Source: Clitopilus passeckerianus (lineage: Eukaryota > Basidiomycota > Agaricomycetes > Agaricales > Entolomataceae). Taken from it: a stretch of 64,000 nt of DNA. Of the stretch, positions 1 to 64,000 are shown one piece after another. Every line of letters begins with the position of its first letter. Within the stretch, counting starts at the first letter, position 1. A model generated the notes under the pieces. It saw nothing but the letters and a program-made list of their open reading frames with translations. It was not told where the DNA came from and searched no databases. The position numbers and the translations under genes were made by a program. The stretch covers positions 366,205 to 430,204 of the forward strand of contig CALYLX010000036.1 in NCBI GenBank assembly GCA_944990035.1. Direction: 5' to 3'.

Positions 1-2262
1 TGCATAAGTTCGACAGATTCACTTACTTGCTGAAGACGCGAGACCGGGGAGACGTGGTCAGGAGCCCTGTGCATTATTCCGACAGATTCACTTACTCGCT
101 GAAGACGCGATAGCGGGCAGACGTGGTCAGGAGGCCTGTGCATAATTTCGACAGATTCACTTACTTGCTGAAGACGCGATAGCGGGCAGACGTGGTCAGG
201 AGTCCTGTGCATAATTTCGACAGATTCACTCACCCACTGAAGACGCGAGAGCGGGCCGACGTGGTCAGGAGTCCTGTGCGTAATTTCGACAGGTTCACTC
301 ACCCACTGAAGACGCGAGAGCGGGCAGACGTGGTCAGGAGTCCTGTGCATAATTTCGACAGATTCACTTACTTCCTGATGACGCGAGAGCGGGCAGACGT
401 GGTCAGGAGGCCCGGGCATAATTTCGACAGATTTCACTTACCACCTGAAGACGCGAGACCGGGGAGACGTGGTCAGGGGTCCCGGGCGCAATTTCGACAG
501 ATTTCACTTACTCGCTGAAGACGCGAGAGCGGGCAGACCTGGTCAGGAGTGCTGTGCATTATTTCGACAGATTCACTTACATCCTGCAGACGCGAGACCG
601 GGCAGACGTGGTCAGGAGTGCTGTGCATAATTTCGACAGATTCACTTACTTGCTGAAGACGCGAGAGCGGGCAGACGTGGTCAGGAGTCCTGTGCATAAT
701 TTCGACAGGTTCACTCACCCACTGAAGACGCGAGAGCGGGCAGACGTGGTCAGGAGTCCTGTGCATAATTTCGACACATTCACTTACATCCTACAGACGC
801 GAGAGCGGGCAGATGTGGTCAGGAGTCCTGTGCAAAATTTCGACGGATTCACTTACTTCCTGATGACGCGAGACCGGGGAGACGTGGTCAGGGGTCCCGG
901 GCATAATTTCGACAGATTTCACTTACCAACTGAAGACGCGAGAGCGGGCAGACGTGGTCAGGAGTCCTGTGCATAATTTCGACAGATTTACTTACTCGCT
1001 GAAGACGCGGTAGCGGGCAGACGTGGTCAGGAGTCCTGTGCATAATTTCGACAGATTCACTTACTTGCTGAGGACGCGAGACCGGGCAGACGTGGTCAGG
1101 AGTCCTGTGCATAATTTCGACAGATGCACTTACCACCTGCAGACGCGAGACCGGGCAGACGTGGTCAGGAGTGCTGTGCATTATTTCGACAGATTCACTT
1201 ACTTCCTGAAGATGCGAGACCGGGCAGACGTGGTCAGGAGTCCTGTGCATTATTTCGACAGATTCACTTACTCGCTGAAGACGCGAGACCGGGCAGACGT
1301 GGTCAGGAGTCCTGTGCATAATTTCGACAGATTCACTTACTTCCTGAAGATGCGAGAGCGGGCAGACGTGGTCAGGAGTCCTGTGCATAATTTCGACAGA
1401 TTCACTTACGAACTGAAGACGCGAGAGCGGGCAGACGTGGTCAGGAGTCCTGTGCATAATTTCGACAGATTCACTTACTTGCTGAAGACGCGTGACCGGG
1501 CAGACGTGGTCAGGAGCCCTGTGCATAATTTCGACAGATTCACTTACCACCTGATGACGCGAGACCGGGCAGACGTGGTCAGGAGTGCTGTGCATAATTT
1601 CGACAGGTTCACTCACCCACTGAAGACGCGAGAGCGGGCAGACGTGGTCAGGAGTCCTGTGCATAATTTCGACAGATTCACTTACATCCTGCAGACGCGA
1701 GAGCGGGCAGACGTGGTCAGGAGTCCTGTGCACAATTTCGACACATTCACTTACTTCCTGATGACGCGAGACCGGGGAGACGTGGTCAGGGGTCCCGGGC
1801 ATAATTTCGACAGATTTCACTTACCACCTGAAGACGCGAGAGCGGGCAGACGTGGTCAGGAGTCCTGTGCATAATTTCGACAGATTCACTTACTTGCTGA
1901 AGACGCGTGACCGGGCAGACGTGGTCAGGAGTCCTGTGCATAATTTCGACAGATTTACTTACTCGCTGAAGACGCGATAGCGGGCAGACGTGGTCAGGAG
2001 TCCTGTGCATAATTTCGACAGATTCACTTACTTGCTGAAGACGCGAGAGCGGGCAGACGTGGTCAGGAGCCCTGTGCATAATTTCGACTGATTCACTTAC
2101 CACCTGAAGACGCGAGACCGGGCAGACCTGGTCAGGAGTCCTGTGCATAATTTCGACAGATTTACTTACTCGCTGAAGACGCGAGACCGGGCAGACGTGG
2201 TCAGGAATCCTGCGCATAATTTCGACAGATTCACTTACCAACTGAAGACGCGATAGCGGGCA
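1..2262 (-). repeat. Tandem array of about 33 intron-like 69-70 bp units with a hypervariable triplet
   Basis: Unit length is 69 bp in 28 intervals and 70 bp in four (372-442, 442-512, 857-927, 1755-1825). Read on the minus strand, each unit has GTAAGT (29 of 33) or GTGAGT (4 of 33), an invariant CTGAC about 30 nt before the acceptor, a pyrimidine-rich stretch, CAG (32 of 33) or TAG (one, at 791-793), then a free triplet. Lowest plus-strand coordinate and minus-strand triplet: 2239 TTG, 2170 CGA, 2101 GTG, 2032 CAA, 1963 CGA, 1894 CAA, 1825 GTG, 1755 GAA, 1686 GAT, 1617 TGG, 1548 GTG, 1479 CAA, 1410 TTC, 1341 GAA, 1272 CGA, 1203 GAA, 1134 GTG, 1065 CAA, 996 CGA, 927 TTG, 857 GAA, 788 GAT, 719 TGG, 650 CAA, 581 GAT, 512 CGA, 442 GTG, 372 GAA, 303 TGG, 234 TGG, 165 CAA, 96 CGA, 27 CAA. 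The last donor, 26-21, opens an intron leaving the window. Confidence 0.95.
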
Positions 2263-2897
2263 TGAGTGGTTAGCAGATTATTCTTCAATTACGGCAGAGG
2301 ACGTACATCCTAATTGATTTTTCGTAACATATACCATTAACACTCTTCCCAATCGAGAACTCAACCTACATCCTGTGTATATATATCAACCTCGCATGAT
2401 CCTCCGTGCATTTCCGGCCATTACTTACTTGCTTTTAACGTACGACATATCAGCGTCAGAACGTTGCTCCAACTGTCAGCAGCGATATAACACTTGCCCA
2501 CTTGAAAATCACCCGCAACCAAAGCATGGATCTCGTTGGCACAGTTCGTATAGACAGAGCTCGAATCAGCTCCTCACATTCTGGTGTAAATCATTGGACG
2601 ATCGTTAGGCGGCTCTCGTTGCTGCGTGAATCAGGATTACTTACAAACTGTGTAAGGAGCCATGTTCCATGGTCAAAAGTCTCGTTCAAATATGCCTTCA
2701 GACCACCCACTTGTGTTTTCTTTCAACCGGGTACGTCGATGAGAGAGTCGTTATGGGTGACAGGTTTCGGCTACCTACCCAGGTTGAACCTTCTTTATCT
2801 CCAGACTGAACCGATATCTCAGCACGGAAGCACCAGAAGTCGTCGAGGTACGTACCGTTTCGTGGTCGGAAGAGGGAGTGTATTCGGTTCCAGACAT
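1..2897 (-). CDS. Single-codon-exon gene: two 5' exons followed by at least 40 three-nucleotide exons (partial, runs off the left edge)
   Basis: Predicted from splice signals only. Exon 1 is 2897-2856 (ATG, 14 codons, after a CT-rich leader). Exon 2 is 2805-2779 (9 codons), flanked by GTACGT and GTAGGT donors. Then come 3-nt exons, each bounded by AG on one side and a donor on the other. The first seven lie at 2707-2709 (TGG), 2645-2647 (TTT), 2578-2580 (AAT), 2498-2500 (TGG), 2429-2431 (CAA), 2370-2372 (GAT) and 2307-2309 (GAT). The next 33 are in the tandem array, 2239-2241 to 27-29. Every exon is phase 0 and no stop arises. Introns are 50-77 nt. Residues are W, F, N, Q, D, L, R, V and E, with a hydrophobic stripe typical of an amphipathic helix. 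I know no family with this structure. The first microexon has a weak donor (GTGGTC) and one intron is GC-AG. Function unknown; the 3' end lies outside the window. Confidence 0.72.
2242..2778 (-). other. Diverged upstream introns separating single-codon exons
   Basis: Eight introns between exon 2 and the array share no obvious sequence with the 69 bp unit but keep its geometry. Coordinates and lengths: 2778-2710 (69), 2706-2648 (59), 2644-2581 (64), 2577-2501 (77), 2497-2432 (66, GCAAGT donor), 2428-2373 (56), 2369-2310 (60), 2306-2242 (65). Donors are GTAGGT, GTGGTC, GTAAGT, GTGAGG, GCAAGT, GTAAGT, GTAGGT and GTACGT. Good branch-site candidates include CTAAC in the third and in the last intron and CTGAC in the fifth. 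Exactly three bases separate each acceptor from the next donor. The 2428-2373 intron still resembles the array unit just after its donor, so it may be an older relative of the amplified intron. Confidence 0.7.
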
Positions 2898-3448
2898 GAG
2901 TACAGCGAAGAGAGAGATGAGAGATGAGAGGAGATTCGGGCAGCGTTTCAACGACTGGACGGTCTGATAAGGTCCCTCAATGTTATCGATGATCACTCAC
3001 GGATCATTCCGTCATGAAGTCAGGCAGGAAGCTTATGGGCGCCAATCTGTCGTAGCTGTAGAACACGTTCTTCGGGAACTGCCAAGAGCAATATTCAAAC
3101 ACTCATCCACGAAGTTCGTGGATTCTTCCTTTCTCCAATCTGCTGGTACAAATCAAACCGAGGCTGTACAGATTGACATTTCCAGAGGTTGTATCATAGT
3201 GCACAGGTTTGTGAATCAACGTAGTACACTAGTGGTTGGAGACAGAGCAGCTCCTTTACTAATTCTCTCGATCGACGATAAGTGATGGATGGGATGAATG
3301 AACGTGTTCTCCCTTTGGCCCTGGCGAGTCATGTGGTTTGCCCATCGGTTGTGGCGTCCGGTCCGCAAAGTTACGCCAGTTGCAAGTTAATCTCGTGAAT
3401 CCAACCCAGCACCGAATCGACCATACTTCAGGGGTCACACCCTCTATC
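2898..3448. other. Intergenic region upstream of the single-codon-exon gene
   Basis: On the minus strand, 2935-2898 is a CT-rich stretch directly before the predicted ATG at 2897, as often seen in fungal 5' leaders. I see no clear TATA box and no other gene before the CACTA-like element at 3449. Confidence 0.4.
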
Positions 3449-5434
3449 CACTGTGGACCCAGATCGTAAGGAATTTCAGTGCAAAAGTGGCTGAAAGCTG
3501 ATTTTCTTCTGTTAAACCACTGAATACGGGGTGGCTGAAAGTAACGTTGAAATTCAGTGGCAAAACTTCCACACAAAATCATGTGAAATTCCAACCCCAT
3601 GTTGACTCAATAGTTATACTATCAAACTGGCCACTGAATTTGATCGTTTCACTCAGTGGTTGTTTTTCAGCTGCTGGTTTCTGACACAATAATAATGAAT
3701 TTCTGCTATCCATTCTAAAGCTTAAAGATATATATTTCCTTCATGTATCAATGTATTCTGAGTCAATTATCTTTCTGAGCATCCAAACAATTCTTGGCAT
3801 AGCCATAATAGCTAGTAGTATCGAATGAAAGTTTCGACTCGCGACGGTTGAGTGAGAGTGACCAAACCATCATGATGTTCAAGTTGATCCTGGTGCTCTA
3901 ATTCTTGAAGTTCCGAGGCTTGGTGGTACCCAAGTTGCCTGTGATTCATCTATCGCGACTCAACGGGGGAGGTGCATTTCACTCGGACCACTGGCAGTTA
4001 ATCATTGTCGGCCGCGTCGTCTGCATGCATGATTGCTTTGGACTTAGCAACTTTTCTCGAGCAAGGCTACAAATAAGCCCCAACAGACTTCACGTGGTTT
4101 CGAGTTGATCAACAACTGTTGACGCCTTCAGGCTTCCACTCTTCTCTTCACCTCTCTTCGTCGACGCACGGCAATTTCGGTAATGTCAACAGCAACTTTC
4201 AAGGAAGACTACTCATCTCGGATGGCTTGACTATGCGTCGCCGACCACACACCCACCTGGAGTTGACTGTGCGTCATCCAGGTGATTCTGGCCTTTGGGG
4301 AGTTGACTCTGCGTCATCCTCTGGTTGCTCGGGGAAAGCATACTTTGGTCTACGTGGTAAACTACACAGAGCTCATATGGTTTCACTTCCTTGAGAGACT
4401 GTGCCTCCCAAGGTACATCCCTTGTCTGCCGTCTGACACCTTTAACAACGCTCACCTCTTTTACCTTCATAGACGTTAAAACTTGACACCACCTGGTGGA
4501 TTAGCACGTCTACCCCTTTCCGTCATTGTATCCGTCCATTTTTCTCTGTCGTCAGGTACGTTCGTTGCCAGTGTCGACTCCTATAAGCCACTATCTAAAA
4601 ACTTACCAGGTACTATACTCATAACTCTTTGGCAATACTCACAACCTTATGATCACTCACATACCCACTGGGTGCTATCTCGTGGCTTCAGCTTGTGTAT
4701 AATCTCTCAACCGTAGCGATATTTGCGTGTAAGTACCATCCATATTTTTTTGACAGAGTGCCGCTACTAATATCTGCATCGTCTAGCTCTATCGCCACCG
4801 GTAACGGGAATTTTGAAGCTTCTTTGCATCACATGTTGGCTTTGCCCGGTCTACAATGTGGGTAAACAGAAGTAGCATATCTATTGTGTTAATTAAGAGT
4901 TCGTGCAATCTATAACCTGTTCTCCAAATAATTATGAGCTTCAATGTGAGGGAATTGAAGCCTGAAGAGGGTAAAATTCATACTGCCCTATTGTGGGTTC
5001 TATCCACTGAAATTTGTTGTACGAGCCACTGAAATTCACCCCATTGAGCATTAACCGAGGGAGATGACCACTGAAATCGGTCAAAATCCGTATGAATTTT
5101 CGACTATTCAAACTATCACCCTGCGGCTGAAATTCACCAAGTTATTCCGACGCCGCGATACTGAATCATGACTTTTGGTGAGGAGTTGTGACAAGGAAAT
5201 TCAATCCTTTTTGCACTGAAAATCACACTAGTGGCGAATAAATTTCATTCACTATGAAGCCGAATTTCCGTACAAACCACGACGAATAACATCCATCTCG
5301 CGGGTGAAATTTCAACGCCTTACGAGTGAACTCAGGGCTGATTTCCACCTTTTCGTGGCGGAATTTCTGATACTTTTCATCCTCCTCGAGTCGGAATGGG
5401 CCACTGAAATTCATGACCCTGCGGGTCCACAGTG
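3449..5434. mobile_element. Non-autonomous CACTA-like (EnSpm/CMC) DNA transposon
   Basis: Both ends carry inverted copies of a 33 bp terminal repeat (3449-3481 and 5434-5402). Each starts CACTGTGGACCC and ends GAATTTCAGTG, with ten divergent bases between. The element is flanked by the 3 bp direct repeat ATC (3446-3448 and 5435-5437), the target-site duplication size typical of CACTA elements. Many subterminal copies of a (C)CACTGAAATT motif occur in both orientations near both ends (about 3470-3660 and 5005-5410), resembling the transposase-binding repeats of that superfamily. No transposase reading frame is present in its 1986 bp, so it would need an enzyme supplied in trans. The internal short ORFs are not recognisable. 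Confidence 0.8.
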
Positions 5435-6278
5435 ATCAACGAATTCGGTGGGTTTTGGCAAGGTACGTTGTTCACCGTCAGGATAGATACACACGTAGAC
5501 GCCGAGCAACATTGGCGGAAACTCAGGTGTGACGAGATTCGCAGTCGAATAAGGTCATAGTGAGCTATGCTACACCTATGCGCCAACCGTTGGGAGCACA
5601 GAGATAGGGGTTTGGGATTCGGAATCTGGAAGATGTCCTTGTAGGATGAGCGCCCCAGATTCTTCGGCCTGCTTATTTTCGAGCAGTAGATATCACAGAA
5701 CATGGCAGTGTTGGACGACAGACAGACAAGAATAGCCTAGAATTATCAGAATTACCCTCCTCTATCGCAAAGGACAACCTTGTGAGAGGACGACGTCAGC
5801 CATGAAACCGAAACTTTTGTTCGGGGAGATCGGATCTGACAATGGGTCGCCAATCCGAGGTCCGAGCCGACGGCGATCAGATTAGATGACGTGTTTCCAC
5901 ATCATCTCCGGAATTGTGTGGGTTTCCGCGTCTGTTTCCCTTCCTCGCGTTTTTCTTGTTGAAGAATTCATAGTTTTGTCTACACGAATAGCTCAGACGA
6001 CTCTCTTTAAACATGCAGCTTTCAGCCGTTTATCGTCCATAGTGGGTGAGGAGGCAAAAGAATGAATGAACCGCAGCTGGCTGATCCGAGAGGAGGCCAC
6101 ATTCCGTAATTACCCCATCAGTACCCCCGTGCGAAAGTACAACGTGTCGGTTCGAATGCCCAGTTCGGCTAATTATAGCAGTTCTTCATTTCGTCTCTAC
6201 GGTCGTCGTCCGGTTTCCAACCTCCTTCTCTTTCTTCATCCTTTGTATAACATAGACTTGAAATAAACGACACTAAGG
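5435..6278. other. Intergenic, promoter side of the DnaJ gene
   Basis: No gene recognised. An ORF-like stretch on the minus strand (5377-5703) overlaps the transposon end and has no family resemblance. The region just before 6279 contains AT-rich sequence (around 6245-6275) that may serve as the core promoter of the downstream gene. Confidence 0.3.
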
Positions 6279-8919
6279 ATGCGGCTGATACCGCTCTCTG
6301 CTTTTCTCGTCTCGATTGCTCTGGCTGGCACCTCCTTCGCCGACTCACCAGCTGGAGCAGGAGGAACCGGTGGTAGTGGTGGCCTATACCCACCAGGCCT
6401 GCAACCACTCATAAACCGCGCCAACGCCCTCCTAACTGTGGGCCAATTCGCAGATGCAGCACGGCTGTACACCGAAGCTATCGAATCTTCACCTACAGAC
6501 TACGTGCTGTACTACAAACGCGCCACGGCGTACTTCTCCCTGCAGCGGCACAATTCTGCGTTGGAGGACTTCGACAAGGTCCTAGAGTTGACGAGAGGGA
6601 CGTTTGATGGTGCCAACTTGATGCGTGCGAAGGTGGGGTTGAGGGAGGGGAATTGGGAGTTGGTTAGGGGTGCGTTGGAGGGGTATAAGAAGGGACATAC
6701 GTTCAAGACGAACAAGGATGGGAAGGCTGCGAGGGAGGTTGGAGAATTGGAGGAGGAGTTAGGGGTGGGCGAGAGGATGGAGGGGAAGATGGGGAAAGAG
6801 AGAAGTGCGGGGTTGTGGACTGCTTGCGTGGAGAGTGCGAGTGCGGCGTTGAGGGTTGCGAGTCATAGTGTTGAGATTAGGAGTGTTAGAGCCGAGTGTG
6901 AGATTGGGAGTGGGGATGTTGAGGGTGCGGTTGGGGATTTGACGTAGGTTCCTTTTCTATCTATTTGATGGGTATGTTTTTGACGACGTCATCATACAGT
7001 CGACTAGGTCACCTTCTACCACCATCGACGACCCTGCACACCACCATCTTCCGCCTCTCGTACTTCCTCCTCCAATCTCCCACCTCACCTTCTACGACGC
7101 CACTCTCCACACTCAAACAATGCCTCCACTTCGACCCAGACTCAAAACCCTGCCTCTCCCTCCGCCGCTTATACAAAACCTTCGACAAGCAATTCATCCA
7201 ACTCGAGGACCTCAAATCCAAAGAAGACTGGCGCGCTATCATCAAGCTCGTTTCTCCCTCCACCTCCGCCGGGAAAAAGGGAGACCTCCTAGGACGGTTC
7301 GACGAAGCGTTGAAAGAACACACCTCCAGGACGAACCTCCTACCACCCCAACTCCAATCCTCCAAAACCCTCCCAGAACTACCCCTCCCCGACCCATTCC
7401 TCACTTCCCCCCTCCGTCAAGCCCTCGTTCGGTCTTTGTGTGTCGCATATACGCACCTAGCGGCTCCGCCGCCTGGGAGTCAGGATCAGCCGAGTAAGGG
7501 GACGGGGATGAAGAAGGAGATGGAGAGGTGGTGTGAGGAGTTGGCGAAGATTGATCAGGGGGATGTGGATGCGCTTGTGGGGATGGGTGAGGCGGCGTTG
7601 GGGAAGGAGGAGTGGGAGGAGGGGGCGAGGTTGTTGCAGAAGGCTTGGGAGGGGTGTGGGCAGAGTAGGAGGGATGTGAGTATGCGTTTCGTTCTCCCGC
7701 CTAGAGATGCTTTTGGGGCCCTTTCGAGAGGGCTAGGGTCTCTAACGGAGTCCTGCCCTCATCGTTGCTTCTCTCTTCCCGCTTATTCCTCCTGCATTTG
7801 AACCCAAACTGACACCATACGTTCTACAGATCCACTCCCGCCTCAACCGCGCCCAGAAGCTCCTCAAGCAGAGCAGGGCGAAGGACTACTACAAGGTGTT
7901 GGGTGTTAGCCGGGATGCGGATGAGAGGACTATTAAGAAGGCTTTGTACGTTTCTTTTCTTCGTCGTTGTTTCCCCGTTGTTTCTTCTCTCTTTTCGCTC
8001 GCTCCTTTCTCGCTTTTTGGTTTCGTTCTGTGGCGTTTTTCGTTCTCTTCGTCTTTTCCTCGCGCCTTGGATGTTTCGGTTCTCCCGCTCCTGGCCTCGT
8101 ATCCCATGTGTTACGACGAAATTTGGGTTCTCGTTTCCCTCGGGGTACGGGATGGCATTCGTGGACTTATGTCTGCTCCTTTCTTGATGATTCCTACTTC
8201 CTATTCCTTCACTCATCTTATCCCGTTCTTCTCCGACTCGCGTTTTCAATCTTTGAGCTCGAGAGTTCCGAGTCGTCGGCGTAATGGCACCTGGTTGACC
8301 TAGTGGTCTTTCGTTGCGACGAAACCGCGGTATCTGAGATTCCTTTCGGGAATTAGGATGGTTGACAGGCGCGATGTCGTGTCTGCTTTCTTCCTGCCTC
8401 TTCTTTTCGGTCTTTCGTCTCCACCGTGCGGCTATCACCCAAGGGATAGATCCTCACCCTTGGATGGTCCTCGTCGGTGACGCCTGTGGTTGCTGCTATT
8501 CCTTCCGTGCTTTTCTACCTTTATCTTTCCTCCACTTCATCGTTTCTTATCCCTTCCTTAATCTTTGTTCTTGTTTCCTATCCTTTCCTATCCTTAACCG
8601 TCACGAACCTCATACTAACCACCCTCCCTCCCTCTCTCGCAGCCGTCAAGCAGCCAAAACTGCCCACCCCGACAAAGGCGGCTCCGAAGCCAAGATGGCC
8701 ACCGTCAACGAAGCCTACGAGGTCCTCTCGAACCCTGAGCTTAGGCAGAGATTCGATAACGGAGACGACCCGAACGATCCGATGGCGCAGCAGGGTGGGC
8801 CGGGAGGGTTTTACCAACCTGGTGGAGGCTACCCTGGTGGGCATCCGTTTGCGCAATTCTTCCAGCAGGGAGGACATCCGGGTGGGAGTGGGGGGTTCCA
8901 GTTCCATTATGGACGGTGA
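6279..8919 (+). CDS. ER-lumenal TPR-DnaJ co-chaperone, DNAJC3/P58IPK-like
   Basis: Four exons: 6279-6943, 7000-7675, 7830-7945 and 8643-8919, about 577 residues, close to the family's usual size. The N-terminus is a hydrophobic signal peptide (about residues 1-22) followed by a Gly-rich segment. TPR-like helices follow (NRANALLTVGQFADAARLYT and similar), then a C-terminal J domain (DYYKVLGVSRDADERTIKKA, with the HPD tripeptide in TAHPDKGG) and a Gly/Pro/Gln-rich tail. Proteins of this architecture bind unfolded clients in the endoplasmic reticulum and stimulate the Hsp70 BiP/Kar2 through HPD. The J domain is split by an unusually long 697 nt intron just before the HPD loop; the other introns are 56 and 154 nt. 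Frames join cleanly at all three junctions. No canonical ER-retention tetrapeptide is visible (the protein ends FQFHYGR). Confidence 0.9.
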
Positions 8920-10854
8920 GGGGTGGATGCGACTGGTTCGTGTTTTGGTGGAGGAGGGAGTGGGAAAAGAGGTGGCGCGGTGGTGTTCGAGCTTGGGCTC
9001 GAGGCTTTTCAGAACAGAAGCATTTCGGAGGACGTTTATTATACTTCATATCTCAATATCAAATTGTGTTATATACTCACTCATCATATCTGTCTTTTCA
9101 TTTCATGTCGTCTCACGTCTGTCCAGTCTTGCTTGCAATACGATCATCACGAAGTTTATGCAACCATTCACGAGGAATCAAATACGCCCGTTCCATTGGG
9201 ACCCAGACCAATCCTCCTCCGTCCACTTTCGACTTGAGACACAGTTGCACCATACGCGAGAACCAGAGTGGTCTGTGCACAACGGCTTCTGGAATCGACA
9301 TTGCCAAACCCTGTTGCTTCACGTTCTGCACGCAACTGCACCCCCACCGAACACCTCTACTTCGTCTCCAAACTCTTTCCGCACCACGTCAAACAACCTC
9401 CTCGCGTACACGACGTACATCGCCTGCAAAATGCTATCTTGCAATGGTTCGTTTACTACCAATCTTCGAAGTTCAGCTTGCAACTGCCGAAAGCTGACAT
9501 CACATTCTTCTATCCAGTAAAACTGTCTTTTCTATATCTCTGGGAGGCCGATGGATGAGCTGAAGAAGGCTCTCTTGAGACCGACGGTCAGTTATTCGTC
9601 ACAACAGTCAAATTCTCTAAACTTCTACTGACCGGCATGGTACTTCTACAGGTCGCCAATTACACGTTCCCGAGACACACAGCCGCCCCTAGCGTGGTCC
9701 GTGCCCTTCATATACAGGTCGGTCTGCCCACCTTTGACTTCCCTCAACGTATCTGATGTATTCTACAGGCAGATAAAGCAAAATCCAGGTCCGGGACTCA
9801 TCCAGTGCGGTCGATATTCGGACGTTCAATCCTACACTCCTGCACTCCGGTACGTTGTATTTCCATCTGCCTTGTCCGGCTTTCGTAAGGCTCATACCAG
9901 CTTCTCTAGCCCTCTTCTACATTACCACCCGCCGCTGCTCACCCACTACACTCACTGCCACGGTTGAGCCCATCATCATCACGCCAGATGCCAGGAGCAC
10001 TACTACATCAGACCACACCATAACTCTGAGTTCCGCTGGTGCATTCGTATACCTTTTCCATGAACTGCGCGCTGTGGAAGTGATCTATACGCTGTGGACC
10101 CCTTAGCCTCCAGATCTGAGCTCTTCCGTATGTCTGTTTATTCCCGTTTGATTGATTTACCTAATCAACTAGTCTCCAAGGCCGCCGAAATGGGCATTCT
10201 AGCTACTTTCCGAACTGTTGGATGCACTGTTAGATGTCTACGCTCTCCGTCCAATAAACCATGTACATCCAAGCCGCCTGACGCTTATTTCGTCTGAGCG
10301 TAGTCTCTTTTCTCGGATGACTTTCAATATACACCATCTGATCCCTCCGAGCCTCGTACGATCACCCAGTTCTACCCTGCCTAAATGCGCACTACATTCA
10401 CACTACTCCGCTATACCGTCCATACATCAATGCCACACGTACCAATGTATCGTATGAATTACACACTGGATTTTACAGCGCGATGTGGTGCAAATGATAT
10501 GTAGCCCTCTAACCTATCACTCATCTCCGGGACTGACATATCGCCGTACCTATGTCGTGTGCCTATGACCTCGGACGAAGAGTTTTGATGACACCCGATG
10601 TTGAGCCGTCTGTTCACTTTGCGGACAGAATATACAGCTCTTTCGCTGACATCAGTCATCAGTCATGTGCTTCGGAGTGATGATTTGAGTTCAACCTCGT
10701 CCCTTGGGGATAGTCTGCACTGGTTGCACCGCCGTCAGGATAGGGACTCGTTAAACAGGCTGTGCAGATGAATCATTAATCTCAGATAACCTGGCGTGTT
10801 GAAGTGATCATTCGTCCCAGCTTTTCTTCGACCTGCCGCCCACTGTATCCATCT
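8920..10854. other. Intergenic region with a possible small plus-strand gene fragment
   Basis: Around 9552-9845 there are spliceable segments: an ATG at 9552 (MDELKKALLRPT), a GTCAGT-type donor, an exon encoding VANYTFPRHTAAP and onward, a second intron ending TTCTACAG near 9769, and an exon ending before GTACGT near 9849. I do not recognise the product and cannot close the model. On the minus strand, 9331-9113 is a 72-codon ORF with no known resemblance. From about 10100 to 10850 I see nothing. Confidence 0.25.
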
Positions 10855-13800
10855 ATGGCCGACATAGACGACTCTATCTTAAATGAGTTTAGCTGGGAAG
10901 CCTACAATTCCACACCAAGCGCCTTCAAACCTCAGATAGCAAGCCTTCTTCTCATGCAGATCGTTACGAGATCAAAGGATCAGCTAAACGAGGAATACAC
11001 TCAGTGGCAGAAATGCTCCGAACTACTGACCACAGATGAAGATTTTCGACGTCTATTATTGAACTGTTGGAAGCAAGGTTCATTCGACAGAGTTCGTGAC
11101 TCCGGTATGTGGGCTGCACCTTCGTCATGGACTTATAGGCAATTATTGATTCTTCTGTGTAGAGATACTGCGGAAGCCCTCGGGTAAGAACGGTATGAAT
11201 CTTCGCCAAGGACAGCTAAACTGACACTTATGAAGACGAAACGACACCAGAAGCGCCCACCACGATTAATCACTATGGTTCTACAATTACGGAGGTTCAT
11301 GGAGATGCGTACACCTGCACATGTGAGGCCTCGTTCAGGGAAATTCCTTCGGATGAACTAAAGAACGCCAACAGATAACTATTATCCCAGTAAGCCCACT
11401 CAGTTCGACCTTCAACCCGATCAGGGAATTGAGCGGTTCCACAGACGGAGGAAGCTACGTTGGGAATTGGTTCTCTGATACCGACTACGGCCGCATTCAG
11501 AGAGACTCGTACTCCAAACGAGTTGAAGGGACAGGAGACTGGTTTCTTGGCTCTCGTAATCTTGAAGAATGGTTGAAGGATGACAGGAAACGTGTCCTTT
11601 GGTGCACCGGAATGCGTGAGCGGCACTTCTTCGATTCATGCCTCCCTGTTCTTACCTCGAGCTTCCCTAGCTGGAGTTGGCAAGACAGTCATATCGTGAG
11701 CCTTTTCCAAATCGGCACAACCTCCACACATTTATCGACTGATCGAACCCAGATCGATCACTGTCCGTCACCTCGAGAAGCGCGGCCATGTCCCGGTGTG
11801 CTTTGTTTACTTGAACTATAAGAATCGGCAGAAGCAATCGTTGGCTCATATCATCGGAAGCATTCTGCGGCAGCTGTACGAGCGATACGCACCCTCTCGG
11901 GAAGCTCTTGATAGCTTTTACAATCAACACTACCCCGCTTGCTCCCATCCAACCCTGGGCGACTTCATGAATATTTTCGCGATGGCCACTCAAGGAATCC
12001 ACCAGATCTATGTAGTCATCGATGCACTCGACGAGTACCTTGAACCGTACTCTGATGATGCGGTGGAAGCATTACGCGACTCTCTTCTGGGTATTCCGAA
12101 CCTGAAGCTTATGGTGACCTCTCGGATAATCGGTCATATGAAACGCATCTTCAGCGATTCAGAAACTGTCCACCAAGAGATACAGACCACCGACGAGGAC
12201 ATAGAAAGATATCTGAGCCATCGAATATCTACCGAACTCTCGCGTAGCTTTCAATCGGGGATGGAAGAAACAATTATTACGCACATAAAGGAATCTGCTA
12301 AACAACGGTAAAGTCAATTCAATCTCGTTAGGAGGCTGCCACGCTGACAAAGCCAGCTTTTTGTTGGCGAGGCTGCATATGGACTCCGTCTCTAGTCGAC
12401 TCACAGTCGGCGAGATTCGAGATACCCTGGCATCTTTGTCAGAAGAGGTGGACCAGGTTTATCAGCAGGCGGTATATAGGATTGCAGAGCAAGGGGAGCG
12501 CCATCGACAACTTGCTCATGAAATTCTAACCTGGGTGGCTTGTACACGGAAAAACTTGACCCTAGTTCAGCTACAACACGCCCTTGCTGCTACTCCTGGA
12601 CGACGGACCGTTCATGAATACCTCTACTCCGAGGAGCTTATCACTTCTGTCTGCGCTGGACTGGTCGTATTCAATGAGCAGTTGGGTCTGGTCCAATTCG
12701 TTCGTATGTGACTTCTTGCAATGCCATAACCCTGGCTAAGCATACTTTACACAGACCACACCACACAAGAATTCTTCGAGAGGACCAGGGAGGTATACTT
12801 CCCGAAGGCTGACCTAGTGATAACACAAGCCTGCTTCAGGTACCTGGCACTCGACGATATATTCGACCTTCAAGAGAAAATGGTTTCTAAAGCCTACACA
12901 TCCATCGATCGCCTTCCTCTAATTCGGTACATGGCAGAGCACTTTGAGTCTCATCTTAAGCCGTGTCAGGATGACCTTCCGCAGCTATTAAGCCCCTATC
13001 TTGATCGAGGCGTCCAATTAATGGTTACTTTGTGCGCCGGCAGCGGACACATTGCTCTCGAAGATTGGCAGTACCACGAGTGGAGTGATTCCCATTTTGC
13101 CGCCACTATGAATCTTCCTATCGCTCTCAAACACATCCTCAACAGGGGGGCTGGTGCGGATATCCGTGAAGACTACTCTCAATTCACTCCCCTCACCTGT
13201 GCCGTTCGGGTTGGGGCCATCGACTCTACTCGTTATCTCTTGAGTCTAGACTCAATTGAGGTAAATACTCCCGACGCTGACGGAAACTCGCCTTTGGCAA
13301 TTGCCTCGCGCCACGGCAATCTTGACATCGTCAACATCCTTTTGGAGAACGAGAAGGTAGACGTTAACTCCAGTAATAAAAACGGGTCTACCCCTCTTCA
13401 TATGGCGGTCTCTTATGGCCAGGTCAACATCGTGAAGGTCTTGCTGGGAAGAGATGGTGTAAATGTCAACGCCTCCAATAACCTCCGTCGCACTCCATTG
13501 TTTCATGCTGTCCAGTATCGCCAACGAGAGATTATCTCCATTCTCATCGAGGATCCCCGCGTGGAATGTACTCATGTTGACGGTAAAGGCTTGACACCTC
13601 TTGGTTTAGCCATAGCTGAGGGCAACGAGACAATCCTCGACCTCCTCCTCATTCGGGACTCTCTCGATCCCGATTTTCGAGACAAATCCGGACGAACACT
13701 ACTTTCATGGGCAGCCGGAAACGGAATGACTAGTACAGCTAGACAGATCATACGTGCGGCTCCCTGCAAGGCGGACCTCCCCGATAACGATGGCCGAACC

Positions 13801-14153
13801 CCGCTCTCTTACGCAGCAGATGGGCTGCATTTAGAGATAGTCAAACCGCTCCTAGAAATCCCCGGTATTGACGTAAATTCAAGAGATTCAGATGGGTACA
13901 CACCACTGATCTATGCGTCGAGGTCTGGGTGGAACTCAGAACATACCGTTGGCGCCCTTATCGCCATGGGTGCTAGCCCCGATCTGCCAGAGAAATCTGG
14001 CCGAACCCCTCTGTCATTTGCTGCGGAACGTGGGGCAGAGCATACCGTCAACTCCCTTCTTCGAACCAACGCAGTGAACATAGCGTCCGAAGACACAGAG
14101 GGTAGAACACCCCTTTCTCACGCAATCACGGCGACATCGGCCTGCACAATATC

Positions 14154-15481
14154 GAGGAGTCCGTGTAGCTGTTTTGTAATACGTCCAGCATTTGGTGGAA
14201 AAAGGCGTTATAGTATGGCCTGCTGAGCTTGAATCAGGTTCTGTATTATAATGCACCTAGGACTGTTGCCCCCGCGCATCGACGGATTACAATGCCGATG
14301 GCCAGGTTTTGAGTGCATTATAATTCACGTCGCAAGCGGCACCGTTCGTATTCTCATAATATAGTGGACGAGGCATTAAGCAAAGGCCTTGTGGCTTAAC
14401 GGTTTTGTCGCGGGAGACCATTTTTGGGCTTGAGGGTTCGATTCCCCGTAGTTGCAACTTTTTCTTCCTATTTTTCTTCCTTGTTCATGAGGCTGAGCGA
14501 TCTGTCTCAGAAACGGAAGGATTACGAGCGCTCGAGGGCATTGTATTTCTACATATAACTACTGTAGGAACGGCGGGGAAATCACATTTGTTCTTGGACA
14601 TTCGAAACGTACTGCCTACGGCACAATGACTACATTCATTCGCACAGACGGCCAACGAGGATGCGGAAAAGCGACAAGTAATGAGTAAAGGTAGTGAGTA
14701 GCATTAATACCTCCATTAACTGCCCTTGGAATATTTTCTGTCTTTTGGATGGTGGAGTTCAGCTTCGAGGGTTACTTTGACCACAGAATGTATAGAAAAC
14801 CCTACCGATCTTTCGAGCATCGTCTGACTTTTTCAAATTCGCAGATTTGGCTGCGGTAAGGGCTAAATGACAGTGTACATATGTTATATGGTTGTAATAC
14901 TGATATACGGTCGGCCTAAATTGAATATTTAGAGCTGGACAGGCAATACAATCTGACTGAGATTTCGTTTGACGTCGGAGTCCACCGGAGTGACATTTTC
15001 TACTGATTGGCCATGCGGCAAGGCTCAGCCGCTCGTTGTGCGGCCAATAGGCTTGTGTCTGGCATCTGCGATCAAGCGGGAGCTCAATTCTGTCCCAGTG
15101 TGCCGCGCCTCCGTTCTCATTCTAAAGACGTAGAAAGCTTACAATAGTACAATTTCGAGGTAATCTGGAACGCATGATAGCGTATTATGAATGGAAGCAA
15201 ACTGCAAAATTTTGAATTTCTCGGTGGTCGGCTCGTACGGTCCGGTTCATATTCCTGCCCCCGCGATGCCTTATAATGCATTGCAAGCATTCGGCTGCAT
15301 TATAATAGGTTTACCCCGGCGGAGAGCTCCAATTTAGGCTCACAGACAGCAGTTATAATACGTATTTGACGTAGCTACATATTGAAGATACATTATAATT
15401 CCCAACAACGGCTGCAAATACTATAACACCTTTTTCCACCAATTGCTGGGCCATATTACAACGTGACTACACGTACTGTTG
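14154..15481. mobile_element. TIR DNA transposon (non-autonomous, hAT-like by duplication size) inside the ankyrin exon
   Basis: The ends are imperfect inverted repeats of about 60 bp. The left end includes AGTCCGTGTAG and GCATTTGGTGGAAAAAGG. The right end, reverse-complemented, includes AGTACGTGTAG and GCAATTGGTGGAAAAAGG. Direct repeats CAATATC flank it (14147-14153 and 15482-15488), extendable to 8 bp with one mismatch. Copies of a CATTATAAT-like motif cluster near both ends (for example near 14240, 14315, 15270, 15300 and 15395), and TGCCCCCGCG occurs in both arms. No transposase ORF is present. The host reading frame is the same on both sides because element plus duplication is 1335 bp, a multiple of three. 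Confidence 0.8.
14385..14463 (+). other. tRNA-like Pol III promoter unit (SINE head or tRNA relic) within the transposon
   Basis: An A-box match TGGCTTAACGG (14392-14402) and a perfect B-box GGTTCGATTCC (14435-14445) are correctly ordered and followed by T-rich terminator-like runs from about 14459. The sequence does not fold into a full tRNA: the T-stem keeps only about three pairs and the acceptor ends do not match. I read it as a tRNA-derived relic rather than a functional tRNA. Confidence 0.45.
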
Positions 15482-16658
15482 CAATATCCCTTCTTATCCA
15501 GAACGGTGCTCCCCTTGATATTAGAGATAATAGGGGCAGGACTCCTTTATTCCATGCAGTCGAGAGATGGTATACTTCCGCTGCGTTGATCGAGACTCTT
15601 CTGGATGCGGGTGCGGCGGTCGATGCTCGGGACCACGAAGGATATACACCACTTTTGGCTGCCATTCAGTCCGAACATTCGGGGAGCATAGAGGTGCTGC
15701 TGCAACATGGGGCAGACCTGGAAGGGAAGCAGGGAGGCGATAAGACGACACCACTCTGCGCTGCCATCCGATCTAAGAACCAGCGGATCGTAGAATCGCT
15801 TCTGAAGCATGGAGCAGATTGGAATAACTGCGATGGGCAAGGTCGAACACCATTGTGGCATGCAGCCAACGGAGGTTCGCTTGGGCCTCTAGTGTTAGCT
15901 TTGGATAAACTTCGAGATATCAACTCCCCCGACGAAGATGGTGTAACGCCGTTGATGAAGGCAGCCAATAAAGGGAATGAATGGCTTGTCGACGTCCTAA
16001 TCAAGAACGGCGCCAATCCCAGTGTCAAGGACAGGAATGGCCGATCCGCATTCCATTACGTCGCCGGATTCCGTGATCCTGACGAGGAAAGTCAGGAATG
16101 GTGGGCTAGCGAGCTGTATACCAGTGCCGCCCTTAGACTACTCGAGGCAGGGGCCGATATCAATGACCGAGACAGTGGGGAGCTGACACCTCTTGATCAT
16201 TGCGAGAACGAGGTCATCGTGGAATTCCTTGAGGCGCACGGCGCGATGCGTTCTCGCCCCAAAGCACAGAAGTCGATTCCAGAATCGGGGACGGATTAGA
16301 TCTGCGATTCGGATGAAGTGATACTAAACAGCTAAAAGAAGGTAAGTATTGCCCAATTGATTTGGCGTACTCTGGCTTAATGAGCTGCAGGATGTATATT
16401 TATTCCATAGGGAGAGGAGAAGAGTTCTTGTTTGTACAAGCCAAGTACGCAACAGTATACTGTCGAAGGTGTCGTCACGTATGGTTATAGTAAACGTCAT
16501 CTGAGGATACGTAAATGATGGTTTGTAGCGAATGATACGTTGCTTTATTATGTGAATGGCGAAAAGAGGGGTTCGTCGCGATCAATATTGTACGTATATG
16601 TAGAGGAAGAATAAAGATACAGGAGCAATGGTTTTAGGACGATTGGTTCCGGAAAATA

Positions 16659-18530
16659 TCAACGGTATGGTATATTTATTGCGAACGGTTGTAGGCTGAG
16701 AGGACATATTTGAGATTGGTGACTGGAACTCTCTGCTGTGCCGACAAGGCGTAAGCTTCGTATGGAATTGAAGTTCGTTTTCGGATCCTGAGGTACAGTC
16801 ATGAACCTGAAAATCATTCCTTCTCAGTCGAACGTTCGATTTGCAGAAACGATTAAACATACCTCAAACTCTCCGCATCCTTGAGAAGACCCAGGGATCG
16901 ATGCTGATGGCATAGCACTAGCTAGCTAGAGCATGGCAGCCTTGACAACGAAAAACACAACTAGCACATATCGTTCAGATGGCTTGAGTCGAGGTTTAAT
17001 CTGTGGGGCATCATATGAGTTTGGTCAGAGGATCAGACGAAGCGAACAAACCTTACCCTGCGAGTTTTATATGTAGCGTCGGCCGAGGAGGCAATAACTG
17101 GCAACGTTGGCAGTAACTCGAGATGCATCAAATTCGAGTCCTGAGAGGGAGATGTTAGTACAATCAGGTACTGCGAGGAGAGCGGCATGTACCTCTAGGA
17201 ACAGCTTCGGGATCTGGTTGTGGCTTCGTACAGGAGCAACGACGAATTCGGCTGCAAGGTGCAATGAGCGGATATGGCAGTCCGAATGCCGTACAGCTGG
17301 CGCATCTTCTACAGCAGGTTCACCATCCAATGTTGGAGCAGCTAGCACGAGCGTCGTTGGGTGCAGGACGCGGAGTTTCACGACTATGGGCGAATGGTAT
17401 GTCAGACGGTCAGAAAGGGCAACGTGGTGGGGACGAACCTCCGGATTTCGGGGCAGCAAGCAATACCCGAGGGACAACCAGTTCGGAGGAGTCCACATGG
17501 GTAAATTTAGAGCCGGGTGAGGTGGCTCGTACGAGATGGTGTAAGGTTGTGGTAGGCGGCGTGCTAGGATCAGTTTCTTCAGGAGCAACGTCAGCTTCAC
17601 GCAAGTAATATGAGGTAGAAGGGCCTACGCGTTCATAGCAAAAGCTTGATATATGACCGAGGCTTGCAGGTGTCGCATTTGAACTTGGCCTTGTAAAGGT
17701 TCAAGGGTAGCTCTAGGGAAGGAACGACTGCAGTACGGTTTTAAAAGCCTATGGGAGCGCTAGTCTGGTGTCTTATGCCTAGGTGGGATTGTCTGTAACC
17801 GAAAAGATTGCAGGTCAGTATCGTTGGCTTGAGACGACCAAGACCTACGACAAACCGTTTAAACGCAGAGCATGACCATACCTAGCAGCGTGGGTGCATT
17901 TCGGTGAGCCAGGAGTAGGCCTTGGGGGCCCAGGAGGCGGTTTTGCAAAGATCCATTTTGGCCGTAGGGTGTTGAGGGAAGGAGGTCTGGTCACCACGAA
18001 GTTGGTCACATTGAGTTCCTTGAGAGCTGCAAGCACAGCAGTCGAGTCAGCTCCATGTTGCTCAAAGAAAAACGGGATTGGGCTACCTGGAGGAGCCGAT
18101 GGCTTGGTATTGGCCGCGGGTGTCGACACACATTCCTTCAAGCTTCGACTCCAGACGGCGCCAGAAAGGGGTATATAGGCCCGGTATCCAGTGTTGTTTT
18201 TTTCACACTACTGAGAGCATGGAACTTGCGCCGCCGAAGGAAGAATACGATTGTGTTTGCCTAGCAGCCCGAGTCAGTTGAGTGTGCAAAAACGAACAAG
18301 GTGATGAACGACCTACTCTTTTGTGCGGAGATTATGAACCAAATATGCCGGGAGCAGAAGTATAACTGAGATATGAGCATGTTCCCCGTCGGGCAGGGTT
18401 TCGTTCGTTCGTGAAGTAAGAAAGCTCGTTCGGCAGACCGTGATGGTGGCCAGAACGATGGTGGGAGGTTGTTTGTCCTTATTGTGCAGCGCCTTCGGGA
18501 TGCTTCGGGCCGCTCAACCGACGCGATTTA
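16659..18530 (-). CDS. Unknown multi-exon gene A, paired tail-to-tail with NACHT-ankyrin gene 1
   Basis: Boundaries are approximate; the stop is at 16661-16659. Coding segments are recognised mainly by similarity to gene B at 24.7-26.4 kb: a Pro-rich segment (TLRPKWIFAKPPPGPPRPTP, about 17970-17905), a segment with LHPTTLVLAAPTLDGEPAVE (about 17380-17310), a C-terminal join ending AESLR then FMTVPQDPK (about 16885-16790), and an N-terminal part with IPKALHNKDK (about 18500). Introns with ordinary signals separate them, for example a GTATGT donor near 16860. I do not recognise the family. Some frames near 18.1-18.3 kb differ between the copies, so this copy may be degenerate. Confidence 0.45.
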
Positions 18531-20705
18531 AGGGCTTGTCTGATGAATTCGCTGCGTTCAAAGCGTAAGGGAGGGTGGCCATACAGCATCTGCCTGAAAG
18601 GGGCATACACGAAGCACAGTGTCCTTGTACCGCTGAAACGAATCCGCTGCTGTCGAAGAAGTCGACTTTGCCTCGTGATAAGGCAAGGTGTACCATCGTG
18701 GCCCACAGGGACGATGAAATGAGAAAGGAGTGTAGTATGCATCAAAAGAACTGGGTACGACAGATCTAATGTATTGAACGGTAAGGTAAGAATATCTACT
18801 CGCTAAAAGTAGAAGCGAGGCATAAGAACGACAGTGATGATATAAATCCGAAGACTCCATGACACAATCCCAGCCTCTCGCGTGAAATACGTTCCTTGTC
18901 CTTCTTGAAACCGGTCTTCACAGCATAAAATAATCCCTGCACCTAGATCAAGCGTGACGATGGATTCGTGAATTCCCTACAGGATAGGCCAGGTCCACGT
19001 TGCTGCTGGGGAAGTCCTGTATAGGACGATGACCACCAATAATGTCACCACGGCGACATCCACGTCCCCATTGAGAACCAGTAGGAGAGGTGTACTGCAG
19101 AGGTGTGAGGTTGAGGTTGGAGGGGCACCGGTAGGGGTGTACCAGCGAGCTTGAGGCTACCAGCAGTCTGGTTGGGGATGAGGGGTCGGCATCGAGTGTT
19201 GATGCATGAGCAGAAGATGACCGCTAGCCTGAGCTAGCTGGCACTGCTGCTGGGGCATAGGCGACGCCTGCCAGGGAGGCTGGGAGCCCCGTTTGCGTGA
19301 ATTCTGAAAGAGTTCGGGTCCAGGACAGGGGGGCGGCTTGAGGATAGTCTGGGATAGCCGAGGTACCTTGCGTAGCCCGCATTGTTTGGCTCGGGTACGC
19401 CCCGGAGGACCTTTATCACGGTAGTGACGTCGTACTCTCAATTACGCAGCTGGGTTGGGTCGCTGAAGGGTGCCAGGACGTTCAGGCGCAGCTGAGAAGC
19501 GCTCTAATCCAGGGTTTGGCACCATGGTGGAGTACGGTGACCATTACCTGAATTTGCGAGGATATATGACACAGATGAGCAGAGGGCCGTTTGGGTGTAT
19601 CGTGGACAGGAGATGCAAAGGGTGGGGGAAGCATGAAGCTCGACTGGCGGATGCCAGGAATATTGTTCACCTATGAGGTGTGGTGGATTTTGACCCCAAG
19701 ATGGTGTGACGAAGACGGCCATAGAGTGACGGGCACAGAGCCTGTCAAGGAAGCTTCCATGAAGATACGGTATTCCTGTAGCAAGATGGGGTGGGAATGA
19801 CGCCAATGGAAGAGAGAGTATGTGATAAATTGGTCGGGTGTCAAAACAACGCAGCATTTGGAGCGAGTTTCCGCCTTCGCCAATGGTTCTGCAGCGTTCA
19901 GGCACTCTTCCAGTACGACACACCGGTCTTCCCTTAACCCGGGATGGGTGTAAACATTGGGGAGCGTGTTTGTGGTAGTTGAGCTCCACCGCCCACCAGG
20001 ACGTTACTGCTGGTGGTGTTGTTAAACAATCGCCGGACGCTCATGCCAAAGAGAGCAAGAGGAATGAAGGTCACAACAGGTGACATGACATTCTTGAGCA
20101 TTTGTATTTGGAGGAGCCATGCACTAAGGCCGAAGCGCTGAGCAGCAAAGCCCACCACACCGGCGCTGGGGCCTGGTGAGCATTGACTTGAATTTGCAGA
20201 CGATTGCCCCTGGCCAGCAGGACGAAAATGTTGTGGTCGAGGGCGATGCCGAGGGCTGGGAGAGACACCTTGCAGGACAGGCATTAGTGGTACTGTCAAA
20301 AACTGGCTATTGTCGGTCTTGACCCAGAATTGTGACGAAAATTAGGAATTTGGAAGGCGCATCCTTGGGCAGGTCTACCGAAAGGTTCAGACTTAAAATT
20401 GTGAATTATTCGCGAGTTACACACCATCTTTTACGTCTGCCCGATTTCCTACTTTGAAAGTCGTTTTCTGGCATCCCGGTGAAGTATAGCCCGAAACCAG
20501 TAGACCTTTGAAGCTAACCATTATGCAGATCAAATAAGGAAGGTTTTCGAACAGCATTCTCCAGCCTCAACACGTTGTTTGGTCCTGTTGTCCAATACCT
20601 TTAGCTCGTGGCCTTGGCCGACGACCCTTGATGTTGATGAAGCTGTTCAGAAGCTGTTAACCTTCGCTCTCCCCACATTCTTACCAAAATCTCGCAGTTC
20701 CCGTC
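18531..20705. other. Region between the duplicated blocks, possible minus-strand gene remnant
   Basis: This segment is not part of the duplication. On the minus strand, 19130-18975 reads as an open stretch (LQYTSPTGSQWGRGC and onward, ending in a stop), and 20290-20080 has an open stretch including LALDHN-like and PAPVWWALL-like sequence. These could be exons of an unrecognised gene, but I cannot join them into a model. No TPases, tRNAs or clear terminal repeats were seen. Confidence 0.25.
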
Positions 20706-23700
20706 ATGCCAGATGGCGGAAGATTTGAAGAATTCTCATGGAGTGATTATAGGAATACCCCGGCATCGTTCAAGCGAATACTCTAGGCTTGTTTACTCAG
20801 TGATGTTATTCGACGATCTCCGGATGTCCACCTTGATCAAGAGTATCTCGACTGGAGAAGATGTCTCCAGTTACTTGCCTCGATTAATGACCTCCGTACT
20901 CTGCTCTTGAAGTGCTGGGAACTGGACTGTTTTGAAGACCTGTGTAAATCTTGTAAGAGTACCGAAGAAATCACCCTCTCCAAAGCTCACCCTTCTTCAC
21001 CAGCGTACTTACAAGAAAGAAGCGGAGGTGCCTGCCACAAGGCAGAAAGCGTAAGTTCTAAAATGCAGTAGAGGAGATGCTTAGGTGACGTTTATTCCTC
21101 ATAGCATTTCTCCGATTACTCCAACTCCCGCTTCACTGAGGTCCACGGTGATTCGTACACCTGTGAGTCAATCGTATCAGGAATTCATGTCTTGACTAAA
21201 GGTGCGACAATTTCATAGATAATATAACCTCCGGTAGGTTTATACCACTGTTCAAGATCATCAAAAGTCTGATCATCTACTCAGCGGCCGACAAGGACAA
21301 GATCAAGGAGTGGCTTTGCGGCTATGATTACGTCCCAATACAGAAGGAAACCTTCCTAAAGCGGTGTAACCACACGGGAGACTGGTTTCTGAAATCTTCG
21401 GCGGCCAAAGTGTGGGTGGAAGAAAAGGAGAGAAGAATTATCTGGTGTCCTGGCATTCGTAAGTTTGTCCGAGGCATCGGTCAAGAAAGTCACTCACGTC
21501 GTCACAGCTGGCGTAGGAAAAACAGTTATCTCGTAGGTCGTCCTCGATGCATCATCTTCGCGTTATTCTGAGTAGCCTCGAAGTTCTGTGGTTGTGGACC
21601 ACTTACAGCGCCAGCAGCAACTCCCTGTCTGCTTTATATACTTCAATTACAAGCGCCAGGCAGACCAGAACGAATGCCATGTCTTTGGATCCATCCTCAG
21701 GCAACTTTGCGAAGATTCACGAGCGTTTCAGGTCATCTACGAATACCACTCGTCTACGAGGAGCGCGTCGGCTCTTGTCGGAACACAACTTCATGCCGTG
21801 CTAGGCTCGGCAATTCGACAATCTGGAGGGGCATTTGTTATACTGGATGCCCTTGACGAGTACCTCCTGAACTACTCTGATAAAGCTATTCGACTGCTCG
21901 TTCAGATGCTCCTATCGATTTCTGACCTGAAGTTAATGGTTACGTCGCGTACCATAGGGTCAATGGAATCAATTTTCTTGAATGCTGGTGCAATGATCAT
22001 TTCAATCCATAGCGCTTCAGCCGATATGGAATCCTACATTCGTGGTCGCATTCAGAAGGAGGTTCCATTTGCCGCAAGAATCTCCGATTTGGTTGTGGCT
22101 AAAGTGATGGAAGCATCAAAGGAGCGGTACGCGCGGTTTCCTGAACCACCATGCCCATATTTGATAGTGATCCGGTTCAGATTCCTTTTAGCAGAGCTAC
22201 ATATGAATTCCATTGGAAGCCTGTTGAACATTGGCCAAATTCGGCGTACGCTGGATAGCCTGGCTAAAGAGATTGACCCAGCCTACCTACAAACCATACG
22301 AAGGATCAAAGAACAAGACGAACACCGCCGGGATCTTACCTTGAAAACATTGATGCTGGTCACAACAACATTCCGTAGCTTGTCTGTCGAGGAGGTCACC
22401 CATGCATTGTCAATTGGTCCCGATCGAGACTCCGATTTAGAGGATTATCTTTACCCTGCCGATATTATAACTGCAGCATGCGCGGGTCTGGTTGTCATCA
22501 ACTCGAAAACGAATCAAGTGCACCTCATCCGTGAGTTTTGCGAGTATTTCGGTTTGTCCTATCCTGAGAAGTTCTTCATCGTACAGACATGACGGCTCAG
22601 ACTTTCTCCGAGCGGATTAGAGAATCCGAATTCCCGTCTGCTGACTACACACTGGTCAATATGTTCGCGATTTACCTTTCTTGGCCGGTACCACAACTAC
22701 CCATGCACCTGGCAGACCAGGGGTTTGGGTTAATTGTTGCCTTTTACCGACCGCTCTCTAGATATATACAAGAACACTTCCATCACCATCTCCAAAAGGC
22801 TGAACAGGAAATATTTCCTGGTTTTCATTCTGTCCAAGATTTGGCAATTGCAGAGCCAATATATCCCGCTATCTCTCGGCTCCTTACTCAGTCAACGCTG
22901 ACGGGGTATAACACGGACGTTACCAATATGTTCGGCAACGGGATAGGGTCATGGAAAGTCGACCATAACTTCGATGCCATATGGATCGCATTAACGCTGG
23001 ACCTTCCCCACCTCTTAACAATCCTGCTTCAGTCAGGAACCGACCCCAATATGTCTCTCGGTATTCAGCATCTTTCCCCACTTTCAATCGCCATTTGGTG
23101 CGGTTCGAGGAACTGCATCGATCTGCTTCTCGCGAACCCCGGAATTAAGGCGGATCTAGAGTCTCAAACCGGCCTGACGCCTCTGTCAGTGGCAGTCATC
23201 AAGGGGAATGTGGAGGCCGTCAGGCGCCTCTTATGTCGCTGCGATGTAGACGCCAATCGCCCCGTCCTAGGAGGATTTACTCCGTTGATGCTTGCTGCCT
23301 CAAGACGCAATGAGGATATCGTTTGCGAACTGTTGATGAAGGATAACATAAACCTCAACGCAAAGCATCCCGAGGACAGTTTTACGGCACTTTGGCTAGC
23401 AATATACAACAAAAGAACTTCGGCAGTCTCTGCTCTAGTGGCCGACAATCGCCTAGACTACGCAGGAGAGGTCATCCCAGACCAAACTCCTCTGACGTAC
23501 GCAATTCTCATGGGGAATGCGCCAATCACCTCCATATTACTACAGAAGGAACACCCCAGTCCTAGTTTTCGAGATGACGGTAGAACCCTGCTCTCCTATG
23601 CCGTTGAAGGGGAGATGGAGTCAGTCGTGGCAACGCTAATAGAGCTTGCGCCTGAACTCGTGGATCTCCCTGACGATGCTGGCCGCACCCCCCTGTCGTA

Positions 23701-24544
23701 CTGCAGGAATCCGAATATGGTCCGACTCTTACTCAACACTGGAAAAGTTCGAACGGACCACCCGGATATTGAGGCCCGTACCCCACTCTCGTATATCGCA
23801 GCGCCTGAATGTTGGATGTCCAAGGATATGTCATGTCAGATGGTCGACTTACTCCTGGAAAGGGGATCCGTAAAGGCAGACTCACGCGACAAGTGGGGAC
23901 GAACTCCCCTCTCATACGCTGCCGAAAGCGGAAGCGTCAAGATTGTAGAAAGGTTGATCCAGGTGAACGGTGTTGATATTAACTCCTTGGACAACGAAGG
24001 CCGACCTCCCTTGTTTCATGCCCTTTTAAGCGACCATACGAAAATGGCAGCAATGTTGCAATCTCTTGGTGCATCAACAAGTATAATCGACGGGAAGGGG
24101 AGAGGGTATGAATGGTATTTGGAGTACTCTGACATCTATTATGGCCAGTGCGACTGGGATATGGACGTGTCAAAGAGATCTGACGACGGCAGGACCGTTT
24201 TATCAAGGGAAGCGGAGGGGGGGAACGTGCAGGGCGTAATCCGTCTCTTGAAAAAAGGGGCTGACCCAAATTCCAGAGATGATTCGGGACGAACACCAAT
24301 CTCATGGGCAGCGGAGACCTCTATGAAAGGTCCATGGGTTCTCCAACACCTTCACACCATAAGTGCTCTACTGGACGCTGGAGCAGATATCAACGAGGAA
24401 GACGACGAAGGTTCGACACCTTTGGATCATGCAGAGTCAGAAGAGATCATGGTCTTATTCGAGATGCGTGGTGGGATACGGAAAGGTGGCAGAGATAAGC
24501 TCAATACCACTATTCTGGCTAAAGGCGGCACTCATCATTGGTAG
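20706..24544 (+). pseudogene. NACHT-like NTPase/ankyrin-repeat NLR-like gene 2 with an early in-frame stop
   Basis: A diverged paralog of the gene at 10855-16299, with the same exon plan. The start at 20706 gives an N-terminus aligning with copy 1 (EFSWSDYRNTPASFK against EFSWEAYNSTPSAFK). Codon 27 is TAG (20784-20786), in frame with homologous sequence on both sides. After it come a 25 nt exon with the P-loop (GVGKTVIS, 21508-21532), CFIYFNYKRQ, Walker B VILDALDEY near 21840-21865, LMVTSR, an intron at about 22127-22180, another at about 22531-22587, and a long exon of ankyrin repeats to the stop at 24544. Apart from codon 27, everything splices in frame. A start downstream of the stop would lose part of the N-terminal region only, so an NTPase-ankyrin product remains possible. 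Confidence 0.8.
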
Positions 24545-24666
24545 CACATTGTATTCTAGAAACACGATTTTATGAAGTTTGATATCGGAAAGGAGAAACT
24601 GAAATACGGGTACTGTGCGCCATCGGAACCTCCTGCCGCACTAGCAATGCGGAATGGTTGTATAGA

Positions 24667-26430
24667 TCAAGAGCTTGATGTCGGATCCAGAGGTGCGTTT
24701 ACGAGCCTGAAAGTAAATTAGTTCTCAGTCGAAAGGCCGATTTGTAGAAAGAATTGCACGTACCTCAAACTCTCCGCCTCCTTGAGAAAAGCTAGGAATC
24801 AATGACGGAGCGCTGGCTAGAAAAGCAGTTGTCAACCTACGGGACATTATATAAGTTTAGTCAGAGGAAAGGGCGATATCAACGAACCTAAGCCTGCGAG
24901 ATCTAGATCCCGTTCCAGATGGAAGGCATAGATGGCAAGGTCGGTAGCATCTTGAACCTGTTCAGAACTTTAGTACTGAAAAAGAGAGAGGAGACGTCAG
25001 TATTGTCCACTGCAGATGTGGAGAATGAGGCATACCTCCAGACACAGTGGCAGGCCCTGTTTGTGGCTTCGTACAGGGAGCCAAGATCGATCCAGGTGCA
25101 AGGTGGAATGCACGTCCATAGTGCTCTCCGGTCCATGAGTGGGTACCGTAGCCCACCGCACAGCCGGGGCATCCTCTACGGCGGGTTCGCCATTCCGCGT
25201 AGGAGAAGCGAGTAATAGCGTCGCTGGGTGCAGGACACGGTGTTTCAAGCCTGTAAGCGAAGGATACGTTAGTGGGGTAGAGAGAGGAAAATGAAGCAGA
25301 CGAACATCCATAACGCGTGATAACAATCTGCACCACAAGGAACCGGTTCAGAGCAACTCAAATCAGTGTAGGCTGAACGAGGTAGGTGGTTTGGGAGGTT
25401 GTGGCGTCGGGGCTAGGGAACGTGCCCGGAGTGCTCTCTACAATACGAAACATGGTCAGCTTCGTGTGGATAGCAAGAGGTCAGAGATACTTACATCTTC
25501 GTGCAAAATGCCTGTATCTTTGGCCAAGGCTGCCGGTCCAGCGATTGTGGCAACTTGAACCTAATGTTGTTGAGACCCAAGAGCAGCTCCACCGACGTTA
25601 CCCACAGAGCCACACGGGAAACGGCTGAGGTACGGTCTTGAAGGGGACCCTACTGCTGGGTTGGAGTCATATGCCCCAAGTTGGGTCGATCCGCAACCGA
25701 GAATATTGTAGGTCAGTACGTTGGCAGGTGACGACTAAAAGCCAAGGCAAACCTTTGGTAGGCATGCCCAAACCACCCATACCAGCATAGGTGAATTTTG
25801 GTGAGTCAGGAGCAGGGCTTGATGACCTTGAAGGCGATTTTGCAGAGCTTCGTTTTGGCCGTAGGTTGTCCAGTGAAAGAGGTCGGTGGGGAACAGAGCT
25901 ATCCACGTTGATGTCCTGAGAAGCAAGCAGTGTATACGTTAGACTAGCAGTTCGTGTATGAAGGACGAAGAAGTTGGCTTACTTGGAGGACGCAGGCCCA
26001 TTGGTGTTGGCTATGGTGACGAGATATGTGCCCTTAAATTTCGACTTCAAACGATGATAGCAAGTTCTGTACTGGCACAGTCTGCGGTGTAGCCATTTCC
26101 ATACTACTGAATGCAGAGTATTTGAGCCGCTGAATGAAGAGTACGGTTGTCATCGCCTGAAAGCCTGAGTCAGTTGATTGTTCGAAAACGAACTGAGATG
26201 AGCGACATACTCCTTTATCGAATGGGTATAGACCTAATACGCTAGAAGTGGAGAGATGACCCAGGTATGAGCATGTTTTCCCCCAACGTCGTTTCTTTTC
26301 TACGTGAAGCAAGAAAGCACAATGTTGACGGCCCAGGAGTCGATGATGGCGGTCAGAAAGACGGTGGCGAGGTGTTTGTCCTTATTGTGCAGGGCCTTCG
26401 GAATCGTTCGGACCGCTAACCCCGACCGGA
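24667..26430 (-). CDS. Unknown multi-exon gene B, paralog of gene A, paired with NACHT-ankyrin gene 2
   Basis: Approximate model; the stop is at 24669-24667, only 123 bp from the stop of NACHT-ankyrin gene 2. Segments shared with gene A: IPKALHNKDKHLATVFLTAI near 26400-26340, a basic stretch ending TIANTNGPASSK before a GTAAGC donor near 25983, a Ser/Pro-rich segment with LRPKRSSAKSPSRSSSPAP near 25870-25815, LHPATLLLASPTRNGEPAVE near 25245-25185, and a C-terminus AESLR joined to LVNAPLDPTSSS after a short intron (about 24767-24704). The function is not recognisable. Conservation of the pairing with an NLR-like gene in two copies suggests the two genes were duplicated as a unit. Confidence 0.5.
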
Positions 26431-27295
26431 TTTGGATTCTCGTTTGATCTTTTCGCAGCTTCATTCATTCTCCATGCTCACACTGGCAAAGATTCTAGCA
26501 TCTCTGCACCTTGCTGGCCTACGTGACCAACTTTCTACTTCTGCTTACGAGCCATGAATATACCGACTATCTCCAGGAGTCCATGTAAACGGATAAACTA
26601 TTCAACGGTCCGTCTACTATTGACCACATTTCTCTCATAACCTTTGCTCACCCTGACCATCCAGCATGGATTTCGACGACTTTCTCCGACAATTATACTT
26701 GCTCGGTCTCTGTACAACCTACTACCACCAGCCATTACACTCGTCTTTCTCGTTGACAACGCGTACCCAAGACCCGACGATCGTACCCATTTACTCCATC
26801 TAACGCGTACCCTTCTGATGTATCACCAAAAACAAGGTGTCCAACCACTTTACCTCTTCACCCGACTCGCTTGTTCTCCTCCAAGCTCATCCCGCCGAGC
26901 ATCGAATACTCAAAAGGAAAAAGAAGCAGCTGGAATAACTTCGGTGCTGTCGCGCACGGCCCGCCCCCTCCCGCTCATCGACTAATGTTCACTGCCGTAT
27001 CTAGGCCGTAACCAGCGGTCCACTACTGCTTATAGTTATCTTTGAGGTCACCTGGTACGCAAAGTCGGACGGTTATGGGCGAACGACAACATGGTTCCAC
27101 GCTCGGATGGCCTATTTTCTCGCACAATCGTGCTCTCTAAATCCTGCCCCTCTTCAATTACGGGACGCTCGCTTAGCAGCCACAAAGCTGGTGGGAGTCG
27201 AGCTATAAAGATGAACGAAAAGAAGCACTGGAAGAACACCGGTGTTTTTCCTGCTCTATAACGCCTTCCCCCTTCTTCGCTGTCGTGGTTCTACC
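26431..27295. other. Intergenic region upstream of the GH3 gene
   Basis: A short open stretch starts at the ATG near 26666 (MDFDDFLRQLYLLG, about 44 codons) without recognisable homology. Otherwise I see no gene. Similarity to the first duplicated block ends near 26430. Confidence 0.3.
27204..27209 (+). promoter_or_regulatory. TATA box of the GH3 gene
   Basis: TATAAA lies about 90 bp before the ATG at 27296, which has a good context (CTACCATGG). Position and orientation fit a core promoter. Confidence 0.55.
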
Positions 27296-30200
27296 ATGGC
27301 ACTCACCAAAAAGTTCGCTGCCCTCCTCGGGCTCCTCTCTCTCGCTTCTATCGCCCACAGCGAGGACACCTTTGGAGTCGCCGATGGCCTCCATTTCTCC
27401 CTGCACAAGCGTGCCGAAAACATCGATGGTTCCGTGCCCACGTACAAGAACCCCAAAGCCTCCATTGAAGCTAGGGTCAACGATCTCCTTCCTCGTATGT
27501 CCGTGGAAGAGAAGGTCTCCCAGCTGTACGTCGTTATTTCTCCCTCCCTCCTTGCATGTGTTAACATCCATATAGGATCCAAGGCGATATCAACGGCTGG
27601 ATGGACATGGCTGATCCTCTCGACAACACCCTCACCCACAACGCCACCGGTCTCGCAGAGATGATCCGCCTCAAAGGCGGCTCCATCTGGGCCGGCTACC
27701 TCACGCCCTGGTCCAAACTCGCCTACTCCGTCGAAGTAGGCCAGCGTTACATCATGGAGAACACCACCCTCGGTATTCCCGCACTGTTCCAATCCGAAGG
27801 TCTCCACGGCTTCACGGATAATGGCACGATCTTCCCCAGTCCTATCGGCCTCGCTGCTTCGTGGGATACGGACCTTGTACAGAATGTGGCGAAGGTGATT
27901 GGTGACGAGGCAGAGGGGTTGGGGTTAACGCATTTGTTTGCCCCAGTTTTGGATTTGAGTCGGGAGTTGAGGTGGGGAAGAGTGGAGGAGAACTATGGAG
28001 AGGATGCGTTCTTGACGGGCGAGATGGGATTGGCCTATGTTACTGGAGTACAGAACGGGCAGAGGAGGAATGTGACGAGTTCGGACGTTACGAGGAGGGC
28101 CGCGGCAACCTGCAAACATTTCGCTGCCTTCGGCAGTCCACAAGGTGGATTGTGAGTCTTCCAAGTCACCGTTACCGAGAATTCACTTAACATCGATATC
28201 GACAGGAATTTGGCGCAGGTATCTGGCGGAGAGAGGGAGCTTAGAACGAACTACTTGAGGCCGTTCGAGCGGGCATGCTTGGAGTCTCTCTCGATCATGA
28301 CTTCCTACTCTTCCTACGACGGTATTCCAGCTATTGCCGATAAACGTACGTCGACCTATGTTAGGTGCCCTGATATCCCAATATTAACATTCGTACACAG
28401 ACCTTCTGACTGAGATTCTTCACAACGAATGGGGATACAAGTATTGGGTTACTACCGACGCTGGCTCTGTCGATCTGCTCATCACTCTCCACGGGACGTG
28501 CGAGACCAGGGAGTGCGCAGCGAAGACGACAGTTGAGAACTACAGTGGTGAAATGGGTGGTGGAACATATACCTTCTTGACGTTGGTCGACCAAGTGAAG
28601 AAGGGAGCCGTAAATGTGAAGTATATCGATGGAGCTGTGAAAGGAATGCTGAGGGCGAAGTTCGCTCTGGGATTGTTTGAGAGTAAGTTCGACCTGCTTT
28701 TCAATCTAAACGTCACCTCATGGACGAACTCCGTATAGATCCCTATCCATATCAAGACTATAACTCGACCATTCGGACTGCTGCATCGAAGGAAGCCCTT
28801 CATCAGGCCGACGCAGAGAGCATTGTATTACTTGAGAATAGAGCGAATACACTACCCTTGAAGAAGAGCGTTGGTAGCGTGGCGTTGATCGGACCTTTGG
28901 CTGACGCTGTTAACGTGCGTTTTCCCCTTCTCCTTCAATAGTTCAGACCTAACATATAAACCTCCTTTAGTTCGGCGACTACGTGTTCTTTAACGCCTCC
29001 CTGAACGGCGTTTCTCCCGTAAAAGGATTCCAACAAGTCGCTCCCTCAACCAAGATCAACTACGCGAAAGGTTGCGAACTTTGGTCAAATGATCAAAGTG
29101 GATTCGGTGCAGCTGTGGACGCAGCCAAGAATAGTGATGTTGCCATCGTCGTCGTGTGTATCACCTTTCTATCCCCAAAATACCTCATATCTGAAACTCT
29201 TTCTCGTCGATAGGTCGGTACCTGGTCGCGTGACCAAACCCAACTTTGGCAGGGCCTCAACGCTACGACCGGAGAGCATGTCGACGTCTCCGACCTTGGC
29301 CTTGTCGGGGCGCAGCTCGATCTCGTCAAAGCCGTCAAGGCTGCTGGGAAACCAACTATCGTTGTGTTCAGCAGTGGAAAGCCCGTTGCTGAACCTTGGA
29401 TCCAAGCTCGTAAGTCGACCCCAGATGATGACCTACATGTCCTAATCGTCGTTAGACGCGGATGCTGTTATTCAGCAGTTCTATCCTGGGGAACTTGGAG
29501 GCGTTGCCCTTGCAGAAGTTGTCTTCGGTACCGTGAACCCATCTGGTACGTCCGTTACTGACTTTCTATAAATACGCCTAACGAAATGTTTCCACAGGCA
29601 AGCTCCCTGTGTCTTTCCCTCGTAGCGTCGGAACTACACCTGTGTTCTACAATTACCTCAAAGGAAGTCGCCCCTTGGACCCCGGTTCGGTCATGGACGA
29701 TGGGACGCTCATGTTTGGACATCAATATGTTCTCGATAGTCCCGTCCCACTCTGGAGCTTCGGTCATGGCCTGAGTTATACGACCTTTAACTAGTAAGTA
29801 TCCAGAATCGATTGGAGGAGATAAATCTGACAAGATTTATACTATAGCACCGACCTGAAGGTTCCTTCGAGCGTCAAGTCAACCTCGAAGTCCTTCGATA
29901 TTAGCGTTACTGTTCATAACACGGGGTCTGTTGATGGAAAGGAGGTCGTTCAGGTACTTTCTAACCTCGGATATTTGGAGGTACCGACAACTGACACGGG
30001 AGCATGTCTAGGTCTACCAAACCGATGTCGCTTCTTCAATCGTCACACCCAATCAACAACTCGTTGGATTCAAGAAGGTTTCTGTCCCGTACGTTACGGT
30101 TCCCTGATCTTCTCATGACGCAATCCTCTGACCTTAAAACCGGATAGCGCTGGAAAGTCGGTTCCAGTTACGATCACCGTGCCCACCACCCAACTCGGCC

Positions 30201-30304
30201 TGTGGTCGCTACAGAACAAATGGGTTGTCGAGCCAGGGACATTCCTGATCAAGATCGGGACGAGTGACCAAGTGTTTTCCAGAACCAACCTGACTGTCGT
30301 TTAA
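27296..30304 (+). CDS. Secreted GH3 beta-glycosidase (beta-glucosidase/beta-xylosidase type)
   Basis: About 12 exons; clear junctions include 27525/27576, 28151/28206, 28345/28401 and 28682/28739. The protein is about 800 residues. A signal peptide (MALTKKFAALLGLLSLASIA) leads into the GH3 N-terminal barrel (MSVEEKVSQL, ALFQSEGLHGF, HLFAPVLDLSRELRWGR, ATCKHFAAFGSPQGG). A segment WVTTDAGSVDLL fits the family's catalytic-Asp motif. The C-terminal alpha/beta sandwich (ADAESIVLLENRANTLPL, VSFPRSVGTTPVFYNY, PLWSFGHGLSYTTF) and a fibronectin-III-like end (VHNTGSVDGKEVVQ) follow. Such enzymes release glucose or xylose from the non-reducing ends of plant or fungal cell-wall oligosaccharides outside the cell. 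Substrate preference cannot be read from the sequence. All junctions checked keep frame. Confidence 0.9.
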
Positions 30305-33010
30305 AATATTTTTACTTATTGTAAATGTATCCTTGCTACTCCCATCTATGCGTTTGTCGTCCAATAGGCTGACAGCACTTGACCAACAAATGAATTCACG
30401 CAATTTACTTCACTTGTGGCTTTGCCCAGCGGCTGTGGATCGCACATGCCATCAGGTGGCTCAGACAATTACGAGCAGCAATTCGTGGGAGGGAGCTGGT
30501 GGAATCCGGATCTGGATGTCTTCCAAAAGAGACGATAAAACAACCACCATTTTAGAATGTCTTCCCCAGTTCTGGTTATCTGGAATCCAAATAGACGTCG
30601 TTGCGCTGTCAAAGCATTGCAGGGAGCCGGGCTCGAGTCCGGTCACGGGCACCCACAGGAGCTGGTTGCTATCCCAAATAATACGGGTATTTGAAGTGAC
30701 GTTCCCGTGGGCGGCGATGAATCTTTAGACTAAAGGTGTCCTGTTCCATACACAAGGAAGAATGCCAAGGTTGATTCTAGTGGTCTTCGCAGCATAATTT
30801 CGAGCGCATCGCTGTGAGCGCATGAGTACTACCATAAAGAGCGCTCCATTCTATTGTACAGATGCAGCCTGAAGTGGGTGATATCCCTTTCCGACTTCAG
30901 CGCTATCTGGTTCGTGCCCATGCTTAGAAGCAGCCTCTCATTATTCGTCTCCGCCTCAACGCCCGCCGAGTGGACAGCAGACGCGCCCAGCCTTTCGAGC
31001 ATAATTGGCCACCTGACTGGCCTCCATGCTCGCCGCTCTCACAGGACACAGCTTGAGCGCTCGAAAGGGCTAATCCTGGTGATCGTTTCGTCATTCTGTT
31101 GGATCTGCTGGTCCAATGATGTGGGTTATCATCCTCTACCTTGCACGTTCTCTTCTCAATGAAATTCATCTTTAACCAAGCGGACATCGCCACAGTCAGA
31201 TTTGCATGATAAAGTAGTATTTTAAGCACTCGATCAGGCGAAAGTACATCAATCAGGAGATAATCTGAGGGTACGGACGATCAAACAGGTATGAAGACAA
31301 CGAGTGGTGCTGCAACAAGGAATGAATCATTGAATGCAGCGCCACACTGATCACTAAATGCGAATCTCTAACACCGAGCATCATAAGCATGACTCGCCCC
31401 ATATGCCCCGACATGCTTCTTTTCATTATGGCTAATAATACAATGAACCGGAGTTTGCGATTCGGTGCACGTCCAACGTGAAGGCATTCCCGATGTTGGC
31501 GCGAAATGTCACGGGAATGGTGGCTCCAGGAAGGCGAAAACCCGTGCGCCGGTCTTTCCATCTTAATACCGCGAAATCTTTCCTTACTCTGATGACCTGA
31601 GCTCAGTAACAATCCTTGACAGATGAGAAGAGCTTCGAATGGACACTTTGCACATCAATACAGCAGTTATACAGCAGTTATCACCCTGTCGGCCCGGCTC
31701 ATGTAGGCCGGATAGCCGGAATATACAAGGTACGACAGGGTTTTGTACAGTCAAGTTCCAGACTTCAAGGAACGTCGATCTGAATACCGACCTAATAGGT
31801 ACTTTAACGTGCGCTCTAACCGCGTGTGTTCTTGAATAATAGGCATTCTTGGGCTTGCTGTGGCCTGGGTGGCGTCAGTGCAGGCATACCGCAATACAGC
31901 ATAGAGAGGTGTCTGCGGCTGTTACTCCCCGACCTGGCAATGGTCGCTATGATCAGCAAGCAAACGAGCGCACCGCCGGGAGATTATCAGAATAAATGTC
32001 TTAGGACCGATCTGCCCGTATGTTGACTGCGGTACAATGTGCGTCAGCATTGTCCCATAGATTTGACACTGACGCCATCTAAACGCCCATGGGGTTTGGG
32101 CGTAGACATCGTGCTAGGAACACAACGTTCGGAACCTGATGTAAGTTCCTCCCAAGAGGCTCGTCTGGTGGCACGTGTGTGTTGGCATGATTATTGACAT
32201 TGACAAGCCTATTCTCAACCTGCCAGGGGAAATTTCTTATCGTAAGAGTCGATGAGCCCCAACGCTAGGCAGGAACATACATTGAAACGAGGCGCAGATC
32301 ATGTTTAGTGGCAATCAGTTTGACATATCATGAAACCGCTTGGGGAATGTGCGGCGGTGCAGAAGATGTGCCGATGCGTGAGTAGGATCACCAGAAACCA
32401 CACACGATTGAGATCATGGACCACACCTTGGAATGAAACACAATTGCTCGCAGAACATTCCGAACCTTCGCCTCCCTGCTGAGCATGTTGAAAGCTATGG
32501 AGTTCATTTGAGAGTGGTGTGGAGCAGCCACATGGCAACGACATCCCGATTGTGGCAAGCCGATGAATTGTTGAGCCCAAAATGGCAATCCCGTACCTGC
32601 TTACATAATAGAACATCCCTGGCCGTTTGTAACCGGCACTGGCGGGGTTTCCAACTTACCGAAGAGTCGTCAGCCAGCAAACTTTCTGCTTCTTCCTCCT
32701 GCTTCACCATCGGCGTGGACAGCTACTCACAACAATTATACCGCTATCTGCTTCTGATTTGTGGAATGAAGGCGTGTGTCTGCCCGCCTCACACAGTTCA
32801 TCAAGATTTACAGCCATTTGCTCGTCCGTCCAATCAGGACACTCCTGCCCTGAGTTTGATCAGATTTGGACCTTTTTGAAACGCGTGCAAGTCGCGCCTT
32901 CCGAAGCACCGACTTCCCTTCTGCCTGTCGATTCTATATAAAAGGCCCAGCCGAGTCACCTCGACTTCACATCCTTCACATTATCCATCGTCATTAAAAT
33001 CCGCGCTACC
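30305..33010. other. Long intergenic region between GH3 and peroxidase genes
   Basis: Only short unrelated ORFs on both strands; none has a recognisable motif or convincing splicing. TATATAAAAG at 32935-32944, about 70 bp before the ATG at 33011, is a likely TATA box for the peroxidase gene. No transposon ends were recognised. Confidence 0.35.
32935..32944 (+). promoter_or_regulatory. TATA box of heme-thiolate peroxidase gene 1
   Basis: TATATAAAAG, about 70 bp upstream of the start codon at 33011, with an initiator-like CT/CA-rich stretch between. Confidence 0.65.
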
Positions 33011-33867
33011 ATGACTCCTCCTGCTGGCCATCCTTCAGTCCCTGCTAGCGGATCTGACTACGGATGCCCTGCCTTGCGTAAAGGCCACGAGTGGGCAAAA
33101 CCTGATAAAGACGCCTCGCGCTCGCCATGCCCTGCACTCAATACACTGGCTAATCACGGGTACCTGTGAGTACAATCATCCACTACAGACATCGTTCTTG
33201 ATGGCTGACAGCGTCTTCCAGTCCACGAGATGGCCGAAATCTCAGCGTCTTCGACCTCGTCCGCGGTCTCATGCAAGGCTACAACCTATCACTCGCTCTC
33301 GCAGCTTTCCTTTCAATCGGAGGGTTCTTGCTTCTTGGAAAATTCCGTAACCTCAGCCTCCACGAGATCGGCGAACATGGAAAGGTCGAGCACGACGCAA
33401 GTCTTGTCCACGACAACTGCCCACCTGGGCAGAAATATGCTCCTACGAAGGTCGAAACTCGCCTGGTTGACCTACTCATCAAGGACTCTACAACTGGCAA
33501 CGAACAAGGAGAGGGGGAAGAAAGCGGAGAAAGACAAATTTTGGTCGATGCTACAGATGTGGCCAGGGCCAGGATAAGGAGAGAGAAGCAGTCGAACAAG
33601 CTGGACGGACTTCATGCTGAGATCGCACGAGGGGAGATGGGCATCATTTTGGGAGTTTGGGAAACGTCGAGGGGGAAGAACGTTGGAATTCCTGCCAACT
33701 GGCTGCGAACATGGATAGAGGAAGAGCGTCTCCCCGAAAAGTTCCGATTCACCCACGTCCAGGGCCTATTCGACGTCGTGAAGAGGGCGAAGATGATTAG
33801 GACGGCTATGGATCAAATACGGAAGGACGAAGACGCGAAGTACAATTCCGAAAAGGCATACCTGTAA
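33011..33867 (+). CDS. Heme-thiolate peroxidase (chloroperoxidase/UPO-like), copy 1
   Basis: Two exons, 33011-33165 and 33222-33867, 266 residues. The family signature is complete: SPCPALNTLANHGYLPRDG supplies the heme-binding Cys in PCP (Cys40), and VEHDASL supplies the EHD motif; the segment between has the usual helix (MQGYNLSLALAAFLSIGG). These peroxidases and peroxygenases use H2O2 through a Cys-ligated heme to oxidise or oxygenate varied organic substrates. There is no convincing signal peptide, which differs from classical secreted long UPOs and fits a short-type enzyme. The intron splits the conserved GYLPRDG, the same place as in the neighbouring paralog. Copy 2 lies convergently 235 bp downstream. 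Confidence 0.9.
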
Positions 33868-34101
33868 TGTTTTCCTCGTAATGCCACGCTTTATTTATTC
33901 CACACGTTCATCTACCCACGTCTAATGCTGTACCATATCCACACTGTTGTTTGTATTCCTCCTAGGTATCACGTTGTACGGTTATCGCTAGTAGTCATTC
34001 TAATGACAACTTCGTCGCCTCATCATCATCGACCTCCGTGAGACAGATTGAGCATGTGCGAACTGAGGACAAGAGAAGTAGTTCATTATTGCGATAGGTG
34101 A

Positions 34102-35032
34102 TTATACGACGACATTCCTAATGTATGGGACGTGCTCTTCCTCTTCTTCGCCTAATTGCTCCTGCATATGATGCTTGATTATCTTCTCTCGCTTTATGGT
34201 ATCCAACAACCCTTGTACGTGCGTTGGCGTCCAACCGATAGGAAGTCGCTCGTGCTGTATCCACTCCAAGATTCGGTGAGATGGAGCCCCTCGTTCATAC
34301 TCGTCCTCGGCATCGAATACCCCAAGTATAATCGCCATCTCACCTCTGGCGATCACAGAATGGAACCAATCCAACCTCCGGCATTCCCTCTCTCTCCGGA
34401 CTCTAGCCCTCGCCACCGCCTTCTCGCACATGAGCGTCCTCTTCTTCTGTCCCGAGGGTCGTCTTCGGTGGAGAGTCCCAGTTGGAGAAGCCGCAGGAGA
34501 GGTGCTGGCCGAGGAAGAACGCGACTCCAACCTAGCATCGCGCAGTAGTTCGTCGACCAGACGATCCTCTATTTCAACAGGGGCGAGGTCGTGGCCGTAT
34601 GGTGTATCCAGGTGAACCAAGCTAGCGTCGTGCTCAATACGCCCATGATAGCCAATTTCGGTGAGGTTGAGAGGCATGACACGTCGTAGAAGAAAGAATC
34701 CTCCAACTGAGAGGAAGAGCGCCAGAATGAAAGAGAGGTTGTACGCGTGCATAAGACCCAGAGTCAAGTTGTACACGCTGATATCCTGCCCGTCTCGTGG
34801 ACTGCAGTGCAAAGATAAGCGATACAGGCAGGTCCCTGAGGTGCGAAACGTACATGTACCCGTGATTCGCCATCGTATTAAGGGCAGGACAAGGAGATCG
34901 ATGGTCACCCTTCTGGGCAGGACACCAGCTATGTTTCTTCTTGGAAATGGGACAAAAGTAACCGCGATGACTGTGCGGAGGCGTCGTAGGCAATGTGTTG
35001 GTGGACCGAGGAGGCATCTTTTGATGGGCCAA
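34102..35032 (-). CDS. Heme-thiolate peroxidase (chloroperoxidase/UPO-like), copy 2
   Basis: Minus strand, exons 35032-34854 and 34801-34102, 292 residues; a second in-frame ATG at 35017 is an alternative start. SPCPALNTMANHGYIPRDG and IEHDASL carry the PCP and EHD motifs, and HAYNLSFILALFLSVGGFFLL the conserved helix. Relative to copy 1 it has a Ser/Arg-rich insertion (DARLESRSSSASTSPAASP) after the EHD region and an acidic tail (EEEEEH). The 52 nt intron is at the homologous position. The two genes are tail-to-tail, consistent with a local inverted duplication followed by divergence. Substrate unknown. Confidence 0.88.
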
Positions 35033-36368
35033 GCCATTGCGATATCTGTCTCCAACCCTTATATGTTGACTGCAAAGATAAGATTATGGCCTAGTTCGAT
35101 TATGTAGTCCCTCAACGTGTATGATGGCTATACCCATAATTGGCAGTAACGCCGTCGGTGTCGCTCGCCAAATTCCGCGATGAGGAGCTAATCTAGGGTG
35201 GGGATGGGGTAATGGTCACACGACTTGAAAAGAGGCGAGAAGTCTCTAGTGTTGTCGTGCCGCGGTAGAACTAGGTAAATTGACATAGGAAGAGACAGCG
35301 ACATCTCTCGGGAATGGGATTCGGGAAAGAATTAGGAAACGCGTTGTGCGGGTCGGTATTGAGGGTCCGGATCAGTGGTCAACGAATGGCACCGTCGGAG
35401 CCTTGTAGGAGGCTCAGGTTGACCGAAGAACTACTCATAATCTGCGTCATCGTTTGATGAAAGACCGCCTGACCATTATTCTTTTCCGGAATGGTGCACT
35501 GTTCGAGCGCTATGACCCCAGTCAACGGACCAAAACATGTTGATTCTATGTACAGATTGACGATATACTTCTCCGCGAGCGGTATCAATTTGTATCAATT
35601 TGGTCTCTGTGGAACGTTTCTTCAATGCTCAATCGTGAACTCCATTCTTAGCTGCCGCTTGCATGACTAGTTGGCGTTAAGTGTGCTTAGGACATAGTTG
35701 TAAAATGGCCCCCGGGCGCTGCAGGGATCGATGTCAACAGACAAGATCGGGAGGGGAATACCTGTTTGGAGACTACTCGTTGTATCTATCACACAGTGGG
35801 CGGGCTGCTCCTGGATTCGCATCATATTTGCCTGTATTATTGGCCACAGCGCATTTATTGGTGTGCTTCTCAGTTCGGGAGTCATCGATGTCAATAAGAC
35901 CTCTCTCAACAGGTGGACGGGCTTTAGAATTGCTTCCCCAGAAGCGGCAGCTCCTCTTTTGCTCGGCTAGCAATGATATCAACGGCAGGACAACGAAGGA
36001 TTGACTGCCGTATGGAGTCCCGAGGTCATCAGGCGTAGTATTAATATAAACACGCTGAAATCATCAGAACGAGTAGTTCGGAGAAGCATGCTCGACTCCA
36101 AAAGAGCTGAAGCTGGAAGAATGGCGAAGGCAGACTAAGAATGGTGGTCTTGTGACTGGTCATCTGCATCTATTTGGCTTCGATCACCAAACCAAACATG
36201 TCCCGGGCCGATTACACCACATGGCCCAGAGTCTCGACTCCCATCACAAGCTCAATATTCTCCACTTTTGAGCACCTCAAGGAGCTTGAGGGTTAGTTCT
36301 TCTGCTTCTTCTACATAAACCTCGTACTCACAGCGCTCTCCTTCCAGAGGAAGAACGTTTTATAAGAA
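35033..36368. other. Intergenic region between the peroxidase and GH92 genes
   Basis: No gene recognised; short ORFs only. It presumably holds the divergent promoters of the peroxidase (minus) and the GH92 gene (plus), but I see no distinct element. Confidence 0.3.
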
Positions 36369-39300
36369 ATGGCACGTCCAAGGGCCCTTCTTCTCTTGGT
36401 TCTGGGATACGTTGCCGTCTACGGCCAGGCTGTAGGAGGGCGGGATGCGTATGACTATGTGAACCTGTACGTCTGCGAAATTAGTCGAAAAAAGCAAAGG
36501 AACTGAATAATCTCGTAGGCTTATAGGGAATGGTGGAGATACCCCGAATGGTTCAGGCGGAATGATTCCCTCTACTGCTCCACCATTTGGCATGACCCGT
36601 TGGGTCGCACAGACACATCAGAACTACGTCTCGGTGACGCCCTACAACTGGACAGCAAACTCGATCCATGGCTTCCAGGGAACACGTCAGCCTGCGATAT
36701 GGATGGGAGAAAGTGGCCCGGTCATCGTGGTGCCCGGCGTGTCCGGTGGAAATGACCTGCAGCTCAAATCGAAGTTTGAGGACCGAGGGCTCAAGATGCG
36801 GAAGGAAACGGAGAAGATAACTCCGGCCTATTACTCCATCGTGCTGGAGGATGGGTTAGGAGGTACCATACTCGCTGAACAGAGTGCTAGTAAGTCGTGA
36901 ATGCTTGAGTCGACCTACCCATCTGACGCCTTCAACAGCCTCCCGCGTTGGCCACTTGCGCTTTACATTCGATACGAAGCATACTCCATACATCCTCTTG
37001 GAGTCATCACGCCCGTCCGTCATTACCTCGACACCAACCAATATCACCTACCCTGAAGGTTCCGTCACCATCCACCCGCATCCTGGTTCATCACAGGTTC
37101 ACGAAATTTGTGGCTCCAACACGGAGCGTCAAGACCACATAATTACCCCCACATCTACTCTCCCTTACGTGAAGAACTTCCAAGGCTATTACTGCGCTCG
37201 TTTCACCTACGAGGACCATCCTAGCCATGGTTTAGGCAGTGGAACGTCGTTCGGAATCATCCAGAACGGCACCGTTCAGGCAGGCGCTACCACCGGGGAA
37301 GGGCCGCTGCTTCTCGGCTATACTACTTTGCAATCGATGAAGACCAAATCGGTCGTTACTGTTCGGGTCGGGACCTCCTTCATCTCGGTCGACCAAGCTC
37401 GGAAAAACATCGACGACGAGATTCCGGACCTGCCGAATGGCGACTCTCCAGCCCTGGAGACTACGGTCAAACGCGTACGCGACGAATGGACCCCCAAGCT
37501 GCAGGGTTTCTCCATTGAAGGTGCTACTGATGTCCAGAAAGAGATATTCTACACTGGTGTCGCACATGCTCTGCAGGTCGCTGCTAATCTTCTCTACGTT
37601 CTGTAGTGTTACTCATTCACCTTCTCTCTAGTATCCTTCCGAGCAACACGAGGGAGGGAAATACTATTCCGGCTATGATGGCCAAATCCATTCTGCCGAT
37701 GAATCGTATACGGGCTACTCGATCTGGGATACCTACCGTGCTGAATGGGCATTCCTTATCCTTTTTGCGCCCGAACGAGTTCCAGGGATGATCAAGAGCA
37801 TGTTGGCTGATTACCAACAAGTATGTCGCCGTTCTCGCCTGCTGAAACTCGAACTGACTTTAGATCTCAGGGTGGTTGGCTCCCCATGTGGAAAAATATC
37901 GTTGGTAAGCACCCATTATACACCATCCGCTCTACGGCCTTACTCATCTCCTACAGAGACGAACATCATGGTAATGGGAATACCTTAGCTCCTTCCATAT
38001 TTGCCCTCATACCCAGGACATAGGTCGGGACTCATGCAGACTCGCTTATTGCTGAAGCAGTCGTCAAGGGCATTGAAGGTTTCGACACTGAACTCGCATG
38101 GGAAGCCGTATGGAAGGACGCCACTGTGCCGCCTAAAGAAGATGCATCCATATCGTGAGTGATTCTAGATTTCGCATCCATGTGTCGCTAACGATGCCCC
38201 CAATCAGGTACTTTGATCGCGAGGAGGTGGGATGCAGATGCATCTTTCATACTTCGCACTGCTAACTCTTTTTTTTTGCTAGAACGTAGACTATGAAGTC
38301 CGAGCCGGACTCTCGACCATGTATGGCATGGAGGGCAAAGGCTGGGTCGCAGATGACGTCCACTCAGAGAGTGGGTCGAGAACGCTTGACTATGCCTGTA
38401 CGTATTCACAGCTGGCCATTGGCATATTCGTCGTACTGATTGATAACTCAGATGATGACTACGCTGCCTACAAGCTAGCGCTCGCTCTGAGCAAACCCGA
38501 GAATGTCACGTCTTTCCTGCTCAACCGAGCGTTGAAAGCACCCTTTACCATTTTCAACACTGAGAGTGGGTTTATGGAAGCCAGGAACGCAGATGGTTCG
38601 TGGGCTGGTGATGAGGCCGGTTGGACCGAAGGTTAGGCCCAGACCGTTGCCCTCGGTATAAGTTTGGCTGACTCTGCTTTCCAGGTGACAAGTGGGCCTA
38701 TTCCTTCGATGTGGTCCACGACGTAGCCGGTCTCATCGAGAAGAGAGGCGGCAACGCAAGCTTCGTGCAGAGCTTGGATGATCATTTCAACGGTGGCCAT
38801 AACGACCACACAAACGAGGTATATCATGTTGGGACTTGACCGATCGTGAATCTGACCCAATCTATTGCTTCCAGCCCTCGCATCATATACCTTACCTATA
38901 TGCTCTAGCCGGCGCAGCGTACAAGACCCAGGAACGTGTGCGAGAGATCGCAGAATCAAATTACGATAACACTCCGACGGGTCTCTCTGGCGTAAGTGAC
39001 CTGGTTCACGGCCTCTACCATTACTCACGAATCTTAGAACGAGGATTGCGGACAAATGAGCGCCTGGTATATCTTTAGTGCCATGGGTTTCTATCCAGTT
39101 AACCCCGTATCCGGAGAATATATCGTCGGGTCGTAAGTTCCCGGTATTATCCTCTCATCGTCTGTTAACATGTTCCTCCAGCCCTTTCTTTGATAAAATG
39201 ACCATTCATCTCCCTTCTAGTTCTGGTTCATTCGCTCCCAAAACTTTGACTATTCTCGCAGACGGCGCCTCCACTAGGCCGTACATCAAAAGCCTAACGA

Positions 39301-39535
39301 TCAATGGACGATCCATCGAGTCTCCCATCATCACGCATGATGATATCAAGAATGGTGGTCTCATCGTATTTGAAATGAGTGATAGAGTGGAAGTTTGGGG
39401 CAACACGCTTCAGGTTGGCTTCTTCGTTCTTCAGTATTCCACTTCTTACTCATGAACTACCAGGCTAGCTCTGATTATAAGTCGCAGTCGGAGCAGTATA
39501 TCGTAGACGATTACGCATTCCACTCCGAGTTGTGA
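36369..39535 (+). CDS. Secreted GH92 alpha-mannosidase
   Basis: Many-exon gene; the first junction is 36465/36519 and the stop is at 39533-39535. A signal peptide (MARPRALLLLVLGYVAVYG) precedes the GH92 N-terminal beta domain (IGNGGDTPNGSGGMIPSTAP, FGMTRWVAQT) and the alpha/alpha barrel. Recognisable family blocks are TGYSIWDTYRAEWAFLIL, GGWLPMWKN, VGTHADSLIAEAVVKG, ARNADGSWAGDE, NEPSHHIPYLY, NEDCGQMSAWYIFSAMGFYPV and FFDKMTIHLP. GH92 enzymes are Ca2+-dependent inverting exo-alpha-mannosidases acting on N-glycans and mannans; a secreted fungal copy probably trims mannoproteins or glycans in the medium. Short introns interrupt several blocks, so none of the unspliced ORFs is full-length. The frame could be followed through to the end with no disruption seen. 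Confidence 0.88.
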
Positions 39536-39896
39536 AATAACAACACTCATGTATCCTAATGATTTGAAATGTTTACGGACATCGATACCAGACTGAATTC
39601 AGCATCGTAAATAGGTTCCCGACGCTAATCACATATGATCCATGCCAGGAAAGTTCAATGAGAGAGATCAGCACCACAATCTATACCTGTGCCGCATGCT
39701 TTCGTTTGTGGATGGCAGTGGCATAAAATATCCAATTCGGTGCATCAGGCCCCCAACAGACGCTCGTGTGCCCACAAAGAACAATGGGATGCCCGCTTCC
39801 GTGCCTCTTCTTGCATCATAAGTGGTGCCTCGCACTGCGGTGAGCTCTCTTATAAACGCCTTCATGATGTCGAATTTCAAGAGACAGTTGACAAAC
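39536..39896. promoter_or_regulatory. Intergenic region with TATA box of the CCCH gene
   Basis: TATAAA at 39851-39856 lies 41 bp before the ATG at 39897. Two earlier in-frame ATGs (39864, 39867) would fall before the expected transcription start, so 39897 is the better start. Confidence 0.45.
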
Positions 39897-40617
39897 ATGC
39901 CCCCAAGGACACGCATTTGCTTTCAATTCCAACAAACGGGAACCTGTACCTATGGTGCGAGTTGCAAATTCCGGCATGTAGTCACCGTTGGAAAAGTAAG
40001 AGGCACACCTTCATGAATGTGTTCGACGATTACGCTGAACTAGGCCAAAGCCAGCAGACCACATTCGCAACTTCTTTGCACAGTATCCACAATTTGACTA
40101 CCAGCCATCGCGTTCATCCACACGAGAGTTCTATCGGATGTGTGACTTTTTTCAATGGAAGAAAGATGACGACGAGAGGCACTCGGCCAAAGAGCGGTTC
40201 CAGGCCGCATTGGTGCAGGAGTTCAACAGGCGATACGGGACAGACGAAAATCATCTTGGTTCTTGGCAAGGACTCTGCCGTGCTCTCGATCTGGAGCCAC
40301 CCGAAACTCTCAGTGACTGCCGTGATGTGAGTTTGCGTTCTTTACAAGGTACTTCTATGATTGTTCCCCATTCTAACAAGCTTTTATAGAAGCTCCGCAA
40401 CACCCATGTAAATCTTGTGGACTTGACAGACCGATATAGGACTCGACAACGTGTGCGAGTATTCAGTTCAGAAGAAGAGCTCAGCGAATACACCAAGTTG
40501 AATGGGCTGTATTTTCCGAGGGAGGATGCTAAGGCTGGAGGACTCTTGCGATTCCTTCTGCGGCAGATCATCAATCCACCTCAGGTATCGATACAGAAAC
40601 GACGACAACGTCGTTAA
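39897..40617 (+). CDS. CCCH zinc-finger protein of unknown function
   Basis: Three exons, 39897-39995, 40051-40326 and 40390-40617, 200 residues. One CCCH finger (CX8CX5CX3H: RICFQFQQTGTCTYGASCKF followed by RH) is near residues 6-27. The remainder is a conserved-looking helical region (IRNFFAQYPQFDYQ, EFYRMCDFFQWKKDD, ALVQEFNRRYGTDEN, SWQGLCRALDLEPPETL, NTHVNLVDLTDRY). CCCH fingers usually bind single-stranded RNA, so an RNA-related role is likely but unproven. The start is chosen from the TATA position; 39864 would add 11 residues. Confidence 0.75.
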
Positions 40618-43083
40618 CATCGGTCTGACTCCCCCGCCGGCTGTGTGATTCAGGTGTAATGGACACCCCATGATGATAGTTTACTCTGACCTTTCTGCGC
40701 AGATGAAGAGATGTATTACTTGCTCTCGCTTTTGCGTCTTGTATGTGCGTTTTTACACACTGTACGCGTTGTCAATCAAAATGAGGCTGCTAACGTCCCG
40801 CGGTACCTCGTATCGGCTCAAGCATTGAATCGGTTGCTCCAGTAGGAGGACCAATCCCGTCAGCATTTGGTGAATTGAACTTAATCCTGACTCAACGATT
40901 GCAGGGGAGAGTTGGAAGATAATACTTCCGACATCAAATGACGTGTATTCAATCGTCTAATATCAATGGTCCTCGTGGATTACTTATTTCGTCAACGGCT
41001 GCCGATCTTCTGAAAATCCCTCCAGTTGGCACGTCGGATATAGATGAACACCCGTACTGATCGGTGAAAACCTGAATTCGCATATGTTGTTTCTAACAGT
41101 TGCATGTGCAGGTTCGGGCACCCCTAATCTTTGCCCGAGGTTGCTTCTGACAAGTGTGACCGAGGGTGATATTTGTGCGAAAAAATTCCGAGATGCGTTT
41201 CATTTGCGATTGCGCATGAACGTTCATGGCTAGTGCGGTTGTACACATCGGTCTTCTACACGCCATATTTTGAGTGACCTGATATCGATATTGAGCAGCT
41301 TCAATCTCTCTCGAAATAGTGTATCGAGTGCCAAAACGCTTTTAGCGCACGCCCTCCCCTCGTGTCTGATTTTCTGATGAGCTTCGACTGCCACTTCGCT
41401 TTCCGTGCCCTAATACCTGCGGTACTGGCATCGATGAATGAATCTTAGCTTGCCCTGTAGCAAACTAAGCTCGGCGGCCGGGCTCCATTCGAACACTTGA
41501 TCGAAGCCCTTTTGTCGTCCTGTCTAAATTCTACTGATGTTTATACACGCCACGACCCCGTAGGGGAAGGTACAGGAGGATCCCGTTCCTGTCACCGCAG
41601 TCATGTGCTCACTGTATGGGCACAAACGCCAAATTAGCCCCCAAACCTGTTCATCGTTCACCCACGCAACGTGTGATGACAAGATATTTGTTTCCTGATA
41701 TAGGCACGACAATCCTTTCCTTTCCTAGATTACTTCAATTTCCCACTGAATCCCGAGATTCGGACCGACGGTAAAGGAAACTAGACCCTGCGCGTAAGCC
41801 TGGTTGATCTACGTTGCCAATCTTGGTAACTCGTCCGAGCATTGTGCAATACAGGATAATCATCCATAATAGACCATGTCAGATCTTCAAATGGACTACC
41901 TTTCGCATCTGTTTCCCTCTCTTCCTCCCTAAGCTTCTAGATAAACCTTCTCTGACATGATTCGTAATGATGGAGACTTGAACTTCCCTGCACGACCTAG
42001 TAGCACGTCACAAATAATATAAGTGGTCAGCTGGCCGGATATGCCGATAGCCGGGAAATAGATGAATCCGACGGCGACTACTCTGGGGACAAGCGGTCAT
42101 GCCAAGCGAAACTCACATTTGCATCCGATAACTTGTCCGTTAGGCTGTACTATCAGCTCCTTTGTTCGTCAAATATCCCGAAGATCTCACATGGGAAGTT
42201 GCTGCGTAGTAGTAAAACGATCCACCCCCACCACGTCCCCTCGAGATGATTCTCGATGTGATACTGGAGATGGCTAAACTCCATCCAGAGTGAGTTCGTA
42301 TGTCACCCCACAGGAACCTGCATGGTTGGAAGGCCAAATTGTTCAGTCCGTAGACTGAACCTGGTTGTCGTACGTACCCCTGCTGATCATCGGGAGAAAT
42401 GGCATCAAATCTCGGACTAGGGTTCTTGTCACTTCTTGACCCATTCGGAGTGGTATACAATGGCTAATCTCGTCGAGGTCGAAAGGCTTCGAAATGTCGT
42501 GCAGCCATTTAGCGTTACTCTGTAGTCCACAACATGGGGAACCGTAGGTCCGTATGAGCATTTGGTGATGACAGAACACTGACCGGCGGGATTTGAGGCC
42601 CGCTTACAGGAGAAGATCAGAGGTTGAATGCTGGTAAAGAATAAGATCACCGGAAAAGGTCCGTCATTGAAGGATCGGCCTGCTGATAAAGCTGACATGT
42701 GACAGACGCCGCGCAAGATTCTCATGAACATCAAGTGTCGAGAATTGACGGCGTATAGGAATGGATCCAGTTCCTTACACGTAAAAGTATAATCACCCCC
42801 AGACAGACTTCAGTGGACAACGTTCATGCCAAGGGATAGATCGCAATCCCAAGTGCGTAATCCGGCCGCCTGAGGAACCGAGTAATCAGCTCGAAATAGA
42901 TCGAAAGCCTGTTATTGTGTCTAAAGAATGATATTAATGCTACTCGATACATATGGCAGAGTAAAGAACAGGGGCAATCCATGGTTGATGGCGGTATCAA
43001 CAGGGAAAAGAAACTGAGTAGAAATACATGGGCGCAACAGTACTGAAGTCCTGACGAAAAACCTTCATAGTTCGTTACATGCT
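40618..43083. other. Intergenic region without recognised genes
   Basis: Short ORFs on both strands (up to about 106 codons, for example 42460-42140 minus) show no motif or convincing exon structure. Nothing repeat-like stands out. Confidence 0.3.
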
Positions 43084-44638
43084 TCATCGGCTTTCCATTG
43101 GCGAGGTAGATTGCGACTGAAAAGCTGGACGAAGGGCGGTGGAGACGCGCGTGTTCGTGAGTGAATGGACGTAGGGAGCAGAGGGGCTATATATGTGATC
43201 GCGGGTAGAATGTCTCGACGAATCGCTGGTGTTAGGCGCAGACTGCAGAGACGGAGGTGCACAATCAGAGTTGTTCCCGAACGAGCTTGAGCGTGGGTCC
43301 ATTCTGTATTCTCGAAGATGAGACTGGGAGTAATGTGTGGACGAATCAGAATGGTGATGGTAGGCTGGGGAATTAGATGGGTGGAGACTACGCGCGTGTC
43401 GTGTTGAGCGTTGTAGGTCCATGTCCGTATGTGAATCTAGTTCGTCGACCTCGTCCTCAGGGTAATCGTCATCAGACCTGTTATCGTCGGAGTCATCCAT
43501 AGGCGGGAGGCGGGCAACCGACGATGTTGTATCAGACTGGGCCTGGCCGTATTTTGAAGTGGTGCCTGAAGTTGTGGTACTGGTGCTCACGAACACGAGT
43601 TCTTGTGACTGTTGCCGCTTGCGACGTCGGCGAGTATCACTAGGGTGAGGTCGAGAAAACCCAGGGGATGTGTGATTACGGTAGTGGCGACGCATATTCG
43701 AGTTCACATTGAACTCGCGGCCGCAGTTAGGCCATGGACAACGAAAAGCTGTTGAACAGGGACGAGGAACGAGGTAAGCGGCTGCCGAGCATGTTAAAAG
43801 CCAAAAAGAGGACGTACGAGTTACCCCTGTATGGGTATTAATGTGGATTCGGAGACTGCTTGGACGATTGAAACGTTTTGAGCAGGTAGGGCAAATGTGC
43901 TTCTTGCCGTTTGAGGAGGACAGATCTCCGTCACTCGAGTTCCCAACGTCAGGGGACTCAGCACGTGTGGGTTCAGCACCCTCCGTAGAACCAGTAACAG
44001 GAAATGAGATAATCGACGGATAGCCAGGGCCGTAAGGAACAGAGAATTGGCCGCCTGTGGGGGATTTCCTAGAACTTTCGCTCGACCCAGCAGAGCTCCG
44101 CGGCGGGCGAGGTACGGGTGCAGAACGATGCACAGAAGGCGATTCTGTGACGGACACCCTGAAAGCAGGGGCCATACCGCTGCTTACCTCGCCATGCGGG
44201 TTGTACCCTGAAGAAGTCGTACCACGATTAGGAAACGTGGCACTCGATGCGATGTGTTGGAGTGAAGAGGAAGAAGGGTCCGAACGTAATACGTCGAAGG
44301 AGTATTCGGGAGGGTCAGCACGTTGCGTAGACTCGTTCGCGAAGCCACTGGGAACAGCCTCCGTGGTTGGGGATCCATACGGCCTATACTGAGTGGGTGG
44401 GGCATCGATAAGGATATGGTGGTCCCGAGAGTGATGGATCGACCGAGAATACGGAGAGATTGCTTCTGAGACAGAGCGTCGTCTATCCTGAGGGAGGGGG
44501 AGTTGATACACAGAGGTATGCAGATGGGATGACGACTATATGTTCAGGAAAGTCAATTACCAAGCCTTGTGGCGGGAGTTAACGACTCACGGGCGGTTGA
44601 GGGGAGCTTTGGGTTCTTGGAGGTGAAGAAGCAGTCAT
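43084..44638 (-). CDS. C2H2 zinc-finger transcription factor (two fingers)
   Basis: Three exons on the minus strand: 44638-44591, 44535-43818 and 43748-43084. The true start (MTASSPPRTQSS) lies in a small first exon; the longer open frame alone begins at a non-ATG codon. A Ser/Pro-rich N-terminus is followed by finger 1 (HICPTCSKRF, LRIHINTH), the linker TGVTPF and finger 2 (CPWPNCGREF, MRRHYRNH), then a basic patch (TRRRRKRQQ) and an acidic stretch (DDSDDNRSDDDYPEDEVDEL). This arrangement is typical of fungal DNA-binding regulators; the target is unknown. Intron 2 (43817-43749, 69 nt) is in frame and stop-free, so its retention would insert 23 residues into the inter-finger linker. Confidence 0.88.
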
Positions 44639-47600
44639 CAAATGTTCTGTCTGAATGTGAGCGAAACCACTCAGGATCGCAGTGGCACGTAGAAGCTCAC
44701 CAGGAAACATCTCGTGAATACTGGGGAGTACGACGCTGGACTTCGTGCGCATAGTAGCAAGAAATTACGACTATCGGTGAGTGGTCAGATATAAAGCCAT
44801 TCCGTAGCAGATGATGGCCAAAAACGCACGAGAATCGGTAAGAAATAGATCTTGCCAGAGCTTGGTATGGAATGGTATTATCGTCAGAATGTACTCGTGT
44901 ATGAATGGGTTGAGCCGAGAGTTCTATAATGGATTGGCCGAGGTAAAGTGGCGGCGTCAATGATTACACTGAAATGGAGGGGGGCGAGAAAGAAAGCGCG
45001 GCTTGATGGGCAATTGGTACTTGAGGAGTTTCGAGATGGCTTTCCAAATGGAGAAACCCGACTATAATGGCGAAAGAAGATTTGGGAAACGTTCCTGTAC
45101 ATAAGCGATTATTCCCGGAAACACCGAGGCCTAACTCTCTCTAAACGACGATTGGCGCCTCGCACGCTCGCACGGGGGTTGTTCAAGATGTTCCATTCAC
45201 ACTGTACTTCGCTTCATTATTATCCAACTTAGGCTCAAATCGAATGCTCACATCATTACTCCTATGCCGCGAGAGGAATTCGTATGCAAATCCGAGGAAG
45301 ATATCCCCGCAGTACAGATTCCCAAATGGAAGGGTATGACCCTCATGTCGATGGTACCCATCGTGACAGGACTCAAGGAGCCGCCAACATGCCGGATGAA
45401 ATGCGAGAGTTACGGCAACATACCTCTCCTGTCCTTGTGAAAGGATTTGCTGGTAATGAGCCTAAAGGAGAAAGGATATGACAGAATTTATCCCCAGACG
45501 TGTGCATCTTTCCAATTTTGACTCCGCGATACCCACCTGCCCTGTCCGGCTGCCGGGATCTGCATCTTATATTAACTAGGAATTTCCTTTCGCAGATCTC
45601 GTTGCTCATTTTAGCCTGCAGCTCAGGGTAATTCATGATGCCCGTTAAACTTCTAGAACGACTTGGAGTTAATTCTACGTATTCCCAATCCACTTCACCC
45701 GTCTTGGCCACTGTTTTAGAAGCTCCCAAAGAGTTGATAGGGCATAAAAATTGTGTTTTCCGAGCCGATCCCACATGGGGTGCTCCCATTGCCCTCGGCT
45801 TATAATGAGTTGACCGCTTACGCACATTGCGAATCTCCTTATGCAAATGCCGATCATGTCGCTTAATCGGCAACCTATGATAACATTTCTCCCAGAAACA
45901 AATTTTGATGGCTTCGGTTCAGGAAACGAGGATCATGTCATGACATATGACTGTGTGGCCTGCTCAGCGTGGACCTCTCTTGAGCGACCGATCAACTGGC
46001 AGTTAATTAAACACATTTTCATAATTCATTACCCCACCTCGAGGCGACTGCAGCGTCGCCTTTTAATACAATATATCTTCCCCCGTTATGCCCCACTGCA
46101 CATCCTTGGAACGATGGCGGTCATATCACGAAGTCCAGATGTACAGTAGGGAGTCGGCAGGATGTTCTAAATACCAGCTAGGTTGTTCTCCCCACGTAAT
46201 GTTTAGCGACATACCCATGGTTTCCTAGAGGTATATTTTACCGTTTGTACGCCTGAACAATGATCTCCCACTAAACAAGGGTTCACCCAATCATTTCAGA
46301 TTGATTCTCGTTCGCTGCGCCATTGCAGTTCAGCTATCCGTAAGCTGGAAGAGAGTATAGTGTGCAACATAAGAGCTCGCAATGAGGGTATTCGTCAAAA
46401 AGAGATCCCCGATCTATTAGCCATCCTGCGGAAAGATCTCTACAAGTTGTTCCACAATCAGGAGAAACTCTGAGGCGGCATCAATCGGGACCGCGCACAC
46501 ACACACAGCCCAGAACAAACCAGAGCATGAATTTAATGGGCGCAAAGTTCTCGGCCATAGGTCCATCCCCAGTGATTACTTTAGAGCCTGGCGTTATGGT
46601 ATCTGAGATGGACTCAGCCGTGGATTTTCGTTGGCGTAAACGGCTTCCCATATCGACAAAAATCAAGTTGGCCAAGACTACCTGATGGGTAGGCAAGGGG
46701 AATCCTGTATTGGTGTCGATCCTGAACTGTCGCGGAATAGCTCCCACATGGCGCGCAATACCGACTACAACTGCGCCCCACTGAGGTACGGTCGCATCTC
46801 CGGACTTGATGATTCATACGGACCGTATTTCCATGGTGTATCCCGCGTCCGTCGTTGTATATGTTTATTTTCGGACATAAGTACCGTACATATTGACTGT
46901 TTTTGTCGGTGCCACCTTGATCTTCGTCTGAGCGACTCGGAACCTCTGTACGGACTAACATTGGCCTGTGACCTGCAGAGTCGGCCTCTGGTAAGGAACT
47001 CCCGTATTTTGCTTTCAACCGAATGTATCCATGGTGTAATCCTGATTTCGAGCGTGCTTAAAATACTGGATTGATGGATTGACCATCACCCGACATTTCT
47101 CCGCTTCGAGACTGAGCTAGGGCGGAAGATTTAGGCAACATGCGGATGGCGTCACTCAGTTCAGCTTCTACTTTCCGTCACTCGCTTCGGTGACGATCTT
47201 GGTTTGCACCCATGACTGCTCTCTGGTGCCTCAGTTGGGAGGTGTTCGTCAGTACACCTGATCTCGTGAAAGTAACCACCACACCAGAAGTCTGTTTCCT
47301 ATCCTGGAATTTGAGTTTGCTTCCGGCCTCGTGCTTGTCATTTGATCAGTAACTTACGTGTCGACACCCTGTTAATTTTCTCGATCCCGGATCGTCATCT
47401 TCAATGGCGTGCACGATTCAACCCCAGATTCATACAAGTGAATCCTGTTCTAAAACGTGCCGAATACCCGATAATTGCCTCAACCAGACTCGCGCGAGGT
47501 GCACACGACGTACAGAGCGATATCCGTGGTCGAGACCACGTTGTCCGACAATATTCCTACTCACTAAGTTTACACTGGCGTTGAGCCAGATCGACAGAAG

Positions 47601-48899
47601 GCATGGTTGTTCTATGAAATATGACAGCATACCACATGACCACGACCTCTTCCTTAACATGCAACCTGTCACAGGTTTCAGCAGGAAGATTAACAGGACA
47701 TCAGAAGGTTCTGACGCCTTAGCATGATGACAACCCTGGAAAACTCCATTGTCCATCTATTGTCCATCCAAGGATAGGCTGAAGATCATCGCGGTAAATA
47801 TGCCGGTTCATCTCCGTCCCAGAGAACGACTATCCAGGGTCAGAAATGCCAGACCACGACGTGAATGAACGCTTCGTAAAATGTTGCCACTCACCAACAC
47901 TGGCAAATGGGATTGAGTCAATCGGCGTTGAAATCCAAGATTTTCTAGTCGAACACTGCTGGATCTGACATTAGAATGAACAGCCCTTATCTTGCAACTT
48001 CCCATTGAGATTGGAGATAAAGGTTTGAACGACTCGGATTTGACTAGGCTATTGCCATGGCCAATAACTTAAGCAACGCCCGTCCAAAGTCCACGTTCTT
48101 CGGGCCATTCCTTGGATAGCGTACGCAGGTAAAAAGTGAAGATCAGCGACGGCGACGTCATGTGCCAGGTCCAGTTTATTCGTTGTGTCCGAATCCACAC
48201 ATTCCGCGGAGGAGAATCTACCGACAAGTGATGTCCATTTTTTCTCAAGAGAAAAGAGAGTTAGCGCTGTCAGTCAACACGGGGTTACATTTGAAACTAG
48301 GGTCGCATCGCGGGAGGAAACAAGGCAAGATTGCACCTAATGAAGTTTCTCGCCACCAGCTGCAGGAAATGAATCGGAGGTTGTACGCAGGTAAGACGAT
48401 TGAGAAATCCCAACCCAAATTAACTGAGAATTGAAGGTCGCCACGCCTACGGAGTGCTCGAGAAGCACAGGCTCGTATAAGCGCCAGACCGATTTCAGAA
48501 GGCGGTGGTTTGGATCGAACTCTCTTCAAATCTTCTCTTCGACTTTCCGTCGAACTACCAGACCCTGTCAGCCGGGAAGCCAGCCGGTAGATGACGAGAT
48601 CGTGATGAACCAGAGAGCCGGTCGTCACCGTGTTCTACGATCGATGAGTGACAATGCGCTATCCTGATTGGACGAGATGATCTAGGCGATGGTCAAAAAT
48701 GGGTGAGTAATGATAACGTGACCGAGAACAAGGAGGCGTTAGAATGTTTCTTACTTTCCACGTTCATTGCCAAGCGCGGATGCTTTACCGCTGAGTGAGC
48801 TAATTACACTGCAGATTTCGACAGCAGAAAATCAGACGAACTGGGAGGTATATAAACCAAGGGTACGGGCATGCAAATCACGAACTGGCACAGAGGAAC
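44639..48899. other. Gene-poor interval
   Basis: No confident gene in about 4.3 kb. Open stretches on the minus strand at 45873-45373 (166 codons) and 46747-46481 (88 codons, LPTHQVVLANLIFVDMG) could be remnants of genes or retroelements but match nothing I know. Near 48765-48810, minus strand, there is a fragment resembling the 5' half of a tRNA without a B-box. Confidence 0.3.
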
Positions 48900-50084
48900 A
48901 TGCCTTCTCAATTAGTTTGGTTGATCACTGGCACGTCGTATGTACCCCGTAACGATCTCTCATGTCACTAGCTGACACCCACCACAGAACTGGTCTAGGC
49001 CGAGACCTAACTCTCGCAGCTCTCAAACGTGGAGACAAGGTGATCGCCACGAGTCGGGCACGTTCGCTATCAAAACTCGACGAGCTCAAAACCAATGGAG
49101 CCGATGTATTACAACTAGACGTTACCGCTCCGCTGGAAGAGCTTCATGAGATTGCGAAGACGGCAGTCTCAATTCATGGGCGAATAGATGTCCTCGTCAA
49201 CAATGCAGGTACGCGTGCCCACGTTGATGTTGCTTCTCTAGTCTCGAGCAAATCAACCTCAACGTTGTCGATTCAGGCTATATTCTAGTCGGCGCACTTG
49301 AGGAAAACACGCCAGAAGAATCATTCGAGCAGTTTAAGTAAGTATCCAGCATCCTCGCTAACTTCCTCGCTTACCATCTCAAACAGTACGAATGTGTTTG
49401 GCGCTCTGAATGTCTCACGAGCCTTTCTTCCCTTCATGCGTCAGCGGAAGTCTGGCACGGTAGTTTTCTTGGGATCCCTCGGAGGCTGGAGGTATTCCCT
49501 CAGATTCTGTCCAGACCCCGAAACCTATCTGATCCACCATTAGGACGGTTCCAAATGCAGGCCTATATGCAGCTACGAAGTTCGCCATTCGAGGTATGCC
49601 ACATGCACCTATTCACACACGTCTCTCTCATCTACCTATTCCTTAAGCTGTATCAACGACCCTTCATGAGGAGATATCTCCTCTGGGCTTACGAAGCATT
49701 TGCCTTGACTTTGGCTACTTTCGGACATCCTTTTTAACGTCTGATCACCGAGCACCGCCCATCTCCCGCATACCAGACTACAAACCCATGAGTGAAAAAG
49801 CAAACGCAGCATTGGAAGGTAATTCATACAGTACTGACTAAGCGTAATAGCTACTAACAAGGTATTTCGTAGCATACAGTGGAAACCAACCTGGCGATCC
49901 TGTGAAGGGAGTAGAGGTTGTGGTTGACGTCGTTCGAGGTGAGGGAGTTGCAGAAGAAAAAACCTTCCCGACAGTCCTAGCACTAGGTAGCGATTGCTAC
50001 AACGTTGTGAAGTCAGCATCCGAGGCAACAATTGGAAGGCTAGAGGAATGGAAGGACATTACTCTTAGCACTGATTTTGCATAA
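48900..50084 (+). CDS. Short-chain dehydrogenase/reductase (SDR)
   Basis: Intron-rich: exons 48900-48937, 48988-49208, 49277-49337, from 49387, and further exons to the stop at 50082-50084. The small first exon supplies MPSQLVWLITGTS, which completes the nucleotide-binding TGTSTGLG. Then come VLVNNAG (the NNAG motif), NVFGALNVSRAFLPFMR, a catalytic-type LYAATKFA (YxxxK), and a C-terminus with LDFGYFRTSF. It is a classical Rossmann-fold NAD(P)-dependent oxidoreductase of the group that acts on small carbonyl or hydroxyl substrates; the substrate is not predictable. The splice joins keep frame through all seven or so exons, so the gene appears intact. Confidence 0.87.
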
Positions 50085-50952
50085 TATCACCCGTAATCAC
50101 ATTCAATTTGGAATATAAGGTCCCCTACATGGCGTAGTTCCCTCTGCAGCTCCATGTACACAATAAAACATTGTCCTGCCCAGACGATATGCCTACAACG
50201 CTTCTGGCGACCCGAACGACGGCAGCCAAAATGATGAGAGCGGGATTCGAACCACGCCCTTTCGGACCGATGTATTAGGCAGCATCTGCCTTGGTCTCCT
50301 CCCTAATCTGGCGCATCAGGCCGCTCGGTCATCTCACCATGCGTATTACCCTCTGTAAGACGTTTCAAGGAGGTATAGAAAGTGAGAGGAGTAGTTAACG
50401 AACATTGCAAAATAAAGATAATGAGATCTGAACAAGATGAGCGACACTTCGGAGAAACATATCCGAATCTGTGTGTTTGCATCTTATACTCACGGCCGTA
50501 TGAAATGACGAATCAGAATTTCGGATCGGAAAGGCGGGTGCCCACAGTGGTGAATAGCGTAGTCGAGGGGACCCCGCATCTTGTATCTTAAGGCACAGAT
50601 AGTATCGACCACTGTTTCAATGAGATCGTGAAGCGAATACCGTGCAATCGCCGACTTACCACTGTTTCAGAATATAATAGATGTTCTCGTGTAGACGATA
50701 GAGAAAGGATCTATCTAAATAACCTCGGCTTCCTGTCCGCTGTTTGTACGAATGGCGACGACAGCCTCAAGGAGAAGGATCAAAGGCTGATTTCATTCGG
50801 TTCTTTCATCCGCTCCGTTGCTCTCCCGGATCTTTATGAACCAATTGTGGTTTCCCTTCGTAGCAATGCGTAGAAACTCGGGACTTTCGATGGCTGAAAG
50901 CTGATGGACAAGACGGTGACCGTCGATTTTGATGCTTCAAATCGCCCTTGAG
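50085..50952. other. Intergenic region between the convergent SDR and PLC-like genes, with a tRNA-like element
   Basis: Contains the tRNA-like sequence at 50233-50338 (listed separately) and short ORFs. The SDR and PLC-like genes end toward each other here. Confidence 0.35.
50233..50338 (-). tRNA. tRNA-like sequence of the long-variable-arm (Leu/Ser) type, probably degenerate
   Basis: On the minus strand the A-box TGACCGAGCGG and B-box GGTTCGAATCC are correctly spaced. The 7 bp acceptor stem GGTGAGA/TCTCATC pairs fully (one G-U). The 106 nt length would fit a type II tRNA with an intron. The D-stem and T-stem have mismatches and I cannot define a clean anticodon arm, so it may be a pseudogene or SINE head. 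Confidence 0.4.
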
Positions 50953-52460
50953 TTAAACAATGCCAATCCCATTGATGCAGAAGAAGCCTAGCATGGGTAA
51001 CCAGAACAATGAACTGTTATAAACGACGCCTGCGCCGTTCGAAACTCCTCCGCTACTGCTGTTCGAGACGTTACTCCCTAACTTGCTAGATGCAAAGTAA
51101 TATCACCAGTCTAGCGACGTGAGATGTCGAGGATACCCACTTACGCCAAACCATTCAACTGGTTGGCGGCTGTGAACGCTTGCCCCTTGTCGACAAAATC
51201 GAGAAGAAGGAAGGTAGGGTTGCGATTGCCACCCAACGGGGCACACCCATTAACATTGGCCTTGATCCTGATCGAGTGTCACTAAACCAACTACAGTCGC
51301 ATAAAGGCAAATGGCACTTACGAGCCGACACCGTTCGTAGTTGGTGCATCTAGTGGGTCGCTCACAATGACGCCTGTCCCAAGAAGGTCCTTGTTGAGTG
51401 AGTGGTTAATCATATACATATGGTCGGTAGTCGAGAGTGGACCGTCAATTCTGTCGACCTTGCATGGGAAGCTCGGATCCGTAACACTGAAAGGCGTTTC
51501 CCAGATCTGGAACATCGTCAGCCTGCGCCGTAGATGCATGGTTTGCGACTTACCATCTGGAACTCAGGCAGAATGAAGTTGACCGCGGAAGTATCTGCGC
51601 CTGCGTCAAGGAATATCACGACTCGTTTCCCGCTGTCGATCATTTGCCCCAAGGTTGGCCAGTCGGATTGCTTGAGCGGTACGGATGGAGGTACGTAGGC
51701 CATAGGTGTGATACCTTTTGAGATTCATTCAGCTGATATGAGGCGAATGCGGAGAGGCTACTACGCACCGGCAACATCAAACAAAGGCTTCCAGACGTCG
51801 GTCACGGAAACGCCTTCCGGGTTGGTAAAGAGGAGCGTCAAGACCTCGTTGGGATTTGCATCGAGGAACGTCTTGACCTTAGCCAAATAGTCGGCAACCT
51901 TGCCTCCGTCGAACAGGATCTGGAGCCTATGAATAAAGCGCGATACATACGTGACCAATATACACTCACGCAGCCTAAGCATAAAAAGTCAGGCGGTGGA
52001 TGATATGAAGCAGGGCATACGTACTGGTGTGACAGAAATGCAGATCTGCACCGTTCCTTGAAGTGTTATATGAGTACTTGTTCAGGATGGCTGAGGCGGG
52101 TTATACGTACATATGCGACTGAGCCTGTAAGAGCCTAACTCCGAGGCTAAGCTGAGTAGGGATATCGACTTCCTGATCCCGAGCGACTAGCAATCTGTAA
52201 GTGAACTGACCTCTGGGAGAGGAGGAGAATAGACATACGAGCAAACGGATCGGAGCTGAAAGCAAAAGAGTCATGGGCGCCGATGTACGTTACATTGGAG
52301 TACGACCGTGAGCACAATTCGGCATGGCCGTTGCAAACCGTCGCTCTAATATGAAGTCAATAAATGTTTCCATTAGTTGCAATGATTCGTACCGTTTTAC
52401 AGGTGAAGCATGCACTGTGAGAAGGAGAGCTGTCGGAATAAGGGCCCAGAGCTTCAACAT
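50953..52460 (-). CDS. Secreted PLC-like phosphodiesterase with predicted GPI-anchored C-terminus
   Basis: Minus strand, start at 52460, stop at 50955-50953, about eight exons. A signal peptide (MLKLWALIPTALLLTVHASP) is followed by a PI-PLC X-type TIM-barrel: NVTYIGAHDSFAF carries the first catalytic-type His, LHFCHTSC the second, then VKTFLDANPNEVLTLLFTN, GKRVVIFLDAG and PTFLLLDFVDKG. The family cleaves phosphodiester bonds of inositol phospholipids or related substrates; Ca2+-independent members are common in fungi. The last intron (51144-51086) begins inside a TAA stop (GCGTAAGT). Splicing it adds an Asn/Ser/Gly-rich stretch and a hydrophobic tail (LFWLPMLGFFCINGIGIV), a typical GPI-addition signal; leaving it in ends the protein as a soluble secreted form. 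Confidence 0.82.
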
Positions 52461-55400
52461 GTTGATATGCGTAAGAGAGGGATTCTGCTCGTTGCAGAAT
52501 CAAAGAAGGGGATCGGAGTCGAACATCCTCAACACTGTTCTTTAAGTACATCCCAGAAGATGTCCCCTAGGTTAATTATCACAAGGAAGCTGCATGAAGT
52601 GAGATACCTCTGCATCGCTGCCGTCGCGAAGGTACGGGAGGCGTACCATGTGACTCCCGACCATTCATTCCATCATTGGAAGCAGACCCTCCCATCTGCA
52701 CCATTCCAGTAACCGACTCCAAGAATCAACGTGCGATGTCAGATGAGAGTGAAGCGAAAGTGTTGGTTACATTCTCGTCGGTATCGTGCAATGTCCCTCA
52801 ACCAAGGGCGCGAATCGTCTATCAGAGTTGGAAGAGGCATAGCCTGTAGTTGAGTCGAGAGGTGGGCGGTTTAGGGTATCCGGAATCATCCTGTTAGATT
52901 CGTGATGTCATGGGTCGAAGCATAGTCCACAACACAAGAGAGGCAATGGGAGGTGCGTGGAGGATGCGAGAGAAGGGAACGTGAGAAAATGACGCATATT
53001 TCCGGGATGAAACGGGCCGACATCAGGCAGGAGTTTGAACGTTCTTGCTATGAGGTGAAAGGCCACCATGGCTACACCGCTGCTCGAGGTACTATGTAGT
53101 TATCACCAAGAAAAAATCGCTCGCTGTAAGAGATAACATCCACAAGTGGCGGCCATTAGCCTGTGGGAGCGTCTAAAGTTGATTGTGTCTCAATCTCAAG
53201 TTGCTGCCCCCTCATTGGTTCCGTCCAGCCAGCTTTGTCGTCGCTAGGTTCCCATACTTGAGCTTCCTATTATGCTGAGTTGACTTCGAGGACAACTCAA
53301 GAGATCCGAGCAAAGTATATCACGACGAACGACGACGGATGCATAAGACCTGGTAGACAATTGATGTAATATGCCATATGGCAGCTGCGAGGCGGAACTC
53401 GCATGCCGTCTGTACCTTCGCTGCCGGTACGCCTTCACAATACCCGGTGCACCAAACCACGATGGTAGACGCAGAAATGAAGTACAGAATATTCGCATAC
53501 CATCCCGTGTCGTTATTGCGTAGGACTATGGATCCAATCAACACGCCCACATACTGTGGACGCTACGCTTGGGGTATTCTCGAAGCCCTTGCCCAGTACT
53601 TTATTGGTATTCCTTGTAAGTACGAGACCGAGGGCATGCGAGAGGGCATGCGATGAACACATGGTTATCCCGCGCCAGTGCGACTACATTGGTCATCTGG
53701 ATGGGGAGAAAACGAGGATCAGTGCACCTGTGATATGACCAGTGTACGCCACCAATTTCTGTCAGCTTCAACCTTGATTGGTTCCTCACTCCTCTCTGCG
53801 TATCCAATCTTCCTGTAATATACAATGTTTAAAGACATATCTCATTGGCTTCGAGCAGTAGTACTTAAGGGAAATCGTTGAACAATCAGGCTACCAGACG
53901 TTTACAACTCTTAAGTAGAAAGACGCCAATATACCTAAAAAGAACCCCGCGTTGCCAAATGGAACAATACCTTTCTCCACAGAACTATCTTGACAACATG
54001 CGGCGGGCGTGGGTCCGTACTCTGATTCGATCACAGAGCGCCCTTCCTCTGCCCATTTTGGGAATGATGAGGCGGCCATGAGGCAAGGACCCCGAAAACC
54101 CGTCCGCATTCACTTTCCCAACACGAGGCCGACAACCTCGATATTGTCAGTTCCTTCCGCGAGAGATACGGTTATATCCTGTGCTAGAACCCGCAGCACT
54201 TTCATCCGGAGTTGGATGGCTAGACTTCGGCAGCTTTCTTTATCGTACCTTGACCTATTACTCGTAGAACCCAAATTCGCGTGCATCATCCCTTGGCAGA
54301 CGTTGGCTGTTGCTTGAATAGACGCTTTCGACAAGAAAACCACTTCCCATTCTGTCAGAGACGGTGGCAACTATCGTATGGAGGATATCCTGCACTCTCA
54401 TAGAATCCTGAGTGCCGCCTTCTATTTGTTCGAGTTAAGCAGTCCAAATCACTGGCCTTAAAAATGACTCCATAATTAGGTCAACTTGCCCGATCGTCGC
54501 TCTTTACATCTCTCAACATCAAGCCTGAATACACTCTTCTTTCCCTGAAAGATTGTACTACGAAGGGACGAGTACTAACGGGCAACGTCGCAAAATAGGA
54601 TTGAACAAAAGGGTCCAGAAATCCCTGAGCCTGTAAACGACGTGAATTATAGTTGGAGAAAGCCGATAAAGAGGTGATGTATGGTCTCCACGTCCGGAAA
54701 GGGAGCGAAAGAACCTTGCTCGAGTGGTAGTCAAAGCCGCCTTACTGTACCCGCTGGATTCTTCGGTCGTTTCGCGTCGCTGGCTGAGCGTTTCTCTGAT
54801 GAAATCTCACGGTAAAATTCTTTTATTTTCTGCGTTGAGGCGTGATTGCATTCGGCAGCTATATTAAAGTTCGGCTTGGGCCCTGCAAGATAAGTCGTCA
54901 ACCACACGTGTATGGAATCCGGCTCACCAAGGCGAAAGCGATAGCGGATATTCGGACAGCGTTCATAAAGCGCACCCCATGCAGTGAAAACGTCGATCTT
55001 TGATGATTGAATTATCAGGAAGATCACGAGTCGAGCTGTGATCCAAAATACGCACCTGATGGCCTATATTGAGGTTGAATTAACGTGGCTCAGAGTCGTG
55101 CTCGGTCCGCTTATCCAGCGCCTGGGCAGTGATGAATGAATTCTAGATGGCTCACCCATTGAGTTGATGGACACCTCGGCAGAGCCTCCGTTAATGTCGA
55201 TGTGATTTGACTGCAAGGTGTCTCGTAAATTACTCTTGCACTGAATTGGCGTCAGAAGAATTATCTAGATGCTCCCGAGAACTTACCGTCGTCGGCCCCA
55301 CACAATCGGCCAATCTATGCCGTATTCACCTCGGTATCGTAGACAATTCATCCATCGGCGGTGGTGCAAGAAAATGTTCTTGGAATTTTAACTAGGAGAA

Positions 55401-56693
55401 TACATGAAATCCCTACCTCGTCCTTTCGGTAGTATCGACATCCAAACCCAGACATTCGAAACGAATCAGAAGAATATCAGGGTCAACTCTTGAGGAAAAG
55501 ACTGGCTGAGAGGATGGCGAAAGCTTGAAATTCCGACCTAGAAGCTGCCGCTCTGCGGGGAGTAAAATTGCCGTACGCACTGAGTACTTCGCCGAGGCAT
55601 ACGAACACGTTTTATAAGCCCCAGGTAAGCCACCGATTCAATGAAGTTGAATGAACGCGGAAGAAATCATGTGGCCCGCTGAACGTGCATAGAAAAAGAC
55701 ACTAACCAAAGGTAGCACTCAAAGAGACGCTGAGCAAATTGGCCAGCACGCCTGACACTGACAGGATGCTTGGAGCGCCTTCTATGTCAGTAACGTGCAC
55801 ATTCTTGGTCAAGATGTTGACATCGGGAGGTACAATCGGGCCGAGATATGGGAAAACCTGGAAAGTTCGAAGCTTGACCAGATACACGACATCATGTCGG
55901 GGAGCGACGCGTGTGCGCCTTGTAGGCGCCTTGGGCCGTCTTTACCAATTTTCAACCAGGATCGCGATGACCTAGGAACCGTCGGGGATCCCTTGATGGT
56001 TGTGAGCAAGGTGGCGTAAAAGTGCTGTATACGCAGTGTCGTTGCCTTTTAGACTCTCCAAGAAAACATATTCAAGCGTTAAACGCTTGAACGACAGGCA
56101 GCGAGGTCGGAAATAAACATCGACAGGGCGGAAGCAAAGAGGCCATGGAGCCCAGTGTGGCAGTGATATCACCAGGAACTTTTCTGAGAGCATCGGCGGG
56201 GACCCTGCAGGCGCGGGTGACTGTACAGCATGCGACGGTCAAGGTTTGATAGAGTTGTCGCACTCATGTTTTGGGTTGTCAACGCCGTTTAGCGAACCCG
56301 ACAAGCCACATAGCGTCTCGAGGGCGGGAAAAGGCGCACAGTTAGGAACCGTAGAAATGTCAGCCTCGGGGATAATATTGTGTGAGGAATCAGAAGGTTC
56401 ACGAGGAAAAGACGTGGGGCGGGGACGTTAGCTCATGATTGGCGGGAGAAGTGGAGGAAATGAATGGTGTTCGGGGTCCTTCCCGCCTCGTGGAATGGGC
56501 GCGTGATGCCCGGAACGGCGCTGCCGACTCTGGCCATACTGCAGGTACGGTTACCATATATGGCCAACAGGGGTGACTTCGATCTTTTTCGGGAGAATAT
56601 TTGTCGGAGAGTGGGAGTCAATATGAAGTGAACCATTCCGCACCAACGCCTCCCCTTTTTCCCCGCCATAGATTCTGGGGTGGGCTATCTTCA
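52461..56693. other. Gene-poor interval with weak minus-strand coding remnants
   Basis: Mostly short ORFs. A minus-strand ORF at 53550-53320 looks hydrophobic but is not identifiable. The stretch 56262-54731 (listed separately) is the best gene candidate. No transposon ends recognised. Confidence 0.3.
54731..56262 (-). CDS. Possible unrecognised multi-exon gene or gene remnant
   Basis: Several minus-strand stretches have coding character: near 56193-55972 (RPRCLSFKRLTLEYVFLES), 55887-55702 (VKLRTFQVFPYLGPIVPPDV) and 55027-54731 (FTAWGALYERCPNIRYRF, ending in a stop at 54731). They are separated by plausible intron-sized or longer gaps, but I could not build a continuous frame from an ATG (a candidate lies at 56264). 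I do not recognise a domain. It may be a decayed copy of a gene elsewhere. Confidence 0.3.
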
Positions 56694-59010
56694 ATGGCGA
56701 CTCTCTCATCGCCAGACACGTCGACCACGACTCCTCAGGCGACGTCTGCGACTTCTGCTGCTAACCCGCCTTCTCATTTGGCAAAACTCCTTTCGGATGC
56801 TCTGGCCGACGCTGAATCTTTGAGAGACGAACTCAACAAACAACGAAAACGCGCCGACAACGCAGAACGTCTGGCTGCTGCTCTCCAAACGGTTCATGGA
56901 GAATCCAATGGAACAACTATCTCGTCGCCGCCGTCGGCACAGCCACCACATCCTTCGTCGTCGTCAACAACACCGCCAGTCAATGTTGAGAAGATTACTC
57001 TACTTTTGACGGAATTTCAAGCTCGTGCTGAACGAGCCGAGCGCGAACGCGATGAAGAATATGCAAGGCGCTCCGCCATCTCGGATGCATGGCGGCAGCT
57101 CGCAGATTATCTCGAGAGCGTCGACTTGGCCGTGAAGGATATGAGAGCTGGGTTCCACCGTATCGTTGTTGATGGCGGTGGACTTCTCACTCCTGTCACG
57201 ATCCCCATCCCCAAACCGCGTAACGTCCGCTCGTATCAACCTTCGACCTCAACATCCTTCCCTGGACTCCCGTTACCACCTGCGCCATCAATGAGACGGC
57301 AACGGACGCCCAGTCTCGAAAGCCATGGGCAACCGCCTAGTAAACGAGCACGTCAAGACTATGCAGACCACGTAAGTTCAGAATCTCTGTTCCTCGAGCC
57401 ACCGCTGACACCGCACTTCCAGTCGTCATATCCACCTCAACAATCTGCGTACGGTTCTCATCCTGCGCCTCCCGTGACGCTGCCGCAACAGCAGCCACGT
57501 ATTATATTCTCAAATCATTCTCAGAACCCCCGCCCCTCTTCGTCTCAATATCAAGCACCCCCAGCACCCCAATTCGCCCCTCAACAAGGCCAGTCATCTC
57601 GGCAATCCCAGCACCGCCGTACATCCAGCGGCTCTAGCGAAAGCGCCTCAGTCGACGAGATGATTCTCGAGGCTGCCGATGGCTCTCAATCCCAACCCAC
57701 CAATGGCTATCCTCAACCAGAGTCGAACGCAAGAAGCCGCAAACGCCGAGGAACAAGTCCCGAACGCGACATCACCTACGAATCTCAACATCGCATCTCC
57801 ACTCAGCAACAAACCCCTGCTCCCATTCCCCGCAACGAATACAGCAACAGCGTCTACCGATATCAGAACGGCTCTCTCCAACAAATTGTACCAGCCTCGA
57901 CGGTGGAGATCCCTGGCCAACGTGAAATCCAACTTCACGTCTTCGCCCCCGTCGTGACCGGTGCTCCTCAGAAGAAGTCGAAGTTCTCTGGAGCGAGCAG
58001 TAAGTTCGTTTTTTGTCACTTTATTTTGGTCGTTACTGACACATCGCCGACAGTTCCGAGCCTTTCAACAGCCTCCATAGGAGGGACGAGCATGATCATG
58101 AACGCTCCTCCGACCTCCGGCGTTGACTCTGCGACATCACCTCCGTCTGGCTCGTATCCTCCTCAAAACGAGCAAGGCCAGCGGATATGTCGACAGTGTG
58201 GGATGCCTGGGCGTTACAAGGATGGGAAGTGTGTCGAGAAATGGGGACCTGGTCCTTGTGGCCCAGGTACGGTGTGTGACCGGTACGTCGACTTCCTTCT
58301 TTTGTTACTTCCTTACTCACCGCCTCTCTAACAGCTGTCGCAAGAAGATGAAGCGAGTGGAGAGACGTGGCACCATGGAGCAACTGCAGCAACAGCAACT
58401 TCAACAACATTCCTCAACCCAACGCCAGGCATACGGCTCTCAGCCACTGTCGTTCTCACCGGCAACGCCATCGCAGTCTCAATCCTCGACTGCTCTCACT
58501 CGCACCGACACACTGCCAGCAAACTTCGAGCAGTCGTCCCAAATGTCTCCCCCACCTCCTCGTATCATTCAACAACCGCCTACGTCCCATGGAAACGGCC
58601 GTCACGCGTCCCCCGCTCAATATTCCCCATCGTCAAGCTCCTCCACACGCGGTGTCGATGCCGAGATTCCTACCTCGGCTGTTCGTGATGGGCCTCCCGA
58701 ACGCGACTCGGGAAGGCTCTCTCAACATCGACCAAGCAGCCGACAAACATCTCGGTCGCGGAACTCTCGTTCACCTGCCAACGGCAGTCAACGAGAATCT
58801 GGCACACAGTCGACGGATGTGGAGGATGCTGACGGAGAAGTTGAGGCTGATGTGGAGGCGGAGGGTGATGGCGAGGTTGAATCGGAGGTCGTCGGGAAGA
58901 AGGAGGCTGGGCAGGATGATGACGATAAGGCGAGCAGCGGCAAGAGCGCAGATGGGGACATATTGGATGCTGTTGACGCTGCTGAGGGCAAGAGTGATGC
59001 CGGTGCATGA
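56694..59010 (+). CDS. CxxC zinc-finger (atypical GATA/ASH1-like) regulator with Gln/Pro/Ser-rich regions
   Basis: Three exons, 56694-57999, 58054-58282 and 58335-59010, 736 residues. The longer upstream frame has no ATG, so MATLSSPDTSTTTP is taken as the start. An early coiled-coil region (LRDELNKQRKRADNAERLAA and ITLLLTEFQARAERAERERD, about residues 40-150) is followed by low-complexity Gln/Pro/Ser sequence with a nuclear-localisation-like PSKRARQ. A compact Cys motif follows (RICRQCGMPGRYKDGKC through CGPGTVCDRCRKKMKR), interrupted by the second intron exactly in CDRC. The C-terminus is polyglutamine-rich and ends strongly acidic. The CxxC...CxxC layout with a basic tail resembles GATA-type fingers, suggesting a transcriptional regulator; the DNA target is unknown. 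Confidence 0.82.
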
Positions 59011-59929
59011 AAACAAATCTTTCGTTTTTCCCTCTAGAGTTTTGTCGTGATATGCCTCTCATGCCTCGCTACGATAATCAATACGCTACGAACTACCGAA
59101 ATGATCTCGTACTACTACCTACCATGTATACTTTGATACCCACCCAACGCAAATTCAAATCGTACTGTTTTCATGACGCATCCGCTACTTGACAACTAGT
59201 GACAGCAACTTGTTCACCTTGAAGACATTGTGGCCGCACCAATACCGAGAAATTCTCGCAGGCGAGTAGTGACAATCTGATTCTCTACGGTCGAGATCCT
59301 TTACTTATACCTAAATCCAAAGAGCACCATCATCGACCTAGAGGACCGTGCGCTCATATTTGGGCAAGGCAAATTAGGGCCAAGGTGTGCTGCAACAACA
59401 AACGCCTTTCGGCATGAGAAACGTCGGAAACATTCCCTATTAGTCGTAAGAGAGTCCCACTTTCGATCAAGCCTCGTCCGACGGTCAAGGCCCGAGGTTG
59501 TGATACTGGGCGAGGAATAATTGGTTCGTATGTAGTTGCGTTGCTCGTCTTTCTATTCGTCGGAAGTCATTACAAAGATGGCCAACTACCTATCAGAACT
59601 CGACGTAGTGGAGGGTATCAGAGGTAAAATGGTTGGGTCCCAGTAGAGGTGTATAGTACATCTCACCTAGAAACTGTCACAAGAATGTTTCCAGATTAGG
59701 GGTTTAAAGGAAATGCAACATTTGGGCAAGTTGGGAAATGGCAGGCCGTACCAAGACCCCGTACCTATATCACTTTTGGCGGTCCCAGGCAGGGCCCTAG
59801 GCCAAACCTGAGGTACCTCAGACTCGTCCCAGGCCTCAAGCGAGGTCCCTGGGCCAGCACCCAGCCCGTAGATAGATTCCTAGATAGCCCATGTATTAGA
59901 AATCTACCCATGGATTGCCTAAAAGTCAA
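59011..59929. other. Gene-free subtelomere-proximal spacer
   Basis: No ORF of interest. Around 59770-59870 short imperfect repeats of TCCCAGGC and CCTCAG-type words occur. Confidence 0.35.
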
Positions 59930-61330
59930 AATCATCGAAGTGGCGCATTATCCTAAGTTCCATCGCCTCATCAGCAAGTTCAGCCGCCGGAAACAACAAA
60001 AGATCACGCCATCAGTTCGTTGCCATGTCCAGAGAAAAGTGCCAACGCCGCCAAATGATCGAAGTCTGCTCAAGTTTCCGATTACTCATAATGGCGCAGG
60101 TAATCAGAAATATTCTCCATTTTTGTTGTGAATTAGAAAGGGTACGTTAGAGAATATAGTTAGAACCAGTTAAAGGAAGTGTTCACCGCATTAGTTGATC
60201 ACCAAAGGTTCCCAGTGAATCACTTCTTTCGCAATACGCAATACGCGGGTAACTTGTTGGAATCATCGGGGTGGCGCATTCCCCAAGGTTCCGGCCTCCA
60301 ACCCGCCAGTTCCGACGCCAGAAACAGTCGAAGATTACGCCATCAGTCGACTTCCATGGGCAGAACATGCCAACGCCACCTAACGCCACGAAATGAACGA
60401 CCTATTTTGAGATGGCCAAATATTCACACTGGCACACTCAACTACCAGGATACACCGGTTCTATGTTACGATAGAATGTAGGCGGTTTCGAAAACGGTTG
60501 TATGACGTGTTTACCGCCGTAATGCACTGGATAAGTCTTCAAGTGACTCAACCCGTAGTCAATACGCCGGTAAGTTGTCTGAATCATCAAAGCGGCGCAT
60601 TCTCAAACTGCCCGCCACCAAGGAAGCAGTCTCAGCCTCCCGAATTGACGTGAGATCATTCCAGCAAAGGGTTGCTGCAATACATATCCGTTAATGCCGC
60701 CAAATGAATTCTCTGCATTGAGACGGCTGGAGATCTGTTGTGGCGCACTCAAGTAGGTTTATCCGTGATTTTCATTGTAGGATAGTGCGTAGACACATTC
60801 GAAAACAGTTGAAGTCGATTATGATAGGAGTATACCGGCGTAATCTATTATCTAAGTACTCCAGCGACTGAACCAATAACCAATATACCAACAAGTTCTC
60901 TATGGCATCGATATTGCGCATCCCCAAACTTCCACCGCCAAGGAAGCAGTCTCAGCCTCCTTCAATGACGAGAAATCCTCCCATCAAATGTGTTTACACT
61001 GCCAAAGGAATTCTTCGCGTTGAGAAGGCTAAAGATTCATAGACGCGCATTACCTCATCTAGAAGAATATCACCACGTCTATGTATCGAGTTTACTAATT
61101 ACATCTTATTCGTTACAATAAATCTTCAGCGTACTCTTCCAATGATCCAACTGGTGCACCATACACGCCCAAGTGCTGTCAGCCCCTGAGATGGCGTATT
61201 CCACAAACTTCCGGGCCCCGGAAAGCAATCTCAGATGCTGGACGCTCAAGGCAATGACCCCATTAGAGTAACTCTACGTCTAGTTTCCGTTAATGCCGCC
61301 TAATTTGCCAATGTTACGAACAAATCTTTG
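59930..61330. repeat. Degenerate tandem satellite, about five copies of roughly 320 bp
   Basis: Landmark words recur in order. GCGCATT-type anchors at 59943, 60274, 60595, 60916 and (as GCGTATT) 61194 give spacings of 331, 321, 321 and 278 bp. Each anchor is preceded by a TCATC-like word and followed by CCAA/CAAA, CTTCC and GCCGCCAAGGAAGC-type words. A second landmark, AACGCC(A/G)CC(A/T)AATGA-like, follows about 110-130 bp later. Copies are strongly diverged, so the array is old. No coding potential. Confidence 0.75.
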
Positions 61331-63808
61331 AATTCACCATTGACGTGCTGCCACCCTACTGTAGGCAGTTATTTCCTCCTTAATCCTCCTCATAAATGTT
61401 CCTAAATTCAATTTTATACTATGCCGGTGGTTCGCCTACATATTTGCTAGCTCTACAGTATGTTAAACGCTAACTCAGAGCATACAACTTTGCTGTATTT
61501 TGAGCAGCAGAAGTGTCCATCAAACTTGTGGGAACGTCGCTGATGAACTGTGCAGACGCGTCAATCATCCTTCTCACCACCACCGCCGTTGACACACACC
61601 ACCCTCTCCATTATTCTAGGAGAGGTGAAAACTATGGCAGCACCCTCAGGAAACGCAAGACTGGCAAGAAGATACCTCAAAAGATACCTCAAGCCGCGTC
61701 AAGATTGTGAAACAAGTCAGCCCCGGTTTGGCTGATCTGTTTCACGATAACCAACAATTCGGGTTCTCGACAGCCCATCTCATAGCCGTTCCATACTTAG
61801 GAGGCACCAACAGAGTGCAGGTGAGGCACGATTGCCTCGGGGAGAACCGGTAAAGGCGGTACACCCAACAGTGTGTTACTGCGCCATTCTTTTCTACTAA
61901 CACTAATTCATCTTTCATTTTTGTTTGTTCTTCTAGCCTTTTCCACCTACGAAGCACACACACGACGACCACCCTCTGCCTACCGCCATCCCAGATGGCG
62001 GTGCCTGCTCCAACGTCCAGAGGATAGCATCTGGCGGCTATCACCTGAGACGTCGTCAGGCCGTAGGCTTTCCTCCGCTCACAGAAATGCCAAGCCCAGA
62101 TTACCACAGGAACAAGTTTCTAGGCCACTACTCGTGTGGCGCAGGGATAACGTACCGACATGTCTCCTAGGAGCAGCTCCCAGGACACTCGTCTCAACAC
62201 AGCGGCATTCCCTCCTCGTCATACCTTTGAAGGTCACCACCTGCCCAAAACGTCCACCATCCACTTTCAAACAAGAACGAGCTGACATCAACGGTGTGAT
62301 GTTAGTTCGTTCCCATTTGTACGTGTCATCTTTCCTCTTGTATCACGCTCACTGCCACTCCCTATGAACACAGATCCAAACGAGGTGGGACAGCAGCGTA
62401 GACGCTTCAGTGCCTACGCTGCTGAGGCAGGCTTCTGGGAAACCGCCATCCCAGACGTCTGCCTCTGGGGAAGAAATGACGACGGTGTCAAGGACATCGT
62501 TCATCGTTTGATTTTCTCTACTTCTGATATACTGTAGTCAGTAGAATTGATAATGATATTCTTTGCTGTCTTTCTACCAACACGAGCGAGAGCGATACGA
62601 AAACAAGAAATGGCAGGCTCAGAAGTCTGACCACCATACCGGGTGCTACGAATTCCAAGTTGCCGGATCTCCCTATCAAACCGCCAACTCAGCCGCCTGA
62701 CCCGGGATCCAGGGGAACGAGACGGCCTCACGTTTTCCACAACTGCATTCGGAAAGGCAGGTTGAACCGCCAGTCTGGCGGCATTGGTGACACCTCCTTT
62801 TGATCTGCCGGCCCAGCCTCCTTAGCCTCATTTTTACAGGGCTTCATGCGTGCCTCGGTAAGTAGTCATCAGGTTCAAACGCCGAATCGGATTTGACTGC
62901 ATTCCCCTTCAGGTTTGATAACCACGTTCCATTATGAATATGTACTCGATCACATCCTCAAGGTAAATCACATCTGTAATTCTTAGGGTTTAGGGTAGTA
63001 GAGTTTCACGACCTTGCTGGAAGGCCGGAGCGAAGCGTAGGTCTGGAAGCTTGGGAGTAGGCGTGTAAGGCAGATGCGATGTCTGGAAAGTCCCAGAGGT
63101 TGATGAAACCACCTGGCCAGAACTTTCGCTGTTTATATACAGCTCATCAGTCCGTCGACATGTGTTTACCTGACACCACACGGTGCGCCGTCGTGCAACC
63201 GTGCGGGACTCCTTATCATGTGTTATACTTACTTAGCTTGGCGCGCTATTTTCGTTGTTGACTTGCTAAAGTCCGAGACGCGATGGAACGGCGAAACGTT
63301 AACATGACGAAATGCGAACATAACGAGATGTAACGAAACAGCTGAACTCGGGTCCTCGTGAGGCCACGATCGATTCTGCACCTTCTAGACATTTCCCCTG
63401 TGGCACGGAGAAACCAGTGGAACGGTGAGTTCGATCATCTCGACGAGTGGATGTAGCGGAACTGCCCAAGGCGCATTGCATCATCCATACTAACGGCTAT
63501 CTTGACGATATCCATCAAAACTACTCGTTAGCGATCTAGCGTTGGACTGAAGTAATCAAATCCAGTGTTAGTGTTCGGTTGTTACCTAGACGCGTGCGTA
63601 AACGGATGTCAACTAGACATCGTCGTGTCATACTCGACGCATTTGTATGGTATGTTGAGGTCTAAAGCCTGCCGAGTCGTTCCCCTTATGGGGGGATCAG
63701 TCCGGAGTTCGCGATAGTCCTTACCGTTTTAGCCGGTTTAGGTTTAGCTAACGGTGAACACAAGTAAGTAATAGTTCATCTACCAGAGAATCTGGATGAA
63801 CTACGTAC
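61331..63808. other. Subtelomeric gene-poor sequence
   Basis: Only short ORFs. A perfect 11 bp inverted repeat with a 12 nt loop lies at 62391-62424. Two short telomere-like words occur (near 62984-62996 and 63735-63750). Confidence 0.35.
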
Positions 63809-63935
63809 GGTTTAGGGTTTAGGGTTTAGGGTTTAGGGTTTAGGGTTTAGGGTTTAGGGTTTAGGGTTTAGGGTTTAGGGTTTAGGGTTTAGGGTTTAGG
63901 GTTTAGGGTTTAGGGTTTAGGGTTTAGGGTTTAGG
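63809..63935 (+). repeat. Telomere-type (TTTAGGG)n tract, about 18 copies
   Basis: An almost perfect run of the heptamer TTTAGGG on the plus strand. The G-rich strand points rightward, as expected for a right-hand chromosome end. It is followed by 65 bp of unrelated sequence (63936-64000), so in this assembly it is interstitial or just inside the end. Confidence 0.95.
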
Positions 63936-64000
63936 TGCTGATGAGTTCTCGTAACAGGACGCAATTAACCTTAGCAATACGTAACTGAACGAAGTACAAC

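Follow-up and report, generated by a model that had tools for sequence, protein, structure and literature searches.

Can a coding region be cut into exons of one codon each, dozens of them in a row? The window, a stretch of 64,000 nucleotides (C36:366205-430204) from an assembly of 64.8 Mb in 160 contigs that probably belongs to a mushroom-forming fungus, raises this question at its left edge, where junctions of the form AG-NNN-GTRNGT succeed one another on the minus strand in steps of mainly 69 nt. The strict motif AG-NNN-GT[AG]NGT occurs 37 times on this strand between window positions 29 and 2647, and the chain has two extra units with deviating donors (AAT with GTGAGG, TGG with GCAAGT), both of which recur in the C34 haplotype and in the paralog C36b. 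A first-pass annotation had proposed 40 serial single-codon exons here; the array itself is real, but the count in the window is 39, and with eight more on C36 beyond the left edge the whole gene has 47 predicted single-codon exons. Our reading is that the array very probably represents the predicted N-terminal coding part of a HET gene, with 47 consecutive one-codon exons likely to be spliced intron by intron.

The gene model runs along the minus strand. It begins with an ATG exon of 42 nt (2856..2897, MSGTEYTPSSDHET), just as annotated before, which is conserved in the C34 haplotype although its donor reads GTACGT in the window gene and GTAGGT in C34. Where the first-pass annotation had two normal exons before the array, of which exon 1 stands, the model has two further short exons: one of 27 nt (2779..2805, SGDKEGSTW), obtained from the unbiased intron chain described below, and one of 9 nt (2711..2719, KTQ). 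Exons of both lengths are found at the equivalent places in C34a, C36b, C155_1, C155_4, C106_1 and C106_4. The array then opens with the single-codon exons F-N-W and their introns (2498..2647; TTT at 2647, AAT at 2580, TGG at 2500), the intron after TGG being of the GC-AG type (GCAAGT). F-N-W is common to the window gene, C34a and C36b, each array with one GC donor, and F-D-W is found instead in C155_1, C157_1-3 and C97_3. There follow 36 further single-codon exons (27..2431, from CAA at 2431 to CAA at 29) with introns of 56-67 nt, 33 of them (2241 to 29) in a regular 69-nt tandem array. With the start of the intron after the last CAA (1..26) the gene exits the window, to continue on the same strand of C36 with eight single-codon exons (366164-365682), a 16-nt exon (365625-365610) and the HET exon (365550-364022). 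Predicted introns of the window gene measure 56-77 nt, the same range as reported earlier, and the statement that all array exons are in phase 0 and none is a stop also holds. The predicted protein has 588 aa (592 for C34a and 632 for C155_1). Single-codon exons supply only 47 of these 588 residues, the remainder coming from a single HET exon of about 510 codons and from the short exons, so the earlier idea of a whole coding region assembled one residue per splicing event went too far.

The array in the window lies in a 69-nt tandem repeat (32.8 copies, 89% matches), which alone could account for the regular spacing at this locus. Variation between units is 0.55-0.63 in the triplet columns; in the intron columns its mean is 0.064 and its maximum 0.50.

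The single-codon layout was also recovered by an intron chain whose scoring used generic preferences for donor, branch and acceptor and none for exon length. By this approach, 47 of the 53 internal exons of the window gene were 3 nt long, and at the other eight loci the corresponding fractions were 57/61, 76/84, 94/112, 68/95, 18/36, 70/95, 86/100 and 47/75. Several of the departures from 3 nt within arrays coincide with a GC or weak donor at the triplet. The same procedure gave 0-3 exons of 3 nt in reversed sequence and 0-5 on the opposite strand, and single-codon chains in the reversed and opposite-strand controls had a length of at most 8. Elsewhere in the window the procedure gave 864 internal exons, of which only 10 were of 3 nt, and the longest chain of 3-nt exons in 32 four-kb tiles, read on both strands, was 4. 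None of the 866 triplets in 18 loci is a stop, a count that is approximate as a few array-end triplets are likely spurious (e.g. the W before F-N-W of the window gene); the naive probability of this is 9e-19, with units that are not independent. A point against the splicing model is that a CTRAY branch motif is present in only 251 of the 496 introns of seven diverged arrays, where shuffled sequences lead one to expect 71.6.

What the array leads into is a 535-codon open frame with a HET domain, located 3' of it on C36. The HET exon of the window gene matches the HET profile (PF06985) at 40.4 bits (Pfam cut-off 22.5, E 4.9e-10), the match spanning profile positions 36-91 of 146 only, and neither NACHT nor ankyrin was matched in this exon. 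A profile search of the genome placed 18 loci over the cut-off, and at every one of them (18/18) a 3-nt exon array of 12 to 97 triplets lies upstream on the same strand. The HET frame is open over 512-561 codons at 15 of these loci and broken or short at three (C34b, C97_1 and C106_5). A protein search added further HET loci, with arrays at C155:304192, C101 and C98 and none within the 3.9 kb fetched at the C13 HET locus. Altogether, an array accompanies 21 of the 22 HET loci examined (the 18 Pfam loci and these four; C113 and C26 are excluded).

The reverse relationship was seen with a genome-wide pattern of AGNNNGTAAGT-spacer-AGNNNGTAAGT pairs, whose counts are lower bounds. With spacers of 50-80 nt, at least 47 of 47 and at least 64 of 64 matches (111/111) fell in the stretches around the 18 HET ORFs, and with spacers of 34-54 nt at least 105 of 111 and at least 39 of 40 (144/151) did, six matches being counted in both spacer classes. 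Reversed patterns gave 11 and 6 matches genome-wide. Among the matches listed, one outside the 18 loci (C101:377865) sits upstream of the array-bearing HET gene of C101.

Introns of these arrays fall into size classes of 66 nt (C34, C36, C157_1, C157_2, C97_1) and 50 nt (most C106 and C155 arrays), other arrays being mixed; C155_1 has about 95 predicted single codons. The best named relatives of the HET exon are BDZ97DRAFT_1166513 (55% identical) and BDZ97DRAFT_1166094 (52%) of Flammula alnicola, and other relatives of the HET exon and of a peroxidase, at about 50%, come from Tephrocybe, Arthromyces, Termitomyces and others; these four genera we take to belong to the order Agaricales. HET relatives in viral_contigs were not found, nor did the predicted N-terminal segment of C155_1 have any relative at E <= 10 among 107 candidates. 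Helical amphipathicity from residue order was detected in one of 15 arrays (the window gene, p 0.02), and we therefore do not claim amphipathic helices for the arrays.

Where a start could be placed (the window gene, here also C36a, and the six loci named above), the layout begins with an ATG exon, a 27-nt exon and a 9-nt exon. Next comes the array, often headed by F-(N/D)-W and closing with CGG, AGG, AGA or GAA as its last triplet; it is followed by a 16-nt exon, entered in phase 0 and left in phase 1, and by the HET exon. A middle exon of 16 nt connects array and HET exon in frame and without a stop at 17 of 17 loci (the 18 Pfam loci minus C34b, whose HET frame is broken upstream), and the next best length does so at 5/17. 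This figure belongs to a repeat search whose limits were set after a first one, in which the middle-exon length was free and 16 nt was chosen in 8 of 17 loci, and after GC donors had been noticed by eye: the HET exon had to start at most 45 nt from the conserved motif, intron lengths were narrower and score floors applied to both introns, while the donor floor was loosened.

Haplotypes offered a view of what is preserved in these arrays. C34 carries the same locus as the window gene with nearly identical flanks, the peroxidase ORF of the window is 92% identical at C34:25966, and telomere repeats are present at the corresponding contig ends of C36 and C34, from which we take the two contigs to be haplotypes. 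Their arrays differ nonetheless in number (57 codons in C34a vs 47 in C36a) and in order. Over 47 aligned residues 25 are identical, 22 are different and none of the differences is synonymous only, a comparison that mirrors the reshuffling of units and should not be taken for a dN/dS. For 77.7 of 85 units (42.3 expected) the nearest intron belonged to the same allele, and different triplets stand beside identical introns in C36a and C34a, which together suggest an exchange of units inside each array. Residues also differ at 11 of 25 positions in C34b/C36b, and codons are thus not preserved in every haplotype pair. Non-allelic paralogs show many residue differences and were left out of the conservation argument.

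That argument concerns C97_3/C157_3, C106_4/C155_4 and the last 37 codons of C97_1/C157_1, the latter stretch picked by script as the matching array end, a choice that favours similarity. Across this set, differences amount to 9 of 360 nt in triplets, 11/351 in acceptors and 37/702 in donors, vs 572/6283 in intron interiors (Fisher p against interiors 1e-6, 3e-5 and 4e-4, respectively). Seven of the changed codons are synonymous and two are not. In C97_3/C157_3 and C106_4/C155_4 alone, 5 of 83 codons changed, all synonymously; when C97_1/C157_1 are aligned over all 54 codons, 10 changes are non-synonymous and 2 are synonymous, and the array of C97_1 is interrupted and its HET frame broken.

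The most telling pair is C101/C98, 94% identical and likewise taken as haplotypes. All 63 of their exons of 3-12 nt could be mapped, 53 being single codons, and for 62 the independently predicted boundaries agree. In these small exons one of 246 nt differs, synonymously, vs 220/3227 (6.8%) in the intron interiors (p 2e-6), with 16/408 differences in donors and 3/201 in acceptors. Exons nearly unchanged while introns drift indicate that the triplets are kept as codons. The introns of C101 are barely more alike than shuffled ones (mean score -4.5 vs -5.4, compared with 14.7 vs -3.3 in C155_1), and no tandem repeat of 50-70 nt was found at C101 (L032), so repeat structure cannot explain the AG-NNN-GT layout there. 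A coding region cut into single codons, as the first-pass annotation had it, is thus supported by family-wide structure, frame and codon-level conservation.

Could the repeats be simply translated? A conventional tandem-repeat protein would translate each 66-nt intron into 22 residues, so that the repeat would be 23 residues long and variable at one of them, and it is true that 34/47 introns of the window gene and 46/57 of C34a have a length divisible by 3 and contain no in-frame stop and that ORFs of up to 310 aa traverse part of the window array. Even there, however, 10 of 47 introns are not multiples of 3 and three carry stops, while paralogs with introns of about 50 nt nearly all break the frame (87/96 in C155_1 and 70/71 in C155_2 are not multiples of 3) and in other paralogs frame-breaking introns, stops included, make up about half or more (39/79 in C36b, 53/87 in C157_1), with triplets that stay open. 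Splice sites are, besides, better conserved between haplotypes than intron interiors. As the repeat unit is not open and in frame across the family, and the C101/C98 pair is not repetitive, we rejected this scarcely credible reading. No more tenable is the view that the array does not code at all, being a minisatellite or a 5' regulatory stretch, and that the HET protein begins at an internal ATG. Such an element would agree with the 69-nt tandem repeat in the window, and 11 of the 17 junction loci do have an ATG before the conserved LPIYLL segment in the open HET frame, but the other six have none, so translation must enter from upstream. The stop-free triplets, the array frame that joins HET at every junction locus, and the C101/C98 pair, which keeps the same exon layout without a repeat and has its changes in the intron interiors, likewise speak against it; intron lengths, stops and this non-repetitive pair led to its rejection.

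A different matter is how the exons are used. They might chiefly be cassettes, alternative frame-neutral subsets of which would produce many N-terminal variants per gene; phase 0 throughout the array means that any subset keeps the frame, and the accessible accounts of NACHT-ANK genes in Tuber melanosporum provide a precedent. Yet codon order and number are conserved between haplotypes in C97_3/C157_3, C106_4/C155_4 and C101/C98, which a fixed product fits better, and we regard cassettes as possible but doubtful. It is very improbable that the arrays are decaying, i.e. that ancestral single-codon exons are no longer fully spliced and the HET genes are silent relics: the three broken or short HET frames and the interrupted array of C97_1 would agree with decay, but the open frames at the remaining 15 loci do not, and neither does the constraint on splice sites and codons between haplotypes.

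If, as we favour, the one-codon exons are spliced intron by intron, the predicted protein would grow by one residue per splicing event. Given the short introns, with splice sites flanking only 3 nt, neighbouring introns are unlikely to be removed simultaneously. If the introns were recognised by intron definition and removed in order, likely from 5' to 3', the upstream exon would stay long, which would solve the crowding of splice sites. Unequal exchange between near-identical introns may add, delete or swap single codons with the frame intact, and this would explain how the arrays of the two alleles came to differ between nearly identical flanks. As for function, HET is described in the available text of PMC10197012 as enough on its own to cause cell death and as a frequent domain in allorecognition, and the HET part would trigger fungal cell death here. 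The N-terminal segment may then be the fast-evolving recognition or oligomerisation part of a self/non-self sensor, recognition being suggested by the domain and by the allelic difference. This role is weakened by the statement in the same text that no more than a small share of HET genes function in allorecognition (PMC10197012).

The architecture is not the new kind of gene structure that the first-pass annotation took it for. Dozens of 3-bp exons are reported for the NACHT-ANK (nank) genes of Tuber melanosporum (PMC9815663, PMC4986451, PMC10197012, PMC3689799; originally Iotti et al. 2012), with alternative splicing of the mini-exons stated in one of these sources (PMC9815663). As far as the accessible parts of these papers describe them, both are fungal gene families linked to non-self recognition with dozens of 3-bp exons, but the truffle genes are ascomycete NACHT-ANK NLRs, whereas ours are HET-domain genes of an Agaricales-like genome without NACHT or ankyrin in the HET exon. 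The mini-exons also encode the C-terminal recognition part in truffle and a part N-terminal to HET here, and the alternative splicing reported there contrasts with a splicing predicted from DNA alone in the HET arrays.

Podospora hnwd-type genes combine HET, NACHT and WD repeats. That combination was not found here, the window-gene HET exon matching HET only, but C36a/C34a do show similar repeats evolving in concert inside each allele. Genes of the hnwd and HET-E type in Podospora anserina are described, in the text available, as having highly alike, reshuffled repeats with few variable positions (PMC10197012, PMC9815663). The HET domain and the diversification of alleles by exchange among near-identical repeats are thus shared, according to these partial sources; the Podospora repeat is a protein module that is read through, whereas here it is an intron plus one codon, whose exchange would change one residue. 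Single microexons in plants, animals and Phanerochaete offer another parallel, being likewise exons whose length rules out exon definition. In Arabidopsis APC11, which has a 1-nt exon, intron definition with stepwise removal of the flanking introns has been proposed (PMC4674806), and in the basidiomycete Phanerochaete P450 genes have microexons of 2-10 codons, the shortest of 6 bp (PMC1184071); neither is described, in the accessible text, as dozens of serial single codons. With fungal HET genes at large (PF06985; examples in PMC10197012) the HET domain is common ground, and no codon-sized exon array was found for other PF06985 genes in the literature searched, as far as its text was available. 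Nor, within the text covered, did this literature, whose coverage mostly excluded subscription journals and preprints, report arrays of 3-nt exons for HET genes or for any basidiomycete. As far as these searches show, what is new is the HET family, the Agaricales-like genome, the N-terminal position, the series of up to about 95 predicted codons and the conservation at the codon level.

We give about an even chance to the broader idea that codon-by-codon architecture arose more than once in fungal immune genes, with introns serving as homologous spacers for one-residue editing without risk to the frame and the spliceosome removing 40-100 of them in strict order; here it would shape the N-terminal part of a HET family, old enough that the C101/C98 introns are hardly alike while the codons are kept. 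Gene finders and read aligners readily overlook 3-nt exons, and annotations may therefore lack parts of fungal immune proteins. The loci described here provide a clean test of how the spliceosome handles dozens of serial 3-nt exons, and of whether introns can serve as recombination spacers for the one-residue evolution of a recognition protein. A second gene family with the layout described in truffle would suggest that non-self recognition has selected for it repeatedly.

In the single-codon exon arrays of the window's predicted HET-domain gene and of C34a, its presumed counterpart on the other haplotype, each amino acid is written with one codon only, irregular first and last exons excepted (R as CGA, E as GAA, Q as CAA, V as GTG, L as TTG, W as TGG, D as GAT and F as TTC), a usage that looks as if a few founder units had been copied. 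The recurring GC-AG introns occupy fixed positions in the window gene, C34a, the paralog C36b and the C97 and C157 paralogous loci. All eight loci carry one just 3' of the 16-nt exon that joins the array to the HET exon, and another follows the TGG of the initial F-N-W triplets in the window gene, C34a and C36b.

The array of C97_1 (about C97:355200–353600) is broken between two runs of single-codon exons, perhaps by an insertion, and the corresponding C157 haplotype is unbroken there. In another HET paralog, present on what we take to be two haplotypes (C101:377000–382300 and C98:376400–381400), the upstream coding part is predicted to be split into exons of 3, 6, 9, 12 and a few more nucleotides. 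The introns between these small exons show hardly any mutual resemblance, and this arrangement may have arisen by intron gain between codons instead of unit duplication.

A tiled scan of the window outside the HET array found 3-nt exon chains never more than four long. The telomere repeat unit, located at contig ends, is the 7-mer TTTAGGG (window 63809–63935, C36:430015–430133; C34:75–212), with 540 overlapping exact four-unit matches across the genome; the usual repeat of mushrooms is TTAGGG. Additional ankyrin-repeat ORFs and one TPR ORF occur at window 12817–14226, 15463–16299 and 6279–6947. Near both the telomere and the HET gene, window 21588–24544 holds an NPHP3_N (NACHT-like) ORF with an ankyrin-repeat ORF behind it; together they likely form an NLR gene.
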